Part shown: piece by piece, positions 1 to 45,774 of the stretch | How the letters are laid out: the number at the start of each line of letters is the position of its first letter | Numbering within the stretch: position 1 is the first letter of the stretch | Origin: an uncultured Eggerthellaceae bacterium | Lineage (GTDB): Bacteria > Actinomycetota > Coriobacteriia > Coriobacteriales > Eggerthellaceae | Length of the DNA stretch: 45,774 nucleotides | Assembly: GCA_949840905.1 (NCBI GenBank) | Contig: CATKXW010000018.1 | Span: forward strand, 1-45,774 | Direction of reading: 5' to 3' | Notes under the pieces: model-generated | The model's input: the letters and a program-made list of their open reading frames with translations, nothing else | Told to the model about the DNA's origin: nothing | The model's database searches: none | Program-made: the position numbers and the translations under genes

Positions 1-49
1 GGTCCTTCTATGGAAGCTGATTCACAGTCGATTCCCGGCGACTTGAGTG

Positions 50-175
50 AAAAGGACTTCCACCACAGTCGCCAAACATCGTTATGCGACACAACCGCAG
101 AATTTTCTTTGGTGTGAACCTGCACAACGGGTGGAAGCCCTTGCCAACAGGTTCTCACTCAAAGAAATGAACTAA
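50..175 (+). pseudogene. possible decayed 3' end of a gene, unidentified
   Basis: An open frame of about 41 codons ends with TAA at 173-175. Its composition looks coding (the C-terminus reads EPAQRVEALANRFSLKEMN), and a stop lies just upstream in the same frame (47-49). It could be the last part of a gene that enters from the left and carries a frameshift, for example a transposase or integrase tail, but I do not recognise the family. The surrounding 1-471 is clearly richer in A and T than the rest of the window, which hints at foreign origin. Confidence is low because the fragment is short and cut by the window edge. Confidence 0.25.
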
Positions 176-201
176 GAGAAAATTCTATTCAGTTGGTCGC
201 A

Positions 202-229
202 TTCTCTATCTTCTGATATCGATAGAGAA
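202..229. repeat. 9-bp perfect inverted repeat in AT-rich flank
   Basis: TTCTCTATC (202-210) and GATAGAGAA (221-229) are perfect inverted repeats separated by ten bases. It could be an operator, a weak hairpin or an end of a mobile element. No T-tract follows on either strand. Apart from this and the possible fragment at 50-175, I see nothing convincing in 1-471. Confidence 0.35.
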
Positions 230-471
230 ACGATGTTTGGCATTCCGGAATATAGCACGGCCTCAAAGTGACATCAAACAAAAACATCGAAAATCAAACC
301 CGAAGTCTGTCGAGACACCGGAAAAAGACCATCGCAAAGAGGACATTGTTGGTTATGGAATTTCATTCACAAAGAACCCAGGTTAGCGAGGAAGCAAAGA
401 AGGCCTCACGAATAGGGATGAGAAGGCGGGAACATGCAGAGCAGCCCCTCCCTCTCACCCTGTAGACGTGC

Positions 472-3390
472 TCAGCCTTGCTTCGCCTTGCGTTCGGCGG
501 CTTCTTGGAGGGCGCGCTTCACGAAGCGGCCGGTGTAGCTGCCCTCGACTTCCGCGACCTGTTCGGGCGTGCCTGTGGCGATGATGCGGCCGCCGCCTTC
601 TCCGCCTTCAGGACCAAGATCGACGATATGGTCGGCGGTCTTGATGACATCGAGGTTATGCTCGATGACCAGCACCGTGTTGCCGACATCCACCAAACGC
701 TGCAGCACCTCCAACAGCTGGCGCACGTCCTCGAAATGCAGACCGGTGGTAGGCTCGTCCAAGATATAGAACGTCTTGCCGCTCTGGCGCTTCTGAAGCT
801 CGCTGGCCAGCTTCACGCGCTGGGCCTCCCCACCGGAGAGCGTGGTGGCCGACTGGCCGAGCCGCAGATAGCCCAGGCCCACGTCGAACAGCGTTTGCAG
901 CTTGCGCTTGATACCGGGGATGTTCTGGAAGAACTCCAACGCCTCTTCCACGGTCATGTCCAGCACGTCAGCGATGTTCTTGCCGCGATAGGTCACCTGC
1001 AGCGTCTCGCGGTTGTAGCGCGTGCCGTCGCACACCTCGCAGGGCACATAGACATCCGGTAGGAAGTGCATCTCTATCTTGATCTGCCCATCGCCTTTGC
1101 AAGCCTCGCAGCGACCGCCGTTCACGTTGAACGAGAAGCGCCCCGGCGAATAGCCTCGGGCCTTCGATTCGGCGGTGGAAGCGAACAGCGCACGGATATC
1201 GTCCCACAGCCCGATATAGGTGGCCGGGTTGCTGCGCGGGGTGCGGCCGATGGGGCTCTGATCGATGTTGATGATGCGGTCGAGCCCTTCGATGCCGCTT
1301 ATCTTGCGGTAGGCTCCCGTGCGCCGGTGCGCGTGGTTCAGGCGGTTCGCCAAAGCTGGGGCGAGGGTATCGGTGACCAGCGAGCTCTTGCCGCTGCCTG
1401 AGACGCCCGTGACCACGGTGAGCGTGCCGATGGGCACTTCTAGGGTCACGTTCTGCAGGTTGTTCTCGGAAGCGCCGGTCATCTTCACCTTGCCGCGGCG
1501 GGGCTTGCGCCTCTTCTCGGGCACCTCGATAGCGCGACGACCGGACAGGTAATCGGCCGTGAAGGAACCTTTCGCCTTCATGATCTGGGCCGGCGTGCCC
1601 GCCGCGATGACCTCGCCGCCATGCTCGCCGGCGCGCGGGCCCATGTCCACCACGAAGTCGGCTGAGCGGATGGTGTCCTCGTCATGTTCCACCACCACCA
1701 CGGTGTTGCCCAGGTCGCGCAGACGCTCCAACGTGGCGATGAGACGCTCGTTATCGCGCTGATGCAGACCGATGGAGGGCTCGTCCAGAATATAGAGCAC
1801 GCCCATGAGGCCTGCGCCTATCTGGGTAGCGAGGCGAATGCGCTGGGCCTCCCCGCCCGAGAGGGTGGCCGTGGCCCGCGACAAGGTCAGATAGTCCAGG
1901 CCCACGTCCACCAGGAAGCGCAAACGCTCCTTTATCTCCTTCACGATGGGCACCGCGATGACCGCCTGCTGACCCACCAGCTGAACGTCCTCGAAGAACG
2001 CGAGGGAGTCGCGCGCCGACATCTCGGTCACCTCATGGATGTTGCGGTCGTTCACCGTAACGGCTAAGATCTCGGGCCGCAGGCGCTTGCCGCCGCAGGT
2101 GGGACATGGCACCGTCGCGAAGTACGCGGACAGCTTCTCGCGCTGAGAATCGCTCTGGGCCTCGGAGTAGCGGCGCTTCACCGCCTCGATGATGCCCTCC
2201 CATTCGATGAACCAATAGGTGCTGCGGCCGTCCACGGTGACGTAATCGACGCGCACCTTCTCATCGCCCAAGCCTTCGAGCAGCGCTTTTTGGGCCTTCT
2301 TCGGCATATCCTCCCACGGCGTGTCGGCGGCCACGCCCATATGCTGGGCAACGGCGCGCAGCACCTGAGGATAGTAGTTGCCGCTCTTGAACGGCGCTAC
2401 GGCCCCCTCTTCCAAGGTGAGGGAAGGATCCGGGATCACGAGAGAAGCATCCACCTCGTCGCGACTGCCGATGCCGAGGCAATCGGGGCAAGCGCCGTAG
2501 GGTGCGTTGAACGAGAAGTCGCGCGGTTGCAGCTCGTCCATGGAATGGCCGTGCTCGGGACAGGCCAGAGCTAGCGAGTAGAGATGCTCCCCCTCTCCCA
2601 GGCCGCCCGTGGCCCCCGAAGAGGTGCCGCCCGCGATGCCGAGGGGCTCACCGTCAGCGTCGAGCACCTGCACCAGCACGCGCCCCTCCGCCAGTTTGGT
2701 CGCCAGCTCCACCGCTTGAGCGATGCGGCTGGTGGCCGACTCCTTCAACACCACGCGATCGACCACCACGTCGATGAAGTGCTTTATCTTCTTGTTGAGG
2801 GTGAGCGGCTCCCCTTCCAGGCGCATGATCTGACCATCGACGCGCACGCGGGCGAAGCCCTCCTTCTGCAGATCGGCGAAGAGCTTGGTGAACTCGCCTT
2901 TGCGCCCTGCCACCACAGGCGCCATGATGATGGCGCGGGTGGAGCCGTCCTCGGAACCGAGGCGCAGTATCTCATCGCTCACTTGATCGGTGGTCTGCTG
3001 CTTGATCTCACGGCCGCACTCCGGGCAATGGGGTATGCCGATGCGCGCGAACAGCAGACGCAGATAATCATATATCTCGGTGGTGGTGCCCACGGTGGAG
3101 CGCGGGTTGCGAGAGGTGGTCTTCTGGTCGATGGAAACGGCCGGCGACAGTCCGTCGATGGAATCGAGGTCGGGCTTGTTCATCTGCCCGAGGAACATGC
3201 GAGCGTAGCTGGAAAGGCTCTCCACGTAGCGCCGCTGTCCCTCTGCATAGATGGTATCGAAGGCCAGGCTCGACTTGCCCGAACCGGAAAGCCCCGTGAT
3301 GACCACCAGCTCATCGCGGGGGATGGTGAGGTCCACGTTCTTCAGATTGTGCTCGCGCGCACCTTTGATGACTATCTCTGATTGTCCCAT
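472..3390 (-). CDS. uvrA: excinuclease ABC subunit A (UvrA)
   Basis: UvrA is the DNA-damage sensor of nucleotide excision repair: the dimer loads UvrB at lesions using ATP. The 972 residues have full family length and the usual two-ABC layout. The first Walker A is GLSGSGKSS at residues 33-41, followed by the zinc-binding pairs CPEC and CPDC, the signature [14 protein letters not shown] and the Walker B region [10 protein letters not shown]. The second half repeats this with GVSGSGKSS, the CEAC and CEVC zinc module, [14 protein letters not shown] and [10 protein letters not shown]. No defects are visible. It stands alone on the minus strand, about 200 bp downstream of the lipoprotein gene of the molybdoenzyme operon. 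Its own promoter overlaps a LexA-like box, so it is probably SOS-induced. Confidence 0.97.
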
Positions 3391-3474
3391 GCTCGTCCTC
3401 TTGAACGCACGAGACCTGCCCGGACATCACGCCCGGACAGGACTCGTTCTACGATCCAGCGTTATGCTCCTGAG

Positions 3475-3510
3475 ATTATAGCCAAAAGAACGGTCAGAAA
3501 CAAACGTTCG
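3475..3510 (-). promoter_or_regulatory. uvrA promoter with overlapping LexA (SOS) box
   Basis: On the minus strand, CGAACGTTTGTTTC (3497-3510) matches the Gram-positive LexA/DinR consensus CGAACRNRYGTTYC at 13 of 14 positions. A TATAAT -10 box lies at 3475-3480. The -35 candidate TTGTTT (3498-3503, 17-bp spacer) sits inside the LexA box, so repressor binding should block RNA polymerase. The predicted transcript start is about 80 nt upstream of the uvrA ATG. The assignment rests on motif match plus the identity of the gene. Confidence 0.75.
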
Positions 3511-3534
3511 CATGTCCTCTCGTGGTTTCTCCAT

Positions 3535-3550
3535 GTACCATTCATGGTAC
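3535..3550. repeat. 16-bp palindrome between DUF4430 gene and uvrA
   Basis: GTACCATTCATGGTAC has 7-bp perfect arms around a two-base centre. It lies 37 bp past the stop of the lipoprotein gene and 25 bp upstream of the LexA-like box of uvrA. The loop is too tight for a good terminator, so an operator site or a cruciform is as likely. Confidence 0.3.
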
Positions 3551-3587
3551 TTTCACTCGCATCATCGCCCGAGCGCCGATGCTCGCC

Positions 3588-4097
3588 TCACCCCACGAAG
3601 CGGAACGTGAGCTGGTCGCCGTCTTGGAGGATGCAGGCGCTGGGGGCTTCGGTCTGCACAGTGCCGTTCACCTCGTAGGTCCAGTGGCTGCCCTCACCGG
3701 CATCCCCGTTGCCCAGACCACCGATGGACACCACCTCGGTGCCCTGGTCGGTCTGCTCGGTGACCACCTCGCGCTGGGTTGCCTGGAGCGCTTCGAGGGC
3801 ATCGGCCCCCGCAGGCGCGTTCACCGTGAGCGTCTCTTCCGAGAACTGCAGCTGCGTCTCTTGCAACTGAGAGCCGGCCACATCCTCGGTCAACAGCACG
3901 CTCACCGTGATGTCGTCAGACGGCGCCGTTGCCGCATCGCTCGACGCAGCGCTGCTGGATGCGGCGCTCGAGCTCGCCGAGGGAGCCGCAGGCTGCGGGG
4001 AGGCACAACCGCTCAGCAGAACCGTCATCATCAGGGCGAGGGCCACTAGCGCAAGCGCTGCGGCCGCCCCCTTCTTCGATCCAATGGTCATCATCAT
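3588..4097 (-). CDS. DUF4430-type lipoprotein, last gene of molybdoenzyme operon
   Basis: A 169-residue predicted lipoprotein. The N-terminus has a basic start, a hydrophobic segment and the lipobox LLSGC near residue 31, then a Ser/Ala-rich linker of about 30 residues. The rest resembles the DUF4430 (transcobalamin C-terminal-like) domain: GSHWTYEVNG near residue 138 and a final DGDQLTFRF are typical. The family is often found on the outer face of the membrane, and its ligand here is unknown. It starts 28 bp after the NrfD-like gene on the same strand, so it is probably co-transcribed with the oxidoreductase and may bind a substrate or cofactor for it (inference). An AGAGGGG ribosome site precedes three consecutive ATGs, so the start may be one or two codons later. 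Confidence 0.75.
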   Translation of the reverse strand: MMMTIGSKKGAAAALALVALALMMTVLLSGCASPQPAAPSASSSAASSSAASSDAATAPSDDITVSVLLTEDVAGSQLQETQLQFSEETLTVNAPAGADALEALQATQREVVTEQTDQGTEVVSIGGLGNGDAGEGSHWTYEVNGTVQTEAPSACILQDGDQLTFRFVG

Positions 4098-4124
4098 GAA
4101 ACCCCTCTCTTCAGGATAGCTCTC

Positions 4125-5027
4125 TCACATCCATGGTTGCACTATGGTGATGGGCATGGCCGCCACCAGCACCAACAGGCGCAGGGTGAAGCCGCCCACT
4201 AGCACGAGCACGTCAGAGGTCGCGCTTATCATATGCCCGGTGCGCGATTCCTCCACCTCCTTGCTCGACATGAACAGCATCTTCCATTCCAACAGCGTGG
4301 GAATGACGAGGCCCAGCAGGATGAACACCAGCCAGAACGCCGGCGAGCAATCACCCGCCAGCAGGTTCATCACCGATGCATAGCCTGCGCTCTCAGCGCT
4401 GCTCGCCGTCACGAAGAGCAGCGAGGCCACCAAGAACAGCTCCACCACCGGCAGCCAGAAGTGGAACTTCTTCAGATCGGCCACGCTGCTGAACTCCTTG
4501 GGCGAGCGGAAGATGCCCACCAGGAGCACCGCGGCCATGCCCGTGGAAACGGCCGACACCAGAAAGAGCACGGGCAGAAGCGCGTTGTTCCACAGCGGGA
4601 ACGTCTTCGCCACGCCCAGCAGACAACCGGTGTAGACGCACACGCACAGGCCGAGAGCAGCGCCGACCACGTCGAGCCACAGCGGCACCTTGCGCCCTTT
4701 GCCCAGAAGATCCATGACCAACACGATGAGCGCCACTACCACGAAGGCAGCGAGGAACACCACGCCCCAGGTCATGACCGAACCGAAGTTCGTGAGCAGG
4801 AAGATGAAGCGCAGCGGATTGTGGAATCCCGCTGTCGCATCGAAGATGAGCAGCACCAGGCCGATGCAGACCGCCACAGGACCGATGATGCGGCCATAAC
4901 GGATCAGATGCACCGCGTAGGGTGCCCGCAGATGCAGATAAGCCGCCGTGATGAAGGCGCCGCCTCCAAGTCCGGCGAGGAACAGATACCACGCGATGAT
5001 CGTTCCCCATACAGGTTCGAAAGTCAT
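4125..5027 (-). CDS. NrfD/PsrC-family membrane anchor subunit
   Basis: About 300 residues, almost entirely hydrophobic, with roughly eight membrane segments, beginning with TIIAWYLFLAGLGGGAF, which is typical of NrfD/PsrC proteins. These subunits anchor molybdopterin enzymes and exchange electrons with menaquinone. I chose the ATG at 5027 because GAGG lies eight bases upstream; an earlier in-frame GTG (5036) and ATG (5033) are also possible. The gene overlaps or abuts the stop of the Fe-S subunit gene, so the two are translationally coupled. The operon order (catalytic, Fe-S, anchor) matches polysulfide, thiosulfate and DMSO reductase-like complexes; the substrate cannot be read from this subunit. 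Confidence 0.88.
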   Translation of the reverse strand: MTFEPVWGTIIAWYLFLAGLGGGAFITAAYLHLRAPYAVHLIRYGRIIGPVAVCIGLVLLIFDATAGFHNPLRFIFLLTNFGSVMTWGVVFLAAFVVVALIVLVMDLLGKGRKVPLWLDVVGAALGLCVCVYTGCLLGVAKTFPLWNNALLPVLFLVSAVSTGMAAVLLVGIFRSPKEFSSVADLKKFHFWLPVVELFLVASLLFVTASSAESAGYASVMNLLAGDCSPAFWLVFILLGLVIPTLLEWKMLFMSSKEVEESRTGHMISATSDVLVLVGGFTLRLLVLVAAMPITIVQPWM

Positions 5028-5032
5028 GGCCA

Positions 5033-5575
5033 TCACCTCACGTAGAACACTTTAGCTTTGGTGAGATCGCCCGCTATGGGAGCGGCTTTGGTGCGCGCGA
5101 TCTCGCGCACGATCTCACTGTCGGGATCGTCCAGGTCACCGAAGATGCGCGCACCGGTCAGGCACGCCTCCACGCACGAGCACATCTTGGTGCCCGACTG
5201 CTCGGCCGAGACGGTGCAGAAGCGGCATTTGTCCACCGCCCCGGTCTGTGGGTTGCGCACGCGCACCTGGTAAGGACAGGCCGCCATGCAATACAGACAA
5301 CCGATGCAGCGGCCCTGATCGACCGAGACGATACCGTCGGCGCCCATATGGGCCGCCCCGGTGGGGCACACCTGAGCGCAGGGAGCGTCTTCGCAGTGCA
5401 TGCACTGCAACGGAACGTTCTCGATGGACGCATCAGGGAACTCCCCCACTTCCCGTTGCTCGAAGCGGATGAAGTCCTCAGTGGGCAGAAGGTCGTTCTG
5501 CCGCTGGCAAGCGGTCCTGCACGTGTAGCAGCCGATGCACTTCGTCGTATCTATCAACATGCCATAGCGTGCCAT
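5033..5575 (-). CDS. DmsB/PhsB-like 4Fe-4S electron-transfer subunit
   Basis: A protein of 180 residues with the four cysteine clusters of the DmsB/PsrB/NrfC family: CIGCYTCRTAC near the N-terminus, CMHCEDAPCAQVCP, CIGCLYCMAACP, and CRFC with the later CSCVEAC. These would hold four [4Fe-4S] clusters and pass electrons between the molybdopterin subunit and the NrfD anchor. No Tat signal is visible, as is usual for a subunit exported bound to its Tat-carrying partner. AAGG lies about six bases before the ATG at 5575; a second ATG one codon upstream overlaps the stop of the catalytic gene. Its neighbours are the catalytic subunit upstream and the anchor downstream, both overlapping. Confidence 0.92.
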   Translation of the reverse strand: MARYGMLIDTTKCIGCYTCRTACQRQNDLLPTEDFIRFEQREVGEFPDASIENVPLQCMHCEDAPCAQVCPTGAAHMGADGIVSVDQGRCIGCLYCMAACPYQVRVRNPQTGAVDKCRFCTVSAEQSGTKMCSCVEACLTGARIFGDLDDPDSEIVREIARTKAAPIAGDLTKAKVFYVR

Positions 5576-7863
5576 CATTCACCTTCTTTCCACAGGTTCA
5601 CGCACGCTTCTTGCGTGCAGAGCGTGCCATAGGCCTCGCGCACCACCGGCTCGCAGAAAAGGGCCGGATCGATGCCTGCGCCAGAGGCATCCTGTCGTTC
5701 GTCGTCAACATGACCGAAGAAACCGGGCAGATACACGGCCGAAGGGGCGATGCGCTGGGTGACGAAAGCTCGTCCCTTATAGGAGGCCAGATCATTATGG
5801 ATGCCCACTTCGTCGCCATTCTCGATGCCCAGCAATGCAGCTACCTGAGCGTTGATCCAGATAGAGTCGAGATGGTACTTCTCAGCGATGGTCGCAAGCT
5901 CGGCGACGTCGTAGCCGCGCGGACCTATGACCGACTGCTGGCCCGAGATGAGCCGCAGCTTCATTTCCGGAGCGCTATGACCGCGCTCTTCGTCGAGAAC
6001 GGCTTCGATGACGTCATGCTGACCGAAGTTCCGATCATATTCGATCACCTCGCGAATGTTCGAGACCGCCAAAGGGGGCGACCATACGGGCACCGCAGAC
6101 AGCCCCGCCTGCGCGCACGCAGCGCTCGCGCATTGTATCTTGCCGCTGGGCGTGGCCCAAGCGCGCTGGGTCGGCACGTTCCCCAAGGCGATGGTGCCTT
6201 CCTCCCGCACGGCATCGAGAGAGGCGCCCACGACCGCTAGCTGACGGCCAGCGGCCTCGTCCAACGTGAAGTCGAACGCATCGCCCAGATCGCATGCCAC
6301 GGCCAGCTCGGAGATGATGCGGTCGATCGGGAGAGGACCGGCGTCGCGGGATGCGACCTCGATGACCGGGCTTGCGATGGATACCGAAGGCGCTGGGCCC
6401 TGATCGAATACGGGAAGCGTTGCGCTCTGCAGATACCAGCACAACGGCAGCACGAAATCGGCCAACTGGGCCGTGGCGGTCATGCGCGGAGCTGCGCACA
6501 CCACCAGATCAGCGGTGCTCAGCGCACCGGCTACGTTCATGGAAGCGTAATCGTAGGCGATGTCGGCATCAAGGACGAACAGCGCGTCTATGGCACCGCG
6601 CCCCATGAGCTCGATAGCCGTGGCCATCGAACCACCGAAGGGACGTCCCAAAGGCCCGCTGTTCGATGACAGCGCAGAGCCTAGGATGACCCCTTCCTTC
6701 GCCACCGTCGGCATGACCTTCGCGAAGGATGCCGCGCTATAGTCGAAGGGCAAACGAGCGCTCCCATCAGCTCCCCACGTGCCCAACAACATGTTGAGCA
6801 AGCATACCACTCGTGCGGTCTCGCCTGAGTTCGCATAAGCGTCAGCGGCCATGGTGCCGTTGCCGTACTGGATGGCCACCCGAGGAGCCGCAGCAGCCAG
6901 CTCGGCTGCCAGAGACTCGATGCGGTAGCTCTCCACTCCAGTGATATCGGCGGCCCAACGGGCCGTGAACCCGTCGATGGCCCTGGCCCACTCGTCGAAG
7001 CCGCTCGCGTTGGCGGCCACGAAGGCTTTGTCGTAACGGTCGGTGCGGATGAGCTCGTTGCACACGGCCAGCAGCAGTGCCAGCTCGGTTCCCGGGTTCA
7101 CCGCCAACCAACTGTCGGAGAACGAAGCGATGGTACCGAGCCGCGGGTCGATGGCCGTGATGGACGCACCTGCCCGTCGCGCCGCCTGCAACGCAGCGAC
7201 CAGGTCGGGAGCGCATACATCGGCGTAGCTGGTGTCGATGAGCAGCACTGCCTTCGCCTCTGCGATATCGGTCTCGTAGCTGCCAGTGCCGATGACCTGT
7301 GCGAATCCCGCCGCCTTGCTGACGTTGGTCACCACGTCGTCGACGAACACGTTAGCGCTACCGAGCCGTTCCATGAAGCGCTGGCCGTAGGCTGAGGCCG
7401 TGGGCGATGTGCCATCGGTGACCAGCGCCACCGCCTCAGGCCCTTCGGTGCTCAGCACAGCCTCCAGCCGATTCGCGATCTCGCCATAGGCCTCTTGCCA
7501 AGAGATGGGCTCGAAACGCCCATCGGGCATGCGCCGCAGCGGCCGATCGATAGCGTCATCAGAAGCGATGCTCTGAGCATATCCGTAACCGCGAGCGCAC
7601 AGCATGCCGCGAGCATGAGGGTTGGTCGCATCTCCTATGAGCTTGCCAAGGGAGCCATCCACCTTATAGGCCGTGAAGCCGCAGGCATTGGAGCATCCTT
7701 GGCAGATGCTATGGATCTGCTCGTTAGCAGGCTGGGCATCAGCTCCGATATGGCCGCCCTGAGCGAACACCTCGCTGGCGCCCACGCCCGTACAAGCGAG
7801 CACCGCACCAGCCCCGGCGCAGCCGGCCACGAAGCGCCGTCGTGTGAAAGGTCGTGTTCCCAT
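5575..7863 (-). CDS. Tat-exported molybdopterin oxidoreductase catalytic subunit
   Basis: About 762 residues. The N-terminal TRRRFVAG followed by a hydrophobic stretch is a twin-arginine export signal, so the enzyme acts outside the membrane. The [4Fe-4S] motif C54-x2-C57-x3-C61-x27-C89 and the following Mo-bisPGD domains place it in the DMSO reductase superfamily, nearest by feel to the PhsA/PsrA group. At the place where that group has a Cys (or Ser) molybdenum ligand, after LGSANVF (168-174), I read D-D-V-V-T-N with no Cys; T179 or S182 would be nearest. The start at 7863 is chosen for GAGG nine bases upstream; a GTG at 7884 overlaps the upstream stop. It is the second gene of the operon. 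Its substrate is unknown. Confidence 0.88.
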   Translation of the reverse strand: MGTRPFTRRRFVAGCAGAGAVLACTGVGASEVFAQGGHIGADAQPANEQIHSICQGCSNACGFTAYKVDGSLGKLIGDATNPHARGMLCARGYGYAQSIASDDAIDRPLRRMPDGRFEPISWQEAYGEIANRLEAVLSTEGPEAVALVTDGTSPTASAYGQRFMERLGSANVFVDDVVTNVSKAAGFAQVIGTGSYETDIAEAKAVLLIDTSYADVCAPDLVAALQAARRAGASITAIDPRLGTIASFSDSWLAVNPGTELALLLAVCNELIRTDRYDKAFVAANASGFDEWARAIDGFTARWAADITGVESYRIESLAAELAAAAPRVAIQYGNGTMAADAYANSGETARVVCLLNMLLGTWGADGSARLPFDYSAASFAKVMPTVAKEGVILGSALSSNSGPLGRPFGGSMATAIELMGRGAIDALFVLDADIAYDYASMNVAGALSTADLVVCAAPRMTATAQLADFVLPLCWYLQSATLPVFDQGPAPSVSIASPVIEVASRDAGPLPIDRIISELAVACDLGDAFDFTLDEAAGRQLAVVGASLDAVREEGTIALGNVPTQRAWATPSGKIQCASAACAQAGLSAVPVWSPPLAVSNIREVIEYDRNFGQHDVIEAVLDEERGHSAPEMKLRLISGQQSVIGPRGYDVAELATIAEKYHLDSIWINAQVAALLGIENGDEVGIHNDLASYKGRAFVTQRIAPSAVYLPGFFGHVDDERQDASGAGIDPALFCEPVVREAYGTLCTQEACVNLWKEGE

Positions 7864-7880
7864 GTCGATCATCCTCACCT

Positions 7881-8660
7881 TCACGCATCGACCAGGGTCA
7901 CGGTGCGAACCACGCCGGCGTCGAGAGCAGCCTGGGCGATGTTCTTCCAGTCAACGAACTTGATGGCACCGTTGGGGCACTGAGCGGCGCAGCGACCGCA
8001 CGAGACGCACTTGGTGGAGACGTCGGTCTCCGAGTCGATGCGAGGCATGTTCCACGGGCACGCCTGGGTGCACATGCCACAGCCGATGCATGTCTTGTCA
8101 TCCACCACGCGAGCGCCCGTCTTCGGGTCGGCGTAGATGGCATGCACCGGGCAATAGTTGGCGCACCATGGATCCTCGCACTGCTTGCAGTGCGCGACGG
8201 TGAACTCGCAGTTCTCGTAGATGCCGTCGCCGGTGCCTATGCCGCGACCGAAATTGTAGTTGTCCCACACGCGCACCCGAGCGATATGCTGGCTCACGCG
8301 CCCGTCGTTCTTCAAAGTGCAGGCCATCTCGCAACGTTGGCAGCCCGAGCAGCGAGCGCGATCGGTCACGATCATCTTGGTGGGAGTGGTGCGGATGTCG
8401 ATGCGCCCCGATGCGATGGAGCGCTCGGTGACGCCCCAAGAAGCGAGCACGCCGCCCGCTACCAGGCCCGCAACGCCGCAGCCGCACATGGCGAGCACGT
8501 CGCGGCGGGTGAAGGTGCGCTTCTTCTTCGGTTCATCGGTTCCGGGTCCTTGCGCATCGGATGGCATCGGCGCTCGCTCCGCAGGCTGCGGGGCGTTCTC
8601 CGAAGCGTCCTTTATGAAAGGGATCTTCCGACCTTTGGTCCCCTCGTTCTCGGCAGACAT
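7881..8660 (-). CDS. Tat-signal ferredoxin with four 4Fe-4S clusters
   Basis: First gene of the five-gene operon, 259 residues from the ATG at 8660, which has an AGGAGG site six bases upstream; an in-frame ATG at 8678 lacks one. A polar leader of about 45 residues is followed by FTRRDVLAMCGCGVAGLVAG, a twin-arginine motif with a hydrophobic core, so export or membrane tethering is likely. Four cysteine groups follow: CSGCQRCEMAC, CKQCEDPWCANYCP, CIGCGMCTQACP and CVSCGRCAAQCP. The protein resembles electron-transfer subunits that accompany molybdo- and tungsto-enzymes. The operon thus codes for two different Fe-S subunits, this one and the DmsB-like one. The divergent neighbour is an aldehyde:ferredoxin oxidoreductase. 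Confidence 0.85.
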   Translation of the reverse strand: MSAENEGTKGRKIPFIKDASENAPQPAERAPMPSDAQGPGTDEPKKKRTFTRRDVLAMCGCGVAGLVAGGVLASWGVTERSIASGRIDIRTTPTKMIVTDRARCSGCQRCEMACTLKNDGRVSQHIARVRVWDNYNFGRGIGTGDGIYENCEFTVAHCKQCEDPWCANYCPVHAIYADPKTGARVVDDKTCIGCGMCTQACPWNMPRIDSETDVSTKCVSCGRCAAQCPNGAIKFVDWKNIAQAALDAGVVRTVTLVDA

Positions 8661-8980
8661 CTTCAGCCTCCTCGTCATAGTTCATGTTCATGACAGCGAG
8701 GAAGCTCCATCGCACCTATTCGATTCTGCACAGCGCATACGATGCTCTCCACCATAACCGTTTCGAGCCCGCGCCGCTACCGAGATGATGCCATATCGTC
8801 GAATCGGTCACCATTCTGTAACCTTTCGCACCGTTATGTTACGAAACGTTAAACATTTCGCCATCTCGCCCTCCGCATCGCCATGGATAGCCGTAGAATA
8901 CGAAGGCATGAGGGCTCCAGATCGCGCTGTCATTCGTGTCTGCACAGCACAAGGACAAATCGAAGGTTTGGAGATTCACA
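8661..8980. promoter_or_regulatory. divergent promoter region between ferredoxin operon and aor
   Basis: This 320-bp stretch holds no gene and must carry promoters for both operons. The middle (8805-8860) is AT-rich against a GC-rich background. It contains an imperfect dyad: GTAAC (8818-8822) and TTTCG (8824-8828) are mirrored by CGAAA (8842-8846) and the following CGTTAAAC. GTAAC also pairs with GTTAC at 8838-8842. A TAGAAT at 8894-8899 could be the -10 box of the rightward gene, without a good -35. This is where a shared regulator would be expected to bind; no regulator gene is adjacent. Confidence 0.45.
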
Positions 8981-11110
8981 ATGGATGCAACGTTATCCTA
9001 TGGTTGGGCGGGCAAGATACTGCGCGTTAACCTGAGCGACGGCACCATCACTACGTTCGCCACCGCTCCTTATGAGGATTACATCGGAGGGATGGGCATC
9101 GCGAACAAGATCATGTTCGACGAGGTGCCCGCTGGGGTGAAGCCCTTCGACGAGGAGAACAAGGTGGTGTTCGCCGTCGGTCCTCTGACGGCCACAGGCA
9201 CGCCCTTGGCAGGCCGTACCACCATCGCTTCCCTCTCCACCTACACCAAAGACGAGCAGGTCATCGACGCGCACTGCGGCGGCATGCTGGGCGCGCGCAT
9301 CAAGCAGGCCGGCTACGATGGCATCGTCATCGAGGGCAAGGCCGCATCTCCGGTATATGTGATGATCGACGATGATGACGTGAAGATCAAGAGCGCGGAT
9401 GGCATCTGGGGCCTAGGCACCCGCGCCGCCACCGAGACGCTATGCCGTCGCGAAGGCCTTGATGTGGTGGTGGCCACCATCGGACCGGCCGGCGAGAACC
9501 TGCTACCCTACGCATGCATCATCAACTCACGTAACCATTCAGCGGGCGCCGGCACCGCTGCTGTGCTGGGTTCGAAGAACATGAAGGCTCTCGTGGTGCG
9601 CGGCACCGGCACGGTGAACGTGGCCGACCCGCAGAAGATAGCCGAGCTGTCCGACTACATGCTGCGCGAGATCGTGGGCTCCAACAACAACCACGTGGTG
9701 CCCTCCACCCAGCAGGAATGGGCCCAGTATTACGACAAGGGCTCGCGCTGGACGGCGCGGGACGGTCTGTACTGGGCGCTCGCCGAGGGCGGCCCCATCA
9801 ACACTGGCGAGCCGAAGCCCGGCGAGATCAACACCGTGGGCTATCGTTGCATGAAGTCCACCAAAGACGACGGGCCCGACGCCGAGAAGTACACCATCAA
9901 GATGGACGGCTGCCATAGCTGCCCCATCCACTGCTTCTCTGACATGTACGTGCCGCCCAGCGAGGAGAACGGCGGCTACGCCACCACGGGCAACACCTGC
10001 GTGCCGAACTTCCCCTACCTTTATATGACCGACATCCTCGAATCGGGCATCCCCAGCTCCTCAGAAGACGGCCTGATATGGAACCAGGTGATCGGTTCGG
10101 TCATGGACGATCTGGGACTATGGTGCAACTACGCGCAGCTCTATCGCGACATCGCCCACTGCGTGCATGACGGCGTGTTCCAGCGCGTGCTGCCGCCCGA
10201 GGAGTACGCGGCCTTCGACTGGGACAAGTTCTATCGCAACGATCCTACCATCATGCCCGAGCTGCTGCGCAAGATAGCTCAGAACGACTCCGAGCTCGCC
10301 TACATCGGCCACGGCACCTACCTGTGGACCCAGCGCTGGGACGACATGGGATGGAACGACACCGTCGCTTCGTGCATGATCAGCCCCCGTGGCTGGCCGG
10401 TGCACCATGCACAGGAGTGCTTCGCCCAGGTGGGACTGTTGTACAACATGATGTTCAACCGCGACGACATGATCCATTCCGCCGTGAACTTCCAAGGGTG
10501 CGGCCTACCGTTCGAGCTGAAGCAGCAGATAGCCGCCGAGGTATGGGGTAGCGCCGATGCCATCGACATGGACAAGGACTACACGCCCATGAACGAGCAT
10601 AAGGCGAACTTCTGCTGGTGGTCCATCGTGACCGACGTGCTGCACGATTCGCTCACGCTGTGCAACTGGGTGTGGCCCATGACCGTCTCGCCCACCGCAG
10701 CCCGCGACTACCGCGGCGACCTTGACCTGGAGGCCAAGTTCTTCAAGGCCGCCACGGGCCGAGACGTCACCACCGAAGACCTCTACAAGGCCGGCGCGAA
10801 GATCATGACGCTGCAGCGGGCCAACACCGCCCGCGGCATGACCGACGCCTCCGGGAAGATGGGCACCAACGACTTCCGCACCTATCACGACGTGGTGACG
10901 GAATGGCCCTTCACCAAAGACCCCGACAAGCAGCCCTTCACGCCCGGCACCGACAAGATGGAGAAGGGCGACTTCCAGAACGCCCTGACCATGCTCTACC
11001 GCACGTTCGGCTGGGACGAGAAGCTGGGCTGCCCCACCGCCGCCTGCCTCGATGCCTACGATATGCCCGACGTGAAAGAGGAGCTGGCCTCCCTGGGCCT
11101 TCTGCCCTGA
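8981..11110 (+). CDS. aor: aldehyde:ferredoxin oxidoreductase family protein
   Basis: A 709-residue member of the tungsto-bispterin AOR family, which oxidises aldehydes (or reduces acids) with ferredoxin in the cytoplasm. The N-terminal domain reads GKILRVNL and, further on, GPLTATGTPLAGRTT and IINSRNHSAGAGTAAVLGSKNMKA, all typical. The [4Fe-4S] ligands appear as C311-x2-C314-x3-C318 (CHSCPIHC) and C561 in LTLCNWVWP. I start at the ATG 8981, with GGAG seven bases upstream, rather than an upstream GTG without a site. At over 700 residues it is longer than classical AOR (about 600), so it may belong to a subfamily with a different substrate. It is single, with two hairpins behind it, and divergent from the ferredoxin operon. 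Confidence 0.93.
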   Translation: MDATLSYGWAGKILRVNLSDGTITTFATAPYEDYIGGMGIANKIMFDEVPAGVKPFDEENKVVFAVGPLTATGTPLAGRTTIASLSTYTKDEQVIDAHCGGMLGARIKQAGYDGIVIEGKAASPVYVMIDDDDVKIKSADGIWGLGTRAATETLCRREGLDVVVATIGPAGENLLPYACIINSRNHSAGAGTAAVLGSKNMKALVVRGTGTVNVADPQKIAELSDYMLREIVGSNNNHVVPSTQQEWAQYYDKGSRWTARDGLYWALAEGGPINTGEPKPGEINTVGYRCMKSTKDDGPDAEKYTIKMDGCHSCPIHCFSDMYVPPSEENGGYATTGNTCVPNFPYLYMTDILESGIPSSSEDGLIWNQVIGSVMDDLGLWCNYAQLYRDIAHCVHDGVFQRVLPPEEYAAFDWDKFYRNDPTIMPELLRKIAQNDSELAYIGHGTYLWTQRWDDMGWNDTVASCMISPRGWPVHHAQECFAQVGLLYNMMFNRDDMIHSAVNFQGCGLPFELKQQIAAEVWGSADAIDMDKDYTPMNEHKANFCWWSIVTDVLHDSLTLCNWVWPMTVSPTAARDYRGDLDLEAKFFKAATGRDVTTEDLYKAGAKIMTLQRANTARGMTDASGKMGTNDFRTYHDVVTEWPFTKDPDKQPFTPGTDKMEKGDFQNALTMLYRTFGWDEKLGCPTAACLDAYDMPDVKEELASLGLLP

Positions 11111-11124
11111 TCGCCACCGACGAC

Positions 11125-11217
11125 GGCCCGCCGCGGTGAGCGCCGCTCGCTCAGGCGGGCCCCTCTCTCGATGAGATGGCCCCCCTTCCGTCGATACGAT
11201 GCGGAAGGGGGGCCATC
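11125..11217 (+). terminator. double hairpin after aldehyde oxidoreductase gene
   Basis: Two hairpins follow the stop. The first pairs GGCCCGCC (11125-11132) with GGCGGGCC (11154-11161). The second pairs a 16-base arm (11175-11190) perfectly with 11202-11217. No U-tract follows, so termination may need Rho, or the hairpins may protect the mRNA ends of the two convergent genes. Confidence 0.6.
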
Positions 11218-11240
11218 GCTATGCTCACGCGGTTACGGCG

Positions 11241-11282
11241 CGTGCGGGGCCGGAGGACACGGCGTGCGGGGCTAGAGGACGC
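11241..11282. repeat. 22-bp imperfect tandem duplication
   Basis: CGTGCGGGGC occurs at 11241-11250 and 11263-11272, each followed by a similar GAGGAC tract, giving a period of 22 bp in two copies. It lies between the convergent aor and NifU-like genes. No function is evident. Confidence 0.45.
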
Positions 11283-11318
11283 AGGAAGCGCTCTTCTCCT
11301 CTTCAGCTCACGGGCGGC

Positions 11319-12752
11319 TCACACGTTGCGGTATCGATCGACCGACGACCATTCGGCCAGGGCGGTCGCATGCTCGGCATCCAGGTGCGCCGAAGAGTAG
11401 AAGTAGACATCGCCGTTGCTGGCCTCCAAGCGCTCCAGGTCGCCATAGGCCTCCTGCTTGCGAGCCCTTTGAAAGACCGCCTCCACCTCTTCGGCACCCA
11501 TCTCGATGGGGCGATTGGCGAAGCTTTCCCGAGCCATGGGCCGCGGATAGGTGCGCGATTCTTCCCGTACGCAATAGACGAAGGTGGCCAGCGGATCGTC
11601 TTCTTGGGCCAGATAGGCCCAGCGAGCGAACGCCGCGGTCATGACGGTACCATCGTAGAGGTAGGTGGTCTGCGGACCAAGCATCGCCCGAATGCCCGAG
11701 CCGTCCACCGTCCGATGCACAGGCGCTGCGGCCTCATCGGTCTTCACGAGGCCCCAAACGCCCTCCACCTCCACGAGCTCGTAACCGTCAGGTGGCCGCA
11801 ATTCGAAGTCGTCGTCAGAAAGAGGCTCTTCTGGGGCGAGGGCCCGCTTGGTCTCGGGCATCGCCGCAGGCTCAACGGTATCCGCGAAGAGCGATGGGAT
11901 GCCCACCCCTCGATCCGCGTAGGCGGACCGCTCCGGGCCCTGAGAGACGGGCGCTAAGGCCGCAGCGGCTGGGTCGGGGGCCTCGGTGGCTCCCTCCTCT
12001 TCCTCACAGCGCGCCAACAACATGGCGGAGAACTCCGCGGCGCTCAGATGGGACGGCACGAGATGGTCCCAATCGGCCGCTACGGTCAGTGTTCCGCGAG
12101 CGGTGTTGGCGCGCACTAGGTCGAACGCCGCAGCACAGGCGTTATCTTCGACACGCTCCCGTTCGGCCGCTTCCTCTTCCAGCCGCAGTTCCAAGCGCGA
12201 CTGGCGCAGCGAGCAATGCTCGGCCATCAAACACGAGACGGACTGCTCGTCGCACGGCACCGCCTCGTCCAGACCGGCCAGGTCGGCACCGTCTCGCAGA
12301 AGCATATCGCCCACCAGCGCCTTCACCGCGCACACCGAGAAGTGCAAGGCGTTCACCTTGCCGGGTGGCACCCCATCCACCGCTTCGCGCACCTCTTCGG
12401 TCGTCAGCTCCAGCGCCTCTTCGATGCCCTTGCCCTCCACCAGCGAACACGCGACGCTGGCGCAACCGGTCATGGCCAAGCAGCCTCGCGTCTTGAACCC
12501 GGCCGCCTCGATGATGCCCGTCGCAGGATCGATGCGCGCGAACAGACGGCACGCCACCTCTCCGCGCTTCGACTTGCCCACCATGCTCTGGGCGTTCGCG
12601 CCCTCGGGCCGACCGGAGTTCTCGAAGGCGGCCACGATGGCCAGCAAGCGATCGGAATAGGACTCCACCTCGTCGGGCGCTTCGGTCTGATACACATCGG
12701 CGGTGCGCAGCAGCACGCGCTCCTCCGGCTTCTCGTAGACGTTGCGCTCCAT
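11319..12752 (-). CDS. NifU/IscU-like protein with altered ligands and long C-terminal extension
   Basis: 477 residues from the ATG at 12752 (AAGG seven bases upstream). Residues of about 30-155 resemble the IscU/NifU scaffold that builds Fe-S clusters: DPATGIIEAAGFKTRGC aligns with the strand leading to the second conserved Cys (C91). The other ligands differ. The usual ACGDV is KRGEV (R63 for Cys, E65 for Asp), and the usual HCS is H137-F-S-V-C141, with the Cys moved. Extra Cys lie at 97 and 102. After an acidic, Ala-rich linker, the last 150 or so residues form an unrecognised domain (YELVEVEGVWGLVK, TYLYDGTVMTAAFARWAYL). It may serve Fe-S or W/Mo enzyme maturation, given its neighbour (inference). 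It is convergent with the aldehyde oxidoreductase gene. Confidence 0.7.
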   Translation of the reverse strand: MERNVYEKPEERVLLRTADVYQTEAPDEVESYSDRLLAIVAAFENSGRPEGANAQSMVGKSKRGEVACRLFARIDPATGIIEAAGFKTRGCLAMTGCASVACSLVEGKGIEEALELTTEEVREAVDGVPPGKVNALHFSVCAVKALVGDMLLRDGADLAGLDEAVPCDEQSVSCLMAEHCSLRQSRLELRLEEEAAERERVEDNACAAAFDLVRANTARGTLTVAADWDHLVPSHLSAAEFSAMLLARCEEEEGATEAPDPAAAALAPVSQGPERSAYADRGVGIPSLFADTVEPAAMPETKRALAPEEPLSDDDFELRPPDGYELVEVEGVWGLVKTDEAAAPVHRTVDGSGIRAMLGPQTTYLYDGTVMTAAFARWAYLAQEDDPLATFVYCVREESRTYPRPMARESFANRPIEMGAEEVEAVFQRARKQEAYGDLERLEASNGDVYFYSSAHLDAEHATALAEWSSVDRYRNV

Positions 12753-12794
12753 GGCACGACCTTCCCTTTCCTCTTCATAGCGTCGATGCGTTCT

Positions 12795-12800
12795 CTCCAT
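12795..12800 (-). promoter_or_regulatory. candidate -10 box of NifU-like gene
   Basis: Reading the minus strand, TATAAT lies about 45 bases upstream of the chosen ATG at 12752. The -35 region is poor. Its position supports starting translation at 12752 rather than at upstream in-frame codons. Confidence 0.4.
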
Positions 12801-12861
12801 TATAGCGGCCGCTTCGAAGGCGTGCTGCAGCCTCGCCGCCCGCACTATCGCACGACGCAAC

Positions 12862-12891
12862 ACGCCGCCGGCCCTTTCGGTCCGACGGCGT
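12862..12891 (-). terminator. GC-rich hairpin after surface-protein gene
   Basis: ACGCCG (12862-12867) pairs with CGGCGT (12886-12891), extended by CGG/CCG after one mismatch, with a ten-base loop. It lies 25 bp past the stop of the surface-protein gene. There is no T-run after it, so it is a weak intrinsic terminator at best. Confidence 0.45.
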
Positions 12892-12916
12892 GCATCTGCC
12901 AATAGAGGGATGGGCG

Positions 12917-14359
12917 CTAGCAGCGATGACCGCTGGCGCGTCGGCGCAATGCCAACAGGCACGACACCACGATGATCACCACCGAAGCGCCGGCCACCAA
13001 GGGCAGCTCCCCGTCACCGGTCTGCTGCACGGTCGCGCGCACCGAGGGGTCAGAGGCCGGTCGGGTCACCACAGCAGCCTTCGCGCTCTCATCCGGCGTG
13101 GCCACCTGGGTCGAGCGGTCAGCATGGTCGGGCGTGTCATCTGGCGTGGCCGGCTGGGTCGGATCGTTCTCTCGCGCTTCCTTCTGCGCCACCACGTAGG
13201 GCCCAGTGGACTCATGAGCGATCACATAGCCTTCGGGCATGTAAGCACCCACATCGCGATTCCAGCGACCGCCGGTCACCCGCAGCGTGGCCCCGGCGGG
13301 ATCATCGTCAGAGGCGAACACCTTGCCTTGCAGCTCGAAGGTGCCGTCCTTCGCCTCGATGACGTTCTGCGCATCATCGCCCACCGCGAGGGCGCTGCTC
13401 TCGCCAAGGGCCTTTACCGTGGAACCCAGACCGAACGTCACCGTGTTGCCCTTGGCCTGCAGCCGCTGGGCATCCGTCGATCCAGCGAACATCACCACCG
13501 CTTGGACGAGGTCGGAGGCGGTGGAAGCCTGAGCCGTGACCGAGGAGCTCTCCACGTTCACCCTCACGTTCTCGCACCCTTGGATGGTGATGGTGCCGAG
13601 GCCGTTGGTAGCCCCGGTGATGCCGGTGGACGACAGGGCCGATCCGGCGATGATATCTATGACGGAGCCGGACGAGCCAGCGGAGGAATCCTGGCCTCTC
13701 ACGTACAGTGCGCTGTAGCCGGACACGTCGGTGTCAGCCAAGGTGAGCTGCACAGGATTGAGCGTCACGATGCCGAAGCCCGAAGCTGAAGCGCTCAGCG
13801 TGCAACCGTTGAACGCGATGGACGTAGCCTGCGGCGTATTGCCGCCCGCAGTGAACACCTGGGTGGAACCGGTGCCGGTGGCGGCCATGATAGCGTCGTC
13901 GAAGATGAGCTCCTTATAGCCGTTGCGAGCCGACACCACTCGGCCGTCCGGGCTCGGGTTGGTCACGGTGATGTTGCGGAACGTGGTGCGATACGTATGA
14001 GCCTCATCCGGCCCTCCCACCACATATATGCCAAGGCCTCCCACGGTCAGAACGTGCCCTTGGCCGTCTATGGTGAGCGGCTTGGCAAATCTCAGAGCCA
14101 CCTGATTGTCACCGCTGGCCGTTACGCCGGATACCGTAGCATCAGCGAGCAGGTTCACGGTCGCGCCCTCGGCAGCGGCATCCACCGCCTCTTCGAAGGT
14201 GCTATAGAAGGCAGCGGTGCCATCAGGGGCGACCACCTGGGCGATAGCCCCCTGCTCGCTCGGCAACGGATCGGCGAACGCCGGAGTGGTGGGCAACAAC
14301 AACAGAAGAGCTGCCGCCGCGCAGGCTAGCAGCTCGCTCAATGGTTTCGGCAGGCTCAT
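12917..14359 (-). CDS. secreted wall-anchored surface protein, pectate-lyase-like repeats
   Basis: 480 residues from the ATG at 14359, which has GAGGAG nine bases upstream (an ATG two codons earlier sits too close to it). The N-terminus is a Sec signal peptide ending PAFA, near residue 30. The body contains segments such as LTIDGQGHVLTV, FRNITVTNP, FNGCTLSASASGFGI and LTLADTDVSGYSALYV, which resemble right-handed beta-helix (pectate-lyase-like) surface proteins. The C-terminus has a Thr/Asp/Pro-rich stretch, a QQTGDGE sorting-like motif, a hydrophobic segment and a basic tail, as in sortase substrates, although the Pro of LPxTG is replaced. It is probably displayed on the cell wall. Its binding partner is unknown. 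It appears to be a single-gene unit. Confidence 0.8.
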   Translation of the reverse strand: MSLPKPLSELLACAAAALLLLLPTTPAFADPLPSEQGAIAQVVAPDGTAAFYSTFEEAVDAAAEGATVNLLADATVSGVTASGDNQVALRFAKPLTIDGQGHVLTVGGLGIYVVGGPDEAHTYRTTFRNITVTNPSPDGRVVSARNGYKELIFDDAIMAATGTGSTQVFTAGGNTPQATSIAFNGCTLSASASGFGIVTLNPVQLTLADTDVSGYSALYVRGQDSSAGSSGSVIDIIAGSALSSTGITGATNGLGTITIQGCENVRVNVESSSVTAQASTASDLVQAVVMFAGSTDAQRLQAKGNTVTFGLGSTVKALGESSALAVGDDAQNVIEAKDGTFELQGKVFASDDDPAGATLRVTGGRWNRDVGAYMPEGYVIAHESTGPYVVAQKEARENDPTQPATPDDTPDHADRSTQVATPDESAKAAVVTRPASDPSVRATVQQTGDGELPLVAGASVVIIVVSCLLALRRRASGHRC

Positions 14360-14520
14360 CGACATCAGCTCCTCACGCCCCTTCCGAGCGGTGCGCCGCA
14401 GCACCTTCCGCTCGACGGTTCTTCTCACCGATGACCTTAGCCGTCCCTGCGCGCCTCCGAGCCCCACGCTCGCGATCCCTTACCCCCCTGCAACCCAAAT
14501 GAAACCGATCCGTGGAAAAG

Positions 14521-15555
14521 CTAGTCGCCGAACAGCTTGCGTTGAGAGATGCGGCCCTTCGGCTTCGCGATGACCCAGTCGAGGTGCGGCCTCGCGAGCG
14601 TCGAGGCCGGATCGGCGGCGAAAGCGAGGCAAGAGGAGTTCAGCGACCGGAGCACTTCTTCGAGCGACACGCCTCTTCGCTTGATTTCTTCGAGGTGCTC
14701 TTTGAAGGCTCCATAGAGCTCATCGCGCTTGGCTGCGCGGATCTGTGGTGCTGCGCCTACCAACCACTGATGCAGAGCAGCATCGATGTAGAGGTCTTGA
14801 TCGGGAGAGAATCGGCGAAACGCTCTTTCGATGGGCCCCCAATACAGCGCGAACAAACGCTCCTGCTCCTCAAAACCGTAGGTCATCAGCAAGGTGTTTC
14901 GCAAGAGGTCCGCAGTGGTGAGCGGACGTCCTTTAGCGTTCAAGCTCTCGAACACTTGCTGGGGACTATCGTTCGGACCCAGTTCCACAGCGACCGTCCG
15001 AAGCTCCTTCAAGCCTCGCCATAGCGCTTCGCGATCGAATCCTTCACCGCGCATCCGCGCGGTGAACCTCTCGAAGCTCTGAACGAGGAAGCGCGAGGGT
15101 TCGCCGACCATGGTAATCTCGCCCTCGCCCGCCACGATGGCATCAAGGGTGGCCGCATCGGCGCGGGAGAGCGTCAGCTTCGCCCCACCATCAGGCGCTC
15201 GCAGATACTCCCGGTCGATAGCAACGGCGAGGACCTTATCGTCTTCACTGCCTTCGCGCAGAACGTCTCGTAGCGCTGCCAACATCAACGTGAGCGTGGT
15301 CAAGCGCTGCTGACCGTCGATCACTCCGAGCGCTGCGATGCCCCTCTGCGCTCCATCAGGCTGCTCGGTATCGGGCAGATATATCATAGTGCCAAGGAAA
15401 TGCGCCACGCCATCGCGCCCGGCCTGCAGCGTATCGACCAACAGCTGATCGCATTGGGGGCCGGTCCACGCATACACCCTCTGGAAGACCGGCACGAAGA
15501 ATCGCACGTGAGGCTTCCCGAGGATAGCGAGCACAGGCTCCAACGATGCTCTCAT
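14521..15555 (-). CDS. DUF262-only protein, second of tandem pair
   Basis: 344 residues from the ATG at 15555 (AGGAGAGG upstream). The N-terminal half has the DUF262 hallmarks FVPVFQRVYAWTGPQCDQLL and, near residue 85, VIDGQQRLTTLTLML. DUF262 is a ParB/Srx-like NTPase or nuclease fold, known as the N-terminal part of GmrSD-type modification-dependent restriction enzymes and related defence proteins. The DUF1524 HNH nuclease that usually follows is absent; the protein ends at RISQRKLFGD. It lies 13 bp after its paralogue, so the two are probably one operon. Whether it cuts or senses DNA cannot be said from sequence. Confidence 0.82.
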   Translation of the reverse strand: MRASLEPVLAILGKPHVRFFVPVFQRVYAWTGPQCDQLLVDTLQAGRDGVAHFLGTMIYLPDTEQPDGAQRGIAALGVIDGQQRLTTLTLMLAALRDVLREGSEDDKVLAVAIDREYLRAPDGGAKLTLSRADAATLDAIVAGEGEITMVGEPSRFLVQSFERFTARMRGEGFDREALWRGLKELRTVAVELGPNDSPQQVFESLNAKGRPLTTADLLRNTLLMTYGFEEQERLFALYWGPIERAFRRFSPDQDLYIDAALHQWLVGAAPQIRAAKRDELYGAFKEHLEEIKRRGVSLEEVLRSLNSSCLAFAADPASTLARPHLDWVIAKPKGRISQRKLFGD

Positions 15556-15568
15556 AGATCCTCTCCTT

Positions 15569-16645
15569 TCACCAACGCGCATCCACTGCGCGCAACTGTT
15601 CTCTCACTCGCTGCGCATAAGCTTCGTCATCAGCCTTCTTCAGGCTGTAGCCTGCCGTGAGCGCCGGAGCTCCTATCTCGGCCCAGTCAGAAGCCGACTT
15701 GTACTTCTTCGTCCCGTGATAGCGGTAGTTCTCGGCCCACATGAGGCTGAAGCCGCGCAATTCGCGCAAGATAGGCTCTTTCGCACCCGTGTAAACGTCT
15801 TCGGCATATCGCTTGAACGAACCATAGACCTGCTCGGCACTGCGAATGCGCGCACCCTTCAAACGGATGGAAAGCCAGCTCTTGATGGCACCATCGAGGC
15901 GCAACGAACCCGGATCCGGAGCGAACATCTCCTCGATGGGCAGCCAGTACCCCTCATAAAGGCGCTCCTGTTCTTCGCGACTCTCCGCGAGCAGAAGATG
16001 GTTGCGCACCATATCGGCCACGGAGAGCCGCACGCCCTTGGAGTTCACTCCCTCGAACACGATCTGACCGAGCGCAGCATCTTCCAGCTCCACTTCGATC
16101 ACCACGAAGCGCAGAAGCCCCTCCCAGAGCAGCTCGAGGTCGAAGCCATCCTCTTCGAGACGCCCTTCGAAGAATGCGACAGCATCGCGCATCGGAGAGG
16201 GTTCGAGCCCCGCCGAACCTTCCTCTAAAGCCCTCCGATATGCCTCTCGATCGGGGCGAGAAGGCAAGAGGCGCAAAGAGCGCACCTCATCGTCTTTCTG
16301 GAACAGGCAGTCATCTATCGCTTGAAGAGCCCCTTCGTCGCCGACCCCGTTCTGTTCTTCGCCCAGACAGCGACGAAGAACGGACAGCAGCAACGTTATG
16401 GTGGTGATGCGCTGCTGACCATCTATCACTAGCAAGCGTTCAGAGTCTCCATCCTCGCTCTCCTTGACATATATGATCGTGCCGAGGAAGTGATCCCGTG
16501 CGCTTCGGGCTGCGCGCAACGCATCGAGCAAGAGCTCTTCGCACTGCTCTGCGTTCCAAGAATAGACGCGCTGATACAACGGTATGACGAAACAGCTCTG
16601 TCCCGATCCGAACATATCCAATAGGCCTCGTTGCGAAACGTTCAT
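15569..16645 (-). CDS. DUF262-only protein, first of tandem pair
   Basis: 358 residues, paralogous to the next gene. The motifs are FVIPLYQRVYSWNAEQCEELLLDAL near residue 20 and LVIDGQQRITTITLLLSVL near residue 72. The middle region also matches the paralogue: in both, a stretch naming an effect on a gene product (IVFEGVNSKGVRLSVADMVRNHLLL here) is the conserved helix block of DUF262. Again there is no C-terminal HNH domain. The ATG at 16645 has GGAGG five bases upstream. It diverges from a TetR-family gene across a 171-bp gap. The pair may act as a heteromer in defence or stress control, which is an inference from family context only. Confidence 0.82.
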   Translation of the reverse strand: MNVSQRGLLDMFGSGQSCFVIPLYQRVYSWNAEQCEELLLDALRAARSARDHFLGTIIYVKESEDGDSERLLVIDGQQRITTITLLLSVLRRCLGEEQNGVGDEGALQAIDDCLFQKDDEVRSLRLLPSRPDREAYRRALEEGSAGLEPSPMRDAVAFFEGRLEEDGFDLELLWEGLLRFVVIEVELEDAALGQIVFEGVNSKGVRLSVADMVRNHLLLAESREEQERLYEGYWLPIEEMFAPDPGSLRLDGAIKSWLSIRLKGARIRSAEQVYGSFKRYAEDVYTGAKEPILRELRGFSLMWAENYRYHGTKKYKSASDWAEIGAPALTAGYSLKKADDEAYAQRVREQLRAVDARW

Positions 16646-16773
16646 GTCGCCCTCCCTGTAGGCTCATCAGGGAACATCGGTAGCGACGGCATCGCGTCCT
16701 ATCGACTCGACATCCTCCTCGCAGCCCGCTCCCCCTCGTTCATCACCGATTCTAGCCATCTCTCCTGGAAGTG

Positions 16774-16791
16774 CCGTACAATACCGTACAA
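16774..16791. promoter_or_regulatory. direct repeat at tetR promoter, candidate operator
   Basis: CCGTACAA occurs twice in tandem (16774-16781 and 16784-16791), ten bases apart, that is, one helical turn. The first copy overlaps a TACAAT -10-like hexamer (16777-16782), and the repeats end 25 bp before the TetR-family start codon. The pattern also reads as GTAC...GTAC inverted halves. It is a plausible autoregulatory site that might also control the divergent DUF262 pair. Confidence 0.4.
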
Positions 16792-16816
16792 GTTGTTCAA
16801 TAAAGGAGCGAAGACC

Positions 16817-17380
16817 ATGGGAAGCGCTATAGATGCGCGCTTCGTGCGCAGCGAAGAGAGGATACAGGATGCACTGGCGGCTCTTCTGAAGAAGAAAGGG
16901 CTCGCCCAGATCGGAGTGAGCGAACTCGCACGGGAAGCGAACGTGAGCCGTGCTACCTTCTATGCGCACTACGACAATGTTCATGAAGCCTACGAACAGC
17001 TCGTCGGGCGCGCCATGGAGCGAGTACAGTCCTTCGATGAGCATTTCGCCTGCTCACAGTGTTCCGGCAAAGCTCAGAACCTGCCTTATTGCGAGAGGAT
17101 CCGAACCGAAGGCGAACTCGAAGGCGTTCTGAAGGATCCGAGCTTCTTTTCGGTGATGATGGAGCAGATGACCGAGAGCGGCTCGTCGAGCCTCGAGAAT
17201 CGCCTGAGAGAGCGCGGTGTCGCCCGAGATGTCGCGGGAGCGCTCATGCTGTTCCAGATGAGCGGTTGCCATGCGGTAGCCCTCTCTCCTTTTGCCGAAC
17301 GAACCGATTGGCACCGCATCCGCACTGCGATCGACCGTTTCATCGAAGGAGGCCTAGCCGCCGTGGGAAACGGACTATGA
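16817..17380 (+). CDS. TetR/AcrR-family transcriptional regulator
   Basis: 187 residues from the ATG at 16817 (AAAGGAG eight bases upstream). The N-terminal helix-turn-helix reads RIQDALAALLKKKGLAQIGVSELAREANVSRATFYAHY, a clear TetR signature at residues 13-52. The remainder is helical with no identifiable ligand pocket motif; it looks like the TetR_C_8-type C-terminus. A CSQCSGK stretch near residue 80 adds two close cysteines, so thiol or metal sensing is possible but unproven. It is divergent from the DUF262 pair and followed after 113 bp by the CcdA gene, so its target is uncertain. Confidence 0.9.
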   Translation: MGSAIDARFVRSEERIQDALAALLKKKGLAQIGVSELAREANVSRATFYAHYDNVHEAYEQLVGRAMERVQSFDEHFACSQCSGKAQNLPYCERIRTEGELEGVLKDPSFFSVMMEQMTESGSSSLENRLRERGVARDVAGALMLFQMSGCHAVALSPFAERTDWHRIRTAIDRFIEGGLAAVGNGL

Positions 17381-17493
17381 ACGATCCGGTATCTTCTGCT
17401 GCGCGCGAGCTGCCCCACGGGGTATCATCACCATGGCGATGAACGACCGATCCTCTCTCGATAGGCCGAGGGAGAGCGAGAGAGGAGCCTTCC

Positions 17494-18156
17494 GTGGAAT
17501 ACTTCGTATCGTTTCTGGAAGGCATCATCACGTTCGTGTCGCCTTGTTTGCTCCCCATGATCCCCATCTACGTCACCTATTTCGCCGCCGGCGAGGAAGT
17601 GCGCACGGCCACGGTGCTCAAAAACGCTCTTGGGTTCGTGTTGGGATTCACCGTGGTGTTCGTGGCTCTCGGAGCCTTAGCGGGCACCGTCGGGTCGTTC
17701 CTCTTGGAATACCGCACAGCGCTGAACGTGATATGCGGTGCGGTGGTGGTGCTGTTCGGCCTCTACTTCCTCGGCATCATCAAAGTGAACCTGTTCAAAG
17801 GACCGAAGGCCGCCCTCGATGGCAAGCACTTGGGCTTTCCCTCGGCAGTGCTGTTCGGCATCGTGTTCTCCGTGGGCTGGACGCCGTGCGTGGGAGCGTT
17901 CCTCGGCTCGGCGCTCATGTTGGCTTCCCAGCAAGGATCAACCCTCGCAGGCGTGCTCATGCTGCTGTGCTATTCGGCTGGCCTCGGGGTGCCCTTCGTA
18001 GCCAGCGCCGTAGCCATAGACAAGCTCAAAGGCGCCTTCGACGCGGTGAAGCGCCACTACGATACGATAACCAAGGTGTGCGGCTGGCTGCTCGTGGCTA
18101 TCGGCGTGGCCATGGCCACTGGGCTGTTCGGGCAACTGCTCACGTTCCTGAGCTAG
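17494..18156 (+). CDS. ccdA: CcdA-type thiol-disulfide transporter membrane protein
   Basis: 220 residues with six hydrophobic segments. The two family signatures are present: SPCLLPMIP near residue 16 and GWTPCVGA near residue 129, each with the reactive Cys next to proline. CcdA carries reducing equivalents from cytoplasmic thioredoxin to thioredoxin-like proteins outside the membrane. The start is a GTG at 17494 with GGAG six bases upstream. The TlpA-like gene follows after 12 bp, and the pairing is functional: CcdA reduces the TlpA-type protein. In this anaerobe the pair may serve cytochrome maturation or reduce exported oxidoreductases. Confidence 0.93.
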   Translation: MEYFVSFLEGIITFVSPCLLPMIPIYVTYFAAGEEVRTATVLKNALGFVLGFTVVFVALGALAGTVGSFLLEYRTALNVICGAVVVLFGLYFLGIIKVNLFKGPKAALDGKHLGFPSAVLFGIVFSVGWTPCVGAFLGSALMLASQQGSTLAGVLMLLCYSAGLGVPFVASAVAIDKLKGAFDAVKRHYDTITKVCGWLLVAIGVAMATGLFGQLLTFLS

Positions 18157-18168
18157 AAAGGATCACTC

Positions 18169-18771
18169 ATGACCGACGAGAAGGAACAGCGATCCCAAGA
18201 GGATTCCCGCAAGGGCCTCGTCATAGCCGTGACCATCTTCGCCGTGGTGCTCATAGCCGCGGTGCTGGCCTACAACGCCCTCGCGCCCGAGGCCTCCCAA
18301 GGCTTCGACCTGCAACGGAACGGCTCCTCCTCCCAAGCGACCTCCGGCGGCGCGAAGGTCCCCGCTTTCACGGTCACCGATGCTGCAGGAGAGACGGTGT
18401 CGATCCGACAGTTCGAAGGAGAGCCGGTGGTGCTGAACTTCTGGGCGAGCACCTGCGGACCGTGCCAGAGCGAGATGCCCCATTTCCAAGCCGCCTACGA
18501 GAAGCTGGGCGCTGAGGTGCGCTTCGTCATGGTCGACATCCCTGGGTTCAACGGAGAGACCATCGAGCGGGCCGAGCGTTTCCTCCAGAGCAACGGCTAC
18601 ACCTTCCCCGCCTACTTCGATGCCGAAGCCGATGCCTCGCGCGCCTTCGCCATCACCTCCATCCCGCGCACCTACTTCATCGACGCCAACGGCTCCATCG
18701 TGGCCTCAGCATCCGGCGCGCTCAGCCAACAGAGCCTCGCCCAGGGCCTTGAGATGCTCGGGGTCTCCTAG
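18169..18771 (+). CDS. membrane-anchored TlpA/ResA-like thioredoxin
   Basis: 200 residues. A charged N-terminus and one membrane segment (about residues 17-38) anchor the protein, leaving a thioredoxin domain outside. The active site is NFWASTCGPCQSEMP near residue 95 (CGPC), and the cis-proline loop is SIPRTYFID near residue 164. It is of the TlpA/ResA type, which reduces disulfides in exported proteins such as apocytochrome c. It lies 12 bp after ccdA with a GAAAGGA ribosome site, so the two are surely co-transcribed and the membrane protein is the likely reductant. Confidence 0.93.
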   Translation: MTDEKEQRSQEDSRKGLVIAVTIFAVVLIAAVLAYNALAPEASQGFDLQRNGSSSQATSGGAKVPAFTVTDAAGETVSIRQFEGEPVVLNFWASTCGPCQSEMPHFQAAYEKLGAEVRFVMVDIPGFNGETIERAERFLQSNGYTFPAYFDAEADASRAFAITSIPRTYFIDANGSIVASASGALSQQSLAQGLEMLGVS

Positions 18772-18837
18772 AACGCAGCGGGAAAGCCGCTATACTGGTG
18801 AACGACGAACGACGACGATGGAAAGAGGTTCCTCCCT

Positions 18838-19077
18838 ATGGCAACGCCGATACTCTATTATTGGGCCCCCTGCAAGACCTGCTCAGTGGTGACGCAGTTC
18901 GCCGATGAGCACAGCATCGAGCTCGACAAGCGCGATGTGGAGCAGGAAATCCCCTACCAAGAGCTGCTAGCCCTAGGTGGAGACGCCGATCTCATCCCCT
19001 ACCTCTCCGACGGCGACACGCTCGTGCAAGGCAACGACGCCGTGATAACCTACCTCACCGAGAAGTACCTGTCCTAA
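18838..19077 (+). CDS. glutaredoxin/thioredoxin-like small redox protein
   Basis: 79 residues. The protein begins ATPILYYWAPCKTCSVVTQF with a CKTC active site at residues 12-15, then a conserved turn LIPYLSDGDTLVQGNDAVITYL near the C-terminus, where IPYL supplies the cis-proline. It fits the glutaredoxin-like fold of about 80 residues and is cytoplasmic. It lies 66 bp after the TlpA-like gene on the same strand and before a strong terminator, so it completes a three-gene thiol-redox unit. Its partner is unknown. Confidence 0.85.
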   Translation: MATPILYYWAPCKTCSVVTQFADEHSIELDKRDVEQEIPYQELLALGGDADLIPYLSDGDTLVQGNDAVITYLTEKYLS

Positions 19078-19116
19078 ACGACTCGCTAAGCAAAAGGGGC
19101 ATCATCCCCTAGGTCG

Positions 19117-19160
19117 AAACGCCACAGGCCGGGAGCAGCAGCTCCCGGCCTGTGGCGTTT
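19117..19160 (+). terminator. 19-bp-stem hairpin after redox cluster
   Basis: 19117-19135 pairs perfectly with 19142-19160 around a six-base loop. On the minus strand the stem is followed by TTT only weakly; on the plus strand it ends GTTT. The right arm shares 18 identical bases with the terminator arm beside tRNA-Ala (20824-20841), which matters for the islet described here. Confidence 0.8.
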
Positions 19161-19176
19161 CCAAGGAGACGAAGGG
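19145..19176. repeat. distal copy of tRNA-Ala 3' end plus terminator arm (att-like)
   Basis: This 32-base stretch matches 20824-20857. The 18 bases CCGGCCTGTGGCGTTTCC are identical, then the CCA-end region differs (AA against TGGT), then GGAGAYGAAGGG matches, which is the 3' acceptor and T-stem side of tRNA-Ala. On the minus strand it reads as a partial tRNA 3' end followed by its terminator. It ends exactly where the first 27-bp element end begins (19177). It could be a decayed attachment site or the rest of a duplicated tRNA gene. Confidence 0.55.
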
Positions 19177-19460
19177 GAGACAAAGGGACACCCCTAATGT
19201 CTCATTAGGGATTCAGACCCTTAGGCAGTATGACTCCGGTCTTCTCCGCAACCACCCTACGTCGATCTTACTCTTTGGTGACAACAAGAAACGTTATCGT
19301 CTTCTTCTCTGTCGTTACAGTACGGACGATAAAGGATGCACGTCGCCCGAGGACATGCGGGCATTCTGCTCGCTCGTATCGAACGAGCAGTCAAGATCGA
19401 AAAGAACCTCGTCGCGAGAGCGAAGCACAAGAATAGCTGGCCTTATAGAACATCCAATGA
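19177..19460 (+). mobile_element. MITE-like element copy A (decayed)
   Basis: The left end is the 27-bp palindrome-like unit 19177-19203 (GAGACAAAGGGACA...TGTCTC). The interior is a diverged copy of element B in the same direction: shared islands include CAGTATG, ACGTTATC, CAGACGATA-like and GTATCGAACGA tracts. A matching right end is not clear. One stretch (about 19281-19380) stays open for more than 30 codons on the plus strand and may be a remnant of a transposase, unidentified. This element fills most of the 411-bp gap between the glutaredoxin-like gene and the PoNi-type gene. The right limit is approximate. Confidence 0.45.
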
Positions 19461-19488
19461 GCCATGAGGCGTGGTCCTTCGTCGTCTT

Positions 19489-20352
19489 TCACAGCAGGTC
19501 GATGGCGATGAAGCGGCTACCTTCGAGCTTCGCCTTTTCCATACCGTAGAGCTTTGCTATAGCGGTCAGTCCCCAGTCGTAGAATCCATGATACGTATAA
19601 TCGTCCGGACCGCTCATCTCCGCTAGATGCTCGTACTCTTTCATCCTACGCTCGTAGTATCGTTCGATCATGGTGTCGAGGAACTCGACGAATGCATCGG
19701 TGCGAACCGCGTCCTCCTCAGCATGGACCACGCTCATGAAGCCGTCCGCTTCCTTCACGAATTCACCCGACACATTCATTGGAAAATAGTAGTCCTTATC
19801 TGTCGTCTTCCTCCCTTCGAACACCCAATTGCGCAGCAGATCCAGTACCGCATCGACATAGCGCTCCTCCACCATATGCTCTTCGATGAACGCTAGGTCC
19901 TCCTTGTCCATATCGAATAGAATGCCGAGCGACAGGAGCTTCACCGCTTCGTTGTAGCTCAGCTTCGTATCGAGCGATCCTCGACGAGTGCAATAGGTCT
20001 TCACGACCGGCAGCATATCCTCCTTTTCGGCACCGATCAGATAGAGCGTCGTCAACTTGATATCGAGATAGAAGATCGTTTTGGATATCTTCGGCGGATC
20101 CTTCTTCATAAGCGCATCGTTCATACGATTCGCCCGCACCAGTTCGCCCAAATAGTACGCTTTGCTCTTGAAATCATCCCGCGGAATGTAGGCATCGCTT
20201 CCATAGCGGATCGCATCGGCATCGGTCATCATAGCTTCAGCTTGTGCCTTCGCCGCCTCTGCTTTGATCGCCGCAAGATGCTCATCGACGGTCGTAACCG
20301 TTGATGTATCGGCCATCTTCGCGCTCTTCTTCCGTCCTCCGAACAATCCCAT
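19489..20352 (-). CDS. PoNi (DUF1911)-type immunity-like protein
   Basis: 287 residues from the ATG at 20352 (GAGGAG five bases upstream). The N-terminus is short and basic (MGLFGGRKKSAKM), followed by an Ala/Glu-rich helix. The middle and C-terminal halves are helical, and the end, YTYHGFYDWGLTAIAKLYGMEKAKL, resembles the DUF1911 part of PoNi proteins, which neutralise PoNe-type DNase toxins of polymorphic secretion systems. No toxin gene, secretion gene or signal peptide is nearby, so it would be an orphan. It is flanked on both sides by copies of a short inverted-repeat element and lies inside the block next to tRNA-Ala. Function is inferred from weak similarity seen by eye. Confidence 0.6.
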   Translation of the reverse strand: MGLFGGRKKSAKMADTSTVTTVDEHLAAIKAEAAKAQAEAMMTDADAIRYGSDAYIPRDDFKSKAYYLGELVRANRMNDALMKKDPPKISKTIFYLDIKLTTLYLIGAEKEDMLPVVKTYCTRRGSLDTKLSYNEAVKLLSLGILFDMDKEDLAFIEEHMVEERYVDAVLDLLRNWVFEGRKTTDKDYYFPMNVSGEFVKEADGFMSVVHAEEDAVRTDAFVEFLDTMIERYYERRMKEYEHLAEMSGPDDYTYHGFYDWGLTAIAKLYGMEKAKLEGSRFIAIDLL

Positions 20353-20432
20353 AGCTTCTCCTCGACATCTCTCATATCCGATCGATGAGGCGCAGGAATC
20401 CGGTGCTCCCGACACCATACCACCATTATAGG

Positions 20433-20744
20433 GAGACAAAGGGACATCCCTGGTGTCTCATTTATGACGCCGATCCCTAAACAGTATGCTCCCGATCTTC
20501 CCGGTGGCCGCTCTACACCGATCCTTCCCTTAGAGGCAACGCGAGACGTTATCACCCTCTCCTTCGTCGCTCCGATCCAGACGATAGAGGTAGGCCACCA
20601 AAAGCATCGAAGGCTCCCAGGCGCACTATACGCTCATATCGAACGATCCACCGGTATTGAGAAGAACATCGTCGCAAGCGCGGAGCAAAGCGATAGCCAG
20701 CCTCCCATGCATCTAATGAGACATTAGGGATGTCCCTTTGTCTC
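20433..20744. mobile_element. MITE-like element copy B, 312 bp with 27-bp terminal inverted repeats
   Basis: The left end (20433-20459) and the right end (20718-20744) are inverted repeats matching at 25 of 27 positions. Each end is itself an imperfect palindrome (GAGACA...TGTCTC). The interior holds no intact gene. It is homologous in patches to copy A at 19177-19460, in the same direction, on the other side of the PoNi-type gene. The structure fits a MITE or a REP/BIME-like unit mobilised in trans. I cannot name the family. Confidence 0.6.
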
Positions 20745-20766
20745 GACCTTTGTCTCATCCAGAAAT

Positions 20767-20793
20767 GAGACATTAGGTGTATCCCTTTGTCTC
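20767..20793. repeat. fourth copy of the 27-bp palindromic unit
   Basis: GAGACATTAGG...CTTTGTCTC repeats the right end of element B 22 bp further on, with a few changes. It is oriented like 20718-20744 and opposite to 19177-19203 and 20433-20459. It ends ten bases before the terminator hairpin of tRNA-Ala. Confidence 0.6.
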
Positions 20794-20803
20794 ACAGCAA
20801 AAA

Positions 20804-20832
20804 ACAGGCCGGAAGCGGGGCTTCCGGCCTGT
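20804..20832 (-). terminator. intrinsic terminator of tRNA-Ala
   Basis: A 13-bp perfect stem (20804-20816 with 20820-20832) and a GGG loop. On the minus strand it is followed by a run of six T, a textbook intrinsic terminator ten bases past the tRNA 3' end. Confidence 0.85.
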
Positions 20833-20857
20833 GGCGTTTCCTGGTGGAGATGAAGGG
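20824..20857. repeat. proximal copy of tRNA-Ala 3' end plus terminator arm (att-like)
   Basis: Partner of 19145-19176. It spans one arm of the terminator, the encoded CCA and the 3' strand of the acceptor stem of tRNA-Ala. The two copies are direct repeats about 1.68 kb apart and bracket the PoNi-type gene and the MITE-like elements. Confidence 0.55.
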
Positions 20858-20917
20858 ATTCGAACCCTCGGCCCCCACGTTGCGAACGTGATGCTCTCCC
20901 AGCTGAGCTACATCCCC
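20842..20917 (-). tRNA. tRNA-Ala (anticodon CGC)
   Basis: A 76-nt cloverleaf on the minus strand with encoded CCA. The acceptor stem is GGGGATG/CATCTCC and contains G3:U70, the alanine identity pair. The anticodon stem TCACG/CGTGG carries the loop TTCGCAA, anticodon CGC, reading GCG codons. The T-arm has GGTTCGAATCC. A strong terminator follows. The 3' end is partly duplicated 1.68 kb away, consistent with use as an integration site. Confidence 0.96.
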
Positions 20918-20999
20918 AAGAAAAGCGGTGGCGCGTTCGGTGCTTCTGAACACGCAAAGAGGTATTCTACACTAAATCGTGCACAAGTTCACGGGATTC

Positions 21000-21338
21000 C
21001 TAAGCGACCACGCGCTCGGTCGTGGCCTCTTCCACCGTCTCGGCGAACTCTTCGGTGGTCTCCTCGATGAAGGCGGAGAAGATGGGCTCGCCATCCTGGG
21101 ACAGCTCGACGGTGCCCGTGAGCACGTCGGCGTACTGATAGGACTGACGGGCGGTGCGGCCGCGCTTGCGATCGACCTCCATGATGAACAGGCGCGGATG
21201 CACCTGCGTGAGCACCCCTTCGCTCTCTACGATCTTCGAACGGCCCATGTTGGCGCGCACCTTGAGGCGCTGACCGACGAAATCGTTGAGCGTGTCATGA
21301 ATGGAGTCGACGATCTGTGCTTGCTTGGCTAGATCCAT
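21000..21338 (-). CDS. veg: Veg-like (DUF1021) small protein
   Basis: 112 residues resembling Bacillus Veg: VGQRLKVRANMGRSKIVESEGVLTQVHPRLFIMEVD and the block SYQYADVLTGTVELS match the family's KR-x-A-N-G-R and YSYADVLTETVEL stretches. Veg is a small conserved protein implicated in biofilm and translation-linked functions in firmicutes; its exact role is unclear. The C-terminal tail (EETTEEFAETVEEATTERVV) is acidic and Thr/Glu-rich and is not part of the usual domain. The gene stands alone. A minus-strand TTGACA at 21474-21479 is the best -35 candidate in the 265-bp gap, without a clear -10 partner. Confidence 0.82.
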   Translation of the reverse strand: MDLAKQAQIVDSIHDTLNDFVGQRLKVRANMGRSKIVESEGVLTQVHPRLFIMEVDRKRGRTARQSYQYADVLTGTVELSQDGEPIFSAFIEETTEEFAETVEEATTERVVA

Positions 21339-21524
21339 ACGCTATCATCCCTCACCTTATCGAGTTGCGTGTGCGCCTATGAGTTCGTTCGGCATCGAAG
21401 AATGCATGGCTTCGTGTTAGGCACGAGTCTTTTCGACAAAACATACAAATCACAGAAGGTAGTTTATCACTTTTGTCAAAGAACGTTCAACCATCGCGCC
21501 GAACGGCATCGCAGCGAAAACGAA

Positions 21525-21555
21525 CGGCTCCCCTTCCCGTAAAGGAGGGGAGCCG
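21525..21555 (-). terminator. terminator of SurA_N-like gene
   Basis: CGGCTCCCC (21525-21533) pairs with GGGGAGCCG (21547-21555) over a 13-base loop, followed on the minus strand by TTCGTTTTCG. It lies about 50 bp past the stop of the gene ending at 21604. Confidence 0.7.
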
Positions 21556-21603
21556 CGTGAGTCCAGGGTCTGTCATGGCAGGAGCAGAGAGAACCTCTCT
21601 TAA

Positions 21604-22719
21604 CTACTGCTGCTGGGTAGCCTGGGCCTGAGCGAACATGTTCTGGAAGTAGTACGGGAGCAGGTTCACGTTGTAGGGCAGGTCCTTCGGAGCGGCGGCC
21701 ATCTTGATATCACTGCTCTCGATGGTGCTGTCGAGGTAATCGGTGTAAGCCTGCTGCTGCGCGTACATCTTCAGCATCTCACGGATCGGATTCACCACCT
21801 CGGCGTCGATGCCGTCGAGAGACGTGGCATCGGCGTACTCCGGATAATAGGTCTTCAGATAGTCGAGCGCCTCGGCATCGATCTGCTCAGCCGGATAGGC
21901 ACTGTCAGCCAGCAGCTCCATGAGCGCGTTCTGCTTCACTTGACGCTCGCACTGCTCCCGGAAGGCCTCCTCGGTCATGCCAGCCTCTTGCAGAGCCTGC
22001 TGCCACTCCTCTTCGGTCTCGAAGTTAGTGCGGGTAGCATCGTAGACCTCGTCCACCTCTTCCGGCGTCACTTGCACATCGAGCTCGGCCACGGCCTGCT
22101 CCACCAGAGCATCGTCCACGAACATGGAGATGACGGAGTTGCGCAGGGTCTCAGGGGTATAGCCCGAAGACACGAGCCACTGGGCCCATGCATCCTCCTC
22201 ACCCAGGTCATAGAGCTCGCGGAAGTCGGCGATGTACTCTTCTACCTCGAACTCTGTGACCTCTTTGCCGTTCACCACCACAGCCACGCCCTCAGAGAGC
22301 TCGGCTACCTCGAAGGGCGGTTCGTCGCTCGCCTTCTGCTGTTGCTGGACTGCCTGCTCCTGAGCCACCGTCTGCGGAGCCGGAGCGTTGCGCACGTTCC
22401 AGATGGAGTAGGAGATGCCCGCGATGATGATGAGCAGCAGCACGATGATGACGGCCGCATCGAGGCCCGACGGGGTCTCTTCATGAAGGTCGGGGCGAAC
22501 ATCCTCTTCAGGTATGGGCGCCATGGGAGGGATGTTCTGCTCGGCAGCCCGCTCCCCTAGCGGCTCGCCTTGGGGCGGCTCAGGCTGGGCTGCGGCCTCA
22601 GCGGTCTCTTGGTCCTCAGCGATCATGCCCGTACCAGCGTTATCCTCGAAGTCGCCCGCATCGACGATGCCCGTGGCGTCCTGTTCCTGTTCCAATTCCC
22701 TGTAATTCTCATCTGCCAT
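21604..22719 (-). CDS. membrane-anchored SurA_N-like chaperone-type protein
   Basis: 371 residues. The first 85 or so are acidic and Pro/Glu-rich and would lie in the cytoplasm. One membrane segment follows (AAVIIVLLLIIIAGISYSIW, about residues 88-107), and the remainder is outside. The outer part starts VAVVVNGKEVTEFEVEEYI and runs as charged helices, which is the SurA N-terminal/trigger-factor-like chaperone fold. No parvulin PPIase domain is present. It may hold or fold exported proteins. It diverges from a GntR gene. Its promoter region carries a TATAAT (22785-22790, minus strand) and a perfect palindrome just downstream. Confidence 0.75.
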   Translation of the reverse strand: MADENYRELEQEQDATGIVDAGDFEDNAGTGMIAEDQETAEAAAQPEPPQGEPLGERAAEQNIPPMAPIPEEDVRPDLHEETPSGLDAAVIIVLLLIIIAGISYSIWNVRNAPAPQTVAQEQAVQQQQKASDEPPFEVAELSEGVAVVVNGKEVTEFEVEEYIADFRELYDLGEEDAWAQWLVSSGYTPETLRNSVISMFVDDALVEQAVAELDVQVTPEEVDEVYDATRTNFETEEEWQQALQEAGMTEEAFREQCERQVKQNALMELLADSAYPAEQIDAEALDYLKTYYPEYADATSLDGIDAEVVNPIREMLKMYAQQQAYTDYLDSTIESSDIKMAAAPKDLPYNVNLLPYYFQNMFAQAQATQQQ

Positions 22720-22759
22720 GATGAAAGACCGATCCTTCTCTCGGATGCTACGTTCAAAG

Positions 22760-22790
22760 GGATTCCGCGGAATCCGTTGGTGGCATTATA
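22760..22790 (-). promoter_or_regulatory. promoter and 16-bp palindrome upstream of SurA_N-like gene
   Basis: GGATTCCGCGGAATCC (22760-22775) is a perfect palindrome. A minus-strand TATAAT lies at 22785-22790, so the palindrome would cover the transcription start and first transcribed bases, a classic repressor position. No good -35 is visible. Confidence 0.45.
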
Positions 22791-22868
22791 TATATGTTGC
22801 GCAGTTTTGACGCCCAGGCCGTCCCATCCTGTAGGCGAAATGAAAGGATGGGCAGGTGAGCTGATGGC

Positions 22869-22910
22869 TTGACCTCTTTTGTTCTAGTTGTTATAGTATA
22901 TATATAACAA
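22869..22910 (+). promoter_or_regulatory. gntR promoter with overlapping operator
   Basis: TTGACC (22869-22874), a 17-bp spacer and TATAGT (22892-22897) form a near-consensus promoter 31 bp upstream of the GntR start. The perfect inverted repeat TTGTTATA (22888-22895)/TATAACAA (22903-22910), with a 7-bp centre, covers the -10 box. This is the arrangement expected for autorepression by a YtrA-type regulator. Confidence 0.72.
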
Positions 22911-22927
22911 TAAGCGAAGGAGGGACG

Positions 22928-23410
22928 ATGTTCATCGAAGTGGATGCGACCGCCAAAGAGCCGCTCTATGGCCAGATACGGGACCAGATCGTCGCCGGCA
23001 TCGCCACCGGCGAGCTCACCGTGGGCATGCAGCTGCCATCGGTGCGCGCCCTCGCCGCCGATCTCGGGATCAACCTGCATACGGTCAACAAGGCTTACGC
23101 CGTGCTACGAGACGAGGGCTATGTGCGCATGAAGGGCCGCTCCGGCGCGTTCATCGCCGAAGCCGACGACGGCGACCGCCGCGCACGGGCCCTCAGCGCC
23201 GCCGAAGAGGAGCTGTTCGCCGCCGCCCTCGCCTATCGCGCCAACGGGGGCACCCGCGGTCAGTTCCTCGAAGCCGCCGCCGCTCAGGCCGCCCGCGCGT
23301 TCGGCACCGTCAGCACCGCTGTCGCGCAGAAGAGCGATAAGGCCCGATGCGCGCCTAGTCCCTCCAGCGCTCCGATGGAGCGCTCTGCGATAGCCAACGC
23401 TCACAGCTGA
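22928..23410 (+). CDS. GntR-family (YtrA subfamily) regulator
   Basis: 160 residues. The first 75 form a GntR winged helix-turn-helix: LYGQIRDQIVAGIATGELTVGMQLPSVRALAADLGINLHTVNKAYAVLRDEGYV. The short C-terminal part, without a large effector domain, places it in the YtrA subfamily, which typically controls a linked membrane-protein or ABC operon. GAAGGAGGG precedes the ATG. The next gene, 50 bp on, is a DUF1648 membrane protein, the usual partner. Likely autorepressed through the inverted repeat over its -10 box. Confidence 0.92.
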   Translation: MFIEVDATAKEPLYGQIRDQIVAGIATGELTVGMQLPSVRALAADLGINLHTVNKAYAVLRDEGYVRMKGRSGAFIAEADDGDRRARALSAAEEELFAAALAYRANGGTRGQFLEAAAAQAARAFGTVSTAVAQKSDKARCAPSPSSAPMERSAIANAHS

Positions 23411-23460
23411 CCGCCCCCGCTGATCCGACCTCGAACGCCCTGACCGATAGGAGCCCTCCC

Positions 23461-24588
23461 ATGGAACTCTCCGCTTCTACTATCAGCTACGCTTTCACGG
23501 CCATGGCCGTGATCATCATGCCCCTGACGGGCGTGCTATGCGCGCTGCTGCCCTTCCTCATGCCGAAGAGGGAATGCTTCACCGTCACCATTCCCGACGA
23601 TGCCCAAGACCATCCCACCATACGGTCTTACAAGCGCGCCTATGTCACCATCATGCTGACGCTGACGGCAGTACTGACCGCGGCCATCGCCCTCGCTGCC
23701 ATACTGAGCGCCTTCGCCGCGATGATCATTCTGATGGGCGGAGGCCTCTTCGCCCTGTGCGCAGCCTCCTATGCTCTCATGTTCCATTTCCGCTCGAAGG
23801 TGCGGCACCTGAAAGAGGCCGAAGGTTGGCGGGCTTCAGGCGAGAAGGCGGTGGCCATGTTGGGTGACGAGCCCATGCCGCGCGCGCTGTCGCTCAAATG
23901 GGATCTGCTGTTCTTGCCCGGCATCTTGGTGCCGCTGATCATCTGCCTGCTCGGCTACGGGAGCATACCTGATCAGATCCCTGGCAACATAGACCTCGAC
24001 GGCCAGGTCACGAACTATTACTCCAAGAGCATCGCCATGGCCTGCTTCCCGGCGCTCATCGTCGCCTTCGTCGACAGCATCCTCATATTCGGCCACTGGC
24101 AGATACTCCGGTCGAAGAAGGGGTCTGACCCCGCCCTTCCCGCAGCCACCGCCTGGGCCTATGGCCGGTTCGCGAACGTACAGACCAAGCTTTTGGTGAT
24201 ATCGGGCATCGTGCTCGGCTTCGTCGGGCTGGCCATGGCAGCGAGCTTCGTGGGCATCATATCCTTAGGGACGGCCGCCATCATCTGTCTTGCATGCGCC
24301 ATGATCGTAGCCATAGGGAGCATCGCGATAGCGGCGGTCTATGGCCAGAACGGCAGTCGCCTCATCGCCCGGGTCAGCGCCCCAGGCCCTATGGCCGTCG
24401 ACGACGACCGCTACTGGAAAGCCGGCATCTTCTACGTCAACCGCGACGACCCCAGCCTCTTCTTGCCCGAGCGCTTCGGCATCGGCTGGACCATGAACTG
24501 GGGGCGACCTGCCGCGTGGGCCATCCTCTTCGGCCTCCTTGCGGTCCTGACCGCCTTCATCGTCGCCGTCTTCTTCCTCACCGCCTAA
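23461..24588 (+). CDS. DUF1648/DUF5808 membrane protein
   Basis: 375 residues with about eight membrane segments. LGYGSIPDQIPGNIDLDGQVTNYYSKS in the middle is a DUF1648-type motif. Near the C-terminus, DDRYWKAGIFYVNRDDPSLFLPERFGIGWTMNWGRP resembles DUF5808. Such proteins commonly lie beside YtrA-type regulators and are thought to act in envelope stress or signal responses, though their activity is not known. It lies 50 bp after the GntR gene with a GATAGGAG site, so the two form an operon. The 3' end overlaps by 4 bp the convergent small AbrB-like gene. Confidence 0.82.
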   Translation: MELSASTISYAFTAMAVIIMPLTGVLCALLPFLMPKRECFTVTIPDDAQDHPTIRSYKRAYVTIMLTLTAVLTAAIALAAILSAFAAMIILMGGGLFALCAASYALMFHFRSKVRHLKEAEGWRASGEKAVAMLGDEPMPRALSLKWDLLFLPGILVPLIICLLGYGSIPDQIPGNIDLDGQVTNYYSKSIAMACFPALIVAFVDSILIFGHWQILRSKKGSDPALPAATAWAYGRFANVQTKLLVISGIVLGFVGLAMAASFVGIISLGTAAIICLACAMIVAIGSIAIAAVYGQNGSRLIARVSAPGPMAVDDDRYWKAGIFYVNRDDPSLFLPERFGIGWTMNWGRPAAWAILFGLLAVLTAFIVAVFFLTA

Positions 24589-24773
24589 CGGCACCATCCT
24601 GCGATCAGCGGCGAGCGCTCGATGGCCTCTTGAGCGATCTTGATGTAACGGGTGCGCAGGTTCACGAACAGCTCCGCTGCATCTCCCAGCCGAAAGCCCG
24701 CGCTCTTGCACAGCTCCTTCGGGATCAGCGCCCCTTGGGAGACGTCCCGCTCGTTCAGCTTGGTTATGTTCAT
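24585..24773 (-). CDS. small AbrB/MazE-like protein
   Basis: 62 residues from the ATG at 24773, which has AGGAGG six bases upstream. Upstream in-frame codons lack a site. The sequence MNITKLNERDVSQGALIPKELCKSAGFRLGDAAELFV has the swapped-hairpin pattern of AbrB/MazE DNA-binding antitoxins (a start like 'l-x-x-R-x-v-x-x-G-x-l-iPk-l' and 'GfrlGD'). No toxin gene lies next to it, so it is either an orphan antitoxin or a regulator. It overlaps the convergent membrane protein gene by 4 bp. Confidence 0.6.
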   Translation of the reverse strand: MNITKLNERDVSQGALIPKELCKSAGFRLGDAAELFVNLRTRYIKIAQEAIERSPLIAGWCR

Positions 24774-24958
24774 CGGAAACCTCCTGTTCCAGTTCATATC
24801 CGCCCCTTTGCAACGAGGAGCGGAAAGGGTCTGTGCGAGCCGGATCGATCGACCCCGATAGACCAACATCCGATCGACGAAGCACTAAGAGCCCGCCTCT
24901 GAACAGCGATCGATCGAGGAGGGCCTTCTTTTCCTCAGCCGAATCCCATACAAAGAAA

Positions 24959-24980
24959 AACGCCCGATCAGGCGGGCGTT
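24959..24980 (-). terminator. intrinsic terminator after Rpn remnant
   Basis: AACGCCCG (24959-24966) pairs with CGGGCGTT (24973-24980) over a six-base loop, and the minus strand continues with TTTTTCTTTG. It is a strong terminator still in place ten bases behind the broken nuclease gene. Confidence 0.8.
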
Positions 24981-24989
24981 CTCGAGCGT

Positions 24990-25507
24990 CTATGACACAG
25001 AGCGAAGTTCAGGCGATGCCGAGCTCTTCGAGGTCTCACGATATGCCGGGTCGGCAGTGACGCGACGGAGGTCATCGAACCTGTTCTCGGCGATGAGCAT
25101 CGCTACGAGCTCGTTATGTCTCGCCTCCCCCTCAGCATAGGCTTTTCGTTCTGCTTCTTGCACCTTGTGCTTGGTCTGTAGCTTGAATTCGTCTTCGGGG
25201 GGGGTCCAGAACACTTCAACCTCCTCGTCGAGATCGCCGATGCGGTCCACTTCCGCCGCGATATCATGGAGCAGTGGATCGTCATCAGACACGATGTCGT
25301 TCAGAATGCATCGCAACAGGTGTCATAGTGCGCTTCTTTTTCAAGGTCGAAGGCAGAGGCATTCAGGACCAGCCAATGCACCCCTGCTCCCAAGCCGATC
25401 AAATCTGCCTCTTCGCAACGAAGCTCGATGCTGTAGCGTGGAATGGCATATCCGAAGGGATCCCTTCTTTCAGCGTACGGATCTTCGTCAGCACCCCCCC
25501 CCTCCAC
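24990..25507 (-). pseudogene. Rpn-family PD-(D/E)XK nuclease/transposase remnant
   Basis: Two frames together match the C-terminal half of the intact Rpn-type protein at 44733-45599. Codons at 25301-25507 read RRDPFGYAIPRYSIELRCEEADL and HWLVLNASA, parallel to RRDPFERSIPRYTIELVCEEDDI and HWLVYNAEA there. After a frameshift near 25310, codons at 24990-25316 continue with AAEVDRIGDLDEEVEVF and a final ATDPAYRET, parallel to AAQVDRINEDEEVMAMI and ATDPAYREK. The N-terminal catalytic half is missing. It is therefore a truncated, frameshifted copy. The region just upstream (25508-25656) holds no gene. Confidence 0.8.
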
Positions 25508-25656
25508 CCCTGCGCACGCCCTCGCTCAAGCCCCCGGAAGGTCCTTGCGAAGTCCCCCGATCAGCCACCGGCAGGTCACGACGGGAACCCCCGAAAGGGA
25601 GAACGAAGACCTTCACGAACACCTCCGGAAAGGCCCCACGAGCGCAAGGTGCCCGA

Positions 25657-27957
25657 TCAGGGACGGATGGTACGGGGGACAGGAGCGGTGCAGTCTATGA
25701 TGGTGGAGGCGGTGCCGCTAGGGATGGTGGGGGTGGGGAAAACGGAGACGGCGAGGCGAAGCTCGTCGTTCACCTGGTCGAGAGAGCGCGGCGCGGGCTC
25801 GCCTGTCAGGTTAGCCGACGTAGTAGCAAGCGGGCTTCCCACGGCATCGATGAGCATGCGGATGTGCGGACAGCCGGGCATGCGCAAAGCTACGGTGCCC
25901 TCAGCGCTACGGAACGCAGCAGGCACGGCATCGCTGGCGGCCACGATGATCGTAAGCCCCCCCGGCCAGCCGTTTCGGACCAGCTCATGGGCGTAGAGCG
26001 GCACATCGGCACCATAACGATCGAGGTCGTCGAGGCTCCCCACCAACCAAGCGACGGGCTGGTCTTCTGGGCGATGCTTCAAGCGAGCGAGCACGGCCGG
26101 GCTCGCGGCATGTTCTACGGCCACTCCGAGGCCGACCACGGTATCGGTCGGGAACAACAACGGCTCGCCGGCCCGCAACCGCGCGACGGCCCCCGCCAGG
26201 TCGAGAGCGTCAGCCATATGCTCCGCAGCATCTTTCGGGCCATGCATCACCTCTTCCACGATGGCCTCTGCCACCCGCAAGCCGTCCACCGCAGCGCTCA
26301 TGATGCCCCCGGCATAGCCGGCCCCCTCGCCGGCAGGATAGACCCCCTGCAACCGAGATCGCCCAACACTAGCTCCCAGCGCCTGAAAGCTCTCATCGCG
26401 CACCAGCCGCACCGGAGCGGAGCTGCGCGCTTCCACCCCGCACAGCACCGCCTCAGGATGCGCGAACCCCGGCAGCTTCCGATCGAGAGCGACAAGCCCG
26501 CGTTCCAGCGACCGTGCCACGAACGGCGGCAGGCACTCTCGCAGATCGCTCCACGCCACGCCGCGCGGATAGGTCGGCTCCACCAGCGAGCTCACCGTCC
26601 CCTGGGCATGGGCGAGGAAATCCCCCACGGTCTGGGCCGGCGCCGTATAAGGCGCTCCACCGCGCTCGATCCCCAACTGGAAGGCGTCTCGCTCCATGCG
26701 CCGTTGCAGCTCGATGCCCGCGAGCACATCATCGCCGGGCAGATCATCGGGCGCCACCTCCACCAAAAGCGCGCTGTTAGCATTGCGCCCATCGCGCGCA
26801 TAAGGGCTCATGCCGTTCACGCACAGGCCGCCCTCCTCGCTCGCTGCCGCCACCACCTCCCCGCCCGGGCACATGCAGAAGGTGTACACGCCGCGCGTCG
26901 CAGCCTCAGCGCTATCCTTAGCAGGGGCTTCCTCGTCATCCACGCGCACGGCCAGCTTATAGTCGGCCGCGCCCAAGGCGGGATGGACAGCGGCAGCGCC
27001 GTATTGCAGCTCATCGATGAAGGACTGCGGATGCTCGATGCGCACCCCCACGGCGAACCGTTTGCGCTCCATCGCCAGCCCCGCTCCCCGCAGCATCTCG
27101 TAGGTATCGCGCGCGGAATGGCCGCACGCCACCACGATGCGATCGGTCGGTATCCTCGATCGCTCTCCGCTGACCGTATCGGTGACCAACGCCGCCGCCA
27201 CGGCTCCTTCGACCAGGTCGACCCCATCGAAGCGCGTCCGGAACAACACGGTGCATCCGCGAGCGATCAGCTCTTCTCGCATCGAGGCCACCACCTGCGG
27301 CAACCGATCGGTACCGATGTGGGGCTTCGCGTCCACGAGGATGGAGCCAGGGGCACCATGCTCCACGAAGGTCTCTAGCACGCGCCTGATGTGAGGGCTT
27401 TTGATGCCCGTGTTCAGCTTGCCGTCGGAGAACGTGCCAGCCCCCCCCTCCCCGAACTGGATGTTGCACTCCGTATCGAGCGCATCTCCTCCTGAGGGGC
27501 GGGCGAAGCCGTCGACCACCCGCTGGCGTTCCTCCACCGCTGCCCCTCGCTCGAGCAGCGTGACCGGGATGCCAGCGCGCGCCAGATAAAGGGCGCAGAA
27601 CAACCCTGCCGGCCCCGATCCCACCACGACCGGACGGACAGCTCCGCTCCGCTCGAACGCCTCTGCCACCTGAGGGATCGACCAGCAGCCGAGCTCCCGA
27701 TGGGGGTTCACGGCCACTCCGCGCCGTGGGCGCAGCGCAGCCGGATCATCGCAGGACGGCACCGCTGCCACCACGGTGACCACACCATGAACGTCGCTCT
27801 TCTTGCGCGCGTCGATGCTGCGCTTGAGAAGGCGCACCGCAGCGAGGGCCGACGGCTCCACGCCCAAGGCGCACGCCACCTCCTCGTGCAACATCCTCTC
27901 GTTCTCGGGCAGAAGAGCGTCGAGGCTCACAGGGATGTTCGAGCATCGCAGCTCCAT
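25657..27957 (-). CDS. FAD-dependent dehydrogenase fused to Sua5/YrdC domain
   Basis: 766 residues in one uninterrupted frame. Residues 1-570 are a COG2509-type FAD-dependent dehydrogenase: an N-terminal alpha/beta part, then the dinucleotide fold GSGPAGLF (113-120) and ERGAAVEERQRVVDGF, and further on CNIQFGEGGAGTFSDGKL and a GYAGGIMSAAVDG FAD-closing motif. Residues of about 581-766 are a Sua5/YrdC/TsaC domain, which makes threonylcarbamoyl-AMP for tRNA t6A: PTDTVVGLGV, KHRPEDQPVAWLV, VALRMP, TTSANLTGEP and PSGTASTIID are all present. The two are normally separate proteins. An internal ATG (26217) could also give free YrdC. AGGAGG precedes the start, and the upstream flavoprotein gene ends one base away, so they are coupled. 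Confidence 0.88.
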   Translation of the reverse strand: MELRCSNIPVSLDALLPENERMLHEEVACALGVEPSALAAVRLLKRSIDARKKSDVHGVVTVVAAVPSCDDPAALRPRRGVAVNPHRELGCWSIPQVAEAFERSGAVRPVVVGSGPAGLFCALYLARAGIPVTLLERGAAVEERQRVVDGFARPSGGDALDTECNIQFGEGGAGTFSDGKLNTGIKSPHIRRVLETFVEHGAPGSILVDAKPHIGTDRLPQVVASMREELIARGCTVLFRTRFDGVDLVEGAVAAALVTDTVSGERSRIPTDRIVVACGHSARDTYEMLRGAGLAMERKRFAVGVRIEHPQSFIDELQYGAAAVHPALGAADYKLAVRVDDEEAPAKDSAEAATRGVYTFCMCPGGEVVAAASEEGGLCVNGMSPYARDGRNANSALLVEVAPDDLPGDDVLAGIELQRRMERDAFQLGIERGGAPYTAPAQTVGDFLAHAQGTVSSLVEPTYPRGVAWSDLRECLPPFVARSLERGLVALDRKLPGFAHPEAVLCGVEARSSAPVRLVRDESFQALGASVGRSRLQGVYPAGEGAGYAGGIMSAAVDGLRVAEAIVEEVMHGPKDAAEHMADALDLAGAVARLRAGEPLLFPTDTVVGLGVAVEHAASPAVLARLKHRPEDQPVAWLVGSLDDLDRYGADVPLYAHELVRNGWPGGLTIIVAASDAVPAAFRSAEGTVALRMPGCPHIRMLIDAVGSPLATTSANLTGEPAPRSLDQVNDELRLAVSVFPTPTIPSGTASTIIDCTAPVPRTIRP

Positions 27958-27958
27958 G

Positions 27959-29290
27959 CTAGGTCACCTCCTGACCGCCAGCGTCCGACGCGGCGGCCCG
28001 CCCGGCCAGAAGACCGCTGCTCCATGCCCAATGCAGGTTGAAGCCTCCGCAGGCCCCGTCCACGTCCACCGCTTCGCCCACCACGAACAGCCCTGGAGCC
28101 TTCCGCACCTCCAAAGTAGCAGGATCGAGGGCCTCCACCGCCACGCCACCGCGCCTTACCTGGCACTGGCGCGCATCGCTGATGCCCTCCACCGTGAAGC
28201 GCAGGCCTCGCACGACGCCATCGAGGCGGTCGAGGCCCGCAGGCTCCCACGGCTGCCGCTCGTCCACCTGCGCCCGGTCGCATAGCACGCGAGCTACCGG
28301 CGGCAGCGCCATGCCGCGAAGGATGTCGCCATAGGTGGGAACGACGCCATGGATGCGTTCTGAGCGCTCCGCGCGGCTGCGCAACGAGGCCTCTTCGGGG
28401 AGGGCGGCCGCTACCAGCAGGTCGAGGACGACCTCGTCGCCGACCTGCGCCTGCCGCGACAGATCGAACACTGCGATGCCCGACAGGCCATAGGGACGGA
28501 AGAGCACCTCCCCACGCTCGCAGCGCACGACGCGTCCCTCGCGCATCAGCGTAGCGGCGCACCGCAGCCGTATGTTGTCGAGCTGCTTGGTGAGCCGCTT
28601 GTCCGCCGCGACCACCGCGAGCGGCCCTAGCACCGGCTCCTGGAGCTTCCAAGGCAGCCCGAGCTCGCCAGCCAACCGTGGTTGCAACGCCCCACCGCAT
28701 GCGATGATGACACGATGGGCGCAAAGCTCGCGCTCATCGGAGGCGCGCAGCCGAAAGAGCCCCGACGAGGGGTCGGATACGATGCTCTCCACAGCGAGCT
28801 CCGTGAGCATCTCCACCTGCGCGGCCTCCATCGCCGCTCGCAGCACATCCAGCACCGAGGTCGCCTTGTTCGCGAGAGGATAGAGCCGCCCCTCCCCTTC
28901 CTCGCGCCAAAGGAGCCCATGATCGGCGAAGAACCGCGTGACCGCGCATCCGACTTCCGCGAAGGGCAGAGCGTCCCTTGGCGGGAAGGCCGCTTCCGCA
29001 GCTGCCAGAACGCGCCCGACGAACTCCCCGTTGCGATAGCGCGAGTCCAGGTCGCAGCCGCACGGAGCACCAGCGGTCGCATCCCAGGCCAACCGAGCGT
29101 TCGAGAAGTTGCAGCGGCCGTTGCCCGTAGCGAGCACGGTGCGCCCCACCCGATCGGTGGCCTCGCACAAAACGACGCGCACCCCAGGACCACCGGCCTC
29201 GGCCGCGGCGATGGCCGCCGCCATGCCAGCCGCCCCTGCGCCCACGATGACGATGGTGCGCCCGCTTTCATTCGTCCCGCATTGCTCCAT
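27959..29290 (-). CDS. HI0933/BaiN-family flavoprotein (NAD(P)/FAD oxidoreductase)
   Basis: 443 residues. The Rossmann motif VIVGAGAAGMAAAIAAAEAG lies at about 14-33, followed by ATGNGRCNFSNARL, the signature of HI0933-like flavoproteins, and a closing VGEAVDVDGACGGFNLHWAWSSG typical of the family. Members include BaiN, which acts in bile acid metabolism, but most have no known substrate. FAD binding is well supported; the reaction is not. It is transcribed just upstream of the FAD-YrdC fusion, with the stop and next start almost touching, and 28 bp after the ABC permease gene. A run of minus-strand genes from 31992 to 25657 may be one transcript. Confidence 0.88.
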   Translation of the reverse strand: MEQCGTNESGRTIVIVGAGAAGMAAAIAAAEAGGPGVRVVLCEATDRVGRTVLATGNGRCNFSNARLAWDATAGAPCGCDLDSRYRNGEFVGRVLAAAEAAFPPRDALPFAEVGCAVTRFFADHGLLWREEGEGRLYPLANKATSVLDVLRAAMEAAQVEMLTELAVESIVSDPSSGLFRLRASDERELCAHRVIIACGGALQPRLAGELGLPWKLQEPVLGPLAVVAADKRLTKQLDNIRLRCAATLMREGRVVRCERGEVLFRPYGLSGIAVFDLSRQAQVGDEVVLDLLVAAALPEEASLRSRAERSERIHGVVPTYGDILRGMALPPVARVLCDRAQVDERQPWEPAGLDRLDGVVRGLRFTVEGISDARQCQVRRGGVAVEALDPATLEVRKAPGLFVVGEAVDVDGACGGFNLHWAWSSGLLAGRAAASDAGGQEVT

Positions 29291-29318
29291 AGACGTCCCT
29301 CACATAGGAGAACGAGCC

Positions 29319-30044
29319 TCATCGGCGAGCGAGCTTTCGCTCGGCCAGGTCGAAGGCTTCGTAGATGATGATGCCCATGAACGCCATGGCGATGATGCCC
29401 GCGAACATCCGCGCGAATTCCAACATCGACCAGGCGTGCATGATGAAGTAGCCCAAACCGGTGGACCCGGCCATGGACTCGGCGATGAACAAGATGGCCA
29501 CGGCGGTGCCGGTGGTGATGCGCAGGGCCGTGAACAGACTGGGCATCGATGCGGGCACGGTCACCTCGCGGAATATCTGCCAGCGGTTCGCGCCCAGCGA
29601 GCACAGGGAGAGCACCGCCGAGGGCGGGATGGCCTTCGCAGCATCGCGCATGGTGACGAGCATCTGGAAGAACACCGCGATGGAGATGAGGATGACCTTC
29701 GCCTCTCCACCGAGACCGAACAGCACGAACAGCACCGGCAAGAGCACTATCTTCGGAAGGGGATAGAGGATGTAGAGAGCCGGTCCCAAGACAGCATCGG
29801 CCCGTTGCGAACGGCCGAGCCACAGTCCCAACGGCGCCCCCAGCATGGTGCCTATGACCATGGAGAGCAGGATGCGCTCGAAGCTCACCCAGAACTCGGG
29901 CATGATAGCGCCAAGCTCCTGGCTTAGCACCGGGATGGTATCCCAAGGGGTGGGCAGCGCGGGCGAGTGCGCCGCCAGGGCCAAAAGCCACCACAGCGCG
30001 ATCACCAGCAGCGTGCCCCATGCGTATCCGAGAGCCTTGTTCAT
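29319..30044 (-). CDS. ABC importer permease, SsuC/TauC type
   Basis: 241 residues with about six membrane segments. The EAA-type loop is SLGANRWQIFREVTVPASMPSLFTALRIT. The pattern is that of the nitrate/sulfonate/taurine/pyrimidine-precursor import permeases. Its start overlaps the stop of the ATPase gene by 4 bp (ATGA type), so the two are coupled. It forms a complete importer with the ATPase and the lipoprotein upstream. Substrate unknown: sulfonate, taurine and thiamine precursor are all possible. Confidence 0.9.
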   Translation of the reverse strand: MNKALGYAWGTLLVIALWWLLALAAHSPALPTPWDTIPVLSQELGAIMPEFWVSFERILLSMVIGTMLGAPLGLWLGRSQRADAVLGPALYILYPLPKIVLLPVLFVLFGLGGEAKVILISIAVFFQMLVTMRDAAKAIPPSAVLSLCSLGANRWQIFREVTVPASMPSLFTALRITTGTAVAILFIAESMAGSTGLGYFIMHAWSMLEFARMFAGIIAMAFMGIIIYEAFDLAERKLARR

Positions 30045-30889
30045 CGGACACCTCCTCCTGGCCGTTCGCCAGAAGAGGCAGCCCCTTTCCCGCGCTGCCC
30101 CTCGGCAAGAGCGAGCGCATCGGCATCCTCTTGGGCGGCCACCTCCTGCGCTAAGAGCTCGCGTACCTCATCGCAACGGCGATGGAACGCCTCGGCGAGG
30201 CGATAACCATCCTGCCCGGCTTCGGGATTTCGGATGGTGCGCACCACGCGCCCGGGCCGTGCGCTCATGATGGCGATGCGCTGGCCGAGGAACACCGCCT
30301 CTTCGATGGAATGGGTGACCAGCACCTGGGCATAGCCCTCGCGACGCCACAGGTCGCGCAGCAGGTCTTGGATGCGCTCGCGCAACAGGGCGTCCAAAGC
30401 GCTCAGCGGCTCGTCCATCAGCAGCAGCCGCACATCGAGGGCTAGCGCACGGGCCAGGGCCAAACGTTGCTGCATCCCTCCCGACAGCTCGGATGGGTAG
30501 GCTTTGGCGAAGTCCGCCAGACCCACCAGCGCAAGGGCCTCTTGAGCCCGTTCGCGCCGTTCGGCCCGAGCCACGCCGCGCACCTTCAAGCCCAGCTCGG
30601 CGTTGGCACCCACGGTGGCCCAAGGCAGCAACCCGAAATCCTGCAGGATGAGGGCGGTATCACGTCGAGGGGCGAGGAGGGGGGCGCCTTCCAGCAGCAC
30701 CTCGCCGCTCGTGGGCCGCAGAAGGCCGCAAGCCATGCGCAACAGGCTCGACTTCCCGCAACCGGAAGGCCCGATGATAGCAAGGGACTCCCCCGGCCCG
30801 ACGGACAGGTCGAGGGAGCCCAGCGCCGCCACGGCGGCACTCTCGCGTTCATAGGTGAGCGCGACGTCTTTGAACTGTAGATATTCCAT
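30041..30889 (-). CDS. ABC importer ATPase, SsuB/TauB type
   Basis: 282 residues from the ATG at 30889, where the domain starts (MEYLQFKDVALTY); AGG lies five bases upstream. Walker A is GPSGCGKSS near residue 37, the signature is LSGGMQQRLALARAL near 130, and Walker B LLLMDEPLSALD follows. A C-terminal stretch of about 60 residues beyond the ABC domain is Ala/Glu-rich and of unknown role. It sits between the binding lipoprotein (38 bp upstream) and the permease (4-bp overlap). Confidence 0.92.
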   Translation of the reverse strand: MEYLQFKDVALTYERESAAVAALGSLDLSVGPGESLAIIGPSGCGKSSLLRMACGLLRPTSGEVLLEGAPLLAPRRDTALILQDFGLLPWATVGANAELGLKVRGVARAERRERAQEALALVGLADFAKAYPSELSGGMQQRLALARALALDVRLLLMDEPLSALDALLRERIQDLLRDLWRREGYAQVLVTHSIEEAVFLGQRIAIMSARPGRVVRTIRNPEAGQDGYRLAEAFHRRCDEVRELLAQEVAAQEDADALALAEGQRGKGAASSGERPGGGVR

Positions 30890-30927
30890 AGCGCCTAATG
30901 GTACGGCAAACCGACGCATCGGTGGAG

Positions 30928-31992
30928 CTAGGCGAGCGTGAAGGTGCCCGTTTCCTCGTCGTAGGTCACAGCACCCTCGACATAGCCCTTCTTCGTCATC
31001 CATGCGAGCACCGGGTCCACCAGCTGCTGGGGCACGCGCACCAGCGTGGTCGCCCCTTCGGCAGCAGCCCCGTCCTTGGTAGCGAGCGGATAGGCGCTCA
31101 CAGGGTACCCATCAGCGATGGTGCTGTTCAAGTTCGCTTTCTCCACCAGCAGCGGACGGAACGCCGCCGGGTCCTCGTTGATGAGCGCCACAGCCGCATC
31201 CCATGCAGAAGCCACAGCCTCGATGACCTCAGCGTTGTCCGCAGCCCAAGCGGTGCGAGCCACCATGACGGACTGGGAGATGTTCTCCCCGCTCGCATCA
31301 TCGGCTATGGTCCGCATGCCCTGAGCCTCTCCCAAGGCGAGCAGCGAGCCTGGCAAGGCTGCCGACTGGGCCGAGCCGTTGGCCATGAGCGCATAGCGCT
31401 CCGGCAAGCTGGCCACCTCTTCGTGGGCGATGGTGGCCGGATCGATGCCAGCCTGCTCGCACAGCTTGTCGAACACGTATTCCGGCACGGTATTCGCTGC
31501 CACGCTCACCGAGAGGCCCACGAGATCCTGCAGCGAGGCGACCGAGCTGTTCCCGTTCACCTGGATGCCGAAGCGTCCCTGCTCTGGTGTGGCGCCGAGG
31601 GTGATCCACTCCATGGTGACATCAGTGCCCGACTCGCACAGCTTCACCGCCCGCATGATGTCGGTCATGGCCATATCGACCTGACCGGCGGTGATGGCGG
31701 CTGACAGGCTGGGAGCCGAATCGAACGGTATGACCTCGACGGCCACGTCAGCGGCCGCGAACAGGTCCTGCTGCTCGGCCACCCACAGAGGCAGGATGTC
31801 CTCGGTGGGCATGGTCCCCACCTTCACGGTGCGCACGAGCGCATCCGCAGCGCTGCTGCCAGCGCTGGGAGCGGGCGCGCTACAGCCGGAAAGCAGCATC
31901 GCGAAGGCGAGGCCGGCCGTCAACGCCAGAGCAGCTCCCTTCCTCACGAGCGCCCTTCCCGAACGGGGGGTGATGAACGTCTTGTCTTGCAT
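30928..31992 (-). CDS. ABC importer substrate-binding lipoprotein, SsuA/NMT1-like
   Basis: 354 residues from the ATG at 31992 (AAAGG eight bases upstream). The signal peptide ends with the lipobox LLSGC near residue 35, so it is tethered on the outer face. The body starts VKVGTMPTEDILPLWVAEQQDLFAAADVAVEVIPFDSAPSLSAAITAGQVDMAMTD, typical of NMT1/SsuA-type binding proteins for small organic anions or vitamin precursors. First gene of the three-gene importer. The ligand cannot be read from sequence. Confidence 0.9.
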   Translation of the reverse strand: MQDKTFITPRSGRALVRKGAALALTAGLAFAMLLSGCSAPAPSAGSSAADALVRTVKVGTMPTEDILPLWVAEQQDLFAAADVAVEVIPFDSAPSLSAAITAGQVDMAMTDIMRAVKLCESGTDVTMEWITLGATPEQGRFGIQVNGNSSVASLQDLVGLSVSVAANTVPEYVFDKLCEQAGIDPATIAHEEVASLPERYALMANGSAQSAALPGSLLALGEAQGMRTIADDASGENISQSVMVARTAWAADNAEVIEAVASAWDAAVALINEDPAAFRPLLVEKANLNSTIADGYPVSAYPLATKDGAAAEGATTLVRVPQQLVDPVLAWMTKKGYVEGAVTYDEETGTFTLA

Positions 31993-32078
31993 GTCGATCG
32001 CCTTTCCTCCTCGAAGGGTTCCTTCTATGCTGAAGAGCCTCTCTTCCCGAGCGGAAGAAGACGGCTCCCGAAGCCCCG

Positions 32079-33506
32079 TCACTTGCTCTCGTACTGTGGG
32101 ATCGGATCGGTGTCGCGCTCCAACAGGTTCCCATCGTAGACGTAGTGCTTGGTCTCGCGGGCTATCAGGCCCGACAGCAGCAGCACCACGATGATGTTGG
32201 GCACGGCCATGAGCGCGTTGGTGATATCGGAGACGGTCCATACCACGTCCCCGATGCCGATGGCCCCGAGGAACGCCACTACCACGTAGAGGATCTGATA
32301 AGGACGGATGGCCCTCTTGCCCAGCAGGTAGGTGATGCAGCGGTTGCCGTAATAGGACCAGCCCAAGATGGTGGAATAGGCGAACAGGATCATGCCCACC
32401 ACCAAGATGGGCGTGCCGATCACGGGGATCTGGGCGAAAGCGGCGCTGGTCAGCTCGGCTCCTTTGGTGATGGTCTCAGCGGAGATGCCCGATACGATGT
32501 CTCCGTTGGCCAACATGGTCGACACCAACACCAGGCCCGTTAGCAAGCAGATGACCACCGTGTCCCAGAACGTGCCGGTCATGGACACCAGCGCCTGGCG
32601 GGCCGGGTTGCGCGTGGCTGCCGCCGAGGCGACGATGGGCGCCGAGCCCAGGCCCGACTCGTTGGAGAACAGCCCGCGAGCGCAGCCGAACTGCAACGCC
32701 ACGACGATGGTGGAGCCGAGCACGCCGCCGAACACCGACTGCGGATCGAAGGCGCCCACCACGATGGCGCACAGAGCCGGCCACACGAACTGCCAGTTGA
32801 CCCCCAATATGATGAGGCAACCCAAGGTGTAGAGCACCGCCATGAGCGGCACCAGCTTCTCGCACACCCGCGAGATGATCTTCACGCCGCCGAACACCAC
32901 CAGCGATATGAGGATGACGATAGCGATGCCGCACGCCCAGGTAGGGATACCGGGGATGTTCGTGGTGACCACCTCGGTCATGGCCGAGCTCTGCACGGCC
33001 GCGCCGATGCCGAACGAAGCGATGGCCGCCAGGCCTGCGAACAGCACCGCGCCCAACTTCGCCCACCACGGCGTCACGCCATCCTTCTTGAACGCGCGCT
33101 CCCAAGCATACATGGCACCGCCGAGCATGTTGCCGTTATGGTCCTTGACGCGATACTTCACCGCCGCGAAAGTCTCGGAGTACTTCGTCGCGATGCCGAA
33201 GACGCCGGTGAGCCACATCCAGAACACAGCGCCCGGACCACCGGCGAGGATGGCGGTGCCCACGCCCACGATGTTGCCGGTGCCGATGGTGGCGGAAAGG
33301 GCCGTGCACAACGCGCCGAACTGGCTGATGTCGCCTGGAGCGTCGGGGTCCTTCGTGATGGAGAGCCTGATGCCCGTGCCCAGCTTGCGCTGGATGAACC
33401 CGGTGCGGAATGTGAGGAACACATGGGCTCCCAGCAAGATCACGAGCATGGGCACGCCCCATACAGCCGCATCCAGAGCATCTATGAACTCGATGATGGC
33501 TTCCAT
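32079..33506 (-). CDS. AGCS-family sodium/alanine symporter
   Basis: 475 residues with about ten membrane segments. ALSATIGTGNIVGVGTAILAGGPGAVFWMWLTG near residue 70 is the AGCS signature, and SNESGLGSAPI near residue 270 is a second family block. AGCS proteins bring in alanine or glycine with sodium. The gene is monocistronic by spacing: 86 bp separate it from the ABC importer gene downstream, and the FMN riboswitch region lies upstream in the opposite direction. Confidence 0.93.
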   Translation of the reverse strand: MEAIIEFIDALDAAVWGVPMLVILLGAHVFLTFRTGFIQRKLGTGIRLSITKDPDAPGDISQFGALCTALSATIGTGNIVGVGTAILAGGPGAVFWMWLTGVFGIATKYSETFAAVKYRVKDHNGNMLGGAMYAWERAFKKDGVTPWWAKLGAVLFAGLAAIASFGIGAAVQSSAMTEVVTTNIPGIPTWACGIAIVILISLVVFGGVKIISRVCEKLVPLMAVLYTLGCLIILGVNWQFVWPALCAIVVGAFDPQSVFGGVLGSTIVVALQFGCARGLFSNESGLGSAPIVASAAATRNPARQALVSMTGTFWDTVVICLLTGLVLVSTMLANGDIVSGISAETITKGAELTSAAFAQIPVIGTPILVVGMILFAYSTILGWSYYGNRCITYLLGKRAIRPYQILYVVVAFLGAIGIGDVVWTVSDITNALMAVPNIIVVLLLSGLIARETKHYVYDGNLLERDTDPIPQYESK

Positions 33507-33669
33507 CTCTTTCCACTTCCCCTCTCTCTTCTTTCGGTCGCTTTATCTTAATGAAGCGGTTTCTGTTCCCTCCCCGCGAACGAGCCATCTCTCCGTGAGC
33601 GGCATGGCACCCGACCGACCTGCGGGAGCGTGGCACGGCAAGTTGTGCTACGATGGGCGCTATGTTATC

Positions 33670-33817
33670 TGTTTCAGGGCGAGGTGGAATTCCTCACTGG
33701 CGGTGAGCGGCGGATGCGCCGCGAGCCCGCGACCCCGGGTATGCCGACGCTCTCGGCGCATCCGGGCTGACATCGGTGCGAATCCGAGGCCAACGGTCAC
33801 AGTCCGGATGGAAGAAA
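33670..33817 (+). promoter_or_regulatory. FMN riboswitch (RFN element)
   Basis: The conserved RFN blocks appear in order: TTCAGGGCGAGGTGGAATTC, TCACTGGCGGT, then AGCCCGCGA, a variable GC-rich hairpin, GGTGCGAATCCGAGGCCAAC, GGTCACAGTCCGGATG and GAAG. The aptamer binds FMN and turns the downstream genes off. Only about 20 bases separate its end from the RibU start codon, and no separate terminator hairpin is visible there, so control by hiding the ribosome site is most likely. Confidence 0.95.
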
Positions 33818-33836
33818 TGGAAAGGACGGTACGGCC

Positions 33837-34463
33837 ATGCCGCAGCCCATCATGCCCGTGCGCCCCCATGAGGCACCACGCTCCCTTCGCAACGCCAACC
33901 GCTTCTCCACGCGCACGCTGGTCACCTGTGCGCTGCTCTGCGCCATCGGTGTGCTGCTCTCGCTGGTGGAGTTCCCGCTCCTGCCGGGCGTCACCTGGCT
34001 GAAGTACGACGCTTCTGCCATGCCGGCGCTGGTGGGCGGCTTCGCCTACGGACCTGCCGCCGGTGCCTGCATCGGCGTGGTAGGAGCCATCATCCACGGT
34101 CTGCTGTTCGCCGACTTCTCCGGCGCTGTCATGAACATATTGGTGGTGGTGGCCTTCGTCGTACCCGCAGCCGCTCTCTATCGGCGCCATCCCTCGTTCT
34201 CCGTCCAGGTCATCGGCCTGATAGTAGGAGCCATCGTCATGGTAGCGGCCGCCATCCTCGGCAATCTGGTCATCACGCCGGCATGGCTCGGCGTTCCCCT
34301 CGATGCCGTCATCGCCATGATCGTGCCCATCCTGTTGCCGTTCAACGCGCTGAAAGCGGCTCTGAACGCCGTGCTGAGCGTGATCGTGTTCAAGGCGGTG
34401 CGACCGGCCATGGCCATCGACGAGCAGCCCAACGCACGGCCCGATGCCGAAGAACGATCATGA
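33837..34463 (+). CDS. ribU: RibU, riboflavin-specific ECF substrate-binding protein
   Basis: 208 residues with about six membrane segments. TRTLVTCALLCAIGVLLSLVEFPLLPGVTWLKYDASAMPALVGGFAYGPAAGACIGVVG is the RibU pattern (ECF S-component; the WLKYDxSxxPALxGGFxxGP-like block). RibU binds riboflavin and flavins and needs the EcfA/EcfT module for import. The FMN riboswitch directly upstream confirms the substrate. Stop and EcfA start overlap (ATGA), so translation is coupled. The C-terminal 20 residues are charged and variable. Confidence 0.95.
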   Translation: MPQPIMPVRPHEAPRSLRNANRFSTRTLVTCALLCAIGVLLSLVEFPLLPGVTWLKYDASAMPALVGGFAYGPAAGACIGVVGAIIHGLLFADFSGAVMNILVVVAFVVPAAALYRRHPSFSVQVIGLIVGAIVMVAAAILGNLVITPAWLGVPLDAVIAMIVPILLPFNALKAALNAVLSVIVFKAVRPAMAIDEQPNARPDAEERS

Positions 34464-36325
34464 GCGCTCCTGAGGAACGCGACCAGTTCGTCGCTTTCGA
34501 ATCCGTCGCCTTCGACTACGAAAACGGTTCGACGGTCTTCACCGACCTCGATCTGACCATAACGGCGGGGGAATACGTGGCCCTGCTGGGCGGCAACGGC
34601 AGTGGAAAGTCGACCATCGCAAAGCTCATCGACGCGCTGCTGCAGCCGCAGGAAGGCCGTGTGCTGGTGTTCGGTCGCGACACTCGCGATGGCACGGCCA
34701 CGTTCTACATCCGCTCCAACACCGGCCTGGTCTTCCAGAACCCCGATGACCAACTGGTGGCGAGCATCATCGAGAACGAGGTGGCCTTCGGACCGGAGAA
34801 CTTGGGGATCGATGCTCACGAGCTGCGGGTGCGCGTGGAGGAGGCGTTGGATGCAGTGGGGATGCGCGGCTTCGAGCATCAAGAGACCAACGCGCTCTCG
34901 GGCGGACAGAAGCAACGGGTGGCCATCGCCGGCGCATTGGCGATGCGGCCAGCCATGATGGTGTTCGACGAGGCCACCGCCATGCTCGACCCCCGCGGCC
35001 GCCGCAGCCTCATGCGCCTCATAGACGAGCTGCATCACAGCGGCATCACCGTGATCATGATCACCCATTACATGGACGAGGCTGCCCGGGCGCAGCGCGT
35101 GGTAGTCCTGGAAGGGAGCGATGCCGGGGCGCAAGTGGCCCTCGATGGCACGCCGGATGCGGTGCTCGCCCGCGCCGAGGAGCTGCGCGCTCTCGACCTT
35201 GCGGTGCCCTTCACCTGCGATCTGGCGCTGTGCCTGCGCGATGCGGGCATCCCAGTGGGACCCACCGTCCACGAGGAGGAGCTGCTGCAACGACTGGTGG
35301 CCTTGCGCGACCCGCACGCCCGCGAGCTGCCTCAAGGGCCCCCAGCGTCCGAACCTGAAGGAACATCGCAGCAAGGCGCTGCGCTGATCCGCTTCGAGAA
35401 CGTCAGCTACTCCTACGGCGAACCCGCAACGAAGAAGGCTCGTAGACGCCACAAGACCCCTGAGAGCGCCGATCTGCCAGAGAAAGCCTGGGGCATCGAG
35501 CCGGGCTCCTCGTTCGCCCTCCATGACGTGGAGCTGGCCATCGACCATCACGAGATGGTGGGGCTGGCAGGCCATACGGGCAGCGGCAAGAGCACTCTTC
35601 TGCAGCACATGAACGGGCTGCTGCATCCTCGCAGCGGCCGGGTGCTGCTCGATGGCCACGACCTCGCCGACAGAACGGTGGCGCGCGATGCCCGTCGCCA
35701 CGTGGGCCTCGTGTTCCAATATCCTGAGCACCAGCTGTTCGCCGCTACTGTCTATGATGATGTGGCCTTCGGTCCGCGGAACCTCGGACTCGCGCCTGAA
35801 GAGGTGGATGCGGCGGTACGTCGCGCCCTGGACCAGGTGAACCTCGACCCCGATCGCTTCGCGGCCCGCAGCCCCTTCGAGCTATCGGGCGGCCAGCAGC
35901 GCAAAGCGGCTCTCGCTGGCGTGCTGGCCATGGACCCCCAACTGCTCGTGCTCGACGAACCTGCAGCAGGGCTCGACCCGCGCACCCGCCAAGAGTTCCT
36001 CGCCCTGGTGAAGGAGCTGCACGCAAGCGGCCTTACGGTGGTCATGGCCTCTCACTCCATGGAAGACCTCGCGCGCCTCTGCGACCGCGTCGTGGTGCTG
36101 GACAAAGGCCGCATCGTCCTTGCCGGCGCTCCGCAGACAGTGTTCGAAGATCCGGAGCGCCTTCGTCGCATCGGCCTCGCTCAACCGGCGCCTCTGGCCA
36201 TGGCCCAGCGTTTGCGAGCCCAAGGCTTCGTGCTCCCCTCGCGCCTCTACACCGTGGACTCCCTCGCTGCGGCCCTCGCGCCCCAGCTCGCCGCTGATGC
36301 GGCCGCCGTCCCCGCGAAAGATTGA
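34460..36325 (+). CDS. ecfA: fused EcfA-EcfA' energy-coupling ATPase
   Basis: 621 residues holding two complete ABC ATPase domains in one chain. Domain one has Walker A GGNGSGKST near residue 47 and the signature LSGGQKQRVAIAGAL near 148; domain two has GHTGSGKST near residue 374 and LSGGQQRKAALAGVL near 475. Most bacteria use two separate ATPases, so this is a fused heterodimer, as in some actinobacteria. A linker of about 50 residues, basic in places (KKARRRHK), joins them. The start overlaps the stop of ribU by 4 bp. With RibU and EcfT it should make a complete riboflavin importer, and may serve other ECF S-components too. Confidence 0.94.
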   Translation: MSAPEERDQFVAFESVAFDYENGSTVFTDLDLTITAGEYVALLGGNGSGKSTIAKLIDALLQPQEGRVLVFGRDTRDGTATFYIRSNTGLVFQNPDDQLVASIIENEVAFGPENLGIDAHELRVRVEEALDAVGMRGFEHQETNALSGGQKQRVAIAGALAMRPAMMVFDEATAMLDPRGRRSLMRLIDELHHSGITVIMITHYMDEAARAQRVVVLEGSDAGAQVALDGTPDAVLARAEELRALDLAVPFTCDLALCLRDAGIPVGPTVHEEELLQRLVALRDPHARELPQGPPASEPEGTSQQGAALIRFENVSYSYGEPATKKARRRHKTPESADLPEKAWGIEPGSSFALHDVELAIDHHEMVGLAGHTGSGKSTLLQHMNGLLHPRSGRVLLDGHDLADRTVARDARRHVGLVFQYPEHQLFAATVYDDVAFGPRNLGLAPEEVDAAVRRALDQVNLDPDRFAARSPFELSGGQQRKAALAGVLAMDPQLLVLDEPAAGLDPRTRQEFLALVKELHASGLTVVMASHSMEDLARLCDRVVVLDKGRIVLAGAPQTVFEDPERLRRIGLAQPAPLAMAQRLRAQGFVLPSRLYTVDSLAAALAPQLAADAAAVPAKD

Positions 36326-36331
36326 TCCATC

Positions 36332-37132
36332 ATGGCCGCCAATGCCCCGTTCGGACGCTTCGTCAGTCGAGAGAGCTTCGTCCACGCCTTGGATCCCCGC
36401 ATGAAGCTGACGCTCACCGCCGCGCTGTTCGCGCTCGTTCTGTGCGCCTTCACGCCCTTCGCCCTCGCCGTGGACGCGACCTTCATCATCATCGCCTATG
36501 GCGTAGCGCGCATCACCCCGAAAGAGGTAGCCGCCACGCTCTGGCCGCTGCTGGTGCTCGTGATCATGACCGCACTGCTGAACATGGTGTTCGTTCAGGG
36601 GGGCACCGTCTATTTTCAGCTCGGCATCCTCGTCGTCAGCGAAGAGGGGCTGCTGGCAGCCGCGTTCCTTGGATGCCGCCTTCTGCTGTTACTGCTGGTG
36701 GCCGCCCTGCTCACGCTCACCACCTCCACCTTCGCCATCACCGAGGCTCTCGAAGCGGTGATGCGGCCTCTTACCATGGTGCACGTGCCCGTCCATGAAC
36801 TGGCCATGATGATGGGCATCGCCCTGCGGTTCCTGCCTCAGTTCGTCGCCGAGCTCGCCATCATCCGCCGAGCCCAGCTGAGCCGCGCCGCCGAGCTGTC
36901 CTTCAACCCCTTCAAAGGCGGCCTCTCCACCCTCGCCGCCCTCATCGTCCCCCTGTTCACCAGCGCATTCCGCCATAGCGAGACCCTCGCCTTCGCCATG
37001 GACGCTCGCTGCTACCACGGCGGAGAGGGGCGCACGCGCCTTCATCCCTTCGCCTTCACCTGGCGTGACGGCGTCGCTTTAGCCGTCATCGGTTCTATGA
37101 CGGTCTGCCTCGTGCTGGCCGATATGTGGTAA
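36332..37132 (+). CDS. ecfT: EcfT energy-coupling transmembrane protein
   Basis: 266 residues. The N-terminus SFVHALDPRMKLTLTAALFALVL is typical of EcfT (the LDPRxK motif), and AIIRRAQLSRAAELSF near residue 185 is an ARG-type coupling motif (family A-R-G/A-R). It couples ATP hydrolysis by the EcfA pair to the S-component. Its start lies 6 bp past the EcfA stop, so it is the last gene of the riboswitch-controlled operon. Confidence 0.92.
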   Translation: MAANAPFGRFVSRESFVHALDPRMKLTLTAALFALVLCAFTPFALAVDATFIIIAYGVARITPKEVAATLWPLLVLVIMTALLNMVFVQGGTVYFQLGILVVSEEGLLAAAFLGCRLLLLLLVAALLTLTTSTFAITEALEAVMRPLTMVHVPVHELAMMMGIALRFLPQFVAELAIIRRAQLSRAAELSFNPFKGGLSTLAALIVPLFTSAFRHSETLAFAMDARCYHGGEGRTRLHPFAFTWRDGVALAVIGSMTVCLVLADMW

Positions 37133-37174
37133 GGTTCACCCCTAAGAGACCTCTCCTTCGAAAGGACGACCCCC

Positions 37175-37822
37175 ATGAATCCTGGCATCAACGTCGTGGT
37201 CGATTATCTCAGCAGCGTTCCCGCCTGGTATCTGGCCACCAGCGAAGCCGATCAGCCCCACGTGCGCCCGTTCAGCTTCGTGGCGGGGTTCAGCGACCGC
37301 ATCTGGTTCTGCACGGGAAGGGGAAAGGACGTCTACCGCGAGCTTCAGGCCAACCCTAAGCTGGAAGCGAGCGCCTGGAAACCAGCCCATGGCTGGCTGG
37401 TGCTGCGGGGAGAGGCGGATTTCACCGACGAGGTGAACGACCTCATCCGACGTGCTGGCTACGCCCATATGCGCTCGCTGGGCGAGCATTACGACGGCGT
37501 GGAAGATCCCGACCTGGTGTTCTTCTCGGTGCGCGAGCCTGAAGCATGGCTGCGCGACATCGACGGCTCCGAGATAGCGATCGACTTCAGCGGCGAGCCC
37601 TTCGAGCTGCCGCTCCACGATGAGAGCACCAACGAGGAAGGCATCATGGAAGCCTTCTTAGAAACGGAGTTAGAAACGAAAGTCCCAGAAGCGCGGCCCG
37701 AAACCACGCCCGAGACCTCCACGTTCTTCGTCGAGCAACCTCTCGACGATATGCTCTATCAGCCCGAAGCGTTCATCGCAGAAGCTCGCTACGGTGAACA
37801 GCGACCTCAGCAGAACTGGTAG
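37175..37822 (+). CDS. pyridoxamine 5'-phosphate oxidase-family FMN-binding split-barrel protein
   Basis: 215 residues. The first 130 form a PPOX-type split barrel: WYLATSEADQPHVRPFSFVAGFSDRIWFCTGRGKDVYRELQANPKLEASAW. This fold binds FMN (or F420/haem), and VRPF and the RG turn are the usual cofactor-side elements. The last 60 residues are an acidic Glu/Thr-rich tail without a known domain. GAAAGGA precedes the ATG. It lies 42 bp after the riboflavin importer, on the same strand, and may be in the FMN-riboswitch transcript. Reaction unknown. Confidence 0.85.
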   Translation: MNPGINVVVDYLSSVPAWYLATSEADQPHVRPFSFVAGFSDRIWFCTGRGKDVYRELQANPKLEASAWKPAHGWLVLRGEADFTDEVNDLIRRAGYAHMRSLGEHYDGVEDPDLVFFSVREPEAWLRDIDGSEIAIDFSGEPFELPLHDESTNEEGIMEAFLETELETKVPEARPETTPETSTFFVEQPLDDMLYQPEAFIAEARYGEQRPQQNW

Positions 37823-38139
37823 AGATCCTTCGTCGCAACCTTGAAGACCTCATAGACCTCTTGGGCGATGGCTTCGTCATCCACCAATTCGAAGGCGGCC
37901 GGCTGCTCGTCCTCATCGAGCTCGGTCGCTTCCAGCACGACCACCTCGCCCGACCCCAGAGCCTGGCTCTCCTCTTCCACCGGAAAGAAGAAGCCGTAGC
38001 GGCGCTGCTCATGTAGCACCAGGCCCAAGAACTCCAAGGTGACCTCATCGCCTCGCTCGTCCTGGAAGAGAAGGGTCATCCCTTCTTCCACCGGGGGACA
38101 AAAGTTCGGGGCCGAGCCCTCCCGCACCGCCGCCGTCAT
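37807..38139 (-). CDS. DUF1292-family protein
   Basis: 110 residues. MTLLFQDERGDEVTLEFLGLVLHEQRRYGFFFPVEEESQALGSGEVVVLEATEL and FELVDDEAIAQEVYEVFK follow the DUF1292 pattern (T-x-x-DE-x-G-x-E, Y-x-x-x-x-P-x-x-E and a terminal 'DE-x-x-x-EVF'). This is a small acidic protein family of unknown role. Its start overlaps the stop of secDF by 4 bp (ATGA), so they are coupled. Its 3' end overlaps the convergent split-barrel gene by 16 bp. Confidence 0.85.
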   Translation of the reverse strand: MTAAVREGSAPNFCPPVEEGMTLLFQDERGDEVTLEFLGLVLHEQRRYGFFFPVEEESQALGSGEVVVLEATELDEDEQPAAFELVDDEAIAQEVYEVFKVATKDLYQFC

Positions 38140-40931
38140 CGCTTCTGGTTCTTCCGACGCTGGGCCATGGTCACGCGATCGCGCGGCTCACGGTCCTTCT
38201 TCGCCTGAGAAGGAGCCGGCTTCGGCTTCGCCGGAGCGCTCCCGCTGCCAGCGGCCTCGACCATCGGAGCCTCCACTGCTGCCTCGGCAGCCTTCAGCTT
38301 CGCCAGCGGCACCTGGGCCAGACCAGTGGAAGCAGCATGGTCGAACTCGAAACGGCCGATCTCAGTGCCATATTTCTGCTGCAGCTTCGCATAGCGCGGC
38401 TCCTTCGTCTTCCACATCGCATAGAGCGGCGATGCCACCGCGATGGACGAATAGGAGCCGGCGAGCAAGCCGATGGCCATGGCGAAGGCGAAGTCCTTCA
38501 GCGTCTCGCCGCCGAACAACAGCATGGCGAACACAGGGATGAACGAAGTGAGCGTGGTGTTGATGGTGCGCACGAACACCTGATTGATGGAGTGATTCGC
38601 CATGGTCATGAACGTGCAGCGGATGTCCTCGCCCTTCATGTTGTCGTTGATGCGATGGAACACGACCACCGTATCGTAGAGCGAATAGCCCAAGATGGTG
38701 AGCAGAGCGGCGATGGTGTTCGGCGTGATCTCGCGGCCCACCAGCGCATAGATGCCCACCACCAAGATGAGGTCATGCAACAGCGCCACGATGGCCATGA
38801 CGCCCATCTTGTACTCGAAGCGAATGGCGATGTAGATGATGATGAGGATGATGGATACCAAGAATGCTATCAGAGAGGATTGGATGACGCTCGCGCCCCA
38901 GTCAGGCCCGATGGTGGTCACCTCGAAGCTGGTGGTGGGAAGCCCGAACTTGTCGGCCACAGCATTGGCCGTCACGGTAGCGTCCTCGGCGGAGGTAGTG
39001 GTGGTGCGCACCAAGAAGCCCTCTTCGCCATCGGTGGTGGTGGTCTGGATGACAGCATCAGGCTCGCCGGCGTCGGTGAATGCCTGGCGGATCTCTTCGG
39101 TGGTCACGTCTCCCGTGCCATGAAACGTGATAGAGGTGCCGCCCACGAACTCGATGCCGAAGTTCAGCCCACGAATGCCCATGATGGCAAAGCATGCCAC
39201 CATCGCGATGGCCGCCGCGGTGAGAAACACCTTACGATAGCCCAAGAAGTTGATGTCGTGCTTGATGAAGCGACCCTTGATCTTCTTGGCCGCCTTCACG
39301 GTGACGCTGTTGGCCGCCGCCTCGCTGGCGGCAGGGGTCATGCCCTTGTCGGTCGCATCGCGTGCAGCCAGTATCTGCTTCACTTCCGCAGCATCCATCT
39401 GCTCGGCGGTCTCGGCCTCAGCCACCGACACGCCCTCAGCAGCTGCGAGCTCTCCGTAGCCGTGAGCCGCAGCCTCGGCGTCCTTGATGCCCCAGAAGCC
39501 CGGATGACGGGCGATGACCTTGGGGGCCAGCAGGCGGATGAGCGGCGCCTTGAAGATGAGCATCATGGCGATGTCGCAGAAGATGCCCAAGGCCAGCGTC
39601 AGGCCGAAGCCCTTGACCGAGGCAGCTGCCAGGAAGAACAGCGACAGCGCCGAGACCAGGGTGACCAGGTCGGCGTCGATGGATGTGAAGATGGCGTGGC
39701 GCACGCCGCTCTGGCTGGCCGAGCGCACGCTGCGGCCCATGCGTATCTCCTCGCGGAAGCGCTCCAGCACCAAGATGGAGGAGTCGGCCGCCATACCGAT
39801 GGTGAGCACGATGCCGGCGATGCCCGCCAGCGACAGGCTGAACATGCCGAAAGCGGACAGAGCCGCCAGGATACCCAGATAGATGACCGCGAACACAGCC
39901 ATGGCCGCGGCAGTGATGAGACCGAGGCCCTTATAGAAGAACAGCAGGTACAGCATCACGATGATGAGGCCGATGATGGCCACCAGCACGCCAGAGCGCA
40001 GCGCGTCCTGGCCCAGGGTGGGACCGACCACCTGGCTCTGAGCGTACTCGAAGCTCACCGGCAGAGAGCCGCTCTGCAGGATGGTCTGCATCGACTTCGC
40101 CTCGTCCATGTCGTAGCCACCGGTGATGGACACCTGCCCGCCCGGGATCTCGCTCTGCACGGCCGGAGCCGACTGCACCTCATCATCGAGGATGATGACG
40201 ATCTGACCGCGAGAAGGGGCCAGCTCTTTGGTAGCGTCAGCGAACGCCTTGGTCCCCTCGCCGTTCAGCGTCACGTTCACGGCGTAATCGGTGGAGGTCT
40301 CCGAGGCCTTGCCCACGGTGACGTTGGTGATCTGGCTACCGGTGATGAGCGGGGTGTAGGTGCCCGGCTCGATGGCGAGATGCTCGGTCTCACCGGTAGG
40401 GAACGAGAAACCGAACTCGTCGGTGTAGGTGGCGTTGGTGGCGTACTGACCATTCTCGATGGCCGTCTTCACGTCTTCATCGGTGATGGTGTCGAGGCGG
40501 GTGAACACGAGGGAGCCCGTGCGGCCGATGGTGTTCAGCGCCTCTTCGGTATCAGAGAGGCCGGGGATCTGCACGAGGATCTGATCGGAGCCCTGCTCTT
40601 GCACCGTCGCCTCAGAGGCGCCGAGCATGTTCACGCGGCTCTCGATGATGGCACGGGAGGCTTCCATGTCCTCCGGCGTGACGGGCTCTCCGTCGTTGGA
40701 GTGAGCCGTCAGCACCACCGACAGACCGCCCTGGATATCGAGACCTTGGTTGATCTTCTCGTTGGGAGGCGTGAACAGGACGATGGAACCGATGATGAGC
40801 AAAGCGCTCAACACGAGCAGCCAGATGTTCCGGCGATCGGCGTTGCTCTTCTTCGGTTTCTTCTTGGTGCGATTGAGGGAGGTGTTCGCGCTGCTAGCGT
40901 CGCTACGGCGCGTGTTTCGCTCGAGTGCCAT
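38136..40931 (-). CDS. secDF: SecDF fused protein-export subunit
   Basis: 931 residues. SecD and SecF are joined into one chain, with twelve membrane segments expected. The SecD half begins GLDIQGGLSVVLTA (residue 68) and ends with the block RFREEIRMGRSVRSASQSGVRHA. The SecF half begins GLNFGIEFVGGTSITF (near residue 586) and has the SecF block FHRINDNMKG near residue 760. SecDF uses the proton-motive force to pull exported proteins from the SecYEG channel. The C-terminus is Ala/Lys-rich and cytoplasmic. The 4-bp overlap with the DUF1292 gene is unusual. No YajC gene is nearby. Confidence 0.94.
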   Translation of the reverse strand: MALERNTRRSDASSANTSLNRTKKKPKKSNADRRNIWLLVLSALLIIGSIVLFTPPNEKINQGLDIQGGLSVVLTAHSNDGEPVTPEDMEASRAIIESRVNMLGASEATVQEQGSDQILVQIPGLSDTEEALNTIGRTGSLVFTRLDTITDEDVKTAIENGQYATNATYTDEFGFSFPTGETEHLAIEPGTYTPLITGSQITNVTVGKASETSTDYAVNVTLNGEGTKAFADATKELAPSRGQIVIILDDEVQSAPAVQSEIPGGQVSITGGYDMDEAKSMQTILQSGSLPVSFEYAQSQVVGPTLGQDALRSGVLVAIIGLIIVMLYLLFFYKGLGLITAAAMAVFAVIYLGILAALSAFGMFSLSLAGIAGIVLTIGMAADSSILVLERFREEIRMGRSVRSASQSGVRHAIFTSIDADLVTLVSALSLFFLAAASVKGFGLTLALGIFCDIAMMLIFKAPLIRLLAPKVIARHPGFWGIKDAEAAAHGYGELAAAEGVSVAEAETAEQMDAAEVKQILAARDATDKGMTPAASEAAANSVTVKAAKKIKGRFIKHDINFLGYRKVFLTAAAIAMVACFAIMGIRGLNFGIEFVGGTSITFHGTGDVTTEEIRQAFTDAGEPDAVIQTTTTDGEEGFLVRTTTTSAEDATVTANAVADKFGLPTTSFEVTTIGPDWGASVIQSSLIAFLVSIILIIIYIAIRFEYKMGVMAIVALLHDLILVVGIYALVGREITPNTIAALLTILGYSLYDTVVVFHRINDNMKGEDIRCTFMTMANHSINQVFVRTINTTLTSFIPVFAMLLFGGETLKDFAFAMAIGLLAGSYSSIAVASPLYAMWKTKEPRYAKLQQKYGTEIGRFEFDHAASTGLAQVPLAKLKAAEAAVEAPMVEAAGSGSAPAKPKPAPSQAKKDREPRDRVTMAQRRKNQKR

Positions 40932-41028
40932 AGGGGTCAGGTTTCCTCTTCTTCAGTGGTCAAGACATGAACTCACCTATTATGCCACGAAAGAAAAGGC
41001 CTATCTATAAATATATAGAGGAAACACA

Positions 41029-41053
41029 GCCGCTCCGGACGATCCGGAGCGGC
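41029..41053 (-). terminator. terminator of methionine importer operon
   Basis: An 11-bp perfect stem, GCCGCTCCGGA (41029-41039) with TCCGGAGCGGC (41043-41053), over a three-base loop, about 25 bp past the permease stop. The minus strand continues with TGTGTTTCC, a weak T-tract. Confidence 0.75.
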
Positions 41054-41076
41054 GAGGTCCCTTCTGCTCCCAGCGC

Positions 41077-41754
41077 TCAGGCGCGACGGCGATCGATCTT
41101 GCGCGCGATGAGGTCGCCTGATGACTGGAACACCTGCACCACGATGACGCACACCACCACCGCAGCGATCATGACCTCCTCGTTCCAGCGCTGATACCCG
41201 TAGCGGATGGCCAGATCGCCCAGGCCGCCCGCACCCACGGTGCCTGCCATGGCGGCATAGCCGAACAGGTTGACGAAGGTGATGGCCACGCCGCGCACCA
41301 GAGAGGGCAGCGACTCCTTCAGCATCACCTTGTAGACGATCTGCCAGTTGCTCGAACCGAAGCTCTCCGCGGCCTCCACCAAGCTGGGATCCACCTCGGC
41401 CAAGGATTGCTCCACGATGCGTGCCACGAACGGCGCTGCCGACACCACCAAAGGAACGATGGCTCCCTGCACGCCCAAGGCAGTGCCCATCATCAGACGC
41501 GTGAAAGGGATGATGGCCACCAGCAAGATGATGAACGGGATGGAACGCCCGATGTTGATCACCCAGCCCAGCACCATGTTCAGCCAGCGAATGGGATGCA
41601 ACCCCCCTGGCGCGGTCACCGCGAAGCCCACGCCGATAGGCAGACCGATGACGTAAGCGAAGACGCATGACACCACCACCATGATCAGGGTATCCCAGGT
41701 GGCTTGGGCCAGAAGCTGGCCGTATTGCTCGAAGAATCCGCCGAACAGCTCCAT
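41077..41754 (-). CDS. metI: methionine ABC importer permease MetI
   Basis: 225 residues with about five membrane segments. VISCVFAYVIGLPIGVGF-type segments and EAAESFGSSNWQIVYKVMLKESLPSLVRGVAIT, the coupling loop, match MetI. It imports D- and L-methionine with MetN and MetQ. It starts 3 bp after the MetN stop, so it is the last gene of the order metQ-metN-metI. A hairpin follows. Confidence 0.93.
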   Translation of the reverse strand: MELFGGFFEQYGQLLAQATWDTLIMVVVSCVFAYVIGLPIGVGFAVTAPGGLHPIRWLNMVLGWVINIGRSIPFIILLVAIIPFTRLMMGTALGVQGAIVPLVVSAAPFVARIVEQSLAEVDPSLVEAAESFGSSNWQIVYKVMLKESLPSLVRGVAITFVNLFGYAAMAGTVGAGGLGDLAIRYGYQRWNEEVMIAAVVVCVIVVQVFQSSGDLIARKIDRRRA

Positions 41755-41756
41755 GG

Positions 41757-42584
41757 CTAGCCTACCTTTCTATCAGTAGCGGTCTCGCTGTCGATGGCCT
41801 CGGTGATGACGCAACGCTCCGTGACGACCTCGGTGATGGTGGAGCTCACGGTGCGGTGCTGCAGCAGCTGTTGGGTGACCGCGCTGCTCGGATGAGCGAA
41901 CACCTCGACGGTGCTCCCCTGCTCGACGATGCGCCCCGCTTCGATGACGGCCACCGAATCGCATATCTGCTCGGCCACCGACAGCGCATGGGTGATGACC
42001 ACCATGGTGACGCCCAGCGATTCGTTGATCGACCTCAACAGATCGAGTATCTGCAGCGTGGTGAGGGAGTCGAGGGCGGAAGTGGCCTCGTCGCACAGCA
42101 TGATAGAAGGCTCGTTCGCCAACGCACGGGCGATGGCCACGCGCTGCTGCTGACCGCCAGAGAGCTCGCTCGGGTATCGCTTCGCCTTGTCGGCCAGGCC
42201 CACCATCTCCAGCAGCTCTGCGGCCCGCGCCACTCGCTCGCGCTTGCCCATGCCGGCTATCTCTAAAGGATAGGTGACGTTCTGAGCCACGGTGCGCTGC
42301 TGGAACAAGCTGAAGTTCTGGAAGATCATGCCGATATCCTCGCGCAGGTCGTGCAGCTGACGTCCCTTGAAGCCGGTCACGTCAACGCCGTCGACGATCA
42401 CCGAACCGGAGGTGGGCCGCTCCAACAGGTTGATGCAGCGCACCAACGTGGATTTGCCCGCACCCGAGGCACCGATGATGCCGAATATCTCCCCATCGCG
42501 CACGGTGAGGTTTATGTCATCGAGGGCCGTATGCTTCTCGCCCCGGGCCTCGTACACCTTCGTGAGGTTGCGGATCTCGATCAT
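41757..42584 (-). CDS. metN: methionine ABC importer ATPase MetN
   Basis: 275 residues from the ATG at 42584. It opens MIEIRNLTKVYEARGEKHTALDDINLTVRDGEIFGIIGASGAGKSTLVRCINLLERPTSG, diagnostic of MetN. The signature is LSGGQQQRVAIARAL near residue 145 and Walker B ends LCDEATSALD. MetN usually carries a C-terminal ACT-like NIL domain that senses methionine; here the chain stops after about 275 residues, with only about 35 after the ABC core, so that regulatory domain appears absent. Confidence 0.92.
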   Translation of the reverse strand: MIEIRNLTKVYEARGEKHTALDDINLTVRDGEIFGIIGASGAGKSTLVRCINLLERPTSGSVIVDGVDVTGFKGRQLHDLREDIGMIFQNFSLFQQRTVAQNVTYPLEIAGMGKRERVARAAELLEMVGLADKAKRYPSELSGGQQQRVAIARALANEPSIMLCDEATSALDSLTTLQILDLLRSINESLGVTMVVITHALSVAEQICDSVAVIEAGRIVEQGSTVEVFAHPSSAVTQQLLQHRTVSSTITEVVTERCVITEAIDSETATDRKVG

Positions 42585-42613
42585 GTGATGGTTTCTTTCC
42601 CTTATCGAAACAC

Positions 42614-42643
42614 AGGCTGAGAGAGCCTCAGCTCTCCCAGCCT
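42614..42643 (-). terminator. hairpin between metQ and metN, possible attenuator
   Basis: AGGCTGAGAGAGC (42614-42626) pairs with GCTCTCCCAGCCT (42631-42643) with one mismatch and a four-base loop, followed on the minus strand by TGTGTTTCG. It sits in the 112-bp gap between metQ and metN and could set a higher level of the binding protein than of the ATPase. Confidence 0.55.
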
Positions 42644-42696
42644 CTCTTCGGTATCGCACGCGCAGCTCTCTGCTACCGCATCAGCGATGACGAAAA

Positions 42697-43557
42697 CTAG
42701 AACACCGCCTGCACGGAGCCATCAGGATACTTCTCCTGCAGATAGGTCAGCACCTTATCAGAGGTCATGGCCTTCGCCAACGCCTCGATGGCCGCGGCGT
42801 TCTCGTTGCCCTCGCGCACTACCAACACGTTAGCGTAGGTCTTGCCGGCCGTGCCCTCCGGATCCTCGAACACCAGCGCGTCATCGTAGACGTTCAGGCC
42901 CGCAGGGATGGCATAATTGGAGTTGATGGCGGCGAAGTCGACGTCTTCCAGCATGCGCGGCAGGCTGGCGGCCTCCACTTCCAGGATGTCGATGCTATGC
43001 GGGTTCTCGACGATGTCCTGCTTGGTGGCCGTGACGCCGGCGTTGGGGTCGAGCTTTATCAGACCGGCCTGCTCCAGCAGCAGCAGCGCACGGGCCTCGT
43101 TGGTGGTGTCGTTCGGCACGGCTATCTTAGCGCCGTCCTGGATGTCGGCCAGCGTCTTGGTCTTGCCAGCATAGAGCCCGAACGGCTCGTAGTGCACCGG
43201 CACCACCTCTACCAGATGGGTGCCGTTCTCCTGGTTGAACTGTTCGAGGTAGGCGGTATGCTGGAAGTAGTTGGCGTCCACCTCGCCCTCCTCGGTGGAA
43301 GTGTTGGGCAGCACGTAGTCGTTGAACTCCACCACTTCCAGCTCGATGCCCTGCTCGGCCAAGATCGGCTTGACCGCTTCGTTCAGTATCTCGGCATGAG
43401 GCGTGGGGCTGGCCGCCACGCGCAGGGAGGTCTGGCTGACAGCGTCGCTGCTGGCGCTGGAAGAGCTGCCGGTGGCGGCGGGGCCGGCGCAGCCGAACAG
43501 GCCGAGGCTCGCCATCGCGAACGTGGCGATCGCCGCGGTCAGGATGCGTTTCTTCAT
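42697..43557 (-). CDS. metQ: methionine-binding lipoprotein MetQ
   Basis: 286 residues from the ATG at 43557 (AGAAAGAGAGAAG upstream). The signal peptide ends with the lipobox LFGC at about residue 23. The mature part reads LRVAASPTPHAEILNEAVKPILAEQGIELEVVEFNDYVLPNTSTEEGEVDANYFQHTAYLEQF, a clear NlpA/MetQ family signature. It binds methionine outside the membrane and delivers it to MetNI. First gene of the operon. Its leader has a candidate promoter and GC-rich hairpins but no recognisable SAM riboswitch. Confidence 0.93.
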   Translation of the reverse strand: MKKRILTAAIATFAMASLGLFGCAGPAATGSSSSASSDAVSQTSLRVAASPTPHAEILNEAVKPILAEQGIELEVVEFNDYVLPNTSTEEGEVDANYFQHTAYLEQFNQENGTHLVEVVPVHYEPFGLYAGKTKTLADIQDGAKIAVPNDTTNEARALLLLEQAGLIKLDPNAGVTATKQDIVENPHSIDILEVEAASLPRMLEDVDFAAINSNYAIPAGLNVYDDALVFEDPEGTAGKTYANVLVVREGNENAAAIEALAKAMTSDKVLTYLQEKYPDGSVQAVF

Positions 43558-43626
43558 GGTCTTCTCTCTTTCTTCTCTCATAGAATGGCCCGCGCACCGC
43601 TGAGACGGCGCCCGGGTCGATGAACC

Positions 43627-43655
43627 ATGATAGTGCCTCTCCCTCGCGCTGCAAA
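43627..43655 (-). promoter_or_regulatory. candidate metQ promoter
   Basis: On the minus strand TTTGCA (43650-43655), a 17-bp spacer and TATCAT (43627-43632) give a plausible promoter about 70 bases upstream of the metQ ATG. A GC-rich hairpin lies in the leader between them. Match to consensus is moderate. Confidence 0.4.
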
Positions 43656-43771
43656 GCCGCGAGGCCATACCTTTTGCCTGCCCTTCGCCAACGGTTTTCC
43701 CTATGGCGGTGCCTTTCGGCTACCATGGACGGGGAAGACCTCTTTTCTTCCCTCGACGAGAAAGGTTGCCC

Positions 43772-44617
43772 ATGCCGCTCGAACCGTCAGAACTCCAAGT
43801 CTTGAGACCCGATGCCTTGGCCCCCGCCGCCATCGAAGCGAAGGCAGAGGAGGTGGCCTGCGGAAAGACAGAGCTTTCGGTGGGCAGATGCTTCGTACTG
43901 GCCATGCTCGCCGGCATGTTCATCGCGTTCGGCGCCATGTTCTTCTGCACGTTCCTCGGCGATGCTACCCTGCCCTTCGCCGTGCAGCGACTGGTGGGCG
44001 GTCTGTGCTTCTGCCTGGGGCTGGTGCTCGTGCTCTGCTGCGGGGCCGAGCTGTTCACGGGCAACGCGCTGATGATATGCGCATGGGCGAGCAAGCGCAT
44101 AGCGCTTTCGGCCATGATGAAGAACTGGATCATCGTCTGGTGCGGCAACCTGGTCGGCTCGCTCATCGTGGTGTTCATCGTGTTCATGGCCCATGTGGCC
44201 GACATGAACGGCGGTGGCGTGGGTTCGGTCATGATATCGACGGCCGTCTCGAAGATATCCCCGGATTGGGTCACGCTGTTCTTCAAGGGGATCCTGTGCA
44301 ACATCTTGGTGTGCCTGGCCGTTTGGATCGGGTTCGCGGCGCGCACGGTGGTGGACAAGGTGGTGGGCATCCTGCTGCCCATCGCGGCGTTCGTGGCCTG
44401 CGGCTTCGAGCACTGCGTGGCCAACATGTTCTTCCTGCCCATGGGATTCGTCCTGAACGCGACAGGCTATGCCACCACCGTGGCCACCGATTGCCTCACT
44501 CTAGGCGGCATCCTCTACAACCTCTCGGCCGCTACCCTCGGCAACATCGTGGGCGGTGCCCTCTTCGTCGGCCTCGCCTACTGGTTCGTCTACCATAAAA
44601 AGGAGAATGAAGGGTAA
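43772..44617 (+). CDS. formate/nitrite transporter family channel (FocA/NirC)
   Basis: 281 residues from the ATG at 43772 (AAAGG six bases upstream). About six membrane segments with the FNT signatures: GMFIAFGAMF, CCGAELFTGNAL (near residue 115), NLVGSLIVV, and FKGILCNILVCLAVW followed by GFEHCVANMFF. FNT channels pass formate, nitrite or hydrosulfide. It is divergent from metQ across a 214-bp gap and has no formate or nitrite enzyme as neighbour, so the anion cannot be chosen. Confidence 0.92.
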   Translation: MPLEPSELQVLRPDALAPAAIEAKAEEVACGKTELSVGRCFVLAMLAGMFIAFGAMFFCTFLGDATLPFAVQRLVGGLCFCLGLVLVLCCGAELFTGNALMICAWASKRIALSAMMKNWIIVWCGNLVGSLIVVFIVFMAHVADMNGGGVGSVMISTAVSKISPDWVTLFFKGILCNILVCLAVWIGFAARTVVDKVVGILLPIAAFVACGFEHCVANMFFLPMGFVLNATGYATTVATDCLTLGGILYNLSAATLGNIVGGALFVGLAYWFVYHKKENEG

Positions 44618-44732
44618 CGAGAAGAAGGGCGAAGCGCCTGCGTCCAACGATCGAAGAGCGGATGCCTCCCGATATGGGAAAGGCAACCGCCATGCAGATG
44701 CCTTCGTTCGTGGTCATCATGCCCCTCACGTA

Positions 44733-45599
44733 TTACGCGATGGCGAGCTCCTTGAAGAGCTTCTCACGGTAGGCGGGATCGGTGGCGACATGTTTGGCAT
44801 CCTCCAGACGATTCGCTTCAAGGAGCAACGCCATGAGCCTGGAGAGGCGATTCTCGCCTTCCGCCTTGCCACGCGCTTCGCCCCTAGCTTCACCCTCGGC
44901 GATGCCCTTCTCGTAAGCGAGGTCGGCCTGCAGCTCTATCTCGTCTTGCATGGTGAAGATCATAGCCATCACCTCTTCATCCTCATTGATCCTGTCAACC
45001 TGTGCGGCTATGCCCTCTATGAAGGGATCGCCTTGGGTAGCCGTGCCATCTTGAATAAAGGATAGCAGGTTTCTGATCTTGGGATCCATCTCATCTCGAC
45101 TGGCTTCAGCGTTGTAGACCAGCCAGTGCATGTCGGCTCTCAGCTCTATGTCGTCCTCCTCGCAGACAAGTTCGATGGTATAGCGTGGGATGCTGCGCTC
45201 GAAAGGGTCGCGCCTGCAAAGGAAGACGATATAGCTCTCCGGCAGGCCTCGATATTTTGCTCCCTTGGAGAGGACAGAAGCATCCAGAGCTCCTTGGTAG
45301 TAACGCATGCGACGTCCCAGGTCTGGCTCCTCTGTGGCTTGCAATTCCACATCTATCACCTTATCAGAGCCTTTGGCGTACAGATCGAAACGGACCCCGC
45401 GGGATGAGAGGTGGGCGTCCACCGCATGTTCTGTCTGGACGAGCTCTACGCGCTCTATCTGGAAGCCCAGGACCCTCTCGAGCAACTCCTTAGCCAGAAC
45501 GGGTTCGCGTCTCATGACCTCTTGGAAGACTATATGATGGGTGAAGCCCACCTTCGGTCTGTTCGCGCTCGTCTCGAGCGCCTTGATCCCGCTTTCCAT
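44733..45599 (-). CDS. Rpn-family PD-(D/E)XK nuclease (recombination-promoting nuclease/putative transposase)
   Basis: 288 residues from the ATG at 45599 (GAGGGAG six bases upstream). The catalytic pattern lies in VRFDLYAKGSDKVIDVELQAT: a D, then the conserved 'D-x-E-x-Q' of the Rpn/PD-(D/E)XK transposase family, near residue 80. RRDPFERSIPRYTIELVCEEDDI and YNAEASRDEMDPKIRNLLSFI are the downstream family blocks. The C-terminus has a Gly/Glu/Ala/Arg repeat (EGEARGEARGKAEGE). Such proteins move or promote RecA-independent recombination. The frame is intact, unlike the remnant at 24990-25507. No terminal repeats or duplications are visible. Confidence 0.85.
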   Translation of the reverse strand: MESGIKALETSANRPKVGFTHHIVFQEVMRREPVLAKELLERVLGFQIERVELVQTEHAVDAHLSSRGVRFDLYAKGSDKVIDVELQATEEPDLGRRMRYYQGALDASVLSKGAKYRGLPESYIVFLCRRDPFERSIPRYTIELVCEEDDIELRADMHWLVYNAEASRDEMDPKIRNLLSFIQDGTATQGDPFIEGIAAQVDRINEDEEVMAMIFTMQDEIELQADLAYEKGIAEGEARGEARGKAEGENRLSRLMALLLEANRLEDAKHVATDPAYREKLFKELAIA

Positions 45600-45774
45600 A
45601 AGATGCTCCCTCTTCTCGATCGGGCGCTCGCGAATGGCCCATGAGACCATCCGCTCGCGATAGCACGTGTGCCATGACATCTGATGATAGACCGCGAATC
45701 TGACAAGAACATCCCAGGTAAGATCGGGATCATTCCCTCTCGTGCACCCCTATATCGCTCCCTCCATCGACCCC

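Follow-up and report, generated by a model that had tools for sequence, protein, structure and literature searches.

IscU is a universal scaffold for Fe-S clusters; its ligand positions, which we take to be C37, D39, C63, H105 and C106 in IscU numbering, include the sulfur acceptor C106, and its LPPVK motif is the site of chaperone binding. For the AOR/WOR enzyme family, a 2023 review states that no enzyme-specific chaperone is known. Within this family, the Class V WORs are typified by E. coli YdhYVWXUT, with a YdhV-type large subunit that carries a Cys ligand, a YdhY-type small subunit, and YdhW (PMC13328260). The Cys ligating the metal in the YdhV clade is Cys336 (PMC12096430). Class V WORs have no known substrate. 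According to PMC13328260, the complex is predicted to be periplasmic, aldehyde oxidation has not been shown for YdhV-type enzymes and the E. coli member prefers molybdenum; the account given there of Class V WORs assigns YdhW no function. E. coli YdhV was purified without a functional [4Fe-4S] cluster and was inactive as isolated, with a 'hyper-active' cysteine contributing to cluster instability; no chaperone was identified, and cofactor uptake in vitro proceeded without one (PMC9103625). In Cetobacterium, a third gene is listed with those for the large (L) and small (S) subunits, its function and subunit status being unclear, and expression of L and S alone gave only L, which was inactive on 46 aldehydes (PMC13328260). 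For Coriobacteria, the same paper describes an uncharacterised pyranopterin subunit besides a transmembrane one, and it contains no mention of NifU, IscU or a scaffold (PMC13328260). Our search of the literature outside subscription journals found no report joining aldehyde ferredoxin oxidoreductase, NifU and Eggerthella.

The window analysed here, a stretch of 45,774 nucleotides from an uncultured gut bacterium of the Eggerthellaceae (order Coriobacteriales), is contig 18 of a 1.98 Mb genome assembled in 44 contigs. It contains an AOR-family gene on the plus strand (8936..11110) encoding a YdhV-type large subunit (WorL, Class V; NF007354, 1024 bits, cut-off 868) that shares 52% identity with E. 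coli YdhV; its C355 aligns with the metal-ligand Cys336. An earlier note, made from the letters of this DNA, had placed a tungsten-type aldehyde oxidoreductase convergent with the gene studied here; the arrangement and the enzyme family are right, and the tungsten/aldehyde label should give way to YdhV-type (Class V, clade 41). Four minus-strand genes are divergent from the AOR and encode a YdhY-type ferredoxin subunit (WorS; 7881..8678; NF007382, 217.2 bits, cut-off 213), a PhsA-like molybdopterin oxidoreductase subunit (MopB; 5575..7884) with a twin-Arg motif, an NrfC-like 4Fe-4S subunit (5033..5578) and an NrfD-like membrane subunit (4125..5036). The N terminus of the YdhY-type protein is twin-Arg-like, with TRRDVLAM followed by a hydrophobic stretch, as judged by eye. 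On its sequence, the enzyme belongs to the Class V WORs as PMC13328260 defines them, having a YdhV-type WorL, the Cys ligand, a WorS with a Tat-like N terminus and further subunits, with the class assigned from the NF007354 score and apart from the clade tree of that paper. Compared with E. coli YdhYVWXUT, the window adds the PhsA-like, NrfC and NrfD subunits and the NifU-like protein described below, and another family of the order has a cytochrome c gene. A gene for a DUF4430 protein (3588-4097, minus strand) comes after the NrfD-like gene. A long hairpin (11177-11215), probably a two-way terminator, lies where the AOR and NifU-YdhW genes converge; the minus-strand fold of 11165-11230 has an energy of -39.3 kcal/mol (z -5.4).

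The NifU-YdhW gene (11319..12752) was confirmed as an open frame of 477 aa on the minus strand, running from 12752 to 11319, and its ATG at 12752 agrees with the start of unfused orthologues. It fuses a NifU/IscU-like protein to a YdhW-like one. The IscU/NifU-like identity proposed earlier is borne out by Pfam NifU_N (PF01592; residues 32-147, 49.6 bits, cut-off 22), the sole Pfam domain in the whole protein at E values up to 1. The protein nevertheless misses the equivalog cut-offs for IscU, NifU and SufU (TIGR01999, 35.5/192.4 bits; TIGR02000, 43.7/273.3 bits; TIGR03419, 55.8/187.9 bits; TIGR01994, 14.5/92.5 bits). The genome has one further NifU_N gene, encoding a canonical IscU (165.8 bits) that retains the standard Cys, Asp and His-Cys set, directly after a cysteine desulfurase gene; the two proteins are 33% identical over 135 columns (BLASTP). 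An AlphaFold model of the whole protein (14 rows) reached a mean pLDDT of 75.5 and a pTM of 0.62; most of residues 30-253 and about 350-465 exceed pLDDT 80. Its IscU part superimposes on 4eb5_C (Z 19.4, 138 aligned, rmsd 2.2) and matches 2z7e_B with a Foldseek E value of 1.2e-8. Two Adlercreutzia orthologues have an Ala/Gly-rich insert in the NifU-like domain, preceding the C91 region.

The IscU-fold domain (residues 32-157; 12282..12659, minus strand) shares with the IscU/NifU N-terminal domain its fold and one Cys; the rest of the ligand set has changed. The residues R63, E65, C91, C97, C102, H137, F138 and C141 are all present as the earlier note gave them, and its central claim, that the canonical ligands are lost, is upheld by alignment: IscU C37, D39, C63, H105 and C106 correspond to R63, E65, C91, N134 and A135, so that of the ligand positions only C91 is kept. 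The placement of R63 at the first Cys and of E65 at the Asp was likewise correct. However, H137-F138, taken to be the His-Cys pair, lies three residues off. BLASTP against the genome's own IscU, MAFFT, and phmmer against solved IscUs all set H105-C106 on N134-A135, so both His and Cys are lost, in another register. C141, read in the note as a Cys that had moved, occupies an ordinary Glu position of IscU (Glu in 51 and Cys in 10 of 61 orthologues). Among these 61 orthologues the C37 position is R in 55, H in four, K in two and never Cys; the D39 position is E in 36, T in 23, and V and S in one each; the C63 position is C in 55, D in four and S in two; and the C106 position is T in 52 and Cys in one. 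By these alignments the canonical IscU ligand site is gone throughout the family. At the position of LPPVK the protein reads VPPGK (residues 128-132), in which P129 is found in 61/61 orthologues and K or R at 132 in 59/61.

In the earlier note, C91, C97 and C102 had been combined into a new cluster site. The conservation of these residues does not support it, C97 being Cys in 48/61 orthologues and C102 in 29/61. As read from the alignment, the conserved set is instead C91 together with a motif that the note had missed, C167-x6-C174-x5-C180-S-L-R (residues 167-183; 12204..12254, minus strand), a candidate metal site just past the IscU fold with the consensus, roughly, C-D-x5-C-x2-[C/T]-E-[H/N]-C-S-L-R. 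C167 is present in 61/61 orthologues, and C174 and C180 in 60/61, the missing case being one row truncated where its contig ends. When 16 diverse members are aligned, the invariant columns include C167, C174, C180, S181, L182, R183, K62 and P129, as well as R16-T17 and Q22 near the N terminus, which is extended relative to IscU and carries a conserved RT..YQ. A further Cys occurs at position 177 in 37/61 orthologues. Among the 61 of 62 rows, window included, that have all five positions, 31 have all five Cys (91, 167, 174, 177 and 180), 24 lack Cys177 but have Cys91, six lack Cys91 but have Cys177, and none lacks both. Each row thus retains at least four Cys, the number wanted by a [4Fe-4S] site, and this complementary loss of Cys91 and Cys177, which follows clades, is suggestive. 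The tri-Cys motif could also be a structural zinc site.

The C-terminal domain had been described as large and unknown. It proved to be YdhW-like (NCBIfam NF007411, E 5.9e-26), although the match of 91.7 bits is below the curated equivalog cut-off of 203. The YdhW-like region spans residues 200-477 (11322..12155, minus strand), with the NCBIfam match as its core (residues 348-476; 11325-11711, minus strand) and a poorly ordered linker or insert with pLDDT under 50 (residues 254-318; 11799..11993, minus strand). Ten rows from three phyla, including the YdhW proteins of E. coli, Proteus and Cetobacterium alongside Coriobacteria, share 13 invariant columns, among them YPRP. The C-terminal part of the model matches single winged helices (4nb5_D, Z 9.0, 77 aligned, rmsd 2.7). 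A model of the Proteus YdhW part (178 residues, 10 rows; pLDDT 87.1) has two helix-helix-helix-strand-strand-helix units, and most of its top PDB matches are winged-helix proteins, including several tandem ones; as every match stays below Z 8, they are taken as 'winged helices' only, and families beyond those listed may also fit. From these models and matches, YdhW is read as a tandem winged-helix protein, with a disordered insert between the winged helices in this family; the insert, the score below the equivalog cut-off and the fusion to an IscU-fold domain set the window's half apart from the YdhW family, to which the domain match, the invariant columns and the position of the gene beside a YdhV-type AOR tie it. 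With a median pI of 4.6 and a mean net charge of -7.9 over 63 rows, the domain is acidic, and the would-be DNA recognition helix is its least conserved element (0.36, compared with 0.82 for the YPRP loop), which makes docking likelier than DNA binding. A kinship of YdhW with encapsulins was considered and dropped, as Cetobacterium YdhW matched the Pfam family-4 encapsulin model without significance (E 0.06) and the E. coli and window sequences gave no match in the same search.

In the orthologous loci the NifU-like and YdhW proteins are mostly encoded separately (55/61), on the same strand in all 55, with YdhW first in 42 and the NifU-like gene first in 13. They are fused in five of the 61 loci, the window being the sixth fusion; the one locus lacking YdhW is on a 4.9 kb contig. 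In a quickly built tree of 62 rows, four changes of the fusion label are seen, and well-supported branches force at least three of them. Unlike IscU, this IscU-fold protein is fused to YdhW or encoded next to it, and its gene does not adjoin IscS. Fifty fetched loci with both the NifU-like gene and an AOR contain YdhW in 50, YdhY in 49, a MopB-like gene in 30, and NrfC and NrfD in 27 each, and the ends of the stretches account for some of the lower numbers. As YdhW and YdhY are kept while other subunits vary, the constant set is the NifU-like protein, YdhW, YdhV and YdhY. In 17 loci of one family (f10; for example L086, 5770-6456), a multihaem cytochrome c (c3/NapC-like) is encoded near the AOR, where other families have MopB, NrfC and NrfD.

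Across 197 genomes of the order, with YdhV-type AORs called at E values up to 1e-100, the NifU-like protein was found in 62 and the enzyme in 62, with 61 genomes having both; the genomes being related, neither these counts nor the Fisher values are probabilities of independent events. Of the two exceptions, one genome, 51% complete, has the NifU-like gene on a 4.9 kb contig and no AOR, and the other has the AOR and YdhW at a contig end and no NifU-like gene. Within genera, the NifU-like protein and the enzyme are also missing together, in one genome of genus g6 (G178) and two of g10 (G164, G187). The pair is on one contig in 52/61 genomes, within 9.5 kb in 52/52 and within 5.4 kb in 51/52; in the other nine the AOR is on another contig, including all three carriers of genus g74 (G090, G169, G183). 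The conserved linkage to metalloenzymes that had been named beforehand as a test was therefore found. Any AFOR_N domain occurs in 89 genomes, and the NifU-like protein is present in none of the 27 of these that have only other AOR-family genes and no YdhV-type gene. Canonical IscU (>120 bits) occurs in 52/197 genomes but in only 15 of the 62 carriers, so the NifU-like protein follows the enzyme rather than the ISC system. One genome (G095) has a second YdhV-type locus with YdhW, YdhY, MopB, NrfC and NrfD and no NifU-like gene nearby; its single NifU-like gene lies at its other YdhV-type locus.

A profile built from 16 NifU-like members gives 255-320 bits with near-full coverage inside the order only; in 296 genomes of the phylum and 149 of the class, the matches listed outside the order scored below 95 bits, mostly to the IscU part. 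In E. coli, Proteus and Cetobacterium, too, YdhW adjoins YdhV, and in none of the three is a NifU-like gene adjacent to YdhW. Together with the second locus of G095, these cases indicate that the NifU-like half is not universally needed. The gene order in Cetobacterium is WorL, the YdhW-like gene, fdhD, tatA, tatC, moeA. Since the YdhW-like gene directly follows WorL, the third gene of the CsWOR41 operon, described from another strain (PMC13328260), is most likely YdhW, as far as sequence can tell.

The analysis shows the fold, the ligand loss, the new conserved Cys, the fusion, and near-exclusive co-occurrence and linkage. We favour, at a probability of about one half, the reading that the NifU-YdhW protein is an enzyme-specific maturation factor for the adjacent Class V (YdhV-type) W/Mo oxidoreductase. 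That it is inherited together with the enzyme suggests a private assembly helper, and the fusion with an IscU-fold protein suggests that maturation is the missing piece for Class V WORs. The Cetobacterium result also speaks for this reading, in that L, expressed with S and no further gene of the operon, was inactive and co-purified with IscS, a co-purification that the authors consider unrelated (PMC13328260). Under the proposed mechanism, the tandem winged-helix (YdhW) domain would dock on cofactor-free WorL/WorS in the cytoplasm, before Tat export; no signal peptide is apparent in the protein by eye, which points to a cytoplasmic location. The IscU-fold domain, presumably no longer a general [2Fe-2S] scaffold, would hold a cluster, sulfur or a metal on C91 and C167, C174 and C180, and this cargo would be passed to, or used to repair, the labile [4Fe-4S]/bis-pterin site of the enzyme. 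Such a factor would resemble the REMPs (TorD/NarJ/DmsD; XdhC) in its proposed enzyme-specific role, its acidity, its apparent want of a signal and its place beside an exported Mo/W enzyme, but it is unrelated to them in sequence (NifU_N being its only Pfam match), has what we take to be a different fold, and brings its own Cys-bearing IscU-fold domain. The re-wired scaffold tied to an AOR that the earlier note envisaged survives in its fold, the loss of the C37 Cys, a new Cys set and a near-exclusive link; its cluster residues were wrong, one ligand pair was misaligned, and its C-terminal domain belongs to a known family. Counting against a maturation factor are the replacement of C91 by D in four orthologues and S in two, the AOR on another contig in G090, G169 and G183, and the chaperone-free cofactor uptake reported for E. 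coli YdhV (PMC9103625). More tentatively, an IscU-fold scaffold may have been turned, within Coriobacteriales, into a client-specific loader or repair factor with a [4Fe-4S]-type site on new Cys, forming with YdhW the first enzyme-specific maturation system to be recognised in the AOR/WOR family, of which YdhW would be the general part, present in three phyla, and the IscU-like half a lineage-specific addition. If true, this shows a universal Fe-S scaffold re-tooled for a single client, and YdhV maturation becomes directly testable in E. coli.

The strongest rival, itself doubtful, makes the protein a permanent subunit of the oxidoreductase, the IscU-fold domain carrying a [4Fe-4S] or [2Fe-2S] electron-transfer cluster and YdhW being structural. 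To our knowledge the IscU fold does not serve as an electron-transfer module, and the long disordered linker in the model also argues against a subunit, whereas co-occurrence and linkage would fit one equally well and YdhW does stand within operons of three phyla. The listing of the third Cetobacterium gene with L and S is compatible with a subunit too; yet the complex is predicted to be periplasmic (PMC13328260) and WorS and MopB are twin-Arg-like, while no Tat or Sec signal is seen by eye in the NifU-YdhW protein. A SufU- or FdhD-like sulfur carrier, whose IscU-fold Cys would hand persulfide sulfur to the W/Mo cofactor or the pterin, seems unlikely, as the position of the acceptor C106 is Ala in the window protein and Thr in 52/61 orthologues, and the invariant Cys are spaced like a metal site rather than a single acceptor. 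On its side are the fold shared with SufU, a sulfurtransferase whose structures are among the model's matches, and the place of fdhD, annotated as a sulfurtransferase, after the YdhW-like gene in Cetobacterium. IscS also co-purified with the Cetobacterium large subunit, which the authors deem unrelated (PMC13328260).

An Fe-S- or redox-sensing transcription regulator, with the IscU fold as sensor and the tandem winged helices on DNA, is improbable. It would draw on the match to 4nb5_D, on the tandem winged helix 6f40_P (Z 7.7, 130 aligned, rmsd 11.6) and on that of SelB (2v9v, Foldseek E 0.016), but the acidity of the YdhW domain and the poor conservation of the would-be recognition helix ruled it down as a first choice. 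Least probable is a degenerate general IscU paralogue serving no particular client; a NifU_N match above the cut-off is what such a protein would give, but the distribution is client-specific and independent of canonical IscU and the new Cys motif is strongly conserved, so this reading is disfavoured.

Elsewhere in the window, a 516 aa ORF (12917-14467, minus strand) has a signal-like segment close to its start and a hydrophobic/basic C-terminal tail, with no match in Pfam or NCBIfam. Two neighbouring GmrSD_N (DUF262) genes (14521-16645, minus strand) are possibly a defence pair, and in a minus-strand ORF at 25657-27957 an FAD-dependent protein is combined with a Sua5/YrdC domain.

Follow-up and report, generated by a model that had tools for sequence, protein, structure and literature searches.

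The TsaC/Sua5 family is defined by a KxR...SxN catalytic tetrad (PMC9654439, PMC10321239). Its domain occurs in single-domain TsaC proteins such as E. coli YrdC, in Sua5 and within the larger chains of HypF and TobZ, and the flavoproteins of COG2509 are represented by VP0956 of Vibrio parahaemolyticus (PDB 3nlc). No description of a flavoprotein-TsaC fusion was found in the literature searched. We analyzed a stretch of 45,774 nucleotides (the window, contig C18) from an Eggerthellaceae genome of 1.98 Mb and 98.5% completeness, whose closest named relatives, judged by the fusion protein described here, are Adlercreutzia, Slackia and other Eggerthellaceae. The features of the locus are as follows.

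25657..27957, minus strand: FAD protein-TsaC fusion ORF of 766 amino acids, one uninterrupted frame with an ATG start
26248..27957, minus strand: COG2509-type FAD-dependent protein, residues 1-570, with PF21688 at 301-512, a VVGSGPAG FAD motif and a fold match to 3nlc
26188..26247, minus strand: linker, residues 571-590, of low pLDDT (63-72) and unlike the linkers of other fused genes
25660..26178, minus strand: TsaC/YrdC domain, residues 594-766, with PF01300 at 594-765 and KxR (LKHRP) and SxN (TTSANL) intact
26245..26249, minus strand: TGATG, a +1-frame stop codon overlapping an ATG of the TsaC frame
26215..26217, minus strand: internal ATG (residue 581), the proposed start of a free YrdC, with only GGAG upstream at 3-nt spacing
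27959..29290, minus strand: HI0933/YhiN-family flavoprotein (TIGR00275), directly upstream of the fusion
27964..27972, minus strand: Shine-Dalgarno sequence of the fusion gene, AGGAGGTGA, within the end of the HI0933 gene

The first-pass annotation had read this locus as an in-frame fusion of a flavoprotein to a YrdC domain, and that reading stands: the 766-residue frame is single and open, and both domains are matched in Pfam, FAD-depend_C (PF21688) with an E-value of 4e-71 (239.9 bits against a cut-off of 27) and Sua5_yciO_yrdC (PF01300) with 1e-36 (126.3 bits against 25.1). The Rossmann-type FAD-binding motif, near residue 110, has the GxGxxG pattern, third-codon-position G+C is unbroken across the junction, and the gene has a full Shine-Dalgarno sequence 6 nt upstream of its ATG. 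We regard the fusion as almost certainly real. Modeling with AlphaFold2 from a 36-row alignment gave a mean pLDDT of 90.2 and a pTM of 0.76, with both domains mostly above 90 and the linker falling to 63-72. In Foldseek the first half matched VP0956 (3nlc) with 42% identity and a TM score to the target of 0.88, and the second half matched Sua5/TsaC structures. The model fits two independently folding domains joined by a flexible linker, a reading drawn from pLDDT, pTM and the fold matches.

The key motifs of the YrdC domain had been noted as intact, and both LKHRP and TTSANL are indeed present; KxR and SxN are invariant in all 60 of the 60 Eggerthellaceae TsaC-domain sequences, every fused one included. 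The residue preceding SxN in the fusion is Thr, which is of the TsaC type, where Sua5 has Pro, and Pfam detected no SUA5 domain in the chain; membership of Sua5 was rejected on these two grounds. A carbamoyltransferase of the HypF/TobZ type was also rejected, there being no Kae1/TsaD match in the fusion and the genome's real HypF lying elsewhere. At the level of sequence the TsaC domain is divergent: it narrowly misses the NCBIfam equivalog TIGR00057 (119.6 against 123.2 bits, a naming threshold), for which G136 and G353, both fused relatives, reach 152 and 147 bits; the position after KxRPxx, which aligns with Asn62 of Sua5, is Gln here only and Lys in 59 of the 60 sequences; and the chain stops at residue 766, straight after the final RP. 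Judging from sequence, we infer that the domain still makes threonylcarbamoyl-AMP (TC-AMP).

PF01300 was found twice in the genome, in the fusion and in an 802-residue HypF composed of acylphosphatase, zinc fingers, YrdC and Kae1-like parts. A second, free tsaC was rejected because the sole further match is this HypF, which leaves the fusion as the only TsaC found. The suggestion that the fusion is the cell's only source of t6A precursor is thus supported, with no TsaC found elsewhere in the 98.5% complete genome, and a TsaC-domain search gave one copy in each of the fused genomes. The genome also encodes the remainder of the t6A pathway, since TsaE, TsaB, a RimI-like acetyltransferase and TsaD are encoded on contig C23 in a single 1009-residue frame (C23:12460-15489; locus L242:461-3490), a domain make-up that Pfam confirmed for this genome alone. 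End-to-end matches to TsaB-RimI-TsaD, in shorter frames without TsaE, are widespread across Eggerthellaceae, and frames of similar length that match the whole, with TsaE added, occur in several lineages of the family. Because these genes too are fused in Eggerthellaceae, the fusion of t6A genes looks like a habit of the family.

The in-frame ATG at 26217, which had been proposed to release free YrdC, is confirmed at residue 581 and lies exactly at the start of the domain, so that initiation there would yield a separate TsaC besides the fusion. The release itself fares less well, as the GGAG at 3-nt spacing makes a poor Shine-Dalgarno sequence compared with the strong one that precedes the fusion's first ATG, and no counterpart of the internal start is conserved among the other fused genes: G136, G353 and G301, for example, have linkers without an ATG. 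We regard free TsaC from this codon as possible but unlikely.

The genomes of 138 Eggerthellaceae were searched and about 80 stretches of them read. The flavoprotein and TsaC share one frame in 11 of the 138, distributed over 7 genera (the source genome G000, and G136, G276, G181, G353, G301, G187, G284, G266, G191 and G308, the fusion in G191 sitting on a broken contig). Most relatives keep the two as separate proteins, and in many of them tsaC lies far from COG2509. About 30 of the genomes read have a separate tsaC that begins no more than ∼250 nt past the end of the flavoprotein gene; in genus g6, which holds the closest flavoprotein relatives, the stop and start of the pair often overlap as ATGA, and G300 provides an example of a separate tsaC abutting or overlapping the flavoprotein stop (GGAGGCGCGATGAGG). 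In genus g28 (L212, L213 and L214) tsaC comes just after the flavoprotein gene but is encoded convergently on the other strand, and the adjacency therefore outlives an inversion. Outside Eggerthellaceae, both halves in one frame were found neither in the class genomes, among the matches listed, nor in the loci examined, and in those loci no tsaC was found beside COG2509.

Parsimony on the flavoprotein tree gives 6 changes between the fused and unfused states, or 5 when the long-branched flavoprotein half of G308 is removed; the TsaC-domain tree is too short to resolve the history of the fusion. The fused protein of G308 (L173) has 970 residues, with an N-terminal part that aligns poorly (the match runs from residue 107-108) and a repetitive linker of 61 codons. 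A single clade of fused genes was rejected by the AU test (p 1.2e-70, G308 left out), and with it one ancient fusion common to all, some losses being possible. The test allows {g1, g21, g22} and {g14, g24} each as a clade of its own, within which the changes may be gains or losses. The linkers vary from 4 to 61 codons and are mutually dissimilar. Since the fused genes are not monophyletic and their linkers are unconserved, these neighbors appear to have been fused several times, and a fair reading is at least four separate fusion events with some fission possible. In the window, the TGATG at 26249-26245 is possibly a relic of an unfused stop/start overlap; it resembles the overlaps of unfused relatives, and a small indel just upstream could thus have joined the genes. 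The patchy occurrence of the fusion, its origin from ancestral adjacency, the unconserved linkers and the separate proteins of most relatives leave the redox-coupled or moonlighting role that had been suggested without support. The pattern looks less like a sign of new chemistry than like a recurrent accident of neighboring genes, and a benefit from tethering could be an alternative cause of the repeated fusion of the same pair.

The HI0933 ORF stops 1 nt before the ATG of the fusion. Such a gap makes the proposed translational coupling of the two genes plausible, but the full AGGAGGTGA gives the fusion gene a ribosome site of its own, so coupling is possible but not required. HI0933 lies directly upstream of COG2509 in most Eggerthellaceae genomes and in most of the Clostridia loci examined, and the two are often neighbors in Clostridia and Coriobacteriia. 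Being so widespread, the pair is ordinary, and what holds locally of the flavin-flavin-YrdC unit once proposed is the adjacency of tsaC, seen in Eggerthellaceae only. HI0933 is immediately preceded, in the same orientation, by ABC transporter genes (permease, ATPase and NMT1/THI5-like binding protein; window 29319-32241, minus strand), which are seldom kept beside the pair in relatives.

In E. coli the product of yhiN is reportedly RdsA. Dihydrouridine D2449 in the 23S rRNA of E. coli is synthesized by RdsA (PMC12501074). The HI0933 protein of the window and E. coli YhiN both fall in TIGR00275 and are 25% identical, an identity that is no proof of the same reaction, and this subfamily also includes aminoacetone/amino-acid oxidases (4cnj). 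A functional coupling could be proposed on this basis, in which an HI0933 of the YhiN/RdsA subfamily, making rRNA dihydrouridine, would form an RNA-modification unit with COG2509 and TsaC, the tether serving a shared process linked to RNA or the ribosome. The pairing of HI0933 with COG2509 across Clostridia and Coriobacteriia, the adjoining tsaC in many Eggerthellaceae genera and the recurrence of the fusion are consistent with this. However, COG2509 is without known function, and tsaC is distant from it in many relatives and not beside it in the loci examined outside the family, and we consider such coupling improbable. If the RNA activity of HI0933 did hold here, HI0933-COG2509-TsaC might be an RNA-modification operon, although we give this little credence; COG2509 as a flavoenzyme acting on RNA or the ribosome with a YhiN/RdsA-type HI0933, its repeated fusion to TsaC marking a physical unit that links flavin-dependent RNA modification to t6A synthesis, is similarly doubtful. 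Least credible is that sequencing or assembly introduced an indel at the junction, the genes being in reality separate with an overlap like that of close relatives: the +1-frame TGA does fall exactly at the flavoprotein end, overlapping the TsaC-frame ATG, and G320, the only other sampled genome of the source genus, is unfused, but the junction has no homopolymer and an artifact is unlikely because 10 other genomes of six other genera have the same architecture with different linkers.

We consider it likely, on the sequence evidence, that operon neighbors merged into a bifunctional polypeptide that keeps both functions, TsaC still making TC-AMP. The COG2509 and tsaC genes would have been ancestral operon neighbors whose stop/start boundary was lost, presumably through a small indel at the overlap, giving one frame. 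The C-terminal domain would convert threonine, bicarbonate and ATP to threonylcarbamoyl-AMP, and the TsaE-TsaB-RimI-TsaD protein would transfer this precursor to A37 of tRNA; the flavoprotein half would retain its own redox reaction, the two halves acting independently on a flexible tether. The chemistry of the fusion is probably ordinary. Its significance lies in a domain architecture that the literature searched does not describe for this near-universal enzyme of tRNA modification, with the cell's only TsaC made within a flavoprotein, in a family whose t6A genes tend to fuse, and in a testable lead on the function of COG2509.

Among described systems, single-domain TsaC shares with the fusion the domain, the KxR...SxN tetrad, the Thr before SxN and the lack of a SUA5 domain; here, however, the domain is C-terminal in a flavoprotein, has no residues past the final RP and carries Q for the usual K. 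VP0956 has the same fold as the flavoprotein half (42% identity in the fold match), whereas the TsaC domain is absent from it. Sua5 resembles the fusion in having a TsaC domain in a two-domain protein, but it has the SUA5 domain that the fusion lacks and Pro as signature residue in place of Thr. A YrdC domain also sits inside a larger chain in HypF, in TobZ and in 8ide, a chain named TsaD that has a TsaC-like stretch; its partner in the first two is a Kae1-type transferase, which consumes the adenylate, whereas here it is a flavoprotein without a Kae1 domain.
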